Shown here: in pieces, positions 1 to 64,000 of the stretch
How the letters are laid out: every line of letters starts with the position of its first letter
Numbering within the stretch: the stretch's first letter is position 1
Origin: Mycolicibacterium phocaicum
Lineage (GTDB): Bacteria > Actinomycetota > Actinomycetes > Mycobacteriales > Mycobacteriaceae
Length of the DNA stretch: 64,000 bases
Assembly (NCBI RefSeq): GCF_010731115.1
Contig: NZ_AP022616.1
Span: forward strand, 1,860,001 to 1,924,000
Direction: 5' to 3'
Translations under genes and position numbers: made by a program
Notes under the pieces: model-generated
Seen by the model: only the letters and a program-made list of their open reading frames with translations
Databases searched by the model: none
Told to the model about the DNA's origin: nothing

Positions 1-37
1 TCGATCTGATTGAGCCTGGTCACCATCGCACGGCGCG

Positions 38-1096
38 TCATCGCGACGGTCCGCTCCCCACGCCGGCGTCCATCGCCAGATACATCGCGAGGGCGGCCGC
101 GCGGTTGGTGGTGCCGAACTTCTCGGCGATGCGCTTGAGATGGGACTTGACGGTGCCCTCGGAGATCTCCAGACAGCGCGCGATGTCGCGATTGGTGGCT
201 CCGGTCGCCACGTAGGACATGACCTCCCGCTCACGCGGGGTCAGCTCGGCCGCGACGACGGGCGCGCTCGTCGGCTGGACATCCGGCTCGCACTCGCCTG
301 CATCCGACACGACAGCGCCACCCGGTGCGGGCCGCGTCATGAGGTGATCCATTGTGGCGCAGAGTTTGTCGACCTCGACGCGCTGCTGCGTAACCTTCTC
401 TGCCAGAACGGCCCGCTCGTACACCACGGCCAGGCATTCGGCGAATGCCTCGAGCAGATCGAACTGATCCATGACCGTGGTGCCGGGGGCTTCGGGGAAA
501 TCGGCGTGCAGCATCCCGATCACCGCGCCGCCGACGGTGATCGGTGCCGCGAGGTAGTCCAGCCGGGCCGACGCGGTCGGGCGGGACACGACGACGCCGT
601 GTCGCCCGCGGATCAGGGCGGCCTCTGCCTCGGCGTCCTCGAACCGGACGGGCACGCCCACCGAGAACCCATGGAAGGACAGCGATGTCGCACCGCGGCC
701 ATGCAGATGCCGCGGCAGCCAATCGTGCTCGCGGACCGTGGAGACCATGACGCGGCTGAATCCGAAGTCCCGGCACAGCAGTGTCATGGCGGCCTTGATG
801 GTCTCCCGCGACGAGGTGCCGCGCAACGAATCGACGGCGTGGCGAATGGCAGTCACGCGCCCGGCACCATGGGCCACCGCGCGACGGCTCAGCTCACGGC
901 GGAGCCGCTGGACGCCGGCCAACACGTCTTCGGTCGCGGTGCCGGCACTGCGCTGGCGTTCGAGGCGGCGGCGGAAGCGGTCGAGTTGCCGGTCCAGCTC
1001 GCGGTAGGCGCCGGGATCGCGAAGATTGCGGCCCAGCGAGTGCAGTCGGTCCGCTCCCGTCGTCGTCGCAGCGTGCCCGGCGATGAGCGTGGCCAT
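38..1096 (-). CDS. GAF-domain LuxR-type transcriptional regulator
   Basis: The 352-residue protein has an N-terminal helical, Arg-rich region, a GAF-like sensor domain at about residues 85-230, a short coiled-coil linker, and a C-terminal LuxR/NarL helix-turn-helix at about 285-345 (LTPREREV, then the ATNRDIA and SEGTVKSHLKRI signatures). The family binds DNA as a dimer, and the GAF domain probably senses a small molecule or a partner protein. There is no receiver domain, so it is not a standard two-component regulator. The ATG at 1096 is the first methionine of the frame. The gene lies at the window edge and is separated by 264 bases from the next gene on the same strand. Its target genes cannot be told from this sequence. 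Confidence 0.85.
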   Translation of the reverse strand: MATLIAGHAATTTGADRLHSLGRNLRDPGAYRELDRQLDRFRRRLERQRSAGTATEDVLAGVQRLRRELSRRAVAHGAGRVTAIRHAVDSLRGTSSRETIKAAMTLLCRDFGFSRVMVSTVREHDWLPRHLHGRGATSLSFHGFSVGVPVRFEDAEAEAALIRGRHGVVVSRPTASARLDYLAAPITVGGAVIGMLHADFPEAPGTTVMDQFDLLEAFAECLAVVYERAVLAEKVTQQRVEVDKLCATMDHLMTRPAPGGAVVSDAGECEPDVQPTSAPVVAAELTPREREVMSYVATGATNRDIARCLEISEGTVKSHLKRIAEKFGTTNRAAALAMYLAMDAGVGSGPSR

Positions 1097-1229
1097 TCAC
1101 TCCCCTGCCTCGAGGTCGAAAACGGGACTGGTGCCAACATGTTCCGCGGTGCGCGCAGACGGGTCGGACCCGCGGCAGCTCTGCCCAGCTGCGACCGATG
1201 CGCGTTCAACAACCGTTTGAAATGTTGCT

Positions 1230-1244
1230 ACGCAGATTCTGCGT
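1230..1244. promoter_or_regulatory. Short perfect palindrome upstream of the GAF/LuxR gene
   Basis: ACGCAGA and TCTGCGT form a perfect 7-bp inverted repeat around one T. It lies 134 bases upstream of the GAF/LuxR regulator start, in the 264-base gap 1097-1360. It could be an operator, but no second copy was seen in the gap. Nothing else in the gap was recognised. Confidence 0.3.
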
Positions 1245-1360
1245 GGACGACAGCTTTCGACCTATGTCCGCAACCGACGAAAAAACCAGCGTCGCCCGCT
1301 CTGCTCTGTCCTGACACGACAAATCTGTGAGTCAGCAAACCGCCGGAGCTACAGACCGGC

Positions 1361-2467
1361 CTACAGATAAGCGGTCTGATTGACCAACCGGACCGCGGAA
1401 CCGCCGTCGCCGAAGAACTCCGCGATGCTCAGCGACGCCAGATCCAGGTGCAGGCGGTACAGGATGCCGGGCCCCGCATCGAGCGCCTGCCGCAGGATCG
1501 TCTTGATCGGCGTGACATGCGAGACCACGAGTACCGTCGTCGCACCGTGCTCGGCGATGATCCGGTTGCGGGCGCGGCGAATCCGGTGCGTCACCGTATC
1601 GAAGCTCTCCCCATCCGGCGGCGCTACGCTGGTGTCCCCCAGCCAGCTGCGGTGCAATTCCGGATCCCGTTCGGCCGCTTCGCGGAAGGTCAGGCCTTCC
1701 CAGGCACCGAAGTCGGTCTCGATCAGGTCGTCGTCGACGGTGACATCGAGGCCCAGCGCACTCGCCGCCGCCTTCGCGGTGTCCAGCGCCCGTTGCAGCG
1801 GCGAGCTGATCACCGCCGAGATGCCGTCGATGCCAGCGATATACGCCGCGGCCGCCGCGGCCTGCTCGCGTCCCAGTTCGGTCAGCGGCGGGTTACCCCG
1901 GCCCGAGTAGCGCCGGTGCACCGACAATTCGGTCTGCCCGTGCCGCAGCAGCAGGAACCGGGTCGGCGCGCCGACGGCACCGGTCCAACCGGGCGCGGAT
2001 GGTTGTGCCGCAGCAGCTTTCGGCTCCGGCTGGGCAGCCGGCACCGACGGCGCCGACACCGACGCCGCCGCAGCATCCATGGCCTCGTTGGCCAACCGGT
2101 CGGCGTGGGAGTTCTGGGCCCGCGGAATCCACGTGTAGCTCACCCGGCCGAACCGCCGGGCGAGCGCCACCGCCTCGCGGTTCAACGGGATCAGGTCCGG
2201 ATGCTTGACCTGCCAGCGGCCCGACATCTGCTCGACCACCAGCTTCGAATCCATCGACACCGCAACGTCATCGGCGTCCAGGGCGGCCGCGGCCTCCAGA
2301 CCGGCGATCAGGCCCCGGTATTCGGCGACGTTGTTGGTCGCCACCCCGATCGAGGCACTGCTCTCCGCGAGCACCTCGGCCCGGTCGGCCGAAAACACCA
2401 CGGCGCCATAGCCTGCGGGTCCCGGGTTGCCGCGCGACCCACCGTCGGCCTCGACCAGAACTCTCAC
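1361..2467 (-). CDS. Bifunctional RNase H type I / CobC-like acid phosphatase
   Basis: The 368-residue protein joins two enzymes. Residues 1-135 are RNase HI with the acidic catalytic set visible: D8 (EADGGSRGNPG), E49 (NNVAEYRG), D73 (MDSKLVVEQMSG) and D123. Residues 168-368 are a histidine phosphatase with the RHG motif at R175-H176-G177; an Ala/Pro-rich linker lies between them. It matches the M. tuberculosis Rv2228c architecture, where RNase H removes RNA from RNA:DNA hybrids and the phosphatase half resembles alpha-ribazole phosphatase of cobalamin synthesis. I chose the GTG at 2467 because it overlaps the upstream stop as GTGA and because the family begins just before the EADGG motif. 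A longer frame to 2521 would run into the upstream gene. Confidence 0.9.
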   Translation of the reverse strand: MRVLVEADGGSRGNPGPAGYGAVVFSADRAEVLAESSASIGVATNNVAEYRGLIAGLEAAAALDADDVAVSMDSKLVVEQMSGRWQVKHPDLIPLNREAVALARRFGRVSYTWIPRAQNSHADRLANEAMDAAAASVSAPSVPAAQPEPKAAAAQPSAPGWTGAVGAPTRFLLLRHGQTELSVHRRYSGRGNPPLTELGREQAAAAAAYIAGIDGISAVISSPLQRALDTAKAAASALGLDVTVDDDLIETDFGAWEGLTFREAAERDPELHRSWLGDTSVAPPDGESFDTVTHRIRRARNRIIAEHGATTVLVVSHVTPIKTILRQALDAGPGILYRLHLDLASLSIAEFFGDGGSAVRLVNQTAYL

Positions 2468-3216
2468 AGACCGGTTTCTCCCGCACGGAAGTCCTTGACC
2501 CGCACCAGGATCGCCCCGCACTCGGGGCAGCGCAGCACGTCGTCGGGGGCGGCCGCCGAAACCCGGGACAGCTCACCACGATCCAGGTCGATGCGGCAGG
2601 CGCCGCAGCGGCTGCCCTGGAGCAGCCCCGCGCCGGGGCCGCCCAGCTTGCGCTGTTTCTCGTACATCTCGGCAAGTTCCGGGGACACCGAGTCCAGCAG
2701 CGCTTTGCGCCGGTCGGCCGCCACCTTGCGGGACTCGTCGATGGACACCAGCGCCTGGTCGCGCTCGACCTGCGCTGAGGTCAGATCCCCCTGCAGCGCG
2801 TCGATCAGGGCCAGTTCCTCGTTCCGCTCACCCTGCAGCTCTTCCCGACGCTCCATGATCTCCAGCTGCTGCTCCTCGAGAGCGGCCTGCCGGCGCTGCA
2901 GCGTCTCGAGCTCGTGCTGCAGTTCGGCCACCTGCTTGGCGCCGACCGAACCACTGTCCATCAGCTTCTGGTCACGGGCCTCACGCTGACGCACGGCGTC
3001 GATCTCGGACTCGAACTTGGCGATCTGCGCGTCCAAATCCTCGACGGCGATGCTCAGCGCCGCCAACCGATCGTTGGCCTCGCGGTGCTCTGCCTGCACG
3101 GCGTCGAAGCGCTGCTGCTCGACCAGGTGCGTCGACCGGTGCGTCAGGCGGGTCAGCGCGGCGTCCACTTCGGCCACCTCGAGCAACAAACGTTGTTGCG
3201 ACACTTCAGCTTTCAT
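2464..3216 (-). CDS. Coiled-coil C4 zinc-ribbon protein (Rv2229c-like)
   Basis: The 250-residue protein is mostly a long charged coiled coil (about residues 5-190, rich in Glu, Gln, Arg and Leu heptads). It ends in a zinc ribbon made of two CxxC pairs (CGAC, then CPEC about 25 residues later). The family is conserved in actinobacteria next to NIF3 and RNase H genes and is thought to bind nucleic acid or act as a scaffold; its biochemical role is not established. The ATG at 3216 has GAGAG eight bases upstream, better placed than the GTG at 3222. Its stop overlaps the RNase H start by four bases, and the NIF3 gene ends 11 bases upstream, so the genes probably form an operon running from cobC. 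Confidence 0.85.
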   Translation of the reverse strand: MKAEVSQQRLLLEVAEVDAALTRLTHRSTHLVEQQRFDAVQAEHREANDRLAALSIAVEDLDAQIAKFESEIDAVRQREARDQKLMDSGSVGAKQVAELQHELETLQRRQAALEEQQLEIMERREELQGERNEELALIDALQGDLTSAQVERDQALVSIDESRKVAADRRKALLDSVSPELAEMYEKQRKLGGPGAGLLQGSRCGACRIDLDRGELSRVSAAAPDDVLRCPECGAILVRVKDFRAGETGL

Positions 3217-3227
3217 CTTCACGTCTC

Positions 3228-4352
3228 TCAGCAGGTTATCTCGACGTTCCAGGGGTCGGTACGGATCTGGCTGACCCGCACCGGCAACGCATCACCGAAT
3301 TGTGCACGCACGACCCCGGCGGCCTGCTCGCACCACGGAAATTCACTCGCCCAATGCGCTACATCGACCAGCGCCACGTCCGATGCGCGGCGGTGCTCGT
3401 CGGCGGGATGATGGCGCAGATCGGACGTCACGTAGACATCGACGCCCGACCGCGTCACCGCCCCCAGCAGCGAGTCGCCGGCGCCCCCGCAGACCGCGAC
3501 GCGTGACACCAGGGCGTCCGGATCGCCCGCTGCCCGTACCCCCCACGATGTGGTGGGCAGACCGCGCGCGACGCGGGACGCGAAGGCCGACAACGGTTCC
3601 GGCTCCGGCAATGAGCAGATGCGCCCGATTCCGACGTCCGACGGCAGCGGCGCCAGCGTGAGCACGTCGAACGCCGGTTCCTCATAGGGGTGCGCCGCGC
3701 GCATCGCCGTCAGCACCGCCCGCCGCAGCCGGGACGGCGCGATCACCTCGACGCGGTCCTCGGCGACCTGCTCGATGGCGCCGACCATGCCGATGGTCGG
3801 TGTCGCGCCCTCGTGCGGCAGGAACTGGCCTACGCCCATGGTCGCCCAGCTGCAGTGCGAGTAGTCGCCGATCTGGCCGCCACCGGCGGCGAACATCGCG
3901 TCCCGCACCGCGTCGGCGTTCACGTGCGGCACGAACACGACCCATTTGTCCAGGTCAGCGCGCGCCTCGGCGGGGTCGAGCACACCCTCGACCTGCAGGC
4001 CCAGTGCCTCGGCGAGGGCGTCCGACACCCCGGGCGCGGCCGCGTCGGCATTGGTGTGCGCGCTGAACAGCGCCGCGCCGCGGCGGATCAGCGAGTGGAT
4101 CAGGGCGCCCTTGCCGGTGTCGGCGGCCACGGTGTCGACGCCGCGCAGCAGCAGCGGATGGTGCGCCAGCAGCAGTCCGCCCTCGGGCACCGACGCGGCG
4201 ACGGCCGCGGTGGCGTCGACCGCGACGGTCACCGACTCCACGGCCTCGGACGGGTCACCGCACACCAGGCCCACCGAGTCCCAGCTGTGCGCGAGCGCCG
4301 GCGGGTAGGCGCGGTCCAGCGCGGCGATGACGTCACGCAACGGCACACTCAC
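3228..4352 (-). CDS. NIF3/DUF34 family metal-binding protein
   Basis: The 374-residue protein is a NIF3-like (GTP cyclohydrolase I type 2-like) protein of the long form with a central PII-like insert (around [20 protein letters not shown]). The metal site is visible as HH in [12 protein letters not shown] in SAHTNAD, and the C-terminal [10 protein letters not shown] helix. The family binds two metal ions, but its reaction in bacteria is unsettled. I chose the GTG at 4352 because it forms a GTGA overlap with the cobC stop and begins VSVPLRDV as in the family. The open frame extends to 4646 only as a shadow inside cobC. It is orthologous in position to Rv2230c. Confidence 0.88.
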
Positions 4353-5359
4353 CAGGGGACCTCCTGTAGGGCTTCGGCGAGGACCGGCCATTCCGGGCGG
4401 ACCGCCGCACGCAGGTAGCCGTCGGGCAGCCCGAAGAACGTGTCGCAGCGGCGCACCGCAATTCCCTTCTCCGCCAAGTACTTCCGGGCCAGCTCTGCAT
4501 CCGGTACCGAAAACAGCACGAAAGGGGCCGCGCCGGCGGCGACGGGGAATCCGGCCGCCGTCAGGCCCGCCGCCATCTCGGCCCGCAGCTGCGCCAACCG
4601 GCGCGCCCCCGCGTCGGCCTCGGCCACCGCCTCGGCGGAGCAGCACGCCGTCAACGCCTCCAACTGCAGCGTGCCCAGCGGCCAGTGCGGCCGCTGCGCC
4701 GTCAGCCGTGCCAGCACCTCGGGCGCGCCCAGCGCGTAGCCGACCCGCAGCCCGGCCAGCGACCAGGTCTTGGTCAGGCTGCGCAGCACCACGACATCGG
4801 GCAGCGACCGGCCGGCCAGCGACTCCGGTTCACCGGAGACCGCGTCGGCAAAAGCCTCGTCGACGACGACGAGGCGCCCGGGCGCGCACAGCGCCAGAAT
4901 CTCGTCGCGGCGGTGCAGGACGCCGGTCGGATTGGTGGGATTGCCCACAACCACGAGATCGGCGTCAGCCGGCACCGCGGCGCCGGACAGCCCGAACGGC
5001 GCGTCCAGCACCACGTGCGCGACGGGCACGCCGGCGGTGTCGAACACGGCTTGGGGCTCGGTGAACGACGGCGCGATGAGCCCCGCCAGGCGCGGCCGCA
5101 GCTGCGGAAGCAGCGCGAAACCCTCGGCGCCACCCGCCAGCAGGGCCACTTCCTGCAGGTCACGGCCGTGCCGGGCGGCGACGGCGGCACGGGCCGCGGC
5201 CACGTCGGCGGCGGTCGGGTAGCTACCCAGATCGGCCAGCCGGGCCGCGAGCCGGTCAGCCAGCCACTGCGGCGGGCCGGAACCGCGGACGTTCACCGCG
5301 AAGTCGAGCATGCCGGGCGCGACAGCCTGATCGCCGTGATAGCGCGCCCCGGATTCCAC
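4349..5359 (-). CDS. cobC: CobC-like PLP aminotransferase / threonine-phosphate decarboxylase
   Basis: The 336-residue fold-type I PLP enzyme resembles histidinol-phosphate aminotransferases. Visible are the NPTNPTG motif (N140-G146), the PLP-pyridine aspartate in VVVDEAFAD (D167), and the Schiff-base lysine K197 in [10 protein letters not shown]. In cobalamin pathways CobC/CobD-type enzymes make the aminopropanol phosphate arm; the M. tuberculosis neighbour Rv2231c is annotated cobC. The nearby cobD and the phosphatase half of the RNase H gene support a cobalamin link, although an amino-acid transaminase role cannot be excluded. The gene starts with GTG at 5359 and is first in a coupled string cobC, NIF3, zinc ribbon, RNase H. 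It is divergent from ptkA across a 148-base region holding a long inverted repeat. Confidence 0.8.
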
Positions 5360-5390
5360 ACGTAGACCCTAGATCAGAGCTGCCAGAAGC

Positions 5391-5448
5391 CGAGAAGGAC
5401 CAATTGGTCGCTCGTCGCACCCTCAAAGCAGCCATTTGGTCCTTCTCG
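5391..5448. repeat. 13-bp perfect inverted repeat between cobC and ptkA
   Basis: CGAGAAGGACCAA (5391-5403) and TTGGTCCTTCTCG (5436-5448) are exact reverse complements separated by 32 bases. The element sits between two divergent genes, where a transcription terminator is not expected. It may be a protein-binding site or a paired structure in the ptkA leader; this is inference from position only. Confidence 0.6.
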
Positions 5449-5507
5449 AACCGGAACTCGTCCGGTGCGCGGCGCAGGCGGTCAGATACATCAGGGACAA
5501 TGACACC

Positions 5508-6134
5508 GTGACCCCGCAGTTGGTGCTATTCGACCTCGACGGGACGCTGACCGACTCCGCCGAGGGCATCGTCGCCAGCTTCCGTCACGCGCTCGACGCT
5601 GTCGGCGCTGACGTACCCGACGGTGACCTCGCCGAACGCATCGTCGGCCCGCCGATGCACGTGACGCTGGGCTCACTGGGCCTCGGTGAGAAGGCTGCCG
5701 ACGCCATCGCCGCCTACCGCGCCGACTACACGTCCCGCGGCTGGTCGATGAACCGCATGTTCGACGGTATCGAGGACCTGCGGGCGGCCGGGGTACGGCT
5801 GGCCGTCGCGACGTCGAAGGCCGAGCCGACTGCCCGGCGCATCGTCGAGCACTTCGGCATCGACGAGCACTTCGAGGTGATCGCCGGTGCCAGCGTCGAC
5901 GGCACCCGGTCGGCGAAGGCCGACGTCGTCGCTCATGCGCTCGCCCAGCTGACCCCGGTGCCCGAGCAGGTGCTGATGATCGGCGACCGGTCGCACGACG
6001 TCCATGGCGCCGCGCACCATGGCATCGACACCGTCGTCGTCGACTGGGGTTACGGCGCAGCCGATTTCACCGACGATTCGACGGTCCGGCGGGTCGCCAC
6101 CGTCGACGAGCTACGGGAGGTGCTGGGTGTCTGA
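5508..6134 (+). CDS. ptkA: HAD-superfamily hydrolase, PtkA-like protein tyrosine kinase homologue
   Basis: The 208-residue HAD protein has motif I FDLDGTLTDS (D9 and D11), the TSK lysine motif, and motif IV GDRSHDV. In M. tuberculosis the gene next to ptpA (Rv2232) encodes PtkA, a HAD-fold protein reported to act as a protein tyrosine kinase on PtpA. The GTG at 5508 has AGGGA ten bases upstream and begins VTPQLVLFDLDG. A frame open to 5436 would add 24 residues. Either way the long disordered N-terminal extension I recall for the tuberculosis protein is absent. The WGYG tyrosine region near the C-terminus is kept. The gene overlaps ptpA by eight bases. A phosphoglycolate-phosphatase-like activity is the alternative. 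Confidence 0.8.
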   Translation: MTPQLVLFDLDGTLTDSAEGIVASFRHALDAVGADVPDGDLAERIVGPPMHVTLGSLGLGEKAADAIAAYRADYTSRGWSMNRMFDGIEDLRAAGVRLAVATSKAEPTARRIVEHFGIDEHFEVIAGASVDGTRSAKADVVAHALAQLTPVPEQVLMIGDRSHDVHGAAHHGIDTVVVDWGYGAADFTDDSTVRRVATVDELREVLGV

Positions 6135-6615
6135 CCGCGTGCACGTGACGTTCATCTGTTCCGGCAACATCTGCCGATCGCCGATGGCCGAGAAGATGTT
6201 CGCCCACCAGATCGACGAGCGTGGGCTGGCCGGCCTGGTCCGGGTGACCAGCGCCGGCACCGGCGGCTGGCATGCGGGTGATCCCGCCGACAGCCGCGCC
6301 GAGCGGGTGCTGCGCGCGCACGGCTACCCCACCGCGCACGCCGCCGCGGCCATCGACGCCGACCATCTCGCCGCCGACATGATCGTTCCCATGGGCCGCA
6401 ACCACACCCGCATCCTGAGCGACCTGGGCGCCGATCCCGACCGGGTGCGGATGATGCGCTCGTTCGACCCCCGTTCGGGCGCGCACGCGCTCGACGTCGA
6501 GGACCCGTACTACGGCGGCATCGACGATTTCGAGGAGACCTTCGCGGTGATCGAGGCGTCGCTGCCGGGCCTGCACGACTGGGTCGACAAGCAACTGGCG
6601 GACCGAGGCGACTGA
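6127..6615 (+). CDS. ptpA: Low-molecular-weight protein tyrosine phosphatase PtpA
   Basis: The 162-residue enzyme has the LMW-PTP signature C11-SGNIC-R17-S and the general acid D126 in DVEDPYYGG, at the same spacing as the M. tuberculosis enzyme. It hydrolyses phosphotyrosine. In pathogenic mycobacteria PtpA is secreted into macrophages, but no signal peptide is visible and the role in a saprophyte is unclear. The GTG at 6127 was chosen because it gives the family start SDRVHVTFIC and overlaps the end of ptkA, which couples kinase-like and phosphatase genes. The stop at 6613-6615 shares a base with the SURF1 ATG. Confidence 0.93.
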   Translation: MSDRVHVTFICSGNICRSPMAEKMFAHQIDERGLAGLVRVTSAGTGGWHAGDPADSRAERVLRAHGYPTAHAAAAIDADHLAADMIVPMGRNHTRILSDLGADPDRVRMMRSFDPRSGAHALDVEDPYYGGIDDFEETFAVIEASLPGLHDWVDKQLADRGD

Positions 6616-7478
6616 TGCGCCGGCTCGGGTTCCTCTTCCGGCCGCAGTGGCTGGCCCTGTTCGTCGTGGTGATCGCGTTCGCCTACCTGTGCTTCACGGT
6701 GCTCGCGCCGTGGCAGCTGGGCAAGAACACCCGCACCTCCCGCGAGAACAACCAGATCGCGTCGTCGCTGAACACCGAACCCGCGCCCCTGACTTCGGTC
6801 CTGCCGCACCAGGATTCGTCGGCCCCGGATGCGCAGTGGCGGCGGCTGACGGCGACGGGCCACTACCGCCCCGAGGCGCAGGTGCTGGTCCGGCTGCGGA
6901 CCGATGACGGCGACCCCTCCTACGAGGTGCTCACCCCGTTCGCGGTCGACGGCGGCCCGACGGTGCTGGTCAACCGCGGCTACGTGAAGCAGGGCGACGG
7001 TCCGGGCGTGCCACCCTTCGCCGCGCCGCCGCCGGGGACGGTCACGATCACCGGGCGGCTGCGGGATGCCGAGCCGATCATGTCGGGCAAGGAACCGTTC
7101 AAGCAGGACGGCATCCAGCAGGTGTACTCGATCAGCCCGACCCAGATTTCGCAGCTGACCGGCGTGCCACTGACGGCGGAGTACCTACAGCTCGTCGATG
7201 GCCAGCCGGGTGGTCTCGGGGTCATCGCGCTCCCGCACCTGGATGCCGGCCCGTTCCTGTCGTACGGCATCCAGTGGATCGCGTTCGGCATCGTCGCGCC
7301 CATCGGGCTGGGCTACTTCGTGATGGCCGAAATCCGGCAGCGCCGCCTGGAGAAGGCCCAATCCGGCTCGGGCACCGACACTTCCGGTGGGCCCGACCCC
7401 GAGGAACCGGCCACGCCACTCACCGCCGAGGAGAAGACCGAGCAGAAGCTCGCCGACCGCTACGGCCGGCGCCGCTGA
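6615..7478 (+). CDS. SURF1-family cytochrome oxidase assembly protein
   Basis: The 287-residue membrane protein has the SURF1 layout: an N-terminal membrane helix (about 12-31, ending PWQLGKN), a large periplasmic domain, and a C-terminal helix (about 213-236) followed by a charged cytosolic tail. SURF1 proteins help insert heme a into cytochrome c oxidase. The ATG at 6615 overlaps the ptpA stop (TGATG), so it is cotranscribed with ptkA and ptpA. Its last 59 bases overlap the convergent cobD gene, so the C-terminal tail, rich in Glu and Lys, is encoded by DNA read on both strands. Confidence 0.9.
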
Positions 7479-8385
7479 GCCCGACGGCCACCACCGTCGC
7501 CAGCGCCTGCACCCGGCGGGTCAGTCCCACCGCGCGACGCAGATCGGCGGGCACCGGCGCGGGCCCGGTGCCCAGGGTCGGCCGCATCTCCAGCCGGTGC
7601 GCGTACTGCGTCGCTCCCCCGAGCCGCACGCCCAGCGCCCCGGCGAAGGACGCTTCGGCCACACCGGCGTTGGGGCTCGGGTGCTTGTGCGCGTCGGCGC
7701 GCCACGCCCGCCACGCCGCGGCGGGCCGTCGCGACGCCGCCATGACGCACAGCCCGGTCACGCGGGCCGGCAGATAGTTGAGGACATCGTCGAATCGGGC
7801 TGCCGCCCAACCGAACCGGGTGTAACGCGGGTTGAGGTGACCGATCATGGCGTCCAGGGTGTTGGCACCGCGGTACACCAGCAGGCCCGGCACCCCGGCG
7901 ACGGCGCCCCACAGGATCGGTGCCACCTGGGCGTCGGAGGTGTTCTCCGCGACCGATTCGAGCGCGGCCCGGGCCAGCCCGTCGGCATCCAGCGCCGACG
8001 GATCACGCCCGCACAGGGACGGCAGCAGCTCGCGAGCCGCAGCCACATCGTCGCGCTCGAGCCGCGCCGCCATGTCGGCACCGGTCCGGGCCAGCGACGT
8101 CCCGCCGAGCACGGTGTAGGTCGCCGCGGCGGTCACGAGCGTCTTCGCCACCGGACCCCGCGCGACACGTTCCAGCCCGATGCCCAGCGCGCCCAGCCCG
8201 AGCAGCAACGCCGCGGTGTGGCCGGCCCCCGCCGGCCGGTTGTCGCGGTACGTACGCCGTTCCAGCGCGGCGGCCGCCGTGCCGAACAGCGCTACCGGAT
8301 GGCCGCGGCGTGGGTCGGCCCAGCACACATCGGCCAGGTAGCCGAGCGCCAGACCGGCCGCCCGCGGGGCGCTTCTGTCAAACAC
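7420..8385 (-). CDS. cobD: Adenosylcobinamide-phosphate synthase CobD
   Basis: The 321-residue protein shows the CobD/CbiB pattern: LGYLAD followed by the [12 protein letters not shown] motif near the N-terminus, [17 protein letters not shown] and [12 protein letters not shown] motifs, and [23 protein letters not shown] near the C-terminus. It attaches the aminopropanol arm to adenosylcobyric acid in cobalamin synthesis and is a membrane protein. I chose the GTG at 8385, which gives a length close to the family norm (about 310-320); the frame runs on to 9387 only as a shadow of the divergent gene. The 3' end overlaps the SURF1 gene by 59 bases. Confidence 0.9.
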
Positions 8386-8421
8386 GCCGGGCAGCGTCTC
8401 ACAGGTGTCTACTCTCCCATC

Positions 8422-9249
8422 ATGCGGCTGGGTCCACCTCGGCATCCGAAGCGGGTTGTCGACCTCATCAACCCCGCGGCGGCGCTGGCGCCCGCGGCCA
8501 ACGTGATCATGCAACTGGCCCTGCCCGGGGTGGGTTACGGCGTGCTGGAGAGCCCCGTCGACAGCGGCAACGTCTATAAGCACCCGTTCAAACGCGCCCG
8601 CACCACCGGCACCTACCTCGCGGCCGCGGTGTACGGCACCGACGACGACCGTGCCCTGATCCGCCGCGAAGTGGACCGGGTGCACGCGCTGGTGCGGTCG
8701 ACGGCGTCGAGCCCGGTGAAATACACCGCGTTCGACCCGAAGCTGCAGCTGTGGGTGGCGTCGTGTCTGTACCGCTACTACGTCGATCAGCACGAGTTCC
8801 TGTACGGCCCGCTCAGCCCCGCGGCCGCGGACGCCATCTATCAGGACGCCCGCACCCTCGGCACCACGCTGCAGGTGCGCGAGGGAATGTGGCCGGCCGA
8901 CCGCGTCGCCTTCGACGAGTACTGGAAACGCACGCTCGACGAGCTGCAGATCGACGAGCCCGTCCGCCAACACCTGCACGGCGTGGCGGCGCTGGCGTTC
9001 CTGCCCACCCCGCTGCGGCAGCTGGCCGGTCCGTTCAACCTGTTCGCGACGACGGGCTTCCTGCCCACCGAGTTCCGCACCCACATGAAACTGGCGTGGA
9101 CACCCACCCAGCAGCGCTGGTTCGACCGGCTGCTGACGGCGCTGCGGCTGGCCGACCGGGTGATCCCGCGCGACGTGTGGCTGCTGGGCTACCAGCTGTA
9201 CCTGTGGGACATGCGGTCCCGCGCCCGGCGCGGAAAAGCAGTGGTATGA
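8422..9249 (+). CDS. MpaB-like oxygenase family protein (DUF2236; Rv2237-like)
   Basis: The 275-residue protein has features of the DUF2236/MpaB-like family: the [20 protein letters not shown] segment, a following His-containing helix (VDRVHALV), and [17 protein letters not shown]. Some members of this family are heme b-dependent oxygenases, such as latex-clearing protein. The substrate here is unknown. The ATG at 8422 follows shortly after the divergent cobD start (36 bases between starts), so both promoters must overlap. It corresponds by position to M. tuberculosis Rv2237, and it is the last backbone gene before the first accessory insert. Confidence 0.75.
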
Positions 9250-9277
9250 AACAACATTCACGATCAGGAGGCATCCC

Positions 9278-9673
9278 ATGGCGTTCGCAGCTCTGAACCA
9301 TGTCGCGGTCACCGTCAGCGATATGACGGTCAGCGGCCCCTGGTACCGCAACCTGATCGGCGAGGACCCGGTGCTCGACGAACACACCGACGCCGGCTAC
9401 CGGCATCTGGTGTGGGCACTGCCCGGCGGCACCCTGTTCGGCATCCACCAGCATGACCGCGCCATCGAACCGGGCCAGTTCAGCGAGTTCCGGGCCGGCC
9501 TCGACCACGTCGGCTTCGGCTGCGCCTCCCGGGCCGAGCTCGTCGACTGGGCCGCCAAACTCGAGGCGCTGGGCATCACCCATGGCGGCGTCGTCGACGC
9601 GCCCTACGGCTCCGGTCTGAGCTTCCGCGACCCCGACGGCATCGCCTTGGAGTTCTTCGCGCCGCCGGAATGA
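9278..9673 (+). CDS. VOC-superfamily (glyoxalase/dioxygenase-like) protein
   Basis: The 131-residue single vicinal-oxygen-chelate module starts with LNHVAVTVSDM and ends SFRDPDGIALEFF, the usual paired beta-alpha-beta-beta-beta pattern. Likely metal ligands are H9 in the first strand, a mid-protein H (LDHVGFG) and the final E in ALEFF. The family includes lyases, dioxygenases and resistance proteins, and the substrate cannot be told. A strong AGGAGG lies seven bases before the ATG at 9278. It follows the MpaB-like gene by 28 bases on the same strand and ends three bases from the convergent lipoprotein gene. Confidence 0.85.
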   Translation: MAFAALNHVAVTVSDMTVSGPWYRNLIGEDPVLDEHTDAGYRHLVWALPGGTLFGIHQHDRAIEPGQFSEFRAGLDHVGFGCASRAELVDWAAKLEALGITHGGVVDAPYGSGLSFRDPDGIALEFFAPPE

Positions 9674-9676
9674 GCG

Positions 9677-10375
9677 TCAGCGGTGCCCGCCGCCACACGC
9701 CCCGTTCACGGCCGGCCGCACCATCGCGAACGTGGCCTGGAGGGCGCCGTTGCCGTCCTTGGTGCCGCGCGCGCCCAGACACATCCCGGCGGCGATCGCC
9801 TTCGCGTCGGCGCTGGAGCTCTTGGTGTAGCGGGTGTCGGGTGTCACCGTCACGGTGATCTGCGCGTTGTCGGCGTCGGTGACCATGATCGTGCTGCCGT
9901 TCACCGAGGCAACCGTGCCGTTGATGCCGTGTTCGCGCTTTCCGCCCTTCTGACCGCATTGCGCGTTGCCCGGTTGGCCGACGAGGACGTTGGCGGCCGT
10001 CACCGCGTTCCCGGTGTCGTTGCCCTTGACCGGGCGGACCGCGACGCACTCGCCGGCCGTGACGTCGGTCAGCTGACCGGGCCCGAGCTGGGTGACCCGC
10101 GTCGAGGACGTGATGTCCACGGTCCCCGGCCCGTCTTTCCCGGTGATCGACACGGTGCCGCCCGAGACCGAGTTGACCAGACCGGACAGCCGGTCTTTAC
10201 CGCCCGGACCGCCGGGAGCTGCAGGTGCCGGGTTCGCGGACGACGGCGCTGAACTGGCGGCGGCACTGGAACCGGCCGACGGTGTGTTCGATGATCCGCA
10301 GGCCGCCAGGGACAGCGCGGCGAATCCGGCGAGGGTGACGACGCCGTAGCGCCGGGTACGGGATGTAGTGGACAT
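9677..10375 (-). CDS. DUF5666-type lipoprotein
   Basis: The 232-residue protein has a lipoprotein signal peptide with lipobox LAAC (C26), so it should be anchored on the outer face of the plasma membrane. A Ser/Ala/Pro-rich linker (27-58) precedes two related small beta domains (about 60-135 and 145-220), each with a GxVxSVxGxTxxVT-like strand pattern typical of DUF5666. Four cysteines outside the lipobox (two near the middle, two near the end) could form disulfides. Function is unknown. It is monocistronic and ends four bases from the convergent VOC gene. Confidence 0.75.
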   Translation of the reverse strand: MSTTSRTRRYGVVTLAGFAALSLAACGSSNTPSAGSSAAASSAPSSANPAPAAPGGPGGKDRLSGLVNSVSGGTVSITGKDGPGTVDITSSTRVTQLGPGQLTDVTAGECVAVRPVKGNDTGNAVTAANVLVGQPGNAQCGQKGGKREHGINGTVASVNGSTIMVTDADNAQITVTVTPDTRYTKSSSADAKAIAAGMCLGARGTKDGNGALQATFAMVRPAVNGACGGGHR

Positions 10376-10465
10376 GAGCCCACAGTGAACGGCCCAGCCA
10401 TGAATCAGCCCAGATCTTGATATGAAGACGCTGGGCGCGGCTCCATCGTCAGCTCGGGGTCACGC

Positions 10466-11470
10466 TCAGCCCATTGTCAAGACCACGCGGAATCGCGCAT
10501 CGCCCGCCATCATCCGGTCGTAGGCTGCCTGCACCTGGCTCAGCGGCATCGTCTCGACCATCGGCCGTACCCCGGTCAGCGCCGAGAAACGCAACGCGTC
10601 CTCGGAGTCCTGCGACGTCCCAGAGGCCCAGCCCTGCACACCCAGCGACTTGGTGATCAGCGCGATCGGCGGCACCTGCATCAAGTTCTCGGACGCGCCG
10701 ACAACAAGTAACTGACCGCGCGGTTTCAGGCCGCCGAGCACGGCGGTCATCGCATCCGCGGCGGTGACCGTCGAGAGCACCACGACAGCACCACCGAGCT
10801 TGCGGAGTTCGGCCGCAGGGTCAGACCCGCGTGAATCGATGTAGTGATGGGCGCCAAGCTCTTTCGCCAGCGGCGCCTTGTCTTGTCCGCGCGCGATCGC
10901 CGCCACTTCCAACCCCATCTTGGCGGCGAACTGGATCCCGAGATGGCCGAGACCGCCCACCCCGAGGATCCCGACGAGGTCCCCGGGTCGCGCAATCGAA
11001 TTGCGCAGCGAGTTGAACGTCGTGATGCCCGCGCACAACAGCGGAGCGGCTTCCACGAAAGACAAGCCGGCCGGAATCCGCGCCAGCGCCTCGGCCGGAG
11101 CCACCAGGTACTCGGCATAGCCCCCGTCGTAGCTGGCACCGGCGGTCTTGCGCTGCGCGCACGAGATGAAGTCTCCGCGGCGGCAGGGCTCGCACGTGAA
11201 ATCGCAACCACCGAACGCGCCGACGCCCACCCGGTCACCGATGGCCCACGCGCTGACGCCGGCGCCGACCGCGTCGACTTCGCCGGCGATCTCATGCCCC
11301 GGCGTACGCGGGAACGTATTGCCCAGCGTGCCCGCCACCGTCATCGAATCGGTGTGGCAGACGCCGCAGGCACGGACGCGGATCCGCACTTGCCCAGGCC
11401 CGGGCTCGGGAATGTCCATGTCCGCCAACTCAAATCGCGCACCCTGTGCCAGAACACGGGCTGCCTTCAT
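10466..11470 (-). CDS. Zinc-dependent alcohol dehydrogenase (MDR family)
   Basis: The 334-residue medium-chain dehydrogenase has catalytic zinc ligands C38 (CGVCHTD) and GHE, a structural zinc lobe with four cysteines (GGC, FTC, EPC, ISC), and a Rossmann motif GVGGLGHLG. It should oxidise a primary alcohol or reduce an aldehyde with NAD(P). The ATG at 11470 gives the family start MKAARV; the frame continues upstream only by chance. It is divergent from the thiocyanate-hydrolase-type operon across 220 bases, so a shared regulatory region is possible, although no obvious operator was found there. Confidence 0.88.
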   Translation of the reverse strand: MKAARVLAQGARFELADMDIPEPGPGQVRIRVRACGVCHTDSMTVAGTLGNTFPRTPGHEIAGEVDAVGAGVSAWAIGDRVGVGAFGGCDFTCEPCRRGDFISCAQRKTAGASYDGGYAEYLVAPAEALARIPAGLSFVEAAPLLCAGITTFNSLRNSIARPGDLVGILGVGGLGHLGIQFAAKMGLEVAAIARGQDKAPLAKELGAHHYIDSRGSDPAAELRKLGGAVVVLSTVTAADAMTAVLGGLKPRGQLLVVGASENLMQVPPIALITKSLGVQGWASGTSQDSEDALRFSALTGVRPMVETMPLSQVQAAYDRMMAGDARFRVVLTMG

Positions 11471-11690
11471 CGTCGCCACGCGATGCACCCTACGCCGGAA
11501 CAACGAGCCCACCTCGGGAAGGTGAGCGCGAACGCGCCAAACCGGCACGCGACTGCCACGGCAACGGTTAAGGTCGGAAAAGTAGTCATGTGAGCCAGGA
11601 CGCGGGGGTGCGTTCGTCCCTCAGCATGTGTTGGATGCCGGATCGGGCCTCGCGTCAGTTTGTCGCCTCTGCACAACACGAGGAGCTGTC

Positions 11691-12530
11691 ATGAGCACAG
11701 CGGCCGAGCGCGCAGCCCAATTGGGCTTGGTGTCCCGACTGAAATCGTCCTACCCGGAACTTCCCGACGCCCCCTACCCCGACATGCTGGATGCGGCCCG
11801 GATCCAGGCCTACCTGAAACCGGTGCACGACGTGGGCGGCGAGCCCGACGCCCCGATGGAGTACGTCAACAAGCAGTACGAGCTGTGGGAACACATGACG
11901 TACGTGATCTGCGAGGTGCTGGCCTGGCGCGGCATCTGGTTGTCGGAGGAGCGGCGCCGCATCGGCAACGTCGACGTCGGCCGTGCGGAGTACCTGGGTC
12001 TGCCCTATTACGGCCGCTGGCTGCTGTCGGTCGCCCGGGTCCTGATCGAGAAGCATCACATCAGCCTCGGCGAACTCATGGAACGGATGGCCGAGGTGAG
12101 GGGCCGTTACGAGGGCGGGCTCGACGGCAAGACCCTCGAGGCGAAGCCCAGGTCCGAGGGCGACGGGGCGAACGTCAAGCGCAACAAGCATCACATCGAA
12201 GCCGTCGGCATCGGCGATCCGCAGATCTACGCCGGTAAGGCCGGGACACCGAAGTTCAAGGTCGGCGACGCCGTGCGGGTGCGGGAGCTGCCGGTGATCT
12301 TCTACACCCGCACCCCGGAGTACGTGCGCGGCGCGACCGGCAAGATCGCGGTGCTGGCCTACGAGAGCCCGGCGCCGGAGGACGAGACGTGGGACATCCC
12401 CGAGGCGCCGCCCGAGTGGTTCTACGTCGTCGAGTTCAACCAGTCCGAGCTGTGGCACGACTACACCGGCACGACGCGCGACACCCTGCGCACCGAAATC
12501 CCCGAACGCTGGCTGGAAGCCGCCACCTAG
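11691..12530 (+). CDS. Fused beta-alpha subunit of thiocyanate hydrolase-type (nitrile hydratase family) enzyme
   Basis: The 279-residue protein joins two modules. Residues 1-145 match the beta-type N-terminal module (VPHDVGG-like PVHDVGGEPD, ELWEHMTYVICEVLAWRG, YLGLPYYGRWLLSVARVL). Residues 172-279 match the SH3-like C-terminal module (GIGDPQ, FKVGDAVRVRELP, FYTRTPEYVRGATG, TEIPERWLEA). In Thiobacillus thioparus thiocyanate hydrolase, as I recall, these are separate proteins, ScnB and ScnA; in nitrile hydratase they form one beta chain. The detailed similarity is to ScnB and ScnA, with a Lys/Arg/Gly-rich joint at about 146-171. The family hydrates a triple-bonded C-N group; thiocyanate would give carbonyl sulfide and ammonia. 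GAGGAG precedes the ATG at 11691. A true nitrile hydratase is the alternative. Confidence 0.8.
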   Translation: MSTAAERAAQLGLVSRLKSSYPELPDAPYPDMLDAARIQAYLKPVHDVGGEPDAPMEYVNKQYELWEHMTYVICEVLAWRGIWLSEERRRIGNVDVGRAEYLGLPYYGRWLLSVARVLIEKHHISLGELMERMAEVRGRYEGGLDGKTLEAKPRSEGDGANVKRNKHHIEAVGIGDPQIYAGKAGTPKFKVGDAVRVRELPVIFYTRTPEYVRGATGKIAVLAYESPAPEDETWDIPEAPPEWFYVVEFNQSELWHDYTGTTRDTLRTEIPERWLEAAT

Positions 12531-12577
12531 CTCGAATCACCGATGCGCTCAATTCACTGATACCAGAAGGGATTTGC

Positions 12578-13297
12578 ATGTCGGATCACCATCATGATCA
12601 TGACCACGACCACGCCCGCACCGTGAAACCCATGGTCGACGAGATCACCGACTTCGAGGTCCTCGAGATCGCCCTGCGCGAGTTGTGCATCGAGAAGGGC
12701 ATTTTCACCGCCGAGGAGCACCGGCGGTTCACCGAGTTCGCCGAGCAGATCGGCCCCACCCCGGCGGCGCGGCTCGTCGCACGGGCTTGGCTGGACCCCG
12801 AGTTCAAGGAGCTGGCCGTCAACGATTCACTCGCCGCCAGCAAGGCCGTCGGCGTCGATTGGCTGGAGCCGACCGGCTTCGGCACCCCGAGCGATTTCGT
12901 CGCGTTCCAGATTCTCGCCGATACGCCGACGGTGCATCACGTCATCGTCTGCGCGCTGTGCTCGTGCTATCCGCGGCCGATCCTGGGGAACTCCCCCGAG
13001 TGGTACCGCACGCCCAATTACCGCCGGCGCCTGGTCCGTTGGCCGCGTCAGGTGCTGGCCGAGTTCGGGCTCTACCTGCCCGACGACATCGAGGTCCGGG
13101 TCGAGGACTCCAACCAGAAGCACCGGTTCATGGTGATGCCGATGCGCCCCGAGGGCACCGACGGCTGGACCGAAGATCAACTGGCCGAGATCATCACGCG
13201 CGACTGCCTGATCGGCGTGGCACTCCCCAAACCGGGCGTGACCACCAACGCGATCGTGACGACGCGCCCCGCCATGCACCCGGGGACGGCCGGATGA
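12578..13297 (+). CDS. scnC: Thiocyanate hydrolase-type gamma (metal) subunit
   Basis: The 239-residue metal subunit of the nitrile hydratase/thiocyanate hydrolase family carries the metal-claw motif V124-C-A-L-C-S-C130; C125, C128, C130 and the S129 backbone should bind a non-corrin cobalt or iron, with the last two cysteines normally oxidised. The following YPRPILGNSPEWY and RRLVRWPRQVLAEFG segments are close to ScnC as I remember it. The position between the two claw cysteines is Ala rather than the usual Thr (cobalt) or Ser (iron). The N-terminus is His/Asp-rich (residues 4-12), plausibly a cobalt-handling tail. The gene starts 48 bases after the beta-alpha gene and overlaps the activator gene by ATGA. 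Confidence 0.85.
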   Translation: MSDHHHDHDHDHARTVKPMVDEITDFEVLEIALRELCIEKGIFTAEEHRRFTEFAEQIGPTPAARLVARAWLDPEFKELAVNDSLAASKAVGVDWLEPTGFGTPSDFVAFQILADTPTVHHVIVCALCSCYPRPILGNSPEWYRTPNYRRRLVRWPRQVLAEFGLYLPDDIEVRVEDSNQKHRFMVMPMRPEGTDGWTEDQLAEIITRDCLIGVALPKPGVTTNAIVTTRPAMHPGTAG

Positions 13298-13632
13298 GCG
13301 AGATCGCGCCACTGCGGGACATCGTGGCCCGTGACCAGGTGTGGTCGCGCATGGCCGCCAAGTGGGGTGTCGAAAACCCTGTTCCCCCATGGAAAACCAG
13401 CCTCGACGGACTCTGTGACGCACTGGACCATTCGGCCTGCGAAGCCGAGGTGCTCAATTTCAAGGACCGCCGCGACGAAGAGGACGCCCTCTCGGCCACG
13501 GTGTATGCGAGCCTGCCGTACCCGGAGAACCAGCTGGTCTCGCTCGCCCATTCACTGGTCGCGCGCGGCGTCATCAGCGAAGCGGAGTTGCAGGAACGAC
13601 TCGCGAGCGTGCGGGCCAGGCTGGAGGGCTGA
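13294..13632 (+). CDS. P15K-like nitrile hydratase/thiocyanate hydrolase activator
   Basis: The 112-residue protein resembles the N-terminal half of nitrile hydratase beta subunits and the P15K-type accessory protein needed for cobalt insertion and cysteine oxidation in thiocyanate hydrolase. Visible markers are PPWKTSLDGLCDALDHSAC and the C-terminal LVARGVISEAELQERLASVRARLE segment shared with beta N-terminal domains. Two cysteines are near the middle. The ATG at 13294 overlaps the gamma-subunit stop, so translation is coupled, as expected for a subunit-specific chaperone. It ends eight bases from the convergent aldehyde dehydrogenase gene. Confidence 0.75.
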   Translation: MSEIAPLRDIVARDQVWSRMAAKWGVENPVPPWKTSLDGLCDALDHSACEAEVLNFKDRRDEEDALSATVYASLPYPENQLVSLAHSLVARGVISEAELQERLASVRARLEG

Positions 13633-13640
13633 CACGCCCG

Positions 13641-15065
13641 TCAGGACACCTTGATCCGGATGTTCTTGGTCTGCCGGAACTCTCGGAGGCCTTCGATTCC
13701 GCCCGACCGGCCGATGCCGCTGTGTTTGTATCCGCCGTAGGGGCCTTGCGGCTGGATGTCGCTTCGGGTGTTCACCCAGACCGACCCGGCCTGAAGCTGC
13801 CGTGACACCACATGGGCGCGGTGCAGATTCGTGGTGTGGACGAATGCGTTGAGCCCGTACCGGGTGTCGTTGGCCAGCTCCACCGCTTCGGCGTCGTCGT
13901 GGAATCGCAGCACCGACACCACCGGCCCGAAGGTCTCCTGCTGGGCCAGCGGTGAGCAGTTGTCGACGTCCGCGAACACCGTCGGCTCGACGTAGAACCC
14001 GGACGCCAGCTCGCCGCCGATCCGGTTGCCGCCCAGCACGAGTTCGCCGGCTCCTTCGGCCATCGCCCGCTCGATGGTGCCCAGGATGCGGTCGACGGCG
14101 GCCTGGTTGATGACCGGACCGAAGAGGACATCGGAGCGCAGCGGGTCGCCGATCGGCGCCCGCGTGACAGCGGCGAGGAACTTGTCCAGAAACGCGTCAT
14201 AGACATTGTTGTGAACCAGAATTCGGCTACTGCAGGCACAACTCTGCCCGGCCTGCATGATCGGCCCTTGGTGCGCGGACAGGTTCGCGGCGGCATCCAG
14301 ATCGGCATCGTCGAAGATGATCGCGGCGGCGGTGCCCCCGAGTTCGGCGACCACCGGGGTGATGTTCTCCGCTGCGGCGGTCAGCACCCGCCGGGCAGTG
14401 GCGGTACCTCCCGTGAAATGAATCTTGCCCACACCGGGGTGCCGCACGAGTGCCTCGCCGCCGTCCGCGCCCGCGGGCAGCACGTTGACGAGGCCGGCGG
14501 GCAAGCCGGCCTCGAGGCAGAGTTCGCCGAACCGGAGTGCCGCCAGCGGTGCGAGTTCCGACGGCTTGACGACGACGGCATTGCCCGCGGCCAGGGCCGG
14601 CGCGACCGCCAGCCCGATCACCACGAGGGCGCCGTTCCATGGCGCGATGACGCCCACGACGCCGTACGGTTCATGCTCGACCAGGTTGAGGTCGAAGCCG
14701 CCCGCCACGGGAGTGCTTGCGCCATCGGCCTTGTCGACGTATCCGGCGTAGAACCGGAAGAACCGTTCTGTCAGCACCGACGTCGCGGCCAACGACGTCG
14801 GCACGCCGTAGTCGTGGGTGTTGATCCGGGCGAACTCCCCGTGGTGCTCACCGAGGAGATCGGCCAGATCGAACAGGATGTCGCGGCGCCGGTCGGGCGG
14901 ATACGACATCCAGGTTCGCTGCGCCCGCTTGGCCGACTCGACCGCCCTGTCGATTTCCACGGCGCCGGCCATCTCGACGACGGCGTTCACCCGACCGGTG
15001 CCGGGATAGATGTGGTGGTGCGTCCCACCGGAGGATCCCGTGATCCGCTCTGCACCGAGAAGCAA
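13641..15065 (-). CDS. Aldehyde dehydrogenase (NAD-dependent), uncertain start
   Basis: A complete ALDH-superfamily enzyme with the PWNG motif (IAPWNGALV), nucleophile-activating glutamate in VAELGG, catalytic cysteine in GQSCACSS, and the C-terminal PYGGYKHSGIGR motif. It oxidises an aldehyde to an acid. No ATG or GTG start fits. The coordinate given uses TTG at 15065 (474 residues), which has no ribosome site. A good site AGGA (15109-15106) instead points, seven bases on, to ATC at 15098, which would add 11 residues and match the family N-terminus better. It directly follows the propeller gene and probably shares its transcript from the SDR promoter at 18.8 kb. Confidence 0.82.
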   Translation of the reverse strand: MLLGAERITGSSGGTHHHIYPGTGRVNAVVEMAGAVEIDRAVESAKRAQRTWMSYPPDRRRDILFDLADLLGEHHGEFARINTHDYGVPTSLAATSVLTERFFRFYAGYVDKADGASTPVAGGFDLNLVEHEPYGVVGVIAPWNGALVVIGLAVAPALAAGNAVVVKPSELAPLAALRFGELCLEAGLPAGLVNVLPAGADGGEALVRHPGVGKIHFTGGTATARRVLTAAAENITPVVAELGGTAAAIIFDDADLDAAANLSAHQGPIMQAGQSCACSSRILVHNNVYDAFLDKFLAAVTRAPIGDPLRSDVLFGPVINQAAVDRILGTIERAMAEGAGELVLGGNRIGGELASGFYVEPTVFADVDNCSPLAQQETFGPVVSVLRFHDDAEAVELANDTRYGLNAFVHTTNLHRAHVVSRQLQAGSVWVNTRSDIQPQGPYGGYKHSGIGRSGGIEGLREFRQTKNIRIKVS

Positions 15066-15121
15066 TGCACCACTGGGTAATTCGTTGCCGCTTGCGATGA
15101 TGCGGTCCTTTCGATGGCCGG

Positions 15122-17848
15122 CTATGCGTCCTGCTGTGCCTGGTGCGCCGCATCCGGGTCCGGCAGCGACTGCACATCGCCGTCGACACTGGAGGTGATG
15201 GTGCCGGTCAGCGACTGCTGGAACGCGTTGATGTTCGCGTCGGCTGTCAGATAGCCGGTGTGGGCGCCGGTGACGGTGATATCGGCCAGGTAGTGGACCG
15301 TCGTCTGACTGGCGTTGTAGTCGGCGGATTCGGTGCCGTTGAGAATCTCGCCCAGTTCGTTGACATAGTTGGTGTAGGTGACGGTGCGGATGGTGCGCGT
15401 CGGATCGTTGGAGTCCGGCGCCTCGGTCACCACCGCGGTACCACCACCCACACCCGAATAGGTGCCGGTGGCCGGCAGCGGTGTGGTGGCGGCGACGTAG
15501 CTGCCGAGGGCCGGTGCCCACGAATCCGAGCTCGGCGTCGACCGGTCCGCCGCGACCGGTCCGACACTGGTGGTGTACTTCAGGTTCGCGATGACCAGCC
15601 GGGACACCGTCGGATCGGTGGTGCTGGACTCCCAGAACGTGACAGCGGTGCCGTCGGGATTCCAGCTCGGCATGCTGCGGGCCGCGTATCCGTCGCCGGC
15701 GTCGAACAGCGGAATGCCGTTCTCCCGGTTGAGTTCATCACCGACCTGGACGATCCATTCCTGGTTCGAGATGTTGACCGGGGCGGCCCACTCCAGGTAC
15801 ACGGGTGCGCCGACGTACACCGGCAGGAAGTTCTGCCGGATGATCCGCGTCATCGGGGTCAGCGCATTGAGCCCGCGGGTGCTGCCGATGGCGATCCACT
15901 GCATGTTGGGCGAGTAATCCATGTCCTCGTCGTAGTCGAGGTTGGCCGTCACCCTGGTGACCTTGCCGGTGGCGAGGTCGACCTCGATGTCGTCGACATT
16001 GCCCGCATCGAATTGGCCGCCGAGGATCACCACGCCCTTACCGTCCGGTGTCCACTGCTTGCCCTCACCCGTGGGGTACACCACCCGGGCGTCGGTGACC
16101 GTGTAGCCGGTATCGGTGCGGGTGAGCGTGCCGACGATCGGCAGGGCCTGCAGCAGGTTGTTGGGCCCGATCACGATTCGGGTGTACAGCACGTGGGTGC
16201 CGTCCGGCGACACCCGCATCTCGCGTTGCGGATCGATGGCGTAGCCACCGCCGGCCGGCGTGGTGATCGAAACCAGCTGGGTCCCGTTGATTCCGGTTTC
16301 CAGCATGGAGTAGCGCGGCGTCTGCCCGGCGACGTTCACCAGCACCAGTACCCGGCCCGAACCGTCGTCGACGGGAACGGGTTTGGCCAGATTTCCGGTT
16401 TCGCCGACGCTGACGCCGCAGGTCACACATTGCAGCGCCGTTCCGTCGGTCTTGACCTGGTAGATCTCCGAGCGGCCCCCGCTGGTCGGTTGGCCGGCGA
16501 AGAAGATGGATTGGCCGTCGGCCGAGTAACGCGGATTCGCCGGGCTGGCAATGGTGCCGGGCAGGTTCAGGATCACCCGCTGGACTTCGGGGTTGAGCAC
16601 CGAAACGTCGATGCCGGCCTTGGCGCTGTGCGGGCTGAACAGACCCAGCAGGTTGAACTTGCCGTCCGTCACCGACACGGAGAACGAATCGGTCTGCACC
16701 GCCGTGTAATTGATGTCGTTCGGGGTGTAGGTGAAGTTGCCGGTGGCCTGATCGATGGTCAGCGTGCCGTACTTCGGCCCCTGTGTGACCTTGTAGGTCA
16801 GGGCGTCGCCTTCGGCGTCGGACGCGCCGAGGTTACCGGTCACTGTCTGGCCGGTCTGAACTGTCGTGGTCGGGTTGTATGCGATGGTCGGGGCCTGGTT
16901 GAACACGTTGCGCCGCACCCAGGCGAGTACCGCCCACACCGCCGGGGTCAGCGGGTCCGCGGTGTTGGGTGCCGGCTTCACGAACGGGTTGAGCAGATTG
17001 GTCACCACACTGTTGAGAAAGCCCGCCAAACCCGTTGCCGGAGAGACGACCTGAGTCGTCACGGCGGCCGGTATCGCGGCGGTGGCAGCCGTCGCGGCGA
17101 CCGCCATCGTCTGTGTCGTGGCGGCCGTGGAGGCAACTGCCGCCGCGGTCACCGCGGCGGTCTTGGCCGTGACGTTGGTGCTGACGGCCGCGGTGCTCGC
17201 CGCCTGCGTGGAGGGCGAGGCGGTGGTGGTCTCCGCACGCGCCGGCTTGGCCGGGGATTTGGTGGTCGTGCCCGGCTTGGACGAGGGCTTGGCACTCGTG
17301 CGCGGCTTGGCCGCCACCGATGCCGTACCGCCGCCGGCACTTTCGTGTGCGTCGCCCTTCGGAGTCGTCGATGAACTGCCGGTATGGGCTCCCCCACTGC
17401 TGCTGACGACCACCCCCGAGCCCACCTCGGCGCTCGACGACGTCGATCCGGACGTCGGTGATGTGCCTGACGTCCCTGGGACCGAAGACGATCCGGTGCC
17501 ACCCGAGCCACTCGCCGATTCGGTCGTCCCGGTCGTCCCCGTGGTGCCCGCCGTTGCGGTTACACCGGTGTTCGTCGGGGACCCACTCGTCGCACTGCCC
17601 GCGGCACCCGAGGACGTCGACCCACCCGGTGCGCTCATCGAACTCGATGACGATGAACTCGCCGACCCGCCAACGGTATCCGCGACGGCCACTCCGTGAC
17701 CGGTCGCCACCGCGGTGGCCAGCCACGCCGCGACCGCCAGGCCGCCATACCCGCCGATCTTGGCGGCTCTCTGACAGGAGTGGGACGCAGGTACCTCGGG
17801 TGCCACTGAGGCAAACAGCGGATTGACGGGAGAACTGTTACTGGCCAT
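15122..17848 (-). CDS. Large secreted protein with Ser/Thr-rich stalk, Ig-like domain and TolB-type beta-propeller
   Basis: The 908-residue exported protein starts with a mycobacterial-type long signal region (hydrophobic core about 33-57). A low-complexity Ser/Thr/Gly/Ala stalk runs to about residue 290. A cadherin/VCBS-like Ig domain follows (about 318-400, with GASDAEGDALTY and TGNFTYTPND). Then comes a WD40/TolB-like propeller (about 425-770) with repeats such as NPRYSADGQSIFF, MRVSPDGTHVLYTR, KQWTPDGKGVVI and MPSWNPDGTAVTFWE. The C-terminal 130 residues have no recognised domain. It is probably cell-surface or extracellular. It lies between an SDR and an aldehyde dehydrogenase on the same strand (58 and about 24-base gaps), which is an odd place for a surface protein. 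Confidence 0.8.
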   Translation of the reverse strand: MASNSSPVNPLFASVAPEVPASHSCQRAAKIGGYGGLAVAAWLATAVATGHGVAVADTVGGSASSSSSSSMSAPGGSTSSGAAGSATSGSPTNTGVTATAGTTGTTGTTESASGSGGTGSSSVPGTSGTSPTSGSTSSSAEVGSGVVVSSSGGAHTGSSSTTPKGDAHESAGGGTASVAAKPRTSAKPSSKPGTTTKSPAKPARAETTTASPSTQAASTAAVSTNVTAKTAAVTAAAVASTAATTQTMAVAATAATAAIPAAVTTQVVSPATGLAGFLNSVVTNLLNPFVKPAPNTADPLTPAVWAVLAWVRRNVFNQAPTIAYNPTTTVQTGQTVTGNLGASDAEGDALTYKVTQGPKYGTLTIDQATGNFTYTPNDINYTAVQTDSFSVSVTDGKFNLLGLFSPHSAKAGIDVSVLNPEVQRVILNLPGTIASPANPRYSADGQSIFFAGQPTSGGRSEIYQVKTDGTALQCVTCGVSVGETGNLAKPVPVDDGSGRVLVLVNVAGQTPRYSMLETGINGTQLVSITTPAGGGYAIDPQREMRVSPDGTHVLYTRIVIGPNNLLQALPIVGTLTRTDTGYTVTDARVVYPTGEGKQWTPDGKGVVILGGQFDAGNVDDIEVDLATGKVTRVTANLDYDEDMDYSPNMQWIAIGSTRGLNALTPMTRIIRQNFLPVYVGAPVYLEWAAPVNISNQEWIVQVGDELNRENGIPLFDAGDGYAARSMPSWNPDGTAVTFWESSTTDPTVSRLVIANLKYTTSVGPVAADRSTPSSDSWAPALGSYVAATTPLPATGTYSGVGGGTAVVTEAPDSNDPTRTIRTVTYTNYVNELGEILNGTESADYNASQTTVHYLADITVTGAHTGYLTADANINAFQQSLTGTITSSVDGDVQSLPDPDAAHQAQQDA

Positions 17849-17906
17849 GGGCTTTGGCTCCGTTGCCGTTGGGTTGATGCCTATTCGGTTGGGTTGCTGA
17901 TCAGGG

Positions 17907-18746
17907 TTACTTGAGCATGCTTCCGGCGTCGACGGTCATGGGAAGACCTGTCACATAACGGGATTCGTCCGAGGCCAGGAACAGCACGGCGTTGCTGATG
18001 TCCACTGGCTCGACCCAGCCCACCGGCAGCACGTGCATCATCTGCGCGACGACCTTCATGTCGTCCGGGCCCGGGTTCTCCAGGTCGGGACGGAACAGCT
18101 TCATGGTGCCCTCGTTCATGAACAGCGGGGTGTTCACGTTCGTGGGGTGCACCGAGTTCACCCGGATCGAGTGGTGGCCCAGCTCCACGGCGAAGGTCCG
18201 CATCAGCCCGACCACGCCATGCTTGGCCGCGATGTAGTGCCCCGTGTGCGGGTAGGCCTTGAGTCCGCCCACCGAGCTGGTCAGAATGATCGATCCACCC
18301 TGCCCCTGCGAGATGAGGTGCGGCACCGCGGCTTTGACCGACTTCCAGACGCCGGAGAGGTTGACGTCGATCATGTCGGTCCAGTCTTCTTCGCTGGTGT
18401 GGTCCAGCGTCTGGCCACCGTTTCCGATACCGGCATTGGCGCAGATGATGTCCAGCCGGCCGAGCTGTTCGACGCCGTTGTCGACAGCGGCCTTCACCGC
18501 GGCGTAGTCGCGCACGTCGACCTCGGCGGTGACGATGCGCCGGTTCAGCTGCTTGACCAGGTCCGCCGTTTCGGCAAGGTCGTCCCGCGTCGCGGGTGCG
18601 ATCTGGGGGTTGCTGCTCACCGGACCACAGACGTCGATGGCGATGATGTCGGCGCCCTCTTCGGCGAGCCGCACGGCGTGACTACGCCCCTGACCACGGG
18701 CCGCTCCGGTGATGAATGCGACCTTGCCCTCTACCCGTCCCGCCAT
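17907..18746 (-). CDS. Mycofactocin-type SDR oxidoreductase (A)
   Basis: The 279-residue short-chain dehydrogenase has a [13 protein letters not shown] cofactor loop, an ANAG motif and the S...YxAxK active site (SSVGG then YIAAKHG). The long segment after the second strand (AIDVCGPVSSN..ATRDDLAETADLV) marks the subfamily usually annotated as mycofactocin-coupled SDRs, in which NAD stays bound and electrons pass to the peptide-derived cofactor mycofactocin. I assign this from pattern memory. The ATG at 18746 has GAGGTGG upstream. A near-copy of the TetR operator lies 68 bases upstream, so it should belong to the same regulon as the P450 genes. Substrate: probably a secondary or primary alcohol. 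Confidence 0.88.
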   Translation of the reverse strand: MAGRVEGKVAFITGAARGQGRSHAVRLAEEGADIIAIDVCGPVSSNPQIAPATRDDLAETADLVKQLNRRIVTAEVDVRDYAAVKAAVDNGVEQLGRLDIICANAGIGNGGQTLDHTSEEDWTDMIDVNLSGVWKSVKAAVPHLISQGQGGSIILTSSVGGLKAYPHTGHYIAAKHGVVGLMRTFAVELGHHSIRVNSVHPTNVNTPLFMNEGTMKLFRPDLENPGPDDMKVVAQMMHVLPVGWVEPVDISNAVLFLASDESRYVTGLPMTVDAGSMLK

Positions 18747-18813
18747 GAATCCACCTCGCTGTTGGTTGTCGCCGCCGCCGCGGAATGGCGGTCCGGCCGT
18801 CGATTCCAAAAAT

Positions 18814-18827
18814 TGGTCGATCGATCA
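18814..18827. promoter_or_regulatory. TetR operator copy 1 (upstream of SDR-A)
   Basis: TGGTCGATCGATCA differs at one base from the perfect palindrome TGATCGATCGATCA found at 19606-19619. It lies 68 bases upstream of the SDR-A start codon. The shared flanks (TT before, GG after the run) strengthen the match. Likely bound by the TetR protein encoded between the two sites. Confidence 0.65.
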
Positions 18828-18935
18828 GGAACCATGGCATGCGATGCCGCGCAGTGTCAATGACGAGATTCAAAAAGGCGGCGACGCCGCCGAAATCACC
18901 GAGCGGACGGGCGCGACGGCCCGTCCGGCCACCGG

Positions 18936-19535
18936 TCAGTCGCGCACGACTTCCGCAGCCTTCGTCAACAGCTCGATCTGCCGGTCGATGAACGCGCGGA
19001 GTTCCTCATGCCCCCGGGTCACACCGACCGCATTCTCATTGCCGACGCTGCGCGCGATCTGGGCGACGATCATGGAGATCACCACCGGCGGGTACGCGTC
19101 CAGATTCACGCCGGCGGTCCGCAGAACCAGCGTCACCGCCGCGGTCTCGATATCGCGCACACGTTCCGAGTACGCCTTCAATTCGGCGCCAACGGCCTTG
19201 CGATGGTTGGCCAATGCCATGAATTCGGTGCTCAACACCGTCTGTCGCGGGTCACTGTTGATCCGCCACAGCGCGCGCAGCGGGTCCTCGTCGAGCAACA
19301 CTTCCCGCAGCCGCTCCAGAGCCACTTCCCCGCCGGCACGAAGCGCCTCGACGAACAGGTCGTCCATGGTCGGGAAGTAGTAATAGACCAACGCCTGCTT
19401 GACGCCGGCCTGGGCCGCGACCCGCCGCGAGGTGGCCGCGGCGTATCCCTCGTCGTGCATGATCTGCACCGTCGCCTCGATCAGGCGCTGTCGGGCACCG
19501 CCGTCATCGGCCTTCGATTTGCGTGCCTGGGTCAT
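18936..19535 (-). CDS. TetR-family repressor of the P450/SDR cluster
   Basis: The 199-residue regulator has an N-terminal TetR helix-turn-helix (about 15-60: RLIEATVQIMHDEGYAA, SRRVAAQAGV, ALVYYYFPTMDDLF) and a helical C-terminal ligand domain. It starts at ATG 19535 and is divergent from the P450 gene, 96 bases away. A perfect 14-bp palindrome lies 71 bases upstream, and a one-mismatch copy lies upstream of the SDR-A gene that follows it on the same strand. This layout suggests it represses both arms and itself until a pathway compound releases it. The ligand is unknown. Confidence 0.87.
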   Translation of the reverse strand: MTQARKSKADDGGARQRLIEATVQIMHDEGYAAATSRRVAAQAGVKQALVYYYFPTMDDLFVEALRAGGEVALERLREVLLDEDPLRALWRINSDPRQTVLSTEFMALANHRKAVGAELKAYSERVRDIETAAVTLVLRTAGVNLDAYPPVVISMIVAQIARSVGNENAVGVTRGHEELRAFIDRQIELLTKAAEVVRD

Positions 19536-19597
19536 CGACGAACCCGCCCCGAAATGCTTGACCGGCCGTCGCGGCGCGTGATAGGCATACGGCAGTC

Positions 19598-19619
19598 TAA
19601 CATTTTGATCGATCGATCA
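19598..19619 (+). promoter_or_regulatory. P450 operon -10 element and TetR operator copy 2
   Basis: TAACAT at 19598-19603 fits a mycobacterial -10 hexamer. The perfect 14-bp palindrome TGATCGATCGATCA occupies 19606-19619, directly over the expected transcription start and 12 bases before the P450 ATG. A repressor bound here would block transcription of the P450 operon. The role is inferred from symmetry, position and the second copy at 18814. Confidence 0.65.
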
Positions 19620-19631
19620 GGAGTTGCTGTC

Positions 19632-20933
19632 ATGCAGCCCAAGTCCACAGTGGCCGACCTCGCCGACGTCGACTACTTCACGAACCCCGACATCGCCCAG
19701 GACCCGTACGCGTACTGGGATCACCTGCGTCAGCAGGGGCCTGTCGTTCGCGAACCGCACTACGGCGTGGTGGCGGTGACCGGGTACCAAGAAGTCCAGG
19801 CGGCCTTCAAGGATGTCGATTCGTTCTCGGCGGTCAATGCCATCGGCGGCCCGTTCCCGCCGCTCCCGTTCACCCCGGATGGGGACGACATCAGCGAGCT
19901 CATCGAGGCACACCGTCACGAGTTCCCGATCTTCGAACACATGGTGGTGATGGATCCGCCCGAGCACGAGAACGCCCGGTCCCTGCTGAGCCGGCTGCTG
20001 ACCCCGCGCCGCCTGCAGGAGAACTCGGACTACATGTGGGGTCTCGCCGACCGGCAGTTCGACGAGTTCATCGCGAACGGCCGGTGTGAGTTCCTCGGCG
20101 AGTACGGCAAGCCGTTCGCGACGCTGGCGATCGCGGATCTACTCGGCGTACCCGAGGACGATCGCCCCGAGATCCGGCGCAACCTCGGAGCCGGCAACGT
20201 ACCGGGATCCGCGGTCGGCGCATTGGACCATGAACCCGTCGGCTCCAATCCCCTTCAGTACCTTGACGATCTGTTCAGCGGCTATATCGCCGACCGGCGC
20301 GAGCACCCGCGCGAAGATGTGCTGACCGGGCTGGCCACCGCCACCTATCCCGACGGCTCCGTCCCGCCGCTGCTCGAGGTGGTGCGGCCGGCGACGTTCC
20401 TGTTCGCCGCCGGGCAGGAAACCGTCACGAAGCTGCTCAGTTCCGCCGTCAAGGTGCTGGGCGACAACCCCGGGCTGCAGCATCACCTGCGGGAGAACCG
20501 CGACCTGATCTCGCCATTCATCGAGGAGGCACTGCGCTTCGAGAGCCCCACCAAGGTGGACTTCCGCCTGTGCCGCAAGTCCACCACCCTGGGTGGCGTG
20601 CCGATCAAGGCCGGCACCGTGATGATGCTGTGTCTCGGGGCGGCCAACCGGGATCCCCGAAAGTTCGACAATCCCAACGAGTTCCGTCTCGATCGCAAGA
20701 ACGTGCGCGAACACATCGCCTTCGGCCGTGGCATCCACACCTGCGCCGGCGCTCCCCTGGCCCGGGTCGAGGGCCGGGTCACCATCAACCGCCTACTCGA
20801 CCGGACGCGCGACATCCGGATCAGCGAGGCCAAGCACGGCGCCCCGGGCCATCGCAACTACGGCTACGAGCCGACGTTCCTGCTGCGCGGCCTCACCGAG
20901 CTGCACATCGAGTTCACCGAGGCGCGGCGATGA
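19632..20933 (+). CDS. Cytochrome P450
   Basis: The 433-residue soluble bacterial P450 has the I-helix AGQET motif, the K-helix ExxR (EEALR), and the heme-binding loop FGRGIHTCAGAPLAR with the cysteine ligand. It would hydroxylate a hydrophobic substrate using electrons from a ferredoxin, but no ferredoxin or reductase gene is present in the window. The ATG at 19632 was chosen because CAGGAG precedes it and it starts at the usual family length; the frame is open far upstream by chance. Its stop overlaps the ALDH start (ATGA). As first gene of the operon it probably carries out the first oxidation step. Confidence 0.93.
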   Translation: MQPKSTVADLADVDYFTNPDIAQDPYAYWDHLRQQGPVVREPHYGVVAVTGYQEVQAAFKDVDSFSAVNAIGGPFPPLPFTPDGDDISELIEAHRHEFPIFEHMVVMDPPEHENARSLLSRLLTPRRLQENSDYMWGLADRQFDEFIANGRCEFLGEYGKPFATLAIADLLGVPEDDRPEIRRNLGAGNVPGSAVGALDHEPVGSNPLQYLDDLFSGYIADRREHPREDVLTGLATATYPDGSVPPLLEVVRPATFLFAAGQETVTKLLSSAVKVLGDNPGLQHHLRENRDLISPFIEEALRFESPTKVDFRLCRKSTTLGGVPIKAGTVMMLCLGAANRDPRKFDNPNEFRLDRKNVREHIAFGRGIHTCAGAPLARVEGRVTINRLLDRTRDIRISEAKHGAPGHRNYGYEPTFLLRGLTELHIEFTEARR

Positions 20934-22387
20934 CGGTGCAATCGGTCCTGGAAGACATCACGAACCGGCCGGGCCACGGGGACGTCATCGCGATCATCAA
21001 CCCCGCCACCGAGGAGGTGATCGCCGAATTCCGGGACGGCGGCGCCGAAGCGGTCGACGCTGCCGTGACCCGTGCGCGCGCGAGTTTCACCTCGGGGGTG
21101 TGGAGCGGGCTGCCCGGCAACGAGCGGGCCAAGGTGCTGTGGCGGGTGGCCGATCTGATCGACCAGCACGCCGACGAACTCGCCCAGATCGATTCCCTCA
21201 ACACCGGAATGCCGTATTTCCAGGCGTTCATGATCATGTCGACGTGCGCCGAATCGTTCCGTTACTACGCGGGCTGGTGCACCAAGGTCAACGGCATCGC
21301 CCACGATGTGCAGCAGACCGGCGGCATCACGGGCGCCTTCACCACCATGCACGCCTACACACTCAAAGAGCCCTACGGCGTTGTCGGGCTGATCTTCCCG
21401 TGGAACGGGCCGGTGTTCAACGCGTGCACCAAGCTGGCGCCAGCCCTGGCCGCGGGGTGTAGCTGTGTCGTCAAACCCGCTGAGGAGACGCCCCTTTCGG
21501 CCCTGCTGCTGGAGCGGATCCTGGCCGAGGCCGGCGTACCGGGCGGCGTGGTCAACCTCGTCACCGGATACGGCCACACGGTCGGCGCGGCGATCACCGC
21601 GCATCCCGGCGTCGACAAGGTCGCCTTCACCGGCTCCACCGAAGTGGGCAAGCAGATCGTGCAGGCCGCCGGCGGTGGCAATCTCAAGCGGGTCGCGCTC
21701 GAATTGGGCGGCAAGTCACCGGTTCTGATCTACGACGACGCCGATCTGGACACCGCCATCACGATGGCGGCGATGGGTATCTTCATCCATTCCGGGCAGG
21801 GCTGCATCAGCGGATCGCGAATCTTCGCCCAGCGAAGCGTGTACGAGAAGGTGGTCGAGGGCGTCGCCAACATCGCTAACTCGGTGAAGCTCGGTGCACC
21901 GACAGAAGACGGCGTCCTGATCGGCCCGATCATCAGCGCCAAGCAGCTCGACCAGGTGTTGGGCTTCATCGATGGGGGCCGCCGGGATGGCGTCGAGATA
22001 GTCGCCGGCGGAGACCGGCTGGATCGCAGTGGATTCTTCGTGCACCCAACGGTTCTCACCGATGTCGCGCCCACCGCGCGGCTGTACCAGCAGGAGATCT
22101 TCGGGCCGGTGGTCGCGATCCTGCCGTTCGATGACGACGACGAGGTCGTGGCCCTGGCCAACGATTCCGAGTACGGACTGGCCGCGACGGCCTGGACCAA
22201 GGACATCGGCCGCGCGCACCGACTCGCCAAACGTCTCGACGCCGGCACCGTCACGCTGAACTGCCAGATGGTGTTCGACCACTCGATGCCCTTCGGCGGC
22301 TACAAGCAGTCCGGCTGGGGGCATGAATGGGGACGCGACGGCATCGAGAGCTTCCTGAAGACCAAGACGGTTTACACCCAACTTTGA
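20930..22387 (+). CDS. Aldehyde dehydrogenase of the P450 operon
   Basis: The 485-residue ALDH has [15 protein letters not shown] with the general-base glutamate, catalytic cysteine in GQGCISGSR, and the C-terminal [12 protein letters not shown] motif. It should oxidise an aldehyde made by the operon's dehydrogenases to the acid with NAD. The ATG at 20930 overlaps the P450 stop by four bases, so translation is coupled. It is a distinct paralogue of the aldehyde dehydrogenase at 13.6 kb, which has a different active-site loop (QSCACSS). Confidence 0.93.
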
Positions 22388-22407
22388 GTACACGGCAAGG
22401 AGTTCAG

Positions 22408-23238
22408 ATGGGATCGTTGGACGGGAAGGTCGCCTTCATCACCGGCGCGGCCCGTGGGCAGGGGCGTAGCCACGCCGTGCATCTCGCCAGAGAAGGTGCG
22501 GGCATCATCGCCGTGGACATCTGCGCCGACATCGCGTCGAACGGCTACCCCATGGCCAGCCGCGACGAGCTCTCCGAAACCGTGGCTCTCGTCGAATCGG
22601 TGGGCGGCAAGATCGTCGCCGACGTCGCCGACGTCCGTGATTTCGCCGAACTCAAGTCAGCGGTGGATGCCGGCGTCGAGCAATTCGGTCGCCTCGACAT
22701 CGTCTGCGCGAACGCCGGCATCGCCACGATGGCATTCCGTGAGCTGACCATCGAAGAAGAACTCGAGATGTGGACCGACGTCATCGACGTCAACCTGACG
22801 GGCGCCCTGCACACCGCCAAGGCCGCGATCCCCCACATCATCGCCGGCGGGCGCGGCGGGTCGATCATCTTCACCAGCTCCACTGCCGGGCTCAAGGGCT
22901 TCGGCGGTTCGCAGGCCGGCGGTCTGGGATATGCGGCGTCCAAGCACGGCATCGTCGGACTCATGCGAACACTGGCCAATGCGCTTGCCCCACAGAGCAT
23001 CCGGGTCAACACCGTGCACCCGACCGCCGTCAACACCATGATGGCGGTCAACCCGGCCATGACGGCGTTTCTGGAGAACTACCCCGATGGTGGCCCACAC
23101 CTGCAGAACCCCATGCCTGTCGGGCTGCTCGAACCAGAAGACATCAGCCACGCCGTCGCCTTCCTGGCCTCCGATGCGGCGCAATACATCACCGGGGTCA
23201 CGCTTCCGGTCGACGCCGGCTTCTGCAACAAGCTGTGA
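22408..23238 (+). CDS. Mycofactocin-type SDR oxidoreductase (B)
   Basis: The 276-residue short-chain dehydrogenase of the same subfamily as SDR-A has [13 protein letters not shown], the long DICADIAS...[12 protein letters not shown] insert, CANAGIA, and the active site SSTAG...GYAASKHG. It starts at ATG 22408 with CAAGGAG upstream, 20 bases after the ALDH stop, and overlaps SDR-C by four bases. It probably acts on an alcohol from the P450 step and may pass electrons to mycofactocin. No mycofactocin biosynthesis gene is in the window. Confidence 0.88.
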
Positions 23239-24047
23239 ATGCCGGCACCGGCAGAGTCGCCGGCAAGAAGATATTGATCACGGGCGCGGCCCGCGGGATG
23301 GGCCGCAGCCACGCGGTGCGCCTCGCCGAGGAGGGCGCCGATCTCATTCTCGCGGACATCTGCGAGTCCCTCGCCGTCCTCGAGTACCCACTGGCCACGC
23401 GCGACGATCTCGACGAAACCGCCAGACTGGTGCGGGAATCCGGACGCCGCGCCGCGACGTACGTCGTCGACGTCCGCGATGCCGACGCGTTGCGCGCGGC
23501 AGTCGACGACGGCGTGCAGCAGTTGGGCGGCCTCGACGGCGCCATTGCCAATGCCGGGGTCCTCACCGCGGGCACGTGGGACACCACCACCGCAGAACAA
23601 TGGCGCGCCGTGGTCGATGTGAACCTGATCGGGACGTGGAACACCTGCGCAGCGGCGCTGCCCCACCTGATCGACCGAGGCGGCAGCATCGTCAACATCA
23701 GCTCCGCTGCCGGTACCAAAGGGACACCGCTTCACCTCCCCTATACCGCGTCCAAGCACGGGATCGTGGGGCTCAGCAAGAGCCTGGCCAATGAGGTTGC
23801 CGCGCAGGGTGTTCGAGTGAACACAGTGCATCCCACCGGAGTGCCGACCGGAATGCAGCCGCCGTCCCTGCACGCCCTGATCCGGGAGACGCGGCCTGAC
23901 CTGGCACCGCTTTTCGCCAATGCCCTACCGGTCGTCATGGCCGAGGCCATCGACATCAGCAACGCGGTGCTGTACCTGATGTCCGACGAATCCCGTTACG
24001 TCACGGGCCTCGAACTCAAAGTCGATGCCGGCGTCACCATTCGGTGA
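23235..24047 (+). CDS. Mycofactocin-type SDR oxidoreductase (C)
   Basis: The 270-residue short-chain dehydrogenase, a third member of the subfamily, has [13 protein letters not shown], the insert [25 protein letters not shown], and [21 protein letters not shown] with the Y-K pair. The GTG at 23235 forms a GTGA overlap with SDR-B and gives a start near the family N-terminus; a nearby ATG at 23239 is out of frame. Having three related but distinct SDRs suggests different alcohol intermediates or stereoisomers. Confidence 0.86.
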
Positions 24048-24063
24048 GCCAGAGAGGACGAAC

Positions 24064-24858
24064 ATGACAGAGCTGGACACCGAGCGCGGCAGGCTGGCCT
24101 ACGCCGAAGTCATGACGGTTGCCGCACCACCGCAGTCAACCCCGGTGGACGACCATTTGCGGGATGTGGTCTTCGGCGACGTCTGGCAGCGGCCAGGACT
24201 GACCCGGCGCGAACGTCGCTTCATCACCCTCCCCTGCGTCGCGGACGCCGATGCCGAAGATCCGTTGCGCGCACATGTTTACGCCGCCCTCAACAGTGGT
24301 GACATCACGATCGTCGAGATGCGGGAAACCGTCCTGCATTTCGCCGTGTATGCCGGCTGGCCGAAGGCTTCCCGCTTCAACATGATCGTCGACCAGGAGT
24401 GGAACCGCATCCATCAGGAGCGGGGCCTGCCGGTACCCGAGCCCGAACGGCTGCTGCCGCTTCCCACTCCCAGTGACCCCGAAGAACGCCTGGCCGTCGG
24501 CGCGCAGTGCTTCAAGGACATCAACTGCCTGCCGTTCGCGCCGAACCAGGACAACCCATTCCAGGGCGCCGGCATCTTGAACTTCGTCTTCGGCGAAATG
24601 TGGCTGCGGCCCGGGCTGGCGAGAAAGGAACGGCGCCTGATCACCGTGGCCTGTGTCGCCTTCCAGGACGCGCCGTTTCCCATCGTCAGCCACGTCTACG
24701 CCGCGTTGAAGAGCCGCGACGTGTCGTTCGACGAGATGGACGAACTGATGCTGCATTTCGCCGCACACTGCGGATGGCCGAAAGCCGCACATCTGAGTCA
24801 GGTTGCCGCCGAGCAGAAACGGCGCGTGACGCAGGAGTGGGCCGCCGAGGCCGGCTGA
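24064..24858 (+). CDS. Tandem carboxymuconolactone-decarboxylase-like protein
   Basis: The 264-residue protein is built of two CMD/AhpD-like repeats (about 30-115 and 160-250). Each holds the same series: VFGxxWxRPGL, RRERRxIT, HVYAAL, and a final EMxExxLHFAxxxGWPKA. No CxxC redox pair is present, so a peroxidase role like AhpD is unlikely. A decarboxylase or lactone-handling role is more plausible. It starts at ATG 24064, 16 bases after SDR-C, and is the last gene of the P450 operon. It ends directly against the convergent mddA gene. Confidence 0.82.
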   Translation: MTELDTERGRLAYAEVMTVAAPPQSTPVDDHLRDVVFGDVWQRPGLTRRERRFITLPCVADADAEDPLRAHVYAALNSGDITIVEMRETVLHFAVYAGWPKASRFNMIVDQEWNRIHQERGLPVPEPERLLPLPTPSDPEERLAVGAQCFKDINCLPFAPNQDNPFQGAGILNFVFGEMWLRPGLARKERRLITVACVAFQDAPFPIVSHVYAALKSRDVSFDEMDELMLHFAAHCGWPKAAHLSQVAAEQKRRVTQEWAAEAG

Positions 24859-25683
24859 TCACCGCCACAACTTCGGCACGAGCATCGGCACGCGGTCGCG
24901 ATACACGCGGTACTGCTCGCCCAGCGCGGCGATCAGGTCGCGCTCCTCGAGCTGGATTGCCACCAGGATGTACCCGGTCGTGGTGAGCGAGAACAGCAGG
25001 TGCCCGGCCGTCATGGTCGGCGTGGCCCAGAAGGCGACGACGAATCCGAGCATCAGCGGGTGCCGCACCAGCCGGTAGAGGAGCACCGTGCGGAAACCGT
25101 TGTCCGCATGGGCCTTCGACTGCCACGCGAGCACCACCTGGCGGACGCCGAAGAGTTCGAAGTGGTCGATCATGAACGTCGAAGCGAGCACCGTCATCCA
25201 GCCCACGGTCGCCAGTGCGTACAGCGCCACGGCAGCCGGCTCGGAATCCACCTGCCACACCACCGTGTCGATCGAGCGCCACTGCCAGAACACCAGCGCG
25301 AGTGCCGCAGACGCGAACAGCACGTAGGTGCTCCGCTCGATGGCGACCGGCACGAAACGGGTCCACCACCGTTTGAAAGCCGGCCGGGCCATCACGCTGT
25401 GCTGGACCGCGAAAACGCTCAACAAGCCGAGGTCGATGATCACCGCTTGTCCGACCGGCGCGTGGATTGCGCGGTCGACGCTGCGCGGCACGATGACGTC
25501 TGCGACGAACCACATGGCGTAAACGAACACACCGAGGAATAACGCGTAGCTCACCGCGCCGTAGGCCAGCGTGGCCCTGCGGGCTCCCGGTCGATCGTCG
25601 GGTCGGTTCGTGGGGTGACGGAGCACCGGGCAGCTGGTGATCTTCGGTCCGGCAACGACATCCGGCGGCGGTGTGGGGCTCAT
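24859..25683 (-). CDS. mddA: Methanethiol S-methyltransferase (MddA-like), membrane protein
   Basis: The 274-residue integral membrane protein of the isoprenylcysteine methyltransferase-like superfamily has several hydrophobic helices. The signature runs LLSVFAVQHSVMARPAFKRWW, RSTYVLFAS, MIDHFELFGVRQV, the SAM-site RLVRHPLMLGF, FWATPTMTAGHLLF and QLEERDLIAALGEQYRVYR. This is the pattern I know for MddA, which methylates methanethiol to dimethyl sulfide. The ATG at 25683 has GAGAGGA upstream; a longer start at 25719 is less likely. It is convergent with the P450 operon and has its own promoter region (247 bases, nothing else recognised). Confidence 0.8.
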   Translation of the reverse strand: MSPTPPPDVVAGPKITSCPVLRHPTNRPDDRPGARRATLAYGAVSYALFLGVFVYAMWFVADVIVPRSVDRAIHAPVGQAVIIDLGLLSVFAVQHSVMARPAFKRWWTRFVPVAIERSTYVLFASAALALVFWQWRSIDTVVWQVDSEPAAVALYALATVGWMTVLASTFMIDHFELFGVRQVVLAWQSKAHADNGFRTVLLYRLVRHPLMLGFVVAFWATPTMTAGHLLFSLTTTGYILVAIQLEERDLIAALGEQYRVYRDRVPMLVPKLWR

Positions 25684-25930
25684 GGGAGTTCCTCTCGGGT
25701 AGTGCAGTTTTGTAGTCACCCGACGATGCGTCCCGGCTCTGCACCAAACGTTGCACCGCTATGAAATGCCGAGGTCAACGCGGTCCCCGGTAGACACACA
25801 CACCTCGTGCGCCCTGCTTCCGCCGTCGGCGCGTGCCGGTCACCTGCGCCTTTCACGACTTCTTCAGCAGCGGGCAACGCCACTCGCGCACCGTCAGTGC
25901 GACAACCCCCACTGCCAGAGGAGAGCAGCA

Positions 25931-26500
25931 ATGAACGGAATCATCCGCCTGGGCGGCGTGGCCGCCGTCGCGACGATCGTCGGCCTCGGCGCCGGCACCG
26001 CCGTAGCGGCGCCCGCGCAAACCGACGGCGCCATGCTCTACATCTGCCAAGACATCGGGAACCCGAGCAGCTACCGGATCACGGTCAAAGGCGCCTATCC
26101 GATGCAGCAGCCCGACGCGGCCGGCTACCTCATCCACATGAACGACGGCAATCATCCCGGTGGCTCCGGTCCCGGCGGGCTGCGCGTTCAGCTCAAGGCC
26201 GACAATCCCGGCAACAACTCCGACTACGACATCGGCTACGGCTTCTACCCCACGACCCAGACCACCAGTGAGGGTTATTTGAAGGCGGGCCCCAGTGGCC
26301 TCGAGTACCGGCGCGAAATGGTCGTCCCCCGACCGAATTTCAACGAGGACTACCGGCAGCCCGGCGCCGACGACAACGTCGACGAGGTCTATGCCGTCGC
26401 GACGTTCCGCGACGGTGGCGGCGGCGAACGGCGTGCTGTGACGCAGGTGATCACACGCAATTTCGAGGTGCCGGGCATCTGCGACGGCTGCTGCCACTGA
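25931..26500 (+). CDS. Secreted protein with C-terminal CDGCC motif (paralogue 1)
   Basis: The 189-residue exported protein has a signal peptide (hydrophobic stretch 8-26, cleavage near VAA-PAQ). The mature part starts with GAMLYICQDIGNPSSYRITV and ends with the cysteine cluster CDGCCH. It shares its whole layout with the next gene. I do not recognise a family of known function. The conserved cysteines (one near the start, three at the end) could form disulfides or bind metal. A GAGGAG-type ribosome site precedes the ATG at 25931. The pair is probably one transcript. Confidence 0.75.
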   Translation: MNGIIRLGGVAAVATIVGLGAGTAVAAPAQTDGAMLYICQDIGNPSSYRITVKGAYPMQQPDAAGYLIHMNDGNHPGGSGPGGLRVQLKADNPGNNSDYDIGYGFYPTTQTTSEGYLKAGPSGLEYRREMVVPRPNFNEDYRQPGADDNVDEVYAVATFRDGGGGERRAVTQVITRNFEVPGICDGCCH

Positions 26501-26517
26501 GACACGAGGAAACGACA

Positions 26518-27093
26518 ATGAACAACAACTCATGGCCGGTGAAACTCACCGCGACCGTACTCGCCTTGACCGCCGTTACCACCGCACCCGCGGTCGCAGC
26601 TCCCAAGCCCAGCGGCGCAACGCTTTTCCTCTGTCCCGATTTCGGGAAGCCGGGCTCGTACCGGGTGACCATCCGCGGCGTCTTCCCGATGACACAGGCC
26701 GACGCCGAGGGCTACCTCATCCACATCGACGACAATCCGGCCAAGCCGGGCCACATGGTCTACTACCTGCAGGACGACGACGGCCATGGCCACGAGGGAG
26801 ACAGCAGCATCGCCTACCTCACAGTGCCGCACAGACATTCGGATGCGGGCGGCTTCCTCCGGGCCGGCCCTGGTGGCCTGGAATACCAGCGTGAGTTGTC
26901 GGTGCGCACCTACGACCTCGATGCCGACGGCACCAAGTGGTACGACCCCGACCGGGTTACCGGCGAAGATCTCGACGAGATCTATGCCGCGGCAACATTC
27001 ATCGACGCCGATGGTGGCGCAAGGACGCAGATCAGCCAGCAGATCACCAAGGACTTCACCGCGCCCGGCGTCTGCGACGGGTGCTGTTCCTAG
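26518..27093 (+). CDS. Secreted protein with C-terminal CDGCC motif (paralogue 2)
   Basis: The 191-residue exported paralogue of the preceding gene starts 17 bases after it. The signal peptide runs to about residue 28 (AVAAPK). Shared segments are GATLFLCPDFGKPGSYRVTI, the PMTQADAEGYLIHIDDN motif, a GPGGLEYQREL block, and a DLDEIYAAATF block before the terminal CDGCCS. A His/Asp-rich stretch (DDDGHGHEGD) is unique to this copy. Function unknown; tandem duplication followed by divergence is evident. The stop overlaps the convergent HNH gene by four bases. Confidence 0.75.
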   Translation: MNNNSWPVKLTATVLALTAVTTAPAVAAPKPSGATLFLCPDFGKPGSYRVTIRGVFPMTQADAEGYLIHIDDNPAKPGHMVYYLQDDDGHGHEGDSSIAYLTVPHRHSDAGGFLRAGPGGLEYQRELSVRTYDLDADGTKWYDPDRVTGEDLDEIYAAATFIDADGGARTQISQQITKDFTAPGVCDGCCS

Positions 27094-28355
27094 CCGGCCG
27101 GCTGCGTGGGTGGAGGTTCGAAAGGTTGGTACCACCACCATTGGGCGCGTTCCCCGGTCGGTCCGGGACACGGCCGAACATTGGGTGGCGGAATGGTCGG
27201 TGGCCTCGCCAGGGATCCACCGTCGAGTTGTCGACCCGCGGAGTCGGTCACGACCAGCCGATCAGCCGGGCCGGTGATGGTGATGACCCGCTTGTGGTGC
27301 AGCTGGTGGTGGTACGGGCACACCAGCACCAGGTTGTGCAGTTCGGTTTCCCCGCCGTTCTCCCAATGAATGATGTGATGCGCATGCAATCCGCGGGTCG
27401 CCCCACACCCAGGCACTCGACAGCAGCGGTCGCGGTGTTCCAACGCGCGGCGCAGGCGGCGGCTGATGGTGCGCGTCGACCGGCCGGCACCGAACGGCTG
27501 ACCATGCTTCTCGAGCCACACCTCACACGTCGCGTCACACAACAGCAGCCGGCGTTCGTCATCGGTCAGCGCCAGGCCCAAATGCAATGCCGCCGCCCGC
27601 TTTTCCGCATCCATGTGCACCACCACGGTGGTGTGCTGCCCATGCGGACGGCGTTCCACATCGGTGTCCCAGCCGGCCTCCACCAGGCTCATGAACCCGT
27701 CCACCTGATTCGGGAACGGCGGCGCCTCGTCGGACGGTTGCCCATCCTCGTGGGCGCGCCTCCAGTCCGCCACCAACGCATCCTGATGCGACGCCACCGC
27801 CGCATCGAACTTGGCGGCCTCCAGCTTGGGCAGCCGAATCTTGTATGTCGTGGACCCGTCCTCGTGCGTGGTCTTGCGGATCGACCGCTCCGGCTCCGGC
27901 TCCGGCTTCGTTTCCAGCTCGGGGTCCGGGCGCGGCTCCAACTTCACCGCGGTCCGTAGTTGGGTGACCGTGGCGCTTTCGGCGAACTGTGCGTAATGCT
28001 CATCAGAGCCGTCGGCGGCGTGCTCGGCGACGACGCCGACCTGATCCAGCGACAACCGGCCTTCCCGCATCGCCTCGGCGCAGCGCGGGAATTCCTCGAT
28101 CCGGTGCGCGACCGCCACCATCACTTCCGCATTGCGCGGTGACACCCCGGTCTTCCACGCCACCAACGCAGGAAGCGACCGCGCCCCCGTCGCGCCCCAC
28201 AACCCATCACGATCGATCTCGGCCACGATCTCCACCAACCGGCCATCGATCGCGTTGCGCTGACCGATCAACTCCCCGATCTCCACGACGAACGTATCGA
28301 GACGCTCACACGGCGACGGCGACTCAACATCGAAAGCCATTGCCGTGGTGGACAT
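27090..28355 (-). CDS. HNH endonuclease-domain protein with DUF222 (13E12-type)
   Basis: The 421-residue protein has an N-terminal DUF222 region (about 1-300) and a C-terminal HNH nuclease domain. The nuclease motif shows CRVPGCG, HAHHIIHWENGGETELHNLVLVC and YHHQLHH, that is, two zinc cysteine pairs and the catalytic histidine. Such proteins belong to the repeated 13E12 family of mycobacteria; their cellular role is unknown. A charged Glu/Pro linker (about 140-160) separates the halves. No inverted repeats or intron signs flank it, so there is no direct evidence that it is mobile. Confidence 0.85.
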   Translation of the reverse strand: MSTTAMAFDVESPSPCERLDTFVVEIGELIGQRNAIDGRLVEIVAEIDRDGLWGATGARSLPALVAWKTGVSPRNAEVMVAVAHRIEEFPRCAEAMREGRLSLDQVGVVAEHAADGSDEHYAQFAESATVTQLRTAVKLEPRPDPELETKPEPEPERSIRKTTHEDGSTTYKIRLPKLEAAKFDAAVASHQDALVADWRRAHEDGQPSDEAPPFPNQVDGFMSLVEAGWDTDVERRPHGQHTTVVVHMDAEKRAAALHLGLALTDDERRLLLCDATCEVWLEKHGQPFGAGRSTRTISRRLRRALEHRDRCCRVPGCGATRGLHAHHIIHWENGGETELHNLVLVCPYHHQLHHKRVITITGPADRLVVTDSAGRQLDGGSLARPPTIPPPNVRPCPGPTGERAQWWWYQPFEPPPTQPAG

Positions 28356-28395
28356 AACACCATCAAAGCAGAAGGGTACGACAGGTTTGCTCGTC

Positions 28396-31284
28396 TCACA
28401 TGAAGCGGTGCAACGCCGTTCGCGCGTAGTCGACGATCTCCGTACCCGTCAGCACGACGCCGTCGGCGCCGTCCAACTGCGCCACCTGGGCGGCGTTGAG
28501 CGGTGGTCGCCGGCCCGCCGCGATGGCAGCTCCGTGCAGCGCCGCGGCTTCTGTGATGGCGCCGGCCTGCAGCAGGAACCGCGCCATGCGCCCCAGGTTG
28601 TCCCACTGCAATGGAATGACTTTCGACGGTCCGGCGATCACGAACATCTCGAGTGTCACATGATGACCCCGCGCTGCCGCGCGACGGTCACCGCGGGCGG
28701 CGTGAATGGTCGCCGACTCCATCTCGGCCATGGCGATCAGCCAGGTGTTCTCCACAGAGGAGGCCAACTCGTGGGCGTCGCTGATGATCGGCAACGCATC
28801 GTCCGGCCGGCTTACGGCAAGCGCCCGCGCCAGCGCGCACCGTGCCAACGACCGTCCGGTGGGGTTTCCCACGCTGTCCGCGATCCGCACGGCTTCCCGC
28901 GCAGCCGGCAACGCCGCGTCGTTCGTCTCCATCGCCTGGTATCCGAGGGAGATCCGCTCTGCCGCCAGCAGCCTCCGCAGTGGATCGGTGCCATCGCCCG
29001 ACCGGAAGAACAGGTCCTCGAAATATGCGGTGCTGGTCGACAAGTCGCCGTCATTCATCACCACGTCGGCGAGCACATCGGCCGGGTACGCGAGAAAGGA
29101 CACACCCGCGGCCGGCTCGCGGCCGTCGGCCAGGGCGATGATCGCCCGCGCGTGCGCGAACTCCCCGAGTACCTGGTAGCCGCGCGCGACAGTGCCGACC
29201 GCGGCCGGAAACAACGGATGGTGGCGGTCGGCGGCCTGGATCGCCCGCTCCACCCAGTCCATGGGGTCGTAACCCACGCGAAGGTGGATCTCCGGCAGCG
29301 ACGTGGCCAGCCGCAACGCCAGGTCGATGTCGTGCCTCGCCATCGCGAACTCGAACGCCGTCCGCAGATTGTCGAAATCCGGTGCGACAAAAGTCGTTCC
29401 GGCCTTGGGCAGGACCCGCTGTACCCAGGCCGCTTCGTCACGGCCACGCATCCCCGCCGACGCGCGCTCGGCGAGTTCGACGAAGTACGTCGCGTGGCGG
29501 GACGCCACCGCGTCAGCGGTCCCGTTGTCCTGCAGGCGTTCCCGTCCGTACGCGCGCAATGTCTCCAGGACGTCATAGCGGGTGCCCGTCGGGCCGGTGC
29601 GCACCATGACCATCGACTTGTCGACCAGGCCCATGAGCATGTCCAACACATCGTCGTCGGTGGTGCCGGCGTCGGCACACACACCGTGAACCGCGTCCAG
29701 ATCGAACCCGCCGGCGAACACCGACAATCGCGCGAACAACTGTTGTTCGGATTCGGACAACAATCGGTACGACCAGTCGATTGTCGCGGTGACGCTCTGC
29801 TGCCGCGGGTGCGCGCCGCGCTTACCGCCGCTGAGCAGGCGTAACCGGTCCAGTCGGCGGGCAACGTCCCCACTTGACATCGCCCGCATGCGGGCGGCGG
29901 CCAGCTCGATGGCCAACGGCACGCCGTCAAGCCGCCGGCAGATTTCCGCCACGGCGCCCACCGGCTCGCGATCGGGGTCGAAGTCGGGCCGGCTGGCCCT
30001 GGCCCGGTCGACGAACAGCACGGCGGCGTCGTCCTCCGACAATGGATGCACCGGCACGAGGCGTTCGGCTTCCACCCCGAGGGATTCGCGGCTCGTCGCC
30101 AATACCCGCACGCCGGGACACTCGTAGGTGATCCGGTCGATCAGGGCGGCCGCGTTGGCGAGGACGTGCTCGCAGTTGTCGATGACCAGCAGAAGTTTCA
30201 GCGGACGCAGATGATCGATCACGGCATCGTCGACGTCCTGGCCGTACCCGGCCTGCACCCTCAGCGCGGCAGCGACGGCGCGTCCGATGGCCGAACCGTC
30301 ACTCAGCGGTGCCAACTCACAAATCCACACGCCATCAACGAAATTGCTCTCTTCGCGCGCCGCCGTTTCGAGGGCAAGACGGGTCTTGCCGACGCCTCCG
30401 ACTCCCGTGAGCGTCACGACCGGCCCGTCGCCGAACGCGGACAGCACGCGCCGTACGTCGTCGTCGCGACCGACAAGCCGGGTTACGCGCCGCGGAACGA
30501 CGGGTTCCGTCGCCGGAGCGGCAGCCGCAGCGGGTTGCGCGACGGGCCGCGCGGGATCACCGTCGAGTATCTGTTGCTGGACGGCCTGCAGGGCCGGACT
30601 GGGGTCGACGCCCAGTTCCTCGACAAGCCGTTCGCGCATCGCGCGGTACGTATCGAGGGCGGCGGCCTGTCGCCCGCACCGGTACTGCGCCAGCATCAGC
30701 TGTCCCGCCACCCGCTCATCGAGCGGATGTGCCTGCAGCGTCGTCGTCAGCTCATTGAGTAACTCACCGTGGCGCCCCGCACCGAGCGCCGCGTCATTAC
30801 GATCGAGCACCGCGGAAAACCGTTCGGCTTCAAGCGAACCCCGCACCTCGTTGGCCCACGGCGTGTCGATTGTGGCGAACGGCTCCCCGCGCCACAGCGC
30901 CAGTGCGGCGTCGAACTGGCCGGCGGCCTCGGCCGGGATGGACGCCGCCCGAGCCCGGGCCAGCATGTCCCGGAAGAGATGCACGTCCACGGTACGCGGA
31001 TCGGCCTGCAGCGCGTAGCCGGCAGGCCCCCGGACAATCTGCACGCCATCGGCGTCCGAGAAGAGCTGACGCAGTCGAGAGATGTACGCCGCCAAAGCAT
31101 TACGCGCCTTGTGCGGCGGTTCATCGGCCCACACCCGGTCGATGAGCTGATCGGACGACACCGGACGATTGACGTCGACCAGCAATGACACCAGCACGCA
31201 CCGCTGGCGCGCATGACCGACGTCGAGGCGCCGGCCATCGACCAGCACCTCGACGTCGCCGAGCACCCGAAACTCCACCGCCAT
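28396..31284 (-). CDS. SARP/AfsR-type regulator with BTAD, NB-ARC ATPase and TPR-like domains
   Basis: The 962-residue regulator has, in order, an OmpR-like winged helix (about 1-95), a BTAD domain (about 96-245), an NB-ARC-type ATPase (about 280-600, P-loop TGVGGVGKT and Walker B LLVIDNCEH), and a long helical TPR-like region to the end. Such proteins are ATP-dependent activators; related ones control secondary metabolism in streptomycetes. The ATG at 31284 starts MAVEFRVLGDVEV as in the family; GGAGGA lies 12 bases upstream. The PGRS-like gene ends 69 bases upstream on the same strand, so the two may be cotranscribed. The target is unknown. Confidence 0.88.
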   Translation of the reverse strand: MAVEFRVLGDVEVLVDGRRLDVGHARQRCVLVSLLVDVNRPVSSDQLIDRVWADEPPHKARNALAAYISRLRQLFSDADGVQIVRGPAGYALQADPRTVDVHLFRDMLARARAASIPAEAAGQFDAALALWRGEPFATIDTPWANEVRGSLEAERFSAVLDRNDAALGAGRHGELLNELTTTLQAHPLDERVAGQLMLAQYRCGRQAAALDTYRAMRERLVEELGVDPSPALQAVQQQILDGDPARPVAQPAAAAAPATEPVVPRRVTRLVGRDDDVRRVLSAFGDGPVVTLTGVGGVGKTRLALETAAREESNFVDGVWICELAPLSDGSAIGRAVAAALRVQAGYGQDVDDAVIDHLRPLKLLLVIDNCEHVLANAAALIDRITYECPGVRVLATSRESLGVEAERLVPVHPLSEDDAAVLFVDRARASRPDFDPDREPVGAVAEICRRLDGVPLAIELAAARMRAMSSGDVARRLDRLRLLSGGKRGAHPRQQSVTATIDWSYRLLSESEQQLFARLSVFAGGFDLDAVHGVCADAGTTDDDVLDMLMGLVDKSMVMVRTGPTGTRYDVLETLRAYGRERLQDNGTADAVASRHATYFVELAERASAGMRGRDEAAWVQRVLPKAGTTFVAPDFDNLRTAFEFAMARHDIDLALRLATSLPEIHLRVGYDPMDWVERAIQAADRHHPLFPAAVGTVARGYQVLGEFAHARAIIALADGREPAAGVSFLAYPADVLADVVMNDGDLSTSTAYFEDLFFRSGDGTDPLRRLLAAERISLGYQAMETNDAALPAAREAVRIADSVGNPTGRSLARCALARALAVSRPDDALPIISDAHELASSVENTWLIAMAEMESATIHAARGDRRAAARGHHVTLEMFVIAGPSKVIPLQWDNLGRMARFLLQAGAITEAAALHGAAIAAGRRPPLNAAQVAQLDGADGVVLTGTEIVDYARTALHRFM

Positions 31285-31353
31285 CGACGTACAGCGTCCT
31301 CCAAGTTTCGGCGAGACGCCCGGCAATCGCGGCAATCAGTGCCGGTGCACCAC

Positions 31354-32125
31354 CTACCCGTTGCTGCCATTGTTGCCATTGCCGTTGTTGCCCTGGCCGC
31401 CGGTACCGCCAGTACCTTTCGGACTACCGCCGTCACCACCGTCGCCTCCCTTGGCGGTCCCGGTTTTCGTGGTGGCATTTCCGCCGTCGCCGCCACGGCC
31501 GCCGGTGCTCAGCGGGCCGCTGTTGCCGCCGTGACCGCCGCCGCCCGCTTTGGCCGCGCCCGACGTCGACGACGCCGCGCCGCCGGTTCCACCGGCGCCA
31601 CCCCTGCCGACTTGTGAATTCGCGCCGGAACCGGCGTAGCCGCCGCTGGCGCTCACCCCCGCTCCGCTGCCACCGGCTCCGCCCGCGCCGCCGGTCCCGG
31701 AGAATCCACCGTCGCCACCCGCGCCGCCACTACCACCGACACCCTGACCCTGGCTGCTCGCGCCGTTACCGCCGTCACCCCCGCGGCCGCCCGTCCCGAT
31801 GAATGTCCCGGCTCTGCCGCCATGTCCGCCGGTGCCACCCACCGCGGTACCGACATTGGTGGCGTTACCACCCCTACCGCCATTGCCACCATTGCCGGCT
31901 ATGCTGCCGCCGTTCCCGCCGGTGCCGCCCGGATGACCCATACCGCCATCGGCCGATGACGCGTTGGCACCCGCGCCGCCGTCACCGCCGTTTCCGAACA
32001 AGCCCGCGTTGCCGCCGTTCCCCGGTCCCTGGTTTGCGGTCGCATCGCCACCCTTGCCGCCGTTGCCGAAGAGCAGTCCGCCCCGGCCGCCGTTCTGGCC
32101 CGCGGCTCCATCTGCACCGTTGCCG
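31354..32125 (-). repeat. GC-rich PGRS-type repeat tract
   Basis: About 770 bases made of imperfect glycine-coding units (GGN GGN xxx GGN GGN) form the 3' two-thirds of the PGRS-like gene. Tracts like this recombine and mis-assemble easily, so length differences between strains are likely. Confidence 0.7.
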
Positions 32126-32616
32126 ATCAACAGCCCGCCGTTCTCACCCGGTGCGTCGCCGTTGCTCACGAAGATGCCGACAAGCTCACCCAGAGGATCG
32201 CCGCCGACGCCCGGTTGAAGCGCCGTCGGCGCCCCGCCCCCGGCGGGCGTGCGCACCGTCGTAGCGGCGAGCAGCGCGGGACCGAAGACGAGCGCCGTGT
32301 CGCCCGCGACGCGCACCCGTGGCTCGTGGTGCGGTGGACGGCTCGCGACCACGTGCGGACCGTCGACGGAATCACCTGACCGCGGTTGCACCACAACGGG
32401 TTCCACTGACGTACGCGGCGCGGTCGGATCCGCGGAGTGCGCGGCAGCCCTGGTTGGCTCCGCTTGCGTCGCGGCCCGCACCGTCACCACATCGACATGG
32501 CGCGGCAGCGCAGATGACGCCTCCTGCGAAGCGAATGCCATTGGCAGCATGGCGATTCCAATACCCAAAGCAATTACCGGCGGACCCACCCGCCCGACTG
32601 ACTTCATGTCCACCAC
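31354..32616 (-). CDS. Exported PGRS-like glycine/asparagine-rich protein lacking a PE domain
   Basis: The 420-residue protein has an N-terminal hydrophobic signal-like segment (about 10-32), a proline/arginine-containing spacer to about residue 150 and then a glycine-rich repeat region of GGxGG and GNGGxGG units, like the PGRS half of PE_PGRS proteins (LIGNGADGAAGQNGG, LFGNGGKGG). There is no PE domain, so export should use a normal signal peptide rather than type VII secretion. The GTG at 32616 has GGAG six bases upstream; GTG 32613 and ATG 32607 are alternatives. Its role is unknown; PGRS regions are thought to be surface exposed and to bind calcium. Confidence 0.75.
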   Translation of the reverse strand: MVDMKSVGRVGPPVIALGIGIAMLPMAFASQEASSALPRHVDVVTVRAATQAEPTRAAAHSADPTAPRTSVEPVVVQPRSGDSVDGPHVVASRPPHHEPRVRVAGDTALVFGPALLAATTVRTPAGGGAPTALQPGVGGDPLGELVGIFVSNGDAPGENGGLLIGNGADGAAGQNGGRGGLLFGNGGKGGDATANQGPGNGGNAGLFGNGGDGGAGANASSADGGMGHPGGTGGNGGSIAGNGGNGGRGGNATNVGTAVGGTGGHGGRAGTFIGTGGRGGDGGNGASSQGQGVGGSGGAGGDGGFSGTGGAGGAGGSGAGVSASGGYAGSGANSQVGRGGAGGTGGAASSTSGAAKAGGGGHGGNSGPLSTGGRGGDGGNATTKTGTAKGGDGGDGGSPKGTGGTGGQGNNGNGNNGSNG

Positions 32617-32868
32617 CGTCTTCTCCGTTCCCGATCAGGTCGTTGCCCGACGAAGCCATCGGACCGGTCGACGGTCTACCGGGGCCGTTGCGCGCCGCTG
32701 AAGCAGTTGTGAAACACAGGCCGGCGAAACTGAGCCGAGCGGCCCGCTGTGCACCGCCGTGACCTGCAGATTTCAGGATTCCGTCAAGGCCACGGCAATC
32801 GAGGCAACGCATTCTTCGAGACGACCGCGACGACAGTTGCGGACACCAGACCCAGGGACGGAGAGATC

Positions 32869-33144
32869 ATGAAGCGCTACCTCATCGAGCGGGAGATTCC
32901 GGGAGCCAGCGAGCTGACCGAGGCGGAGCTGGCCGACATCGCGACGAAGTCGAACGATGTCGTGGCGAACCTCGGCGTCCCCTATCGCTGGATCACCAGC
33001 TACGTGGCGGGTGACAAGATCTATTGCGTCCACGAGGCGCCCAGCGAGGACGCGATCCGTGAGCACGCACGTCGAGGTGGCTTCCCCGCCGACAAAGTCG
33101 CGGTGCTGGCCAACGAATTCGGCCCCGAGTCCGCCGATACCTGA
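32869..33144 (+). CDS. DUF4242 (SCO4226-like) small protein
   Basis: The 91-residue ferredoxin-like-fold protein of the DUF4242 type starts MKRYLIEREIPGASELTEAEL and contains the WITSYVAGDKIYCVHEAPSEDAIREHARRGGFP core. The Streptomyces relative SCO4226 is described as a nickel-binding protein; whether this one binds metal is unknown. The ATG at 32869 has GGAGAG upstream. It is first in a short same-strand run with the L7/L12-like and propeller genes. The 252-base gap before it (32617-32868) holds nothing recognised apart from its promoter. Confidence 0.8.
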   Translation: MKRYLIEREIPGASELTEAELADIATKSNDVVANLGVPYRWITSYVAGDKIYCVHEAPSEDAIREHARRGGFPADKVAVLANEFGPESADT

Positions 33145-33190
33145 TGGCACTTTCGGCCCACAGCCGGCGCATAGGTGCCACACTGGCGAC

Positions 33191-33424
33191 GTGACGACGA
33201 ACGATATCTACGAGCGGCTCGGGGCGCTGGAACAGTTGGTCCGACATCTCTACGCGCAGACCGGCATCCCACTGCCCGATGTGCGGTCGATGGCGCAAAC
33301 ACAGGTGTCGAACCGCGTGCTCGAACTACTGGCCGCCGGCAACAAGATCGCGGCCATCAAGGCGTACCGCGACGAGGCCGGTGTCGACCTGCCGACCGCG
33401 ACCCGGGTTGTCGAATCCCTTTAG
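33191..33424 (+). CDS. Small protein resembling ribosomal L7/L12 C-terminal domain
   Basis: The 77-residue protein has a C-terminal half (NRVLELLAAGNKIAAIKAYRDEAGVDLPTATRVVESL in two pieces) that resembles the L7/L12 C-terminal domain, with the pattern KIAAIKxYR followed by GVDLxxAxxxVE. The N-terminal half is a short helix pair with a coiled-coil look. It lacks the L7/L12 dimer domain, so it is not the ribosomal protein. The GTG at 33191 begins MTTNDIYERLG and lies 46 bases after the DUF4242 gene. Function unknown. Confidence 0.65.
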   Translation: MTTNDIYERLGALEQLVRHLYAQTGIPLPDVRSMAQTQVSNRVLELLAAGNKIAAIKAYRDEAGVDLPTATRVVESL

Positions 33425-33442
33425 GCCAAGGGAGCTTTCGCC

Positions 33443-34645
33443 ATGCTCGCAGTCATCGCAACGATTCCGGAGAGCGGCGGACCGACGGCGGCGGCGGCGA
33501 GTCCGGCCGGTGACCGCCTGTACGTCGGAAACATCGCCAATCCGACGGTCTCGGTGATCGCCACGGTCAGCAACACCGTGGTCGACACCATCGGGCCCGG
33601 CATCGGATTACCCGGCGCCCAGCAGCTGGTCGTACACCCGGACGGTACGCGGCTGTACTGCAACAATCTGGGCGGGTTGTCGGTGATGGACGTCAGCACC
33701 AAATCCGTTGTGGCCGTGGTGCTGTCCGGCTGGGCCGGCACAGCGGCGGTTCACCCCGACGGTTCCACCGTTTATCTCGCTTCAGGCGGCGATACCGATG
33801 GCACTTCCGACCCGAAAGTCATGCTGATCGACGCCGCCACCAATACGGTGACCGGAACCATCAAGGTCGACGACGCGTACTACCTCGCCGTCAGCCCCAA
33901 CGGCGCCCGCCTCTACGTCGCGGGTTACGGCGGAGACCTGATCTGGGTCATCGACACCACGAGCCACAACATCGTGAAGACCATTGACGTCGGCAAGCCG
34001 ATCGGCGGATTCGTCGTCAGCCCCGACAACAGTCGGCTCTATGTGCAGGGCGACGTCAAGTTCGGTCTGACCACCAGTAATGTGACCATCGTTGATGTCG
34101 GCGCCGGCGCGGTCACCACCAGCGTCACCTTCCCACTCGGCGAAGAGCTCACCGACATCGCCGTCGCGCCCGATGGTTCGGCGGTCTACGTCACCCAACT
34201 GACCGGCGACGTGAGTCGGATCGATACCGCCACCATGACGGTGACGGATACCGTCAACATCGGGAATTACGCAGGGGCCATTGCCGTTTCGCCCGACGGC
34301 TCGCGAATCTACGTCACCAACCGGTACAACAACACGGTGTCGGTGCTCGCTCAACTGCACCTTCCGGCCGGCGGCCTCGACCTGCCCGACCTGGTCGGCA
34401 AGCTGTTCGGTGGCGCGGCCGCCGGCGGCGGCGGTTGGTTGGTCATCGGCGACCATTTCATTCCGATCCCACCGCGAGAGCCCGTGCTGCAGGCCATCGC
34501 GCGCACACTCGCGCCGCACGTGGGCAAGCCCGTGCAGAACCATGAATTGGGCCAGCGCCTGCGACGCACCCTGGCATCCGAACCCGAGGCCCCAAAAATG
34601 GCGCCCGGCACCTTCCACCCCGACGGGCACCGACCGCAGCACTGA
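33443..34645 (+). CDS. YVTN-type beta-propeller repeat protein
   Basis: The 400-residue protein contains about seven YVTN-type repeats (for example AASPAGDRLYVGN, VSPNGARLYVAGYGG, VAPDGSAVYVTQ, VSPDGSRIYVTNRYNN), which fold as a beta-propeller. A Gly-rich turn and a C-terminal tail of about 90 residues follow the propeller. No signal peptide is visible at the ATG at 33443, which has AAGGGAG upstream, so it may be cytosolic or exported by another route. It is 18 bases after the L7/L12-like gene. Propellers of this kind usually bind proteins or ligands; the partner is unknown. Confidence 0.8.
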   Translation: MLAVIATIPESGGPTAAAASPAGDRLYVGNIANPTVSVIATVSNTVVDTIGPGIGLPGAQQLVVHPDGTRLYCNNLGGLSVMDVSTKSVVAVVLSGWAGTAAVHPDGSTVYLASGGDTDGTSDPKVMLIDAATNTVTGTIKVDDAYYLAVSPNGARLYVAGYGGDLIWVIDTTSHNIVKTIDVGKPIGGFVVSPDNSRLYVQGDVKFGLTTSNVTIVDVGAGAVTTSVTFPLGEELTDIAVAPDGSAVYVTQLTGDVSRIDTATMTVTDTVNIGNYAGAIAVSPDGSRIYVTNRYNNTVSVLAQLHLPAGGLDLPDLVGKLFGGAAAGGGGWLVIGDHFIPIPPREPVLQAIARTLAPHVGKPVQNHELGQRLRRTLASEPEAPKMAPGTFHPDGHRPQH

Positions 34646-34738
34646 CAGCGGCGCGAACTTTGGCGATTGCTCAGCACCGAGGCAAATTTGTCGCTACCGT
34701 CAATATTGCTTGAGTTCCCTCTCGGTCAGGAGCTTCAC

Positions 34739-35842
34739 ATGCATACCCTCACAGCCCGTTTGAGCCTGCCCACCGCCGCCGCCGTCATGGCCGCAGGCGT
34801 CATCGTCGCCGCTCCGCCGCCACCGGTGTTGAGGGCCCTCCCCGCACCGGTGATACACAGCGTCCAAATGCCGAACATCCAGTTCACCGCCACCATCGCA
34901 GACATCCTGCAGTTCCCCGCGTTCAAGCAGTGGGTCGCCAACCAGATCACCGACTTCGTGACAATCGGGGCGGGACTGGCCAAAGCAGGCCAGGGCGTCG
35001 GGCAGACCATCAGTGCCATCCCGGGACTCGTGGTCACCGTCGCGCAGCAGGTTCTGGCCCGAGACTTCGTCGGCGCCCTCGGCACTGTCGAAGCCGGAGT
35101 CATCGGCGCGGTGACCGTCATCGGCGGGCCGATCCTGTTGTCCATGATAGCGCGCGACCAACGCGTGCTGGCGGTGGACCAGGCGTTGGTGCAAGCAGTC
35201 CCGGTCGCGCTGATCGGTCTCGGCACCGGTCTGCTCGGCGGGTTCAACGCTGTCGCGACCTCGGCGATCATCGCCACCCAGAACATCGTGGCGGCCCTAC
35301 TGCCCATCAACATCGGCAACCTCGCCACTGCCGTCGTCGACGGCGTCAAACTCGTCGTCCAGGGCCTCAACACCGGCGCCGCCAACGTCATCGACGGCAT
35401 CGCCTTCGCGCAGAACACCATTGCCAACGCATTGGCGACCCAGCCGGCGCCGATCGCGGCCGTCACGCCGACCCCGGCAGCCGGGGTCGCGGCCACCGCA
35501 ATCCCGAAGATCACCGCAACGAAGATCAAGCCCGCGGTCAAGCCTGCACCGACATCGGCCACGCCGCCGACGACGGGCACCAAAGACTTGGCAGACCCCA
35601 AAGATCCGACAGACACCAAGGATTCAACGGCGCCCGACACCGTCTCGACGACGAAGCACGACACCGACTCCGGCGCCAAGCCCGACACGACCGGGGCAAC
35701 AACCAACTCGAACGCCGGCTCAGGCACGTCGGACACCGGCAGCAAGGCCGAGAAGCAGACCGCCCCGAAGAAGCCGAAGACGAAGTCCGGCAAGAAGTCC
35801 CAGGGCAAGAAGGTCACGTCGACATCGCAGGCCGCCGCCTGA
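34739..35842 (+). CDS. Exported Ala-rich mycobacterial protein with Lys/Pro/Thr tail
   Basis: The 367-residue protein has a signal peptide (about 1-25, MAAGVIVAA), a hydrophobic alpha-helical domain (about 40-235, beginning IQFTATIADILQFPAFKQW) and a C-terminal low-complexity tail rich in Pro, Thr, Asp and then Lys (KKPKTKSGKKSQGKK). The first domain resembles an actinobacterial exported family often found near PE/PPE-like genes, but I do not know its function. The ATG at 34739 has CAGGAG upstream; the frame extends upstream without support. A basic tail could bind cell-wall polymers. Confidence 0.7.
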   Translation: MHTLTARLSLPTAAAVMAAGVIVAAPPPPVLRALPAPVIHSVQMPNIQFTATIADILQFPAFKQWVANQITDFVTIGAGLAKAGQGVGQTISAIPGLVVTVAQQVLARDFVGALGTVEAGVIGAVTVIGGPILLSMIARDQRVLAVDQALVQAVPVALIGLGTGLLGGFNAVATSAIIATQNIVAALLPINIGNLATAVVDGVKLVVQGLNTGAANVIDGIAFAQNTIANALATQPAPIAAVTPTPAAGVAATAIPKITATKIKPAVKPAPTSATPPTTGTKDLADPKDPTDTKDSTAPDTVSTTKHDTDSGAKPDTTGATTNSNAGSGTSDTGSKAEKQTAPKKPKTKSGKKSQGKKVTSTSQAAA

Positions 35843-36052
35843 GGCCCAGCACATCCGGAGGTAACTCACAGACAGCCGCAGCAATGCGAAATACGCACTG
35901 AATCAACGATATCCGCGCCTCACGGTGACCACAGGTCGCCCGCCGTTCACCTTGAGTTCGTAGTCGATCCTTACCATCCGCCCCTACTGCCGTCGCAGCC
36001 GCGGACGCGCCGAGAGCGCGCCCCGGAATTCGAAAGCAACAGGAGCACAAGG

Positions 36053-36766
36053 GTGATCGACACACTGGATATCGCGCTGCGGATCGCCGCCGGCCTGGGG
36101 CTCGGCGCGGCGATCGGGCTGGAGCGTCAGTGGCGGTCCCGCAATGCCGGATTGCGCACGGCTGCACTGGTCAGCCTCGGGTCGACGCTGTTCGTCATCA
36201 TGGGTGGCTACACCTTCGCGGGGGAACATGCCGATCCGACCCGGGTCGCCGCCCAGGTCGCGTCCGGCATCGGCTTCCTCGGCGCCGGCGTGATCATGCA
36301 GCAGGGCGCCACGATCTCCGGACTCAACACCGCGGCCACCCTGTGGGCCTCCGCCGCCATCGGCGCCCTGGCCGGCGGCGGACTGTTGATCCCCGCCGTG
36401 ATCGGAAGCTGCGCGGTGATCGCCGCCAACATCTTCCTGCGGCCGGTGGGACGCACGCTGGACCGGCACCGCCGTCCGGGCGCCGAAGAGTCCTCTGCCG
36501 AATACCGGTTCGAGGTACGGTGCGCCACGACCGCCGAGCTGCACATCCGCAGCCTCATCTTCGACGCCATCTCGCACCCCAACCTCACGGTGCGCTCCAT
36601 CTCCGCGGTCGATCTGCCCGACGACGAAGGGGTGCGCATCACGGCCACCGTCATCGCCGACGAACGCGACGACCACCGCATCGAGGCGGCCCTCGCCGAT
36701 GTCATCAAGGCACCGGCCGTCACCGCGGTGCGCTGGAGCGCCGACGACATGAGCCCGGTCGACTAG
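36053..36766 (+). CDS. mgtC: MgtC/SapB-family membrane protein
   Basis: The 237-residue protein has four or five N-terminal membrane helices with the MgtC signatures GLGAAIGLERQWR, LRTAALVSLGSTLF, ASGIGFLGAGVI and GLNTAATLWASAAIG. A C-terminal ACT-like cytosolic domain runs from about 150 to 237. MgtC proteins support growth at low magnesium and intramacrophage survival in several bacteria. GTG 36053 has AGGAG upstream. The 210-base leader (35843-36052) was checked by eye for an M-box magnesium riboswitch; no convincing match was seen. A 6-bp hairpin (36778-36794) follows the gene. Confidence 0.88.
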   Translation: MIDTLDIALRIAAGLGLGAAIGLERQWRSRNAGLRTAALVSLGSTLFVIMGGYTFAGEHADPTRVAAQVASGIGFLGAGVIMQQGATISGLNTAATLWASAAIGALAGGGLLIPAVIGSCAVIAANIFLRPVGRTLDRHRRPGAEESSAEYRFEVRCATTAELHIRSLIFDAISHPNLTVRSISAVDLPDDEGVRITATVIADERDDHRIEAALADVIKAPAVTAVRWSADDMSPVD

Positions 36767-36808
36767 ACCGCACCCCGGCGGCCGACAAGGCCGCTACCAG
36801 GGGAAATT

Positions 36809-36883
36809 TGGTGGGCGCGGACGGTATCGAACCGCCGACCGCTGGTGTGTAAAACCAGAGCTCTACCACTGAGCTACGCGCCC
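36809..36883 (-). tRNA. tRNA-Val (anticodon TAC)
   Basis: Cloverleaf on the minus strand: acceptor stem GGGCGCG (36883-36877) pairs with CGCGCCC (36819-36813); the D arm is GCTC/GAGC; the anticodon stem CTGGT/ACCAG encloses loop TTTACAC with anticodon TAC; the T arm GGCGG-TTCGATA-CCGTC includes one wobble pair. The 3' CCA is encoded, with discriminator A. The 3' end points towards the accessory region on its left. Confidence 0.93.
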
Positions 36884-36924
36884 CGCCTCGGGCACGCTAC
36901 ACGCCGATGGCGGCCAAGGGAAAA

Positions 36925-37380
36925 TCAGTCGAGCGCGTTCAGCGCCGAAACCCAGACCGACTGGTCGCGCGCCTCGCCAGGCGATGTGCACTCCGCGAAT
37001 CGCACGATGCCCTCCCGGTCGACGAGGAACGTGCCTCGGTCCGGGTACCCGGAAACCTCGTTGAAAACCCCATAGAGCTGGGCCACCGCGCCATGCGGCC
37101 AGAAGTCGCACAGGATCGGGAACTCGAAGCCCGATTCGCGCGCCCACACCTTGTGGGTGGCCGGCGGCCCGACCGAGATGGTCAGCGTTTCCACCGAGTC
37201 ATTGCGGTACCGGGCCAGGTTGTCCTGAATCTCGCCGAGCTCCCCCGCACACACCGGGGTGAACGCCAGCGGGAAGAACACCAGCAACACGTTCCGGCCG
37301 CGTAACGCCGACAGCGTCACGGCGCGACCGTGCTGGTCTTTGAGCGTGAAGTCCGGTGCGACGGACCCGACGTCGATCAT
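36925..37380 (-). CDS. ahpE: One-Cys-type peroxiredoxin AhpE
   Basis: The 151-residue peroxiredoxin has the active-site motif FTPVC with peroxidatic C44 and shows no obvious resolving cysteine partner nearby. It reduces hydroperoxides and peroxynitrite; the M. tuberculosis AhpE (Rv2238c) uses mycothiol/mycoredoxin as reductant. The ATG at 37380 gives the family start MIDVGSVAPDFTL. The frame is open to 37707 only through shadow sequence. It lies between tRNA-Val and the DUF3052 gene, and resumes the conserved core gene order after the accessory insert. Confidence 0.93.
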   Translation of the reverse strand: MIDVGSVAPDFTLKDQHGRAVTLSALRGRNVLLVFFPLAFTPVCAGELGEIQDNLARYRNDSVETLTISVGPPATHKVWARESGFEFPILCDFWPHGAVAQLYGVFNEVSGYPDRGTFLVDREGIVRFAECTSPGEARDQSVWVSALNALD

Positions 37381-37528
37381 GACCGAACCCGCGAACGCAA
37401 CGTGGTGGCGGAAAGCAGGCCGGTTTTCCGCCGTGTGGTTGCACTCGACGCGACGACGGCCCACCGACAACGGATTTGCCGCACAGAGGCGGCCGCACCG
37501 TCCAGCCGCGGCACAACAGCCAACCGCA

Positions 37529-37951
37529 CTAGTGCCGGCCCGCGGCCTTCGACTTGGGCTGCACCAGGCGGCTGGCGATCCAGTCCCCGAGGTTGGCCGA
37601 CGACGTGACGACCAGTCCAGCGGTGGGCGCGGACTCGGCGATCTCGGCGGGCTGGACGTGGCCGCCCTTGCCGGTTTTCGGAGTGACCACCCAGATGACG
37701 CCGTCATCGGCCAGCGGGGTGATCGCGTCCATCAAACGGTCGACCAGGTCGCCGTCGTCATCGCGCCACCACAGCAGCACGACGTCCACGACTTCGTCGG
37801 AATCCTCGTCGAGAAGCTCTCCGCCGCACGCATCTTCGATGTCAGCGCGGATGTCGTCGTCGGTGTCCTCGTCCCAACCCAGCTCCTGGACGATCTGATC
37901 TTTGTGAATGCCCAGTCTCTGGGCGTAGTTCGGCGCGTCCGCCGCGGCCAC
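37529..37951 (-). CDS. DUF3052 family protein (Rv2239c-like)
   Basis: The 140-residue acidic protein of the DUF3052 family contains YAQRLGIHKDQIVQELGWDEDTDDDIR, a central DEVVDVVLLWWRDDDGDLVDRL and VIWVVTPKTGKGGHV. The family is widespread in actinobacteria and its function is unknown; the GKGG loop could bind phosphate. The GTG at 37951 has GAGGAGG about ten bases upstream. It is 148 bases upstream of ahpE on the same strand. Confidence 0.88.
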   Translation of the reverse strand: MAAADAPNYAQRLGIHKDQIVQELGWDEDTDDDIRADIEDACGGELLDEDSDEVVDVVLLWWRDDDGDLVDRLMDAITPLADDGVIWVVTPKTGKGGHVQPAEIAESAPTAGLVVTSSANLGDWIASRLVQPKSKAAGRH

Positions 37952-38067
37952 CGGTGTCCTCCTCTAACCTGCTTGTTTGCAGCCCGTGTGTGTGGAACCC
38001 AATAGTCGCACGCGGCGACGATTCATTCGACGCAAGACACATCTTTGATCGACAAGATCAGTGCTTG

Positions 38068-38610
38068 CTACCCGCATGCGGTCTCGGTGGCCGACTTGGC
38101 GTTGTTGAACGAGTCGACCGCGGCATTGAAATCTGAGGTCGACGCGTTGGTGCTGATCGCCGTCGCCAGCGACTGGGCCGCCGCCGACCAACCGGCGAGC
38201 GCCGCCTTGAGGGTGTCCGACTGCACGGTCGTGGCGCTCTTGGTCACCGCGTCCGCGGCGTGGTGCAGGGCGTCGACCGCGGCCTGCAGCTTGGCAGCGT
38301 CGGTGCCACCGGCGTTCTCGGCGTCGACGTAGGCGTTGACGGCCTGCATCGCCGGTTTGCCGGTGTCGACGAACGTCTGGCACGCGGCCTCTGTCGCCGC
38401 CACGGACGCGCTCGACGAACTGGAACTGGCCGACGCCGCCGCGGACAGCGACACCGAGGTGCGGTATGCCGCGGCGCCCGGCTGGTCGACCGTGGAACTG
38501 CCTTCGACGGACTTGCTGCAGCCGACGAGCACCATGGCGGAGACCGCCACGCTCCCGAATACCAAAGCGGCTGCGCGAAGCCGCGACACACTCGCCGCGC
38601 TGGTCATCAT
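38068..38610 (-). CDS. Small mycobacterial lipoprotein (Rv2240c-like)
   Basis: The 180-residue lipoprotein has a signal peptide ending in the lipobox LVGC and is followed by a Ser/Ala-rich linker. The mature helical region has two further cysteines (EAACQTF and the terminal ETACG) that could form a disulfide. The ATG at 38610 is the first of two adjacent methionines; the frame extends upstream without a good start. It is divergent from aceE across 149 bases. Function unknown. Confidence 0.75.
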
Positions 38611-38759
38611 CAGCTGACCGTACAGGGTTGATGTGTCAATCGCGGGCATCCGAACGCGTACTCGCCGGTAGCCCACCCCAACGCCTAATCTGCGCAACGA
38701 TGGGGGGACGATGGGCAGTGCCAAAAGCATCCCCAAAATCGAATACCAAGGAGTGGCAG

Positions 38760-41549
<2,790 letters not shown>

Positions 41550-41557
41550 CCCACACG

Positions 41558-41598
41558 CGCCGAGATGACGGTTTCTGGCGGAAACCGTCATCTCGGCG
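41558..41598 (+). terminator. Perfect 18-bp hairpin after aceE
   Basis: CGCCGAGATGACGGTTTC (41558-41575) pairs exactly with GAAACCGTCATCTCGGCG (41581-41598) around a 5-base loop. It starts nine bases after the aceE stop. There is no U-tract, which is common for mycobacterial terminators. Confidence 0.8.
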
Positions 41599-41633
41599 TG
41601 ACTGGATTGGCGGAAGTCTCCAGAAATCAGGCG

Positions 41634-41645
41634 TATCTTTTAGTC
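41634..41645 (+). promoter_or_regulatory. Possible leaderless promoter of mabR
   Basis: TATCTT at 41634-41639 is a good -10 hexamer placed so that transcription would start at or next to the mabR ATG (41646). No ribosome-binding site lies between the hairpin and the ATG, in keeping with a leaderless transcript. Confidence 0.5.
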
Positions 41646-42881
41646 ATGCCTGACAACGCAACCGGCGGTAAGCGGTTCGTTCCCCCCAAGTCGACGCTCG
41701 AAGTACTCGAGAACGTCCCGGACACGGTGCTGCGCCGTCTCAAGCAGTACTCCGGCACGCTGGCGACGCAGGCGGTGCACGCCCTCGAGGAGCGGCTGCC
41801 GTTCTTCGCCGAGTTGGAGGCCTCGCAGCGCGCCAGCGTTCACCTGGTGGTGCAGACCGCGGTCGTCAACTTCGTCGAGTGGATGCGCGACCCGAACAGC
41901 GACGTCAGCTACACCGCGGAGGCCTTCGAGGTCGTGCCGCAGGATCTGCGGCGTCGCATCGCGCTGCGGCAGTCGGTGGAGATGGTGCGGACCACCATGG
42001 AGTTCTTCGAGGAAGTGGTCCCGCTGCTGGCCCGCACCGAGGAACAGCTGACGGCACTGACGGCAGGCATTCTGCGGTACAGCCGCGATCTGGCCTTCGC
42101 GGCCGCCAGCGCCTACGCCGACCAGGCCGAGGCCCGCGGCGCCTGGGACACCCGGATGGAAGCCAACGTCGTGGACGCCGTCGTGCGCGGCGATGTCGGC
42201 ACCAGCCTGCAGTCGCAAGCCGCGGCACTGAACTGGGATGCCACCGCCCCCGCGACCGTCGTGGTGGGTTACCCGCAACCCGACCGAGCCGATCTGGCCA
42301 GCGAGGACGTCCACGACGTCGCCAGCCGCAACGGGCGCGTCGCCCTGTCCGACGTCCACGGCACCTGGCTGGTGGCCATCGTGTCCGGACAGATATCCCC
42401 CACAGATCGGTTCCTGGGTGAACTGATGGGTGTCTTCGCCGACGCCCCGGTGGTGATCGGGCCGCTGGCCGCCACGCTTGCGGCCGCGCACTACAGCGCC
42501 ACCGAAGCCATCTCCGGCATGAATGCGGTGAGCGGCTGGACGGGCGCACCCCGCCCGGTCGCAGCCCGCGAACTACTGCCGGAACGCGCGTTGCTCGGGG
42601 ATCGTTCGGCCATCGCGGCGCTGGAACTCGAGGTCGTCCGGCCGCTGGCAGACGCGGGTCCGGCGCTGACGGAGACCCTCGAGGCGTACCTCGACGCCGG
42701 CGGCGCCATAGAAGCGTGCGCCCGTAAATTGTTCGTTCATCCAAACACCGTCCGGTACCGGCTGCGCCGGATCGCCGACTTCACCGGCCGCGATCCCATG
42801 GTGCCCAGGGATGCTTACGTGCTCCGCGTGGCCTCCACAGTGGGTCGATTGAGCCGTAGCCCCGCTCAGGCCAACCAGTAA
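41646..42881 (+). CDS. mabR: PucR-type helix-turn-helix regulator of FAS-II (MabR)
   Basis: The 411-residue regulator has a long helical N-terminal half, a GGDEF-like central region and a C-terminal PucR-type helix-turn-helix (about 350-405: ALTETLEAYLDAGG, ACARKLFVHPNTVRYRLRRI). Its M. tuberculosis counterpart Rv2242 is MabR, reported to bind the fabD promoter and control FAS-II genes, with long-chain acyl-CoA as effector. The gene sits directly upstream of fabD. The ATG at 41646 fits a leaderless transcript. A 6-bp inverted repeat at 42988-43008 before fabD is the probable binding site. Confidence 0.9.
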   Translation: MPDNATGGKRFVPPKSTLEVLENVPDTVLRRLKQYSGTLATQAVHALEERLPFFAELEASQRASVHLVVQTAVVNFVEWMRDPNSDVSYTAEAFEVVPQDLRRRIALRQSVEMVRTTMEFFEEVVPLLARTEEQLTALTAGILRYSRDLAFAAASAYADQAEARGAWDTRMEANVVDAVVRGDVGTSLQSQAAALNWDATAPATVVVGYPQPDRADLASEDVHDVASRNGRVALSDVHGTWLVAIVSGQISPTDRFLGELMGVFADAPVVIGPLAATLAAAHYSATEAISGMNAVSGWTGAPRPVAARELLPERALLGDRSAIAALELEVVRPLADAGPALTETLEAYLDAGGAIEACARKLFVHPNTVRYRLRRIADFTGRDPMVPRDAYVLRVASTVGRLSRSPAQANQ

Positions 42882-42987
42882 ACGGCCTGATCAGCATAGT
42901 TACAGCAAACCTACCCGCCGGTAGCTATCGACACCCCACTGTGATCCACATCGCAGCCAGGTCTCGCCAACGTTGCATAACGTGCGT

Positions 42988-43008
42988 TTTTGTAGACATT
43001 CCACAAAA
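42988..43008. promoter_or_regulatory. Probable MabR operator in the fabD promoter
   Basis: TTTTGT-N9-ACAAAA forms a perfect 6-bp inverted repeat at the two ends of 21 bases. It matches, as I recall, the inverted repeat reported for MabR. A -10-like CATAAT at 43024-43029 places the repeat over the -35 region. It is 65 bases upstream of the fabD start; the 192-base gap holds no gene. Confidence 0.7.
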
Positions 43009-43073
43009 CTTTAAGACGAGGTTCATAATCTCTTACACGGCATAAAACCCGCTTCACAGTGTTTTCTTAATCC

Positions 43074-44009
43074 GTGCCTCAAACACCTGTGCTTGCGCTG
43101 CTTGCCCCCGGGCAGGGATCTCAGACGCCCGGCATGCTCACCCCCTGGTTGGAGCTGCCCGGTGCTGCTGACCGTCTGGCCACCTGGTCGGAGATCAGCG
43201 GCCTCGATCTGGCCCAGCTCGGCACCACGGCGACCGCCGAGGAGATCACCGACACCGCGGTGACCCAGCCCCTGGTCGTCGCGGCGACGCTGCTCGCACA
43301 CGAAGAGCTGACGAAGCGCGGCCTGCTGGCCGGCGCCACCACGATCGTGGCCGGCCACTCGGTCGGCGAGATCGCCGCCTACGCCATCGCCGGCGTCATC
43401 TCCGCCGACGAGGCCATCAAGCTCGCCGCCACCCGCGGCGCCGAGATGGCCAAGGCCTGCGCCCTGGAGCCCACCGGCATGGCCGCGGTTCTCGGTGGCG
43501 ACGAGGCCGAGGTGCTGGCGCGTCTCGAAGCCCTGGAACTGGTCCCGGCCAACCGCAACGCGGCGGGCCAGATCGTCGCCGCCGGTGCCGTCGCGGCGCT
43601 GGAGAAGCTGGCCGAGGATCCGCCGGCCAAGGCGCGCGTCCGTGTGCTGGCGACCGCCGGCGCCTTCCACACGCACTTCATGGGCTCGGCGCAGGAGCCC
43701 TACGCGGCTGCCGCGGCGACCATCACCCCGAGCGAGCCGACCACGACCCTGCTGTCCAACGCCGACGGCCAGCCGGTCGCCGGTGCCGCGGACGCCATGG
43801 CCAAGCTGGTCGCCCAGATGACCCGTCCGGTCCGCTGGGACCTGTGCTCGGCCACCCTGCGCGAGCGCTTCGACGGTCAGGAAGTGACCGGAATCATCGA
43901 GTTCCCCCCGGCCGGCACCCTCACGGGTATCGCCAAGCGCGAAGTCAAGGGCGTGCCCACGCATCCCATCAAGACCCCCGCAGATCTGGACGGACTCGCC
44001 GAGTTCTGA
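43074..44009 (+). CDS. fabD: Malonyl-CoA:ACP transacylase FabD
   Basis: The 311-residue acyltransferase has the oxyanion motif APGQGSQTPGM near the start, the nucleophile GHSVGEIAAYA and the catalytic-histidine region GAFHTHFM. It moves malonyl groups from CoA to AcpM for FAS-II chain elongation leading to mycolic acids. The start is GTG 43074; a second in-frame GTG lies at 43089, closer to the M. tuberculosis N-terminus. No clear ribosome site precedes either. The operon continues fabD-acpM-kasA-kasB-accD6, under MabR control. Confidence 0.95.
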   Translation: MPQTPVLALLAPGQGSQTPGMLTPWLELPGAADRLATWSEISGLDLAQLGTTATAEEITDTAVTQPLVVAATLLAHEELTKRGLLAGATTIVAGHSVGEIAAYAIAGVISADEAIKLAATRGAEMAKACALEPTGMAAVLGGDEAEVLARLEALELVPANRNAAGQIVAAGAVAALEKLAEDPPAKARVRVLATAGAFHTHFMGSAQEPYAAAAATITPSEPTTTLLSNADGQPVAGAADAMAKLVAQMTRPVRWDLCSATLRERFDGQEVTGIIEFPPAGTLTGIAKREVKGVPTHPIKTPADLDGLAEF

Positions 44010-44036
44010 CAGGCCCGCTTGCCGAAACAACCAACC

Positions 44037-44060
44037 CGGCACACCAAATCCGGTGTGCCG
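44037..44060 (+). other. Hairpin between fabD and acpM
   Basis: CGGCACACC (44037-44045) pairs with GGTGTGCCG (44052-44060) around a 6-base loop in the 75-base fabD-acpM gap. No U-tract follows. It may be a processing or stabilising element that lets acpM be made in excess over fabD. Confidence 0.6.
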
Positions 44061-44084
44061 ACACAACAAAAAGAAGGAGCCATC

Positions 44085-44378
44085 GTGGCTGCCAGTCAAG
44101 AAGAAATCATCGCCGGCCTCGCCGAGATCATCGAAGAGGTCACCGGCATCGAGCCGTCTGAGGTGACCCCCGAGAAGTCCTTCGTCGACGACCTGGACAT
44201 CGACTCGCTGTCGATGGTCGAGATCGCTGTCCAGACCGAGGACAAGTACGGCGTGAAGATCCCGGACGAGGACCTGGCCGGCCTGCGCACCGTTGGTGAC
44301 GTCGTCGCCTACATCCAGAAGCTCGAGGAAGAGAACCCCGAGGCTGCTGCCGCACTGCGCGATAAGTTCAGCAAGTGA
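44085..44378 (+). CDS. acpM: Meromycolate extension acyl carrier protein AcpM
   Basis: The 97-residue acidic carrier protein has the phosphopantetheine serine S41 in [11 protein letters not shown]. The core matches mycobacterial AcpM almost residue for residue ([31 protein letters not shown]). It lacks most of the long C-terminal tail of the M. tuberculosis protein (115 residues as I recall), ending [10 protein letters not shown]. The GTG at 44085 has AAGGAG seven bases upstream. Its stop overlaps the kasA GTG. It holds the growing mero-chain during KasA/KasB elongation. Confidence 0.95.
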
Positions 44379-45625
44379 CCAGGCCTTCCACGGCTAACGG
44401 AGGCTTCCCGAACGTCGTGGTGACCGCCGTGGAGGCAACCACGGCGCTCGCTGCTGACATCGAGAGCACGTGGAAGGGCCTCCTGGCAGGCGAAAGCGGC
44501 ATCCGTGAGTTGACCGACGATTTCGTCACCAAGTGGGACCTTCCGGTGCGTATCGGTGGCCACCTGGTCGACGATCTCGAGGCCGAGCTCACCCGCGTCG
44601 AACTGCGCCGTAACTCGTACGTGCAGCGCATGTCGCTCGTGCTGGCGCGACGGTTGTGGAAGAACGCGGGTGCGCCCGAGGTCGATCCCGACCGTTTCGC
44701 CGTCGTGATCGGCACCGGTCTGGGTGGCGGCGAGAAGATCGTCGAAACCTACGACGCCATGAACGAAGGCGGCATCCGCAAGGTCAGCCCGCTCGCCGTT
44801 CAGATGATCATGCCCAACGGTGCGGCTGCGGTCGCCGGCTTGGAACTGGGCGCCCGCGCCGGGGTCATCACCCCGGTCTCGGCGTGCTCGTCGGGTTCTG
44901 AGGCCATCGCCCACGGTTGGCGTCAGATCGTCATGGGTGACGCGGACTTCGCCGTCGTCGGTGGCGTGGAAGGCGGCATCGAGGCACTGCCCATCGCGGC
45001 GTTCTCGATGATGCGCGCCATGTCGACCCGCAACGACGATCCCGCGGGTGCGTCGCGGCCGTTCGACAAGGATCGTGACGGCTTCGTGTTCGGTGAAGCC
45101 GGCGCGATGATGATCATCGAGACCGAAGAGCACGCGCTGGCGCGTGGTGCCAAGCCGATCGCCCGCCTGCTGGGTGCCGGTATCACCTCGGACGCGTTCC
45201 ACATGGTGGCCCCGGCAGACGGCGGCGTGCGCGCCGGTGCCGCGATGAAGCGTGCACTGGAGACCGCGGGGCTGGACGCCAAGGACATCGACCACGTCAA
45301 TGCTCACGGCACTGCCACCCCGATCGGTGACACCGCCGAGGCCAATGCCATCCGCGTCGCCGGATGTCAGAACGCCGCGGTGTACGCGCCGAAGTCGGCG
45401 CTCGGCCACTCCATCGGTGCGGTCGGTGCGCTGGAGTCCGTGTTGACGGTGCTCGCGTTGCGCGACGGGGTCATCCCCCCGACGCTCAACTACGAGACGC
45501 CGGATCCCGCCATCGATCTCGATGTTGTTGCGGGCGAGCCTCGTTATGGCGAATACAAGTACGCCATCAACAACTCGTTCGGGTTCGGTGGACACAATGT
45601 CGCCCTGGCCTTTGGGCGTTATTAA
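44375..45625 (+). CDS. kasA: Beta-ketoacyl-ACP synthase KasA
   Basis: The 416-residue condensing enzyme has the Cys-His-His triad: C in [10 protein letters not shown] in [11 protein letters not shown], and H in [10 protein letters not shown] with the conserved lysine before it. It elongates acyl-AcpM in the early part of mycolic-acid chain building and is the known target of thiolactomycin. The GTG at 44375 overlaps the acpM stop (GTGA), so the two proteins are made together. Confidence 0.95.
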
Positions 45626-45647
45626 GTCGAAGGGACATTGAGCAGTA

Positions 45648-46916
45648 ATGGCAGGGGTAACCGCACAGAGGTTGTCAACGGGGAATGGTCTCCCCAATGT
45701 GGTCGTCACTGGCGTAGCCATGTCGACTGCCCTGGCGACCGACGCCGAAACCACATGGCAGAAGCTCCTTGACGGACAGAGCGGGATTCGTCTTCTCGAA
45801 GATGACTTCATCGAGAAGTACGACCTCCCCGTCCGTATCGGTGGGCATCTGCACGAGGATTTCGAAAGTGAACTGACGCGGGTCGAACTGCGTCGGCTGT
45901 CATATCTGCAGAAAATGTCGACGGTCATCGGCCGGCGAGTCTGGGAAAACGCAGGCTCGCCGGACGTTGATCCCCGACGACTGATGGTGTCGATCGGCAC
46001 CGGCCTCGGCTCGACCGAGGAACTGGTCTTCGCCTACGACGGCATGCGCGAGCGCGGCCTGCGAGCGGTTTCGCCGCTGGTCGTGCAGATGTACATGCCC
46101 AACGGGGCGGCGGCCGCTGTCGGACTGGAGCGCAAGGCCAAGGCCGGGGTGTCCACCCTGATCTCGGCCTGCGCGTCCGGTTCGGAAGCCATCGCCAACG
46201 CCTGGCGCCAGCTGGTGCTGGGCGAGGCCGACGTCGCCATCGCCGGTGGCGTCGAAACCAAGATCGAGGCAGTGCCGATCGCCGGGTTCGCCCAGATGCG
46301 CATCGTGCTGTCCAACACCAACGACAACCCGGCCGGTGCCTGCCGCCCGTTCGACCGCGACCGCAACGGCTTCGTGTTCGGTGAGGGTGGCGCCATGCTG
46401 GTGCTCGAGACCGAGGAACACGCCAAGGCCCGCGGCGCCAACATCCTGGCCCGCCTCATGGGCGCCAGCGTCACCTCGGACGGCTACCACATCGTGGCCC
46501 CGGACCCCAACGGCGAACAGGCCGGCTACGCCATGACCCGGGCGATCGAGCTCGCCGGTCTGGCGCCGTCCGACATCGACCACGTCAACGCGCACGCGAC
46601 CGGCACCAGCGTCGGTGACGTCGCCGAGGGCGTGGCCATCAACAACGCCATGAAGGGCCACCGCCCCGCGGTGTACGCCCCCAAGTCCGCTCTGGGCCAC
46701 TCGGTGGGTGCGGTTGGTGCGGTGGAGTCCATCCTCACCGTGCTCGCGCTGCGCGACGGCGTAATTCCGCCCACACTGAACCTGGAAAACCTGGATCCGG
46801 AGATCGATCTGGATGTGGTCTCCAAGGCTCCGCGGCAGGGCGACTACAAGTACGCGATCAACAACTCGTTCGGGTTCGGCGGACACAACGTCGCACTCGT
46901 ATTCGGCCGGTACTGA
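45648..46916 (+). CDS. kasB: Beta-ketoacyl-ACP synthase KasB
   Basis: The 422-residue condensing enzyme is a clear paralogue of KasA, with C in [13 protein letters not shown] in [11 protein letters not shown] and H in [10 protein letters not shown]. KasB extends the chain to full meromycolate length; its loss shortens mycolates in pathogens. The ATG at 45648 starts 22 bases after kasA. In place of the HGTATP of KasA it has HATGTS, the usual KasB difference. Confidence 0.95.
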
Positions 46917-46972
46917 GCGACCCCGGAAAACACAGCGCAGACCCCGGTGTGCGAGATCAAGGAGATTAGAAA

Positions 46973-48400
46973 ATGACGACCCTGGCACCTGAGGCGACGG
47001 CCGCCGAATCACTTGATCCTCGCGACCCGCTGCTGCGGCTCTCGACCTTCTTCGACCCGGGCAGCGTCAAGCCGCTGCACGAGCGCGACAAGTCGGGCGT
47101 CCTGGCCGCCTCCGGCACCGTCAACGGCGTGCACACCATCGCGTTCGCCACCGACGGCACCGTCATGGGTGGCGCCATGGGCGTCGACGGCTGCGCGCAC
47201 ATCGTCCGCGCCTACGACACCGCCATCGACGAGCAGGCCCCCATCGTGGGCATCTGGCACTCCGGTGGTGCCCGCCTCGCCGAGGGTGTGCGCGCGCTGC
47301 ACGCGGTCGGCCAGGTCTTCGAGGCCATGATCCGGGCCTCGGGCTACATCCCGCAGATCTCGCTGGTCGTCGGCTTCGCCGCCGGTGGTGCCGCCTACGG
47401 CCCCGCACTGACCGACGTCATCGTCATGGCCCCCGAGGGTCGCGTCTTCGTCACCGGCCCGGACGTCGTCCGCAGCGTCACCGGTGAGGACGTCGACATG
47501 GTCTCGCTCGGCGGCCCCGACACCCACCACAAGAAGTCGGGTGTGTGCCACATCGTCGCCGACGACGAGCTCGACTGCTACGAGCGTGGCCGTCGCCTGG
47601 TCGGCCTGTTCAGCCAGCAGGGTCACTTCGACCGCACCAAAGCCGAGGCCGGCGACACCGACATCAAGGCCCTCATGCCCGAGTCCGCGCGTCGTGCCTA
47701 CGACGTGCACCCGATCGTCGAGGCGCTGCTCGACGAGGGCGTGCCGTTCGAAGAGTTCCAGTCCAAGTGGGCGCCGTCCATCGTGGTCGGCCTGGGCCGC
47801 CTCGCCGGTCGCTCCGTCGGCGTCATCGCCAACAACCCGCTGCGGCTGGGCGGCTGCCTGAACTCCGAAAGCGCCGAGAAGGCAGCGCGTTTCGTGCGCC
47901 TGTGCGACGCCTTCGGCATCCCGCTGATCGTGCTGGTCGACGTCCCCGGCTACCTGCCCGGCGTGGACCAGGAGTGGGGCGGCGTCGTGCGCCGTGGCGC
48001 CAAGCTGCTGCACGCCTTCGGTGAGGCCGAGGTCCCGCGCGTCACCCTGGTGACCCGCAAGATCTACGGCGGCGCGTACATCGCGATGAACTCGCGGTCG
48101 CTGGGCGCCTCGAAGGTGTTCGCATGGCCGGACGCCGAGGTCGCCGTCATGGGCGCCAAGGCCGCCGTCGGCATCCTGCACAAGCGCAAGCTGGCCGCCG
48201 TCGAGGACGCCGCCGAGCGTGAGGCCCTGCACGAAGAGCTCGCCCTTGAGCACGAGCGCATCGCCGGTGGCGTCGACTCGGCCATCGAGATCGGTGTGGT
48301 CGACGAGAAGATCGACCCGGCCCACACCCGGTCGAAGATCACGCAGGCCCTCGCCGAGGCCCCGGCCCGCCGCGGTCGCCACAAGAACATCGCGCTGTAG
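46973..48400 (+). CDS. accD6: Acyl-CoA carboxylase beta subunit AccD6
   Basis: The 475-residue carboxyltransferase has the two crotonase-like halves. Visible are the oxyanion-hole glycines (HSGGARLAEG and FAAGGAAYGPALTD) and RKIYGGAYIAMNSRSLGA. With an alpha subunit such as AccA3 it carboxylates acetyl-CoA to malonyl-CoA for FAS-II. The ATG at 46973 has AAGGAG upstream. It is the last gene of the operon and is followed by a perfect hairpin. Confidence 0.94.
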   Translation: MTTLAPEATAAESLDPRDPLLRLSTFFDPGSVKPLHERDKSGVLAASGTVNGVHTIAFATDGTVMGGAMGVDGCAHIVRAYDTAIDEQAPIVGIWHSGGARLAEGVRALHAVGQVFEAMIRASGYIPQISLVVGFAAGGAAYGPALTDVIVMAPEGRVFVTGPDVVRSVTGEDVDMVSLGGPDTHHKKSGVCHIVADDELDCYERGRRLVGLFSQQGHFDRTKAEAGDTDIKALMPESARRAYDVHPIVEALLDEGVPFEEFQSKWAPSIVVGLGRLAGRSVGVIANNPLRLGGCLNSESAEKAARFVRLCDAFGIPLIVLVDVPGYLPGVDQEWGGVVRRGAKLLHAFGEAEVPRVTLVTRKIYGGAYIAMNSRSLGASKVFAWPDAEVAVMGAKAAVGILHKRKLAAVEDAAEREALHEELALEHERIAGGVDSAIEIGVVDEKIDPAHTRSKITQALAEAPARRGRHKNIAL

Positions 48401-48415
48401 TTCGTTCGCGACTCA

Positions 48416-48457
48416 CGCAAAACTGCCCCTTTTCGTTGGAAAAGGGGCAGTTTTGCG
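48416..48457 (+). terminator. Perfect 18-bp hairpin after accD6
   Basis: CGCAAAACTGCCCCTTTT (48416-48433) pairs exactly with AAAAGGGGCAGTTTTGCG (48440-48457) around a 6-base loop, 16 bases after the accD6 stop. It should end the FAS-II transcript. Confidence 0.85.
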
Positions 48458-48526
48458 TTCCCCCGCAAGCGGGAGGTGCCCCCACCGTCGCGATGAGTTT
48501 CGGTAACCACGGAGGTCAACACGTCC

Positions 48527-49171
48527 ATGACGCAACTGGTGAAAGTGCAGAACTTCAACGTCTCGGCGGACGGCTTCGGCGCCGGTGTCGGGCAGAGCTT
48601 CGAGCGACCCTTCGGTCACGCCGACCCGAGCACCATGTTCGCCTGGGCCGGCGCCACCGCCAGCTGGCCCAACCGCACCGATCCGGGCGGCACGCGCGGC
48701 CTCGATGACCACCTCGTGCGCGACTTCCACCACAACATCGGCGCAGAGATCATGGGCGCGGGCAAGTTCAGCCCCTACCGCGGGCCGGCCCGGCTCGACT
48801 GGCAGGGCTGGTGGGGCGACGAACCCCCGTTCCACACCCCGGTTTTCGTGATGACGCACCACGTGCGGCCGTCGTTCACGTTGTCGGACACCACGTTCCA
48901 CTTCGTCGACGCAGCACCGGCCGAGGTGCTGGCGCAGGCGCGGGAGGCCGCGCAGGGCAAGGACATCCGCATCGGCGGCGGAGCGACGATCGTCCGGGCG
49001 TTCCTCGACGCCGATCTCATCGACACCCTGCACATCGTGGTGTCCCCCACCGTGACGCTCGGCGAGGGCTCACGGCTCTGGGAGTCCCCCGACGAGCTGC
49101 TCGACCGGTACCACTGCGACGTGGTGCCCAGTTCCAGCGGCGTCATCCACCACTTGTTCTGGCGCCGCTGA
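48527..49171 (+). CDS. RibD/DHFR-like reductase family protein
   Basis: The 214-residue protein of the dihydrofolate reductase/RibD C-terminal superfamily has a nucleotide-binding segment IRIGGGATIVRAFLDADLIDTLHIVVSPT, a HNIGAEIMGAGKF motif and the terminal HHLFWRR. Most relatives are unassigned NADPH-dependent reductases. The ATG at 48527 is first after the FAS-II terminator, so it probably has its own promoter. It is convergent with the SDR gene, with ten bases between stops. Confidence 0.8.
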   Translation: MTQLVKVQNFNVSADGFGAGVGQSFERPFGHADPSTMFAWAGATASWPNRTDPGGTRGLDDHLVRDFHHNIGAEIMGAGKFSPYRGPARLDWQGWWGDEPPFHTPVFVMTHHVRPSFTLSDTTFHFVDAAPAEVLAQAREAAQGKDIRIGGGATIVRAFLDADLIDTLHIVVSPTVTLGEGSRLWESPDELLDRYHCDVVPSSSGVIHHLFWRR

Positions 49172-49181
49172 GCTTTCGCGC

Positions 49182-49931
49182 CTACCGGGTGGTGTAGCCG
49201 CCGTTGGCGAAAATGGTCTGACCGGTGATCCAGTGGCCTTCGCCGGCCAGGAACACGACCAGCGGGGCGATGTCCTCGATGAGGGTCAGCCGGCCGCCCA
49301 TCGCCTGCGACTTGTGGAACTCCACCCGCTCCGGGGTCTCCTGGCCGTAGAAGAACGGCGTGTCCATGGGCCCGGGACCGACGTTGTTGACGTTGATGCC
49401 GCGTGTCGCGAACTCTTTCGCGGCGGCGCGGGTGAAGTGCTCGACGGGGCTCTTCGCGCCGGCGTAGGTGCTGTAACCGTCGGTGAAGGCCGCGAGCAGC
49501 GCCGTCACGATGGTGATCACCGATCCGCCGTCGTTGAGCCGGCGGCCGGCCTGCTGCAGGAAGAAGTACGCGGCCTTGGCGTTGATGTCGAACATCGAAT
49601 CGTATTCGGCCTCAGTCGTTTCCACGATCGGCTTGCGCAGCACCTTGCCGACGGTGTTGATCGCGATGTCGACGCCGCCGAACGCCCCGACTGCCGCGTC
49701 GAACAGCTTCTCCACGTTGCCGGGCACGGTGAGGTCACCCTGGACCTTGATGGCCTTGGCGCCGGCGGCCTCGACGGCGGCGACGGTCTGGTCGGCGTCG
49801 GCCTCGGTCGCGGCGCTGTTGTAGTGCACGGCGATGTTGACGCCGCGCGCGCCGAGGGTGGTGCTGATCAGGCCGCCCAGGTTCTTGGCTCCGGCGGCGA
49901 CGACTGCTGACTTACCTTCGAGATTGCTCAT
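49182..49931 (-). CDS. Classical SDR oxidoreductase
   Basis: The 249-residue short-chain dehydrogenase has an altered cofactor loop AGAKNLGG in place of TGxxxGIG, an INTVGK segment where NNAG is usual, and the YAGAKSPVEH active-site Y-x-x-x-K. It starts at ATG 49931. The gene is divergent from the LysR regulator at 50019 and shares a palindromic control region, so it is the most likely target of that regulator. Substrate unknown. Confidence 0.85.
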   Translation of the reverse strand: MSNLEGKSAVVAAGAKNLGGLISTTLGARGVNIAVHYNSAATEADADQTVAAVEAAGAKAIKVQGDLTVPGNVEKLFDAAVGAFGGVDIAINTVGKVLRKPIVETTEAEYDSMFDINAKAAYFFLQQAGRRLNDGGSVITIVTALLAAFTDGYSTYAGAKSPVEHFTRAAAKEFATRGINVNNVGPGPMDTPFFYGQETPERVEFHKSQAMGGRLTLIEDIAPLVVFLAGEGHWITGQTIFANGGYTTR

Positions 49932-49981
49932 GACGCCCACGCTAGCCACTGCCAACCACAATTAGAAACGAAAGTTTTCTA

Positions 49982-50010
49982 CCTATCCACAACCAACAGT
50001 TGTCGATAGG
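49982..50010. promoter_or_regulatory. Inverted-repeat operator between SDR and LysR genes
   Basis: CCTATCCACAAC (49982-49993) and GTTGTCGATAGG (49999-50010) pair as 12-bp arms with one mismatch around a 5-base centre. The site lies 9 bases before the LysR ATG and 51 bases before the SDR start. This is the usual arrangement for LysR autoregulation and divergent control. Confidence 0.7.
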
Positions 50011-50018
50011 GTGGGTGC

Positions 50019-50900
50019 ATGACCCGGCCGTATCCCGACCTGCGGAGGCTGCAGCACTTCCTCGCGGTCGCCGACGCCGGCGGCTTCACCCGTGCCGCGG
50101 ACCAGCTGCACCTGAGCCAGCAGGCCCTCAGCAGCTCGATCCGGCAGCTCGAAAAAGAGCTGGGCGCAACGCTTTTCGATCGTGACGGCCGTCGGGTCAG
50201 CTTGACGCCGGCGGGCCGGCAACTGCACAGCGATGCGCGCACGCTTCTCGCCGCCGCCCACACCGTCACCGACCACGTGCAGCGCGCGGCCAGCGCCGCA
50301 CGCGAGAACTACGTCGTCGGGCATACCCCCGCGCTCGAGAGCGTCGAGGCGTACGCGCTGTTGGAGCCGGTGATCGACGCCTTCGCCGACGTGTCCTTCA
50401 CGTTCCGCCAGATGTTTCCGGACCAGCTGTCTCCCGCGCTCCTCGACGGGTCGATCCAGCTCGCACTGCGCCGCGGCGTGGTGCCGGACCGCGACCTCGC
50501 CACCGCGGTACTGGGTTACCACGAGGTGCGCGTGGCGGTGCTGAGTTCGCATCCGCTGGCCCGACGCGACACCGTCGACCTCACCGATCTGACCGACGAA
50601 CGGATCGCGCTCTGGGCACCGCCGGGCGCGTCGTACTACAGCGACCTCCTGCTGGGCGCCTGTCGCCGAGCCGGATTCGAGCCGGACTACGTCGTCAGCC
50701 GCGTGCAGGGCGCCGCCACGGTGGCCGCGCCGTTGACGACGGGAGCGGTGGCGTTCGTGACGCATCCGGTGGGGCCGGTGCTGGACGGCCGGGTGACGGT
50801 CGTCGACCTCCAGCCGCCACTACTCGTCCCGGTGCAGGCCATGTGGCAGCGGCATACGCGGTCGCCGATCCGGGACCTGCTGCTCGCTCAGCAGGGATAG
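50019..50900 (+). CDS. LysR-family transcriptional regulator
   Basis: The 293-residue LTTR has an N-terminal winged helix-turn-helix (about 5-65: RRLQHFLAVADAGGFTRAADQLHLSQQALSSSIRQLE in two parts, then GATLFDRDGRRVSLT) and a C-terminal periplasmic-binding-protein-like effector domain. It starts at ATG 50019, nine bases after a strong palindrome. It likely controls the divergent SDR and itself. The MFS gene downstream is convergent. Confidence 0.9.
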   Translation: MTRPYPDLRRLQHFLAVADAGGFTRAADQLHLSQQALSSSIRQLEKELGATLFDRDGRRVSLTPAGRQLHSDARTLLAAAHTVTDHVQRAASAARENYVVGHTPALESVEAYALLEPVIDAFADVSFTFRQMFPDQLSPALLDGSIQLALRRGVVPDRDLATAVLGYHEVRVAVLSSHPLARRDTVDLTDLTDERIALWAPPGASYYSDLLLGACRRAGFEPDYVVSRVQGAATVAAPLTTGAVAFVTHPVGPVLDGRVTVVDLQPPLLVPVQAMWQRHTRSPIRDLLLAQQG

Positions 50901-52181
50901 TCAGGCGCGCGCCACCAGAGCCTCGTCGGCGAGGTCGTCGAGCTCCTTGCCCTTGGTCTCGGGCCCGAACAGGTAACCGATCACGGTCAGCAGCCAGATC
51001 GCGGACAGCGCCAGATAGGGCGTCTGCACACCGTAATGGCCGATGGCCCAGCCGACGACGGTCGGCGCGGCGATCGACACGATGCGACCGCCGCCGACGG
51101 CGACACCAAATCCGGTGCCGCGCAGCACTGTTGGAAACAGCTCGGAGATGTACGCGTCACCGACGCCCCACAGCCAGCCCAGGGTGGCGATGGAGATGGC
51201 GCCGTAGACCTGGTATTCGGCCAGCGAATCCGAGGTGGCCGCCAGGATCGCGGACCCGGCCTCGATGACGGCGCCGAGAATCGCCGACGGGCGGCGGCCG
51301 AACCGGTCGGCCAACGCGGTGCCGATGAAGACGAAGACGACCTGAAGCAGGAAGAACAACAGGGCATAACGAATGGCGTCGGTGGTGGACGCATGGAATC
51401 GCTTGACGATGTACGTGGTGAGAAACAGGGTCGAGCCCCAGTAGCCGACCGCGTTGGCCGTGTAGATCAGCCAGCCCACGATCAGCCGCCGCCGTACGCC
51501 GGGGAGCTGCCACAGTTTCGTCCGCGGGATGCCGTCCCGCTTCCGGGCCTCTTTCACCTCGGTGTAGCGGGGTGATTCCGTAATGCCCTGGCGGACAAGG
51601 AACAAGATGATGGCCGGGACGATGGCCACGATGAACGACGACTGCCAGCCGAACCGTGGCACCAGCACCAGCGCGACGGCAGCCGCGAGGACGTAACCGA
51701 GCGAGAACAGCGAGAAGATCACCCCGCCCACCCCGATGGCGCGGGTCTTGGTCGGCCACACCTCGGCGGTGTAGGGCGCGCCCACCGCCAGTTCGCCGGC
51801 CCCACCCACGCCGGTGAGGAAGCGCAGGCCGGTGAATGCGGCCAGGTTGGTGGTGATGCCGGCCAATGCGGTGGTGATGCCATACAACAGGATTGACGCA
51901 CCGAGCGTGGTCTTGCGTCCCCAGCGGTCGGCGGCGATACCGAAACCGATGGTGCCGATGGTGTAGCCGACCAGGAAGATCGACCCGATGTACCCGGCCT
52001 GGGCCTCGGTGATCTGCAGGGTCTTCTTGATCTCGGGCAGGACGAGGCCGTAGATGTTCACCGCATAGGAGTCGAAGCCATATCCGAGCCCCGCCGTCAC
52101 CGCCACGAACAGCGCCGGTCTGAACGGCTGTGACTTCGGCGGGGGCGAATCGACTTGTGCCTCTTCCAGATTGGCAGTCAT
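50901..52181 (-). CDS. MFS transporter (aromatic acid:H+ symporter-like)
   Basis: The 426-residue carrier has twelve predicted helices. It shows the MFS signature AADRWGRKTT in loop 2-3 and again ALADRFGRRPS in loop 8-9, and the FDSYAVNIYG helix-1 motif seen in AAHS-type metabolite:proton symporters. The ATG at 52181 (MTANLEEAQ) was chosen over the open frame to 52292 because the hydrophobic helix follows at the usual distance. It ends against the LysR gene. The substrate could be an organic acid or sulfonate; neither is shown by the sequence. Confidence 0.87.
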   Translation of the reverse strand: MTANLEEAQVDSPPPKSQPFRPALFVAVTAGLGYGFDSYAVNIYGLVLPEIKKTLQITEAQAGYIGSIFLVGYTIGTIGFGIAADRWGRKTTLGASILLYGITTALAGITTNLAAFTGLRFLTGVGGAGELAVGAPYTAEVWPTKTRAIGVGGVIFSLFSLGYVLAAAVALVLVPRFGWQSSFIVAIVPAIILFLVRQGITESPRYTEVKEARKRDGIPRTKLWQLPGVRRRLIVGWLIYTANAVGYWGSTLFLTTYIVKRFHASTTDAIRYALLFFLLQVVFVFIGTALADRFGRRPSAILGAVIEAGSAILAATSDSLAEYQVYGAISIATLGWLWGVGDAYISELFPTVLRGTGFGVAVGGGRIVSIAAPTVVGWAIGHYGVQTPYLALSAIWLLTVIGYLFGPETKGKELDDLADEALVARA

Positions 52182-52246
52182 CAGTCGACGGTATCGGGCC
52201 CCCGGCAGCGTCCGAACATTCAGAATCCGCCGGATCGCAAGTGCAT

Positions 52247-53446
52247 TCAGATCTGACCGTGATTCGGCGGGGCCACGCCGGAGAGTTCCCACGCGCCGAT
52301 GTGGTGGTACTTCCAGTCGACGGGGTCGTGCACGCTGTGGGTCCGCGCGTTCCGCCAGTGCCGGTCGAGGTCGTAGCGGCGGTCGGTTCCGCTCGCGCCG
52401 GTCAGCGCGAAGATCTGGCTGGCGACATCGACGGCCACGTCACTGGCGAAGGCTTTGGCCTGCGCGACCGCTATCGAGCCGCGCGCGGCCGCGTCGGGAT
52501 CGGTGACGTCGAGGCCGATGTCTTCGAGTTCTTCTGCGGCCCAACGCAAGAGCTGAGTGGACGCCCGTGTGCGGGTGGCGAGTTGGCCGAATCGCAACAG
52601 GACGTGTGGATCGTCGCCGGCGGCGGTGGCCCCGCCATGACGCACCGCCTCGAAGAACGGGCGGCTGCGGGTGCGGACGAACTCGGCGGCGTCGGCCAGG
52701 GCGCCTTCGGCGATACCGGCTTCGATGGCCGTGTGGACGAGCTGGGCGCGGGCGCCGAGCAGTTGCGGCTTCTCGAATGCCGACCAATAGGGCAGGACCA
52801 GGTCGCCGTCGACGGCGACGCCATCCAACGTCGTGGTGCCACTCACCGTCGAGCGCTGCCCCATGGCGGCCCAGTCTTCGTCGATCGTCACGCCGGGTGC
52901 GTCGCGTTCGACGAACGCCAGCACGAGACGATCCTCTGGATCGAGCGCGCTGACCGCCAGCCACTGTGACGTGATAGCGCCGGTGCAGTAGTACTTGATG
53001 CCGTCGAGTCGCCACCGCGCGCCGTCGCGGATCAGGCGCGTCTTGAGGTCTTGGGCATGATGACCACCACGCTCGGCGAGCACCGGACCGATGCGCGCAC
53101 CGTCGACGACAGCGGGCAGGATGCGGGCCCGCTGCAGTGGGGTGCCGAGGAGGCGCAGGATGTCCACGGCCAGATAGTGACCCTGCGGCGTCTGTGCAAG
53201 GGCCGGGTCGGCCGCCGCGACGATCCTGATGACCTCGGCCAGCGTCCGAGGTCCGAGTCCGTCTCCCCCGTCATCGATCGGCACCGTGACGGCCGGCAGC
53301 CCCAGGCTGTCGAACTCGGCCACTTCGGCGCGGGGTACCGCGCCGGCCCGATCACGTTCTGCCGCACCGGGCTTCACCGAAGCCGCGAATTCTTCCGCGG
53401 CCGCGACGACGTGCGCGTGGGTTCGGGGAACCCGGGTGCGCACCAT
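52247..53446 (-). CDS. Acyl-CoA dehydrogenase-like monooxygenase (SfnB/DszC-type)
   Basis: The 399-residue flavin-dependent protein of the acyl-CoA dehydrogenase superfamily is of the sulfur-acquisition type: it contains YYCTGAITSQWLAVSAL, GQRSTVSGTTTLDGV and a C-terminal RHWRNARTHSVHDPVDWKYHHIGAW segment. Relatives include SfnB and DszC, which act in organosulfur use rather than beta-oxidation. The ATG at 53446 is two bases from the ssuD stop, so it is cotranscribed with that gene. A partner flavin reductase is not visible here. Confidence 0.82.
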   Translation of the reverse strand: MVRTRVPRTHAHVVAAAEEFAASVKPGAAERDRAGAVPRAEVAEFDSLGLPAVTVPIDDGGDGLGPRTLAEVIRIVAAADPALAQTPQGHYLAVDILRLLGTPLQRARILPAVVDGARIGPVLAERGGHHAQDLKTRLIRDGARWRLDGIKYYCTGAITSQWLAVSALDPEDRLVLAFVERDAPGVTIDEDWAAMGQRSTVSGTTTLDGVAVDGDLVLPYWSAFEKPQLLGARAQLVHTAIEAGIAEGALADAAEFVRTRSRPFFEAVRHGGATAAGDDPHVLLRFGQLATRTRASTQLLRWAAEELEDIGLDVTDPDAAARGSIAVAQAKAFASDVAVDVASQIFALTGASGTDRRYDLDRHWRNARTHSVHDPVDWKYHHIGAWELSGVAPPNHGQI

Positions 53447-53448
53447 GG

Positions 53449-54582
53449 TCAGGAGCGCCGATCAGCGAGCAGCCCACGCTCCGCCAGGATGGGGACGACG
53501 CCCTCGCCGAAGGTGAAGGCCTCTTCCAGATGTGGATATCCGGACAGGATGAACTCGTCGAGGCCCAGCTCGTGGTATTCGGCGATGCGGTCGGCGACCT
53601 GCTGATGACTGCCGACCAGCGCGGTGCCGGCGCCGCCGCGGACCAGTCCGATACCGGCCCACAGATTGGGCGACACCTCCAGGTTGTCGGTCCGTCCGCC
53701 ATGCAGGGCGGACATCCGACGCTGACCCTCCGACTGCGAATTGCGCTGTATCTGCTGGGCACGGTTGATGCTCTCGGGGTCCAGGCCGGCCAGCAGCTTG
53801 TCGGCCTGCGCCCACGCCTCCTCTTCGGTGGGGCGGCTGATGACGTGCAGCCGAATCCCGAACCGCAATTCTCCCGCCGCCCGTCGCGCGCGGCCCAGGT
53901 TCTTGACCTGGTGCCGCACGGCGTCGAGCTTCTCGGCGACCTGGGCGGGCGGCTCACCCCACGTGAGGTACACGTCGGCGTGTTCGGCGGCCACTTCCAG
54001 TGCTTCGGCCGAGGAGCCGCCCAGATAGATGTCGGGCCACGTCTCGGCGGGGATGATCGTCGAGTTCTCCACCGACAGGTGCTTGCCGGTGAAGGTGACC
54101 GGCTCGCCGGACCACAGCTGCCGGAAGATGGTGAGGAACTCGGCGGCCCGCTCGTAGCGCTCGGATTTGCCGAGGTAGTCGCCGAAGCGGCGCTGCTCGA
54201 CATCGTCGCCGCCGGTGACCACGTTGAGCAGCAATCGATTCCGCGAGATGCGCTGGTACGTGGCGGCCGCCTGGGCGACGAGGGTCGGGGCCTGCAGCCC
54301 CGGCCGGAACGCCACGAGGTACTTGAAGTGTTCGGTCCGCTGGGTCAGTGCGGCCGTGAACACCCAGGCGTCCTCACACCAGCTGCTGGTGGGGGTCAGC
54401 GCCCCCGTGAACCCGAGCTTCTCCGCGGCGCCGGCCACCAGACTGAGGTAGTCGAGGTCGGGCACCCGATCCGCGCCGAAGGCGTCTGCCCGGCTGCCTG
54501 CGCCTCCGACCGCGTTGCCGAGACTCAGGTCGGTGCGCGAGTCACCATTGGTCGGCAGGAACCAGTGCAACGTGATGGCCAT
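53449..54582 (-). CDS. ssuD: Alkanesulfonate monooxygenase SsuD-like (LLM flavin-dependent)
   Basis: The 377-residue bacterial-luciferase-like FMNH2-dependent monooxygenase has LHWFLPTNGDSR at the start, PTSSWCEDAW, RLLLNVVTGGDDVEQRRFGD and TWPDIYLGGSSAEALE, all typical of SsuD. The enzyme splits alkanesulfonates to aldehyde and sulfite. The ATG at 54582 gives the family length. It is the first gene of a two-gene operon with the SfnB-like gene. No ssuE, ssuA-C or cbl regulator is present in the window. Confidence 0.87.
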   Translation of the reverse strand: MAITLHWFLPTNGDSRTDLSLGNAVGGAGSRADAFGADRVPDLDYLSLVAGAAEKLGFTGALTPTSSWCEDAWVFTAALTQRTEHFKYLVAFRPGLQAPTLVAQAAATYQRISRNRLLLNVVTGGDDVEQRRFGDYLGKSERYERAAEFLTIFRQLWSGEPVTFTGKHLSVENSTIIPAETWPDIYLGGSSAEALEVAAEHADVYLTWGEPPAQVAEKLDAVRHQVKNLGRARRAAGELRFGIRLHVISRPTEEEAWAQADKLLAGLDPESINRAQQIQRNSQSEGQRRMSALHGGRTDNLEVSPNLWAGIGLVRGGAGTALVGSHQQVADRIAEYHELGLDEFILSGYPHLEEAFTFGEGVVPILAERGLLADRRS

Positions 54583-54718
54583 CAGCGAAATGTAGAGGCA
54601 AGCACTGCCACCGGACACCGCCATCGAATCTGTTGCGGCGGCCGCAATGGGCGTGACCACCGGACGTGGCTGTGATTCCGTCAGAATCATGCTGATTCCA
54701 ACGCGCGCACTTCGGCGG

Positions 54719-56239
54719 CTAGATGAAATCCTGCGCCACGGCAGCGACGCGCTCGCGGTCGGCGTCGACCAACCCGATCCGGGTCCGACGATCCAGGATG
54801 TCGTCGGCGGTGAGCGCACCTTCGTGCGTGACGGCGTATTCGAATTCGGCGCGGGTGACGTCGATTCCGTCGGCCACCGGCTCGGTGGGCCGGTCACAGG
54901 TCGCAGCGGCGAACACGTTGGGCGCCTCCGCGCCGTAACGCGCGACCAATGACTCCGGCAGCGCTGCAACATGATCCACCGACACCGGGTTCTCCGGAGC
55001 CCCGACCAGGGGCAGATTGCGAGTCCGGCACTCCCCCGCGCCGAGGTCACGCAGCGCCACCGCCTGGTTCAGCACATCCTCTGCCATGTAGCGGTATTCG
55101 GTGAGCTTGCCGCCGATGACACTGAGCAGCCCGCTGCCCGACTCGACGACAGCGTGATCGCGGGAGACGTCGGCGGTGTTGCCCTCGCCGGTGTCGATCA
55201 GCGGCCGCAGCCCGGCGTAGGCACCACGCACATCGTCGGGCCCCAGGCTCGTCGCCAGTGCGGTGTTGACGGTGTCCAGCAGGAACGTGATCTCGGCCGG
55301 AGTCGGTTGCGGCACATCGGGAATGGGGCCGGGCGCGTCCTCGTCGGTGAGTCCGAGGTAGACGCGGCCGAGCTGTTCGGGCATGGCGAAGATGAACCGG
55401 TTGAGCGCGCCGGGGATCGGAACCGTCAGGGCCGCAGTCGGATTGCCGAACGCCGCGGCATCGAACACCAGGTGGGTGCCGCGGCTGGGCCGCAGCTTGA
55501 TGGCGCCGTCGACCTCGCCGGCCCACACGCCGGCGGCGTTGATCACCGCGCGCGCGGTCAGGTCGAAGGACTCGCCGGTGAGCTGGTCGGTGAGCCGCAC
55601 CGACGTGCCGGTCGCGTCGGAGGCCGCCGTCCGGGTGAGGATGCGGGCGCCGTGCTGCGCGGCGGTGCGCGCCACCGCGGTGACCAGACGGGCATCGTCG
55701 ATCAACTGGCCGTCGTAGGCGAGCAGCGCGCCGCCGAGTCCGTCGCGGCGGACCGCGGGCACCAATTCGGCGGCGCGGGCCGCATCGACACGACCCGACC
55801 GCGGCAGGACCGCGGCCGACGTGCCGGCCAGCCGGCGCAGGCCGTCGCCGGCGATGAAGCCCGTGCGCACCAAAGCCCTTGAGGCCCTGTTCATCTCGGG
55901 CAGCAACGGCACCAACTGCGGCATGGCGTGTACCAGGTGCGGGGCGTTGCGGCTCATCAGGATGCCGCGCTCGATGGCGCTGCGCCGGGCGATCCCGACA
56001 TTTCCGGTCGCCAGGTAGCGCAGGCCGCCATGCACGAGTTTGGAACTCCACCGGCTGGTGCCGAACGCCAGGTCGTGTTTCTCGACGAGCACCGTCGACA
56101 GTCCGCGCGTTGCGGCGTCCAGCGCGATGCCCACGCCGGTGATGCCGCCGCCGATGACGACGACGTCGACGGTCTCGCCGTCGGCCAGGGCCGTCAACTC
56201 GGCGCTGCGACGGGCGGCGTTGAGGGCACTGGTGGTCAT
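54719..56239 (-). CDS. glpD: Aerobic glycerol-3-phosphate dehydrogenase
   Basis: The 506-residue FAD enzyme has the dinucleotide motif VVVIGGGITGVGIALDAATRG, the FGTSRWSSKLVHGGLRYL motif and IGGKLTEYRYMAED. It oxidises glycerol-3-phosphate to dihydroxyacetone phosphate and feeds electrons to menaquinone. The ATG at 56239 overlaps the upstream TetR stop as ATGA, so it is coupled to that regulator. It is the counterpart of glpD1 (Rv2249c). Confidence 0.93.
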   Translation of the reverse strand: MTTSALNAARRSAELTALADGETVDVVVIGGGITGVGIALDAATRGLSTVLVEKHDLAFGTSRWSSKLVHGGLRYLATGNVGIARRSAIERGILMSRNAPHLVHAMPQLVPLLPEMNRASRALVRTGFIAGDGLRRLAGTSAAVLPRSGRVDAARAAELVPAVRRDGLGGALLAYDGQLIDDARLVTAVARTAAQHGARILTRTAASDATGTSVRLTDQLTGESFDLTARAVINAAGVWAGEVDGAIKLRPSRGTHLVFDAAAFGNPTAALTVPIPGALNRFIFAMPEQLGRVYLGLTDEDAPGPIPDVPQPTPAEITFLLDTVNTALATSLGPDDVRGAYAGLRPLIDTGEGNTADVSRDHAVVESGSGLLSVIGGKLTEYRYMAEDVLNQAVALRDLGAGECRTRNLPLVGAPENPVSVDHVAALPESLVARYGAEAPNVFAAATCDRPTEPVADGIDVTRAEFEYAVTHEGALTADDILDRRTRIGLVDADRERVAAVAQDFI

Positions 56240-56820
56240 GGCTTGAGGTATCCGTTCAGGGAGTGAGCAAGTTCGATGTCCAGCGCGGCGACGTCGAGGA
56301 CGGGCGCGACCATCTGCGCCGACTGGATGGCCGACTGGACGATCAGCAGGCACATGGCGGCGAGTTGCCTGGGATCGCCGGGACGGACGCTGCCGTCGGT
56401 CTGCGCCGTGGCGAGCGCGCCGGCCAGCACTTCCAGCAGGATCTGCTGGCTGGTACCCATCCGTTGGGAGATGTACACCATCGCCAGGGCGGGTGCGCTG
56501 CTCAGGACGGACATGATGACCTCGTCGTCACGCAGCCGCTCCGCCATGCCGACCATTCGTTCGACGATCGCCTCACGGTCGGTGCCGGCGACGGCAACCT
56601 CGTTGAGGGAGTTGGTGATTCGTGCCGTCAGCAGTGCCGCGAGGATCGCCTGGGTGTCCGGCCAGCGCCGGTACACCGTCGGCCGGCTGACGCCGGCGCG
56701 GCGTGCGATCTCGGCCAGCGTCACGCGATCCACCCCGAAGGCGATCACGCAGTCGGCCGCAGCGTCGATGATTCGGGCATCCAGAGGATCCCGAGCTTCA
56801 TCGTTACTGATTGACATCAT
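56236..56820 (-). CDS. TetR-family regulator of glpD and FAD oxidase genes
   Basis: The 194-residue regulator has a TetR helix-turn-helix (VTLAEIARRAGVSRPTVYRRWPDTQAIL at about 33-60). The ATG at 56820 is one of two adjacent methionines; the open frame to 56850 would run into the divergent gene. It is coupled to glpD and divergent from the FAD oxidase gene with only 17 bases between start codons, so it probably controls both. It matches Rv2250c by position. Confidence 0.88.
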   Translation of the reverse strand: MMSISNDEARDPLDARIIDAAADCVIAFGVDRVTLAEIARRAGVSRPTVYRRWPDTQAILAALLTARITNSLNEVAVAGTDREAIVERMVGMAERLRDDEVIMSVLSSAPALAMVYISQRMGTSQQILLEVLAGALATAQTDGSVRPGDPRQLAAMCLLIVQSAIQSAQMVAPVLDVAALDIELAHSLNGYLKP

Positions 56821-56837
56821 GTGTAATACTGTAACGC
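56821..56837. promoter_or_regulatory. Compact divergent promoter with direct repeat TGTAAT/TGTAAC
   Basis: TGTAAT (56822-56827) and TGTAAC (56830-56835) are near-direct repeats eight bases apart in a 17-base gap between divergent starts. TACTGT (56827-56832) is correctly placed as a -10 for a leaderless transcript starting at the FAD oxidase ATG. The TetR protein may bind here. Confidence 0.5.
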
Positions 56838-58451
56838 ATGACCGCGACACGTGACCACCTCGAACCGCCGATGAAGTGGAACGCCTGGGGTGACCCCGCT
56901 GCAGCCAAGCCCCTGTCCGATGGCATCCGCGGCCTGCTGACCGCAGCCCTGGGCATCGACGCGGCCCCGGTGACCGAGCTCGAGGCCGACCAGGTCACGT
57001 TGCGCCCGTCGGCCCTGGCGGACGCCGACCGCGTCGCGCTCGCAACGATCGTCGGTGACGAGTTCTGCCGCACCGACGATCACAACCGCCTGCTGCGGGC
57101 CGGTGGCAAGTCGACGCTGGACCTGTTGCGCCGCAAGGACACCGGCGAGCAGGACGCGCCGGACGCGATCCTGCTGCCGGGCTCCGAGGACGAGATCGCC
57201 CAGGTGCTTCAGTACTGCACCGAACACCGCATCGCGGTCGTCCCGTTCGGCGGTGGCACCAGCGTGGTCGGCGGACTCGACCCGATCCGAAACGGTTTCA
57301 GCGCCGTCGTGTCGCTGGACCTGCGCCGCCTGGACCGACTCGTCGCCCTCGACAAGGAATCCGGCGAGGCCGAACTCGAGGCCGGCGTCACCGGCCCGCA
57401 GGCCGAGAAACTCCTTGGTGCCGAGGGCTTTTCGCTCGGCCACTTCCCGCAGAGCTTCGAATTCGCGACCATCGGCGGGTTCGCCGCGACGCGGTCGTCG
57501 GGCCAGAACTCGGCGGGCTACAACCGGTTCGACGACATGGTGCGCGGGCTCACCGTCGTCACTCCGGCGGGCGTCCTCGATCTGGGCCGCGCCCCGGCGT
57601 CGGCGGCCGGCCCCGACCTGCGGCAGCTGATCGTCGGCTCGGAGGGCACCTTCGGCGTCATCACCCGGGTCCGGTTGCGCGTGCACCCCGTGCCCGAGAC
57701 CACGCGCTACGAAGCCTGGTCGTTCCCCGACTTCGCCACCGGCGCAGCGGCTCTGCGGGCCGTCGTGCAGACCGGCACCGGACCGACCGTCATCCGACTC
57801 TCCGACGAGGTCGAGACCGGCATCAACCTGGCCACCACCGAGAGCATCGGCGAGCAGACCATCACCGGCGGCTGTCTGGCCATCACGCTGTTCGAAGGCA
57901 CGGCCGCCCATACCGCGAGCCGTCACGACGAAACCCGCGCCCTGCTGGCCGCCCAGGGTGGCACGTCGCTCGGCGAGGCCCCGGCCCGTGCCTGGCAGCA
58001 CGGCCGGTTCGGCGCCCCGTACCTGCGTGACTCGCTGCTGACGGCCGGCGCGCTGTGCGAGACCCTCGAGACCGCGACGACGTGGTCCAACGTGCCGGCG
58101 CTGAAGGCAGCCGTCACCGAGGCGCTGACGACGTCGTTGCGGGAAAGCGGCACCCCGGCACTGGTGATGTGCCACATCTCGCACGTCTACCCCACCGGCG
58201 CCTCGCTGTACTTCACGGTCGTCGCCGGCCAGCGCGGCAATCCCATCGAGCAGTGGCGCGCGGCGAAAACCGCCGCGTCCGAGGCGATGGTGCGCTGCGG
58301 AGCCACCATCACCCACCACCACGCCGTCGGCGCCGACCACAAGCCATGGATGACGGCCGAGGTCGGCGACCTCGGCGTCGAGGTGCTGCGCGCCGTCAAG
58401 AACGTCCTCGACCCCGGCGGAATCCTCAACCCTGGCAAGCTGATCCCGTGA
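56838..58451 (+). CDS. FAD-binding oxidase, alkyl-DHAP synthase-like (Rv2251-like)
   Basis: The 537-residue flavoprotein has a PCMH-type FAD domain (IAVVPFGGGTSVVGGLDP, ATIGGFAATRSSGQNSAGYNRFDDMV, GSEGTFGVIT) and a C-terminal cap with HHHAVGADHKPWM and the terminal LDPGGILNPGKLIP. It resembles alkyldihydroxyacetonephosphate synthase, which makes ether lipids from acyl-DHAP; a glycolate/lactate-oxidase-like role is the alternative. Its position with glpD and a diacylglycerol kinase supports a glycerolipid link. The ATG at 56838 is probably leaderless; the stop overlaps dagK. Confidence 0.85.
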   Translation: MTATRDHLEPPMKWNAWGDPAAAKPLSDGIRGLLTAALGIDAAPVTELEADQVTLRPSALADADRVALATIVGDEFCRTDDHNRLLRAGGKSTLDLLRRKDTGEQDAPDAILLPGSEDEIAQVLQYCTEHRIAVVPFGGGTSVVGGLDPIRNGFSAVVSLDLRRLDRLVALDKESGEAELEAGVTGPQAEKLLGAEGFSLGHFPQSFEFATIGGFAATRSSGQNSAGYNRFDDMVRGLTVVTPAGVLDLGRAPASAAGPDLRQLIVGSEGTFGVITRVRLRVHPVPETTRYEAWSFPDFATGAAALRAVVQTGTGPTVIRLSDEVETGINLATTESIGEQTITGGCLAITLFEGTAAHTASRHDETRALLAAQGGTSLGEAPARAWQHGRFGAPYLRDSLLTAGALCETLETATTWSNVPALKAAVTEALTTSLRESGTPALVMCHISHVYPTGASLYFTVVAGQRGNPIEQWRAAKTAASEAMVRCGATITHHHAVGADHKPWMTAEVGDLGVEVLRAVKNVLDPGGILNPGKLIP

Positions 58452-59350
58452 CAGGCACCCTGCGGCGAGTCACCCTGCTGACCAACCCCGCATCCGGCCA
58501 GGGACGGGGCTCGGCGGCGGCGCAGCGCGCCGTCGCCCGGCTGCAACGCCGCGGCGTCGACGTCGTCGAGCTGATCGGGTCCGACGCCGCCCATGCCCGT
58601 CGGCTGCTCGACGAGGCACTCCAACACGGCACCGATGCCGTGGTGGTCGCCGGCGGCGACGGCATCATTTCCCTTGCACTGCAGGCACTTGCGCAGGGCG
58701 ACGTGCCGCTGGGGATCATCCCCGCCGGCACCGGCAACGACCACGCCCGCGAGTTCGGGATTCCGCGGGACGACCCGGAAGCCGCCGCGGACATCATCGC
58801 GACGGGCCGTACCCGCACCATCGACCTGGGCCGGATCGAGGGCGCCGACGGCACCGTGCGCTGGTTCGGCACCGTGATGTCGGCAGGATTCGACTCGCTG
58901 GTCACCGATCGCGCCAACCGGATGACGTGGCCGCGGGGCCGGATGCGCTACAACGCGGCGATGCTGGTGGAACTGTCGCAGTTGCGGCTGCACACGGCGC
59001 GGGTCAGTTTCGACGGTGGTCCCGAGCAGGAAATACCCGTGACGCTGGCGACTTTCGGCAACGGCAAGAGCTATGGCGGGGGCATGCTGATCTGCCCTGG
59101 CGCCGACCTGGGCGACGGCCTGTTGGATGTCACGATGGCAGCCTCGGAATCGCGGCTCAAGTTGGTCCGCCTGTTTCCGACGGTCTTCAAGGGCACGCAC
59201 GTCCACCTCGACGAGGTGACCACGCGGCGGGCCCGCACCGTCACGATCGATGTGCCCGGGATAAACGCCTATGCCGATGGCGAATTCGTGTGCCCGTTGC
59301 CGGTGACGGTGTCCGCGGTGCCGGATGCGTTGCGGGTTCTCGTTCCCTAG
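58448..59350 (+). CDS. Diacylglycerol kinase (DagK/LCB5-type)
   Basis: The 300-residue lipid kinase has the NPASGQGRG motif near the start, GGDGIISLAL as the catalytic nucleotide motif, and PAGTGNDHAREFGIP. It phosphorylates diacylglycerol or a related lipid and corresponds to Rv2252, reported to act on diacylglycerol in phosphatidylinositol mannoside-related metabolism. The GTG at 58448 forms a GTGA overlap with the FAD oxidase gene. The C-terminal half has GINAYADGEF, a typical lipid-kinase end motif. Confidence 0.9.
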   Translation: MTGTLRRVTLLTNPASGQGRGSAAAQRAVARLQRRGVDVVELIGSDAAHARRLLDEALQHGTDAVVVAGGDGIISLALQALAQGDVPLGIIPAGTGNDHAREFGIPRDDPEAAADIIATGRTRTIDLGRIEGADGTVRWFGTVMSAGFDSLVTDRANRMTWPRGRMRYNAAMLVELSQLRLHTARVSFDGGPEQEIPVTLATFGNGKSYGGGMLICPGADLGDGLLDVTMAASESRLKLVRLFPTVFKGTHVHLDEVTTRRARTVTIDVPGINAYADGEFVCPLPVTVSAVPDALRVLVP

Positions 59351-59364
59351 CCTGGCCGCGGTCT

Positions 59365-60003
59365 TCAGTCCTGCGTAGCCGCAAGCAGCGCAAGCAGATT
59401 CATCAACCGGGTGATGGCGCCGGTGACCGGCCTCGCCGGCAGTGTCGGGTCGACGGCACGTTGAATCCCCAGCCCGATGCCGGCGCTCAGGAACAGATTG
59501 CCGATGTCGTCGAAGCTGTCGATCACTCCGGCGGCAACCATCTGCTCTTCACCGAGCCCCAAATCGACCGCGAGCGAACGCAATACGTCGACGACCATCT
59601 GGGCCGCTTCGTTGCGTAGGTCCGTGACCATCTGCCCCAACTCGGGATCGTTGCGTGACAGCACCACGAATTCGAGTTCCAGCATGGTCCAGCCCACATC
59701 GCCCGCGGTGCGTTCGATCCACGCATTCACCGCCTCGACGCGGCTCGCCACGTCGGCATCCGACATCGCCAGCTCGGACATCTCGGAGAACTTGTCGCGG
59801 TGGATGGCCTCGAGCACTTCCCGGCACAAGACCGGCTTGCTGCCGAAGTTCGAATACACCGCACCCTTGCTGTAGCCGGCGTCGTCGGCGATGTCCTCGA
59901 GGCTGGTGGACGCATACCCATGCTTGAGAAACCGCGCCTTCGCCGCGTCGAGCAGTTCGGCGCGCGTCTGCTCCTGACGCTGCACCCTGGTCAATCGCGG
60001 CAT
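59365..60003 (-). CDS. TetR-family regulator of the SDR-patatin-FMO operon
   Basis: The 212-residue regulator has an N-terminal TetR helix-turn-helix (RAELLDAAKARFLKHGYAST, LEDIADDAGYSKGAVYSNFGSKPVL in two parts at about 14-58) and a helical effector domain. It starts at ATG 60003, is divergent from the SDR operon (115 bases) and ends 14 bases from dagK. Two palindromic sites lie in the shared gap, so autoregulation and control of the operon are likely. The ligand is unknown. Confidence 0.9.
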   Translation of the reverse strand: MPRLTRVQRQEQTRAELLDAAKARFLKHGYASTSLEDIADDAGYSKGAVYSNFGSKPVLCREVLEAIHRDKFSEMSELAMSDADVASRVEAVNAWIERTAGDVGWTMLELEFVVLSRNDPELGQMVTDLRNEAAQMVVDVLRSLAVDLGLGEEQMVAAGVIDSFDDIGNLFLSAGIGLGIQRAVDPTLPARPVTGAITRLMNLLALLAATQD

Positions 60004-60025
60004 GCGTCGATATTAGTCGGTTGCG

Positions 60026-60079
60026 ATACCCCGGGTACTAGCTTTACTCGGAGAATTCGGATACCGTGGGTATTCGAAT
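60026..60079. promoter_or_regulatory. Two ATACC-N3-GGTA operators
   Basis: ATACC-CCG-GGTAC at 60026-60038 and ATACC-GTG-GGTAT at 60061-60073 are spaced copies of one inverted repeat, 35 bases apart. The second is flanked by ATTCG (60055-60059) and CGAAT (60075-60079), giving a 25-base palindrome with one mismatched pair. They lie 23 and 58 bases from the TetR start and 81 and 40 bases from the SDR start. Confidence 0.7.
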
Positions 60080-60118
60080 GAGCCGGCAAGGCTCCTACCA
60101 GCAGATTCGAGGCTATCG

Positions 60119-61003
60119 ATGCAGCTAGCACGACGTTCCATCTCACTCGACGGAGCCACCGTCGTCATCACCGGAGGCGCGAGGGGCATCGGCGCAAAGA
60201 CCGCCGAGTTGTTCGCGCAGCACGGCGCCACCGTGTGGATCGGCGACATCGACGCCGACATCGCGGAACAGACGGCCCGCAGAATTCCCCGCTGTCGCAG
60301 CGCGCGCCTCGACGTCACCCGGCGCGACTCCTGGGACCAGTTCGTCGGGCAGGTGCTGAAGGAATCCGGCCGTATCGACGTCCTCATCAACAACGCCGGC
60401 GTGATGCCGCTGGGCGCTTTCGAGTCCGAAGCCGAGGCCACGACCGACCTGATCCTCGACGTCAACGTCCGGGGCGTCCTGAATGGCATGCGGGCGGTGA
60501 TCCCACTGATGATCACGCGCGGCAGCGGCCACGTCGTGAACATCGCGTCGATGGCGGGCATGATCCCCGTCCCCGGCATGGTCACCTACAACGCCAGCAA
60601 GTTCGCCGCGGTCGGCGCGTCCCTCGCCGCGCGGAACGAGTACGCCGGAACGGGTGTCACCGTGTGCGCGGTGCTGCCGTCGGCGGTCCGCACCGAACTC
60701 TCCTCCGGCGTTCAACTCGGCGGTGGCATGCCGACCGTCGATCCTGAAGATGTCGCGCAGGCGGTGCTGAAGACGTTGCGCACCAAGGCCGCCCGTACCT
60801 CGGTACCCGAATGGGTGGCACCGGGCTGGGCGCTGGTCGACGCGCTGGTCCCGGAGTTCGTCCAACGCGCGGCGCGCTCGCTCATCGACGACCGCCGCGC
60901 CCTGACCGCGCTGGACCCGGTCGGCCGATCGGCCTACCTGGACCGGATCGAGCGGCAGACGAAAGACCATGACGCCGAGTCGAACTCGGACGCACAACGA
61001 TGA
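60119..61003 (+). CDS. SDR oxidoreductase of the FMO operon
   Basis: The 294-residue classical short-chain dehydrogenase has TGGARGIGAKTA, INNAGVMPLG, catalytic S in NIASMAGMI and YNASKFA with the Y-K pair. It has a C-terminal extension of about 45 residues (AWVDALVPEFVQRAARSL-like) beyond the core, common in mycobacterial SDRs of this type. It starts at ATG 60119 and overlaps the patatin gene (ATGA). It is the first gene of the operon controlled by the divergent TetR protein. Confidence 0.9.
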   Translation: MQLARRSISLDGATVVITGGARGIGAKTAELFAQHGATVWIGDIDADIAEQTARRIPRCRSARLDVTRRDSWDQFVGQVLKESGRIDVLINNAGVMPLGAFESEAEATTDLILDVNVRGVLNGMRAVIPLMITRGSGHVVNIASMAGMIPVPGMVTYNASKFAAVGASLAARNEYAGTGVTVCAVLPSAVRTELSSGVQLGGGMPTVDPEDVAQAVLKTLRTKAARTSVPEWVAPGWALVDALVPEFVQRAARSLIDDRRALTALDPVGRSAYLDRIERQTKDHDAESNSDAQR

Positions 61004-61914
61004 AGCGGGCACTGGTCATCGGCTGCGGCGGGACCATCGGCGGCGCCTGGATCGTCGCGGCCCTGCACGCCCTGCAGGAGCAGACGGGCTGGGACCCGCG
61101 GGAAGCCTCCGTGTTGCAGGGCACGTCGGCGGGCGCCGAGATCGTCACGATGCTCGGCGGCGGCGCGTCCGTCGACGACCTGGTGGCGATGCACCGCGGC
61201 ACCAGTACCGATGAGCGCCTGATCCGGCACGTCGAGGCCACGCCGCCGAGCCTGCCACCACTGCCGTCGCTCCGGTTTCTGAACCCGGCACTCCTGCGCA
61301 GCCAAACAGGCCTGGCCGCCGCCACCGGGATCGCCCCGACCGGCCGTGCCGACGCAACATGGCTGCAGCGCTTGGCATCTGGCTTCGCCGACGCCGCCGG
61401 CTGGGTACCACACCCCGGCGCGCGCATGGTGGCATTCGACTACCAGCGGGGCGAGCGCGTGGCATTCGGCGCACCCGGTGCACCGAAAGCCACTGCGGGC
61501 GAGGCACTCCGGGCATCGTGGGGGGTGCCCGGCTGGATGCCTCCGGTCAGCATCGGCGACCGCAGGTTCGTCGACGGCGGCGCCGCGTCCACCGCGTCGG
61601 TCGACCTCATCAGCCACGACGATGCCGACCTGATCTACGTCATCACCCCGATGGCCTCCGAAAGTGGCGTTCGCGCACCCGGATTGGGCGGCATCCTCGA
61701 AGACCGGTTACTCCGCCGTCCGATGTCGAAGGTGCTGGATGCCGAGATCGCCACCGCGCGGGCTCGCGGCATCGAGGTCGTGGTGATCCAACCGGACGCC
61801 GACGATCTGGCCGGCCTGGGCGCCAACTTCATGCTGCGCAGCAAGCGGCGCGCGGCGTTCGAATCCGCCATGACCACCGCACCGAAGACGGTGCGTCGAG
61901 CTTGGGAGTCCTGA
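61000..61914 (+). CDS. Patatin-like phospholipase/esterase
   Basis: The 304-residue patatin-like hydrolase has the nucleophile-elbow motif GTSAG in the N-terminal third, the oxyanion loop GCGGTIGG near residue 10 and the DGG aspartate (RFVDGGAAS). These form the Ser-Asp dyad. It would hydrolyse an ester, lactone or phospholipid. The ATG at 61000 overlaps the SDR stop, and its own stop shares a base with the monooxygenase start, so the three are translated as one unit. Confidence 0.88.
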   Translation: MKRALVIGCGGTIGGAWIVAALHALQEQTGWDPREASVLQGTSAGAEIVTMLGGGASVDDLVAMHRGTSTDERLIRHVEATPPSLPPLPSLRFLNPALLRSQTGLAAATGIAPTGRADATWLQRLASGFADAAGWVPHPGARMVAFDYQRGERVAFGAPGAPKATAGEALRASWGVPGWMPPVSIGDRRFVDGGAASTASVDLISHDDADLIYVITPMASESGVRAPGLGGILEDRLLRRPMSKVLDAEIATARARGIEVVVIQPDADDLAGLGANFMLRSKRRAAFESAMTTAPKTVRRAWES

Positions 61915-63371
61915 TGAGCAAACGTGATCCGCGCATCGTCATCATCGGCGCCGGCGTCGCCGGGATCGCCTCCGCATACACCTTCCAGCAGGCCGGGTTC
62001 ACCAACTTCACCATCCTGGAGAAGGGTTCGGACGTCGGCGGGGTCTGGCACTGGAACCGCTACCCCGGGCTGACGTGTGATGTGCCGTCGCACATCTACC
62101 AGTTCGCCTTCGCCCCCAAGCCCGACTGGAGCCACATCTGGGCGGGCGGCGAGGAGATTCAGGAGTATCACCGCGACGTCGTCGAGCGGTTCGGCCTCGA
62201 CAACCACCTGCGGCTGGGCACCGAAGTCACGGCGCTGCACTACGACCAGGACGCCCACACCTGGACCGTCACGACCGAGAATGACACACTGACAGCCGAT
62301 TTCGTCATCTGCGCCACCGGCGTGCTGCACCACCCGTTCACGCCGGACATCCCCGGCATGGACTCCTTCGAGGGCACCGTCGTGCATACCGCGCGGTGGG
62401 ACCCCGAGCTGGAGACCGCGGGCAAGCGCATCGCCGTGATCGGCACCGGATCGACCGGCGTGCAGGTGGTTTCGGCACTACAGCCGCAAGCCGGCAAGTT
62501 GCTGCACTTCGCCCGGTCCCCGCAGTGGATGCTGTGGGCACCGATGAAGCTGCCACAGCTGAGTGCCGTCACCGCCCTGCTGCGGGCCATGCCGCAGCTG
62601 TATCAGACTGTCGCCGAGCGCATTCCGCTGTGGGGCTCGAGCGTTCTCGTCGATATCGTGACCAAGCCGACGTGGCGCCGCAAGCTGGTGCAGCAGTACG
62701 CCCGGCTGAGTCTGCGGGCCCAGGTCCGCGACCCGAAGTTGCGTGCCGCACTGACCCCCGACTACCAGCCGCTGTGCAAACGGCAGGTGCTCTCGGGTAC
62801 GTACTACCGGGCGATCAAGGCCCCCAACGCCCAGCTGGTCACCGATCGCATCGCCGAGTTCACGCCCACCGGCATCCGCACCGCGGAGGGCGAGCACCAC
62901 CGGATCGATATCGCCGTGCTGGCCACCGGTTTTCAGGCGCACAACTACATGCGTCCGATGCAGGTGGTGGGCCGCGACGGCGTCACGCTGGACGACGCAT
63001 GGGTCAAGGGCCCCCGCGCCTACCGGATGACCGCGATTCCGGGCTTCCCGAATCTGTTCACAGTGCTCGGCCCGAACTCGCCGACCGGATCCATCTCGCT
63101 GCAGTACACCGCCGAACTCACCGCGCGGTACATCGTGAAGTGGCTCGAACGATTCGAGCGCGGCGAGATCGACGAAGTCGAGGTGACCGAGGCGGCCACC
63201 GACGAATTCAACGCCGCGGCAGTCGAAGCCATGGAGCCGACGGTGTGGAACACCGGTTGCAATTCCTGGTACTTCAGCGAAGGCGGCACCATCGACCTGT
63301 GGCCGTTCGACGTCGCCACCATCACCCGGATGCTGAGCGAGCCCGAGCCGGAGCACTACCGGGTCAGCTGA
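61914..63371 (+). CDS. Flavin monooxygenase, Baeyer-Villiger-like
   Basis: The 485-residue class B flavoprotein monooxygenase has the FAD motif IIGAGVAGIASA, the GGVWHWNRYPGLTCD segment, and the NADP motif IGTGSTGVQV. The signature between the two is close to the Baeyer-Villiger fingerprint (GTVVHTARWDP, resembling FxGxxxHTxxW). It should insert oxygen into a ketone or oxidise a heteroatom. It starts at ATG 61914 (TGATG overlap) and is followed by a near-perfect hairpin at 63393. Confidence 0.9.
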   Translation: MSKRDPRIVIIGAGVAGIASAYTFQQAGFTNFTILEKGSDVGGVWHWNRYPGLTCDVPSHIYQFAFAPKPDWSHIWAGGEEIQEYHRDVVERFGLDNHLRLGTEVTALHYDQDAHTWTVTTENDTLTADFVICATGVLHHPFTPDIPGMDSFEGTVVHTARWDPELETAGKRIAVIGTGSTGVQVVSALQPQAGKLLHFARSPQWMLWAPMKLPQLSAVTALLRAMPQLYQTVAERIPLWGSSVLVDIVTKPTWRRKLVQQYARLSLRAQVRDPKLRAALTPDYQPLCKRQVLSGTYYRAIKAPNAQLVTDRIAEFTPTGIRTAEGEHHRIDIAVLATGFQAHNYMRPMQVVGRDGVTLDDAWVKGPRAYRMTAIPGFPNLFTVLGPNSPTGSISLQYTAELTARYIVKWLERFERGEIDEVEVTEAATDEFNAAAVEAMEPTVWNTGCNSWYFSEGGTIDLWPFDVATITRMLSEPEPEHYRVS

Positions 63372-63392
63372 GCCGAACGGGCTCAGCACCGC

Positions 63393-63449
63393 CGAACGTG
63401 AGCTTGTGTGCCAAATCCATCGCAGGATTGACACACAAGCTCATGTTCG
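63393..63449. terminator. Long hairpin between the FMO and DUF3145 genes
   Basis: A 22-base arm (63393-63414) pairs with 63428-63449 with two mismatches around a 13-base loop. It lies between convergent genes and can serve as a terminator in both directions. The core is GAGCTTGTGTG paired with CACACAAGCTC. Confidence 0.75.
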
Positions 63450-63465
63450 ACGGATCAGCGTCGAG

Positions 63466-63981
63466 CTACCCGACGCCCCGGTTGAGCCAGCTGACTTCGC
63501 CGACCTCGGCGCCGCCGCCGCGGTAGGGCTCCAGAGCCTCGTCCCAGGCGGTGCCCAGGACGGTGTCGAGTTCAGCGGCGAGCATGTCGGCGCCGCCTTC
63601 CATCAAGGTGCGCAGGCGCTGTTCGCCGACCATGGTGTCACCGTTGGCGCTCATCGAACCGCTCCACAGGCCCAGGGTCGGGGTGTGGCACCAGCGGTGC
63701 CCGTCGACGCCGGCGCTCGGGTCCTCGGTCACCTCGAAGCGCAGCACCGACCACGAGCGCAGTGCGCTGGCGAGCTGGGCTCCGGTGCCGACGGGCCCCA
63801 TCCAGTTGGTGATGGCGCGCAACTGACCGGGCATGGCAGGTTGGGGCGTCCACTTGAGGTTCGCCCGCGCCGACAGAGTCGACGAAAGTGCCCACTCCAC
63901 ATGCGGGCATACCGCCGCGGGAGAGGCATGGATATACACCACGCCCGTCGTCGCGTCGGCGAGTTGGTTCGACGCACGCAT
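63466..63981 (-). CDS. DUF3145 family protein (Rv2256c-like)
   Basis: The 171-residue protein belongs to DUF3145, restricted to actinobacteria, and begins MRASNQLADATTGVVYIHASPAAVCPHVEW in two parts, very like Rv2256c. Visible conserved blocks are WTPQPAMPGQLRAITNW, SWSVLRFEVTEDPS and VLGTAWDEALEPYR. Function unknown. An AAGGAG ribosome site lies before the ATG at 63981, near the window end. It marks the return of backbone gene order. Confidence 0.9.
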   Translation of the reverse strand: MRASNQLADATTGVVYIHASPAAVCPHVEWALSSTLSARANLKWTPQPAMPGQLRAITNWMGPVGTGAQLASALRSWSVLRFEVTEDPSAGVDGHRWCHTPTLGLWSGSMSANGDTMVGEQRLRTLMEGGADMLAAELDTVLGTAWDEALEPYRGGGAEVGEVSWLNRGVG

Positions 63982-64000
63982 AATCTGCTCCTTCAGCTCC

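Follow-up and report, generated by a model that had tools for sequence, protein, structure and literature searches.

The question raised by this locus is whether three adjacent genes in a 64,000-nucleotide stretch of Mycolicibacterium phocaicum DNA (NZ_AP022616.1, positions 1,860,001 to 1,924,000; hereafter the window) encode a thiocyanate hydrolase (SCNase) whose beta and alpha subunits are joined in one chain, or an ordinary nitrile hydratase (NHase), and how such a chain would have arisen and what the enzyme would be for. A sequence-only reading of the DNA had proposed a thiocyanate-hydrolase-type operon with fused beta-alpha subunits, followed by a metal subunit and an activator, all with tight spacing. 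The three frames are indeed intact where that reading placed them (Table 1), with a gap of 47 nt between the beta-alpha and gamma genes and a 4-nt overlap (ATGA) of the activator start with the gamma stop; the SCNase-type locus is present in a single copy in the window's genome. On the comparisons described below, the operon most probably encodes an actinobacterial thiocyanate hydrolase with a re-fusion of beta and alpha, a role in nitrogen supply being the most likely one; a rough probability of 0.77 is attached to this reading. Judged from its sequence, it is an intact and widespread SCNase operon of a family that is itself known, and the parts that merit specialist attention are the history of the re-fusion, the alanine in the metal claw and the weight of the mycobacteria in the distribution.

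Table 1. The putative thiocyanate hydrolase operon and the adjoining features, in positions of the window
Feature	Position	Strand	Remarks
Fused thiocyanate hydrolase beta-alpha chain, 279 aa	11691..12530	+	Intact frame; ScnB-like residues 9-144, linker about 145-165, ScnA-like residues 166-278
Thiocyanate hydrolase gamma (metal) subunit, 239 aa	12578..13297	+	Intact frame; claw CALCSC at residues 125-130, Arg133 in YPRP; TIGR03887
P15K-like activator, presumed metal-insertion helper, 112 aa	13294..13632	+	Intact frame; homology to the gene after T. thioparus scnC
Intergenic stretch, presumed promoter region	11549..11690	.	Separates the divergent alcohol dehydrogenase from the operon
Zinc-dependent alcohol dehydrogenase, divergent neighbour	10466..11548	-	Outside the conserved unit

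The two halves of the beta-alpha chain match two different subunits of the solved T. thioparus SCNase, the ScnB-like module aligning with ScnB (2dd4_B; 136.5 bits, E 1.1e-38) and the ScnA-like module with ScnA (2dd4_A; 123.9 bits, E 7.5e-35), which bears out the claim that one protein carries both; the best NHase beta chain among its solved matches reaches 45 bits. Both modules are thus encoded in one chain, ahead of gamma. Pfam places NHase_beta_N at residues 44-150 and NHase_beta_C at 183-276, and the NHase beta model TIGR03888 gives 90.1 bits, below its cut-off of 152.2; the T. thioparus SCNase subunits likewise fall below that cut-off, at 28 and 58 bits. The gamma subunit scores 398.6 bits with the SCNase gamma equivalog TIGR03887 (cut-off 291.45) and 207.8 bits with the NHase alpha model TIGR01323, below the cut-off of 249.85; among solved chains it matches ScnC (2dd4_C) at 386.8 bits and the best NHase alpha at 191.4 bits, and it carries the cysteine claw that had been described for it. 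Identity to T. thioparus DSM 505 amounts to 46% for beta, 57% for alpha, 70% for gamma and 44% for the activator. The latter aligns over its whole length (E 1e-32) with the gene that follows scnC in that strain, which by position and homology is probably P15K, in agreement with the proposal of a P15K-like activator as third gene. The activator also belongs, weakly, to the beta N-domain family (24.4 bits against a cut-off of 21.5) and has no solved relative below E 0.4. Counting the window's locus, 81 loci were read, and in 80 of them an activator gene lies downstream on the same strand; that of the remaining locus, L039, is on the opposite strand, near a contig end. A protein search with the fused chain gave 815 relatives, and among the best 120 of these some are labelled "thiocyanate hydrolase subunit beta" and two clusters "subunit alpha/subunit beta", so that the fusion has already been picked up by automatic annotation.

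In the mechanism proposed for this enzyme, the P15K-like protein would load the metal, and the CxLCSC claw of gamma would hold it in a trivalent state, most likely as cobalt. Close to the metal would lie Arg88-Arg89-Arg90 of the beta module and Arg207 of the alpha module, with Arg133 of gamma and Arg88 of beta forming a positively charged pocket for the anion, and the predicted reaction would be SCN- + 2 H2O -> COS + NH3 + OH-. Ammonia would be freed from thiocyanate in this way when nitrogen is short, and carbonyl sulfide (COS) would be turned into H2S and CO2 by carbonic anhydrases. A single fusion of the beta and alpha genes, in the common ancestor of the actinobacterial SCNases, would have given the joined chain.

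The role in nitrogen supply draws on M. smegmatis, whose MSMEG_6266 and MSMEG_6267 are taken as orthologues of the window's genes by annotation alone (thiocyanate hydrolase beta and gamma). In the excerpted text of one study, the two genes were up 3.68-fold and 3.42-fold, respectively, in chemostats under nitrogen limitation (PMC4617892), and excerpts of another give increases of 2.37-fold and 2.35-fold on nitrate after deletion of PII (PMC11001197). The induction under nitrogen limitation favours nitrogen scavenging, which is the likely function of the mycobacterial SCNase on this analysis. The suggestion that thiocyanate serves as a nitrogen source is thus backed in part, by published induction in M. 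smegmatis, and the sequence of the window itself adds nothing to it. The word "thiocyanate" does not occur in the main text of a paper on the GlnR regulon (PMC3662644), which weighs against the reading, as does the lack of a recognisable GlnR box. Simple motifs for a GlnR-type box gave nothing upstream of the window operon, the best intergenic match to Gn2AC-n6-GnAACA having two mismatches, and over 71 upstream stretches, which count the window's own three times (the window, L001 and L091), the best matches to the box were no better than those in shuffled sequence.

Of the competing accounts, the one that survives best, unlikely as we hold it to be, is that the SCNase serves sulfur supply or detoxification by way of COS and H2S, and not nitrogen. 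The T. thioparus thiocyanate hydrolase yields COS, which is named as its product in the title of a paper by Katayama from 1992. Only two places in the window's genome encode a beta-carbonic anhydrase (PF00484) that could hydrolyse it. Solved carbonyl sulfide hydrolase entries exist; against the sulfur account, neither carbonic anhydrase has a match of that name among solved chains at E <= 0.001. A carbonyl sulfide hydrolase elsewhere in the genome was also considered, and was rejected with the best solved matches of both PF00484 places being named carbonic anhydrase. The soil isolate Mycobacterium sp. THI401 degrades COS strongly, according to the excerpted text of PMC7308577, which would suit a sulfur or detoxification role, whereas the published induction, as given in the excerpts of PMC4617892, is a response to nitrogen limitation and speaks for nitrogen scavenging.

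The history of the fused chain was followed in 80 named loci, the best 80 of 124 relatives found in the genome collection, each read for gene structure. Beta and alpha form one chain in 60 of the 61 actinobacterial loci, the exception (L057) being a broken frame, and chance or a frameshift is therefore an unlikely source of this layout. They are two separate genes in 18 of the 19 proteobacterial loci; the exception here, L048, sits on a contig of 4 kb and groups within the actinobacterial clade, which makes contamination or transfer likely. For a tree of gamma, nine rows that were short or repeated one place were first taken out individually, the window's row being restored under its own name; rows at least 88% identical to a retained row followed, leaving 92. 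This gamma-only tree separates a group with Arg after the claw (Arg-type) from one with Trp (Trp-type) and does not order fused against split SCNases, for which reason a three-part tree was used: 80 rows, namely the 92 minus 12 without both beta domains, with the beta part, alpha part and gamma concatenated. Its root was not inferred by the method; it was placed on the NHases. An SCNase clade that includes the window and T. thioparus DSM 505 has support of 100/100. Within it the window belongs to a one-chain actinobacterial clade of 21 rows, L057 among them (100/97), whose sister consists of seven split proteobacterial SCNases (98/98); L088, which comes from a different member of the window's genus and has a split SCNase, is basal to both groups, and beyond it lie further split three-gene families of the Arg type.

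A one-chain clade nested in this manner among split relatives argues for a re-fusion, and not for a leftover NHase beta chain. With L161, L095 and L057 unscored, the beta-alpha state changes twice on the tree; counting L161 as split raises this to three, and counting L095 as split too raises it to four. The simplest history, supported by parsimony, is one split of an NHase-type beta toward the Arg-type families, then one re-fusion in the actinobacterial SCNases. It might be proposed instead that the ancestors of the SCNases were one-chain throughout and that the split forms result from several independent fissions. NHase beta reads as one frame in 27 of 29 rows, so that a single chain could be the deep ancestral state, and the NHase row L161 has its beta in two frames, which indicates that splits arose more than once in the superfamily and that fission is possible inside NHase; in a second NHase row, L095, the domains also lie in two frames, the beta frame having a weak N-domain match of its own, and the separate N-domain frame may be an activator. 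With the root on the NHases and fusion disallowed, the Arg-type rows call for six independent splits, or eight with L161 and L095, as against one split and one re-fusion. Behind the six splits stands the fact that L088 at the base, all seven proteobacterial SCNases and every one of the 22 other Arg-type rows have separate genes, and an unbroken one-chain ancestry appears improbable. If re-fusion is the correct history, the single beta-alpha chain would be a natural experiment on what splitting and re-fusion of subunits do to metal loading.

The claw is of the form C-x-L-C-S-C with Ala at x, where Thr is usual and is found both in the thiobacillus enzyme and in 29 aligned NHase rows. This alanine is a detail absent from the sequence-only reading. 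Among the 80 named loci the claw is CALCSC in 43, made up of 42 of the 61 from actinobacteria and L048; it is CTLCSC in 33 and CSLCSC in four, these last from Nocardia. The rule in this superfamily is that Thr goes with cobalt and Ser with iron. Ala fits neither half of the rule, which makes the identity of the metal questionable, and together with Ser in the four Nocardia loci it weakens the assumption of cobalt; the presence of a P15K-type activator, we infer, speaks for that metal. In the pocket, the window reads YPR after the claw and not the YPW of NHases. In the alignment, the position of gamma Arg133 (ScnC 136) is Arg in 29/29 SCNase rows and in 22/22 other Arg-type rows; in the 29 NHase rows it is Trp 27 times, His once and Phe once, and never Arg. 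In the solved chain 3vyg_C, Trp replaces Arg at the aligned gamma pocket position. Beta Arg88 (ScnB 90) is kept in 28/29 SCNase rows and is found in 0/29 NHase rows and 0/22 other Arg-type rows, the lone SCNase row that departs from it having T and belonging to the split-labelled set, which includes the broken L057. Presumably it is these two arginines, ScnB 90 and ScnC 136, with which Arg88 and Arg133 of the window align, that control the choice of substrate in the T. thioparus enzyme.

One may still ask whether some other small anion or nitrile, such as cyanide or cyanate, is the substrate and thiocyanate hydrolysis incidental. The variant claw would allow this, and the divergent zinc alcohol dehydrogenase had been read earlier as a sign of a possible wider role. 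That suggestion fails on the neighbouring genes: among 179 loci with any match in the neighbour searches, two of them the window's own (L001 and L091), the alcohol dehydrogenase query found beyond the window's copies only three weak matches, L127 at 87.6, L068 at 44.4 and L058 at 44.2 bits. An aldehyde dehydrogenase query found, again beyond the window's copies, only L021 (224.1 bits) and L114 (29.7 bits). With so few matches, both dehydrogenases were rejected as functional partners; L127 counts against the rejection in having an alcohol dehydrogenase-like frame upstream of its operon on the opposite strand, and is a split relative from outside the SCNase clade. No recurrent neighbours were seen across the actinobacterial loci, so none points to another pathway, and the pocket arginines are kept almost throughout the SCNase rows; a different substrate is accordingly given little credence. 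Least probable is that the operon encodes an ordinary cobalt nitrile hydratase whose apparently fused chain is the normal one-chain NHase beta received from an ancestor: the superfamily and the claw are in common, and both Pfam domains do share one chain in most NHase rows, but both proteins score under the NHase cut-offs, the pocket Trp is replaced by Arg, the window sits in the SCNase clade, and constraining the one-chain SCNases to group with the NHases lowers the log-likelihood by 149.9 and is rejected (p-AU 1.5e-6). Beta-alpha and gamma thus fall outside the ordinary NHases, the placement that would be expected of a thiocyanate hydrolase.

Accounts of thiocyanate hydrolase generally treat it as a speciality of the sulfur-oxidising thiobacilli. 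The genome sets searched here are drawn samples and yield proportions, not totals. In the window's genus the gamma model matches 294 of 396 genomes, 264 of them above the cut-off; the other 102 have no match at E <= 0.001, from which it follows that the enzyme is dispensable. In a sample of 396 genomes from the window's phylum, nine score above the cut-off, and every one of them belongs to the same family as the window; of 398 from the phylum of T. thioparus just one scores above it, namely the T. thioparus genome around which that sample was drawn. Set side by side, the searched genomes that pass are 264/396 in this mycobacterial genus and 1/398 in the phylum of T. thioparus. Among the named loci the fused form also occurs in Pseudonocardia, Actinomycetospora, Nocardia and others. 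The earlier description of a fused, mycobacterial form therefore stands as to the fusion, and is overstated if taken to mean something peculiar to this strain, in view of the proportions in the genus and among the actinobacterial loci. A bolder and decidedly tentative reading is that mycobacteria and their kin, not the thiobacilli, are the main holders of SCNase, kept as a re-fused nitrogen scavenger, and that the majority CALCSC lineage may use its metal differently. If that were true, COS formed from thiocyanate in soil and water would come in part from mycobacteria, a source so far overlooked.

The family has been treated before: the excerpted text of PMC10098168 contains an SCNase tree and calls actinobacteria "well-represented", and that of PMC3751702 mentions a thiocyanate degradation cluster for Nocardia farcinica. 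No report of a mycobacterial SCNase assay or of the beta-alpha fusion was found in the titles and abstract openings of the open-licence papers that the searches listed. A close published counterpart is the M. smegmatis pair MSMEG_6266/6267, known from expression tables and annotation, in which beta and gamma are annotated at consecutive loci; no alpha appears in the excerpted tables, as expected of the fused form. Beside 17 of the proteobacterial SCNase loci, genes of two families keep returning, identified from one representative each as a LysR regulator and an ABC-transporter ATPase, in contrast to the actinobacterial side.

Among the related enzymes, cobalt NHase, with its alpha and beta subunits and activator, has the superfamily and the metal-site motif in common with the window and as a rule has its beta in one chain; the window differs from it in its separate clade, in its scores below the NHase cut-offs and in the exchange of the pocket Trp for Arg. 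Toyocamycin nitrile hydratase (TNH) has three subunits according to the excerpted text of PMC8574189, two small ones beside the metal subunit, as in the thiobacillus SCNase, and it is the two small ones that are joined in the window; split rows adjoining the SCNases in the tree, for example L127, have this TNH-type layout, a likeness in layout alone. The fused nitrile hydratase of Monosiga brevicollis joins the NHase metal subunit to beta, as described in the excerpts of PMC2603476, whereas the chain in the window joins the two halves of beta and leaves the metal subunit separate. The closest of the solved systems is the T. thioparus ScnB-ScnA-ScnC enzyme with P15K (2dd4, 2dd5, 2zzd, 3vyg), with which the window has in common the order of the modules, the pocket arginines, the clade, the cysteines and serine of the claw and the activator gene, and from which it differs in joining beta to alpha, in the change of the claw Thr to Ala and in an activator of 112 aa.

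One member of the window's genus (genome G389) encodes its thiocyanate hydrolase (SCNase) as three separate genes, at locus L088, the basal branch among SCNases in the tree of concatenated beta part, alpha part and gamma. No second match above the 291.45-bit cut-off of the SCNase gamma model TIGR03887 was found in this genome, which holds two lower-scoring ones, at 167.6 and 159.2 bits. In Mycolicibacterium sp. CBMA 247 (L057:4352-4934) the beta-alpha reading frame is interrupted, through decay or sequencing error, while the gamma and activator frames are open, and in another genus member the gamma gene is matched in three pieces only (G029:C1:1825330-1825719), probably a decayed copy.

In the tree, the SCNases of Pseudonocardia autotrophica (L013) and Kitasatospora arboriphila (L061) fall within a group from mycobacteria and their relatives, a hint of transfer or of wrongly labelled records. 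A fused SCNase on a 4-kb contig labelled Methylocystaceae (L048) groups with those of actinobacteria; the label is probably a binning error.

Extra genes flank some of the relatives' operons. In Antrihabitans stalagmiti a nitrile-hydratase-like pair lies upstream on the opposite strand (L025:1941-3271), and another locus (L008:6092-7498) has, immediately after the first activator, one more P15K-like frame, scoring 79 bits. In the window itself, the CobD/CbiB domain is a possible link to cobalt, and the 908-residue frame has a low-complexity, Ser/Thr/Ala-rich N-terminal part, its PD40 match being the sole one.

Other features of the window
Feature	Position	Strand	Remark
CobD/CbiB domain (cobalamin synthesis)	7522-8352	-	~3.3 kb upstream of the operon
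908-residue frame	15122-17848	-	weak PD40 propeller match

Outside the SCNase clade, three-gene relatives with Arg after the gamma claw -- L127-L135, L137, L140-L142, L145, L147, L153-L155, L157-L159 and L171, reading YPRA, YPRN, YPRM and others -- score below the SCNase gamma cut-off, and their hosts are other Actinomycetota and members of the phylum of T. thioparus. At a nitrile-hydratase-type locus with Trp at that position (YPW; L161:790-1520), the beta domains are encoded by two frames that overlap, which makes it a case of split beta outside the Arg-type group as well.
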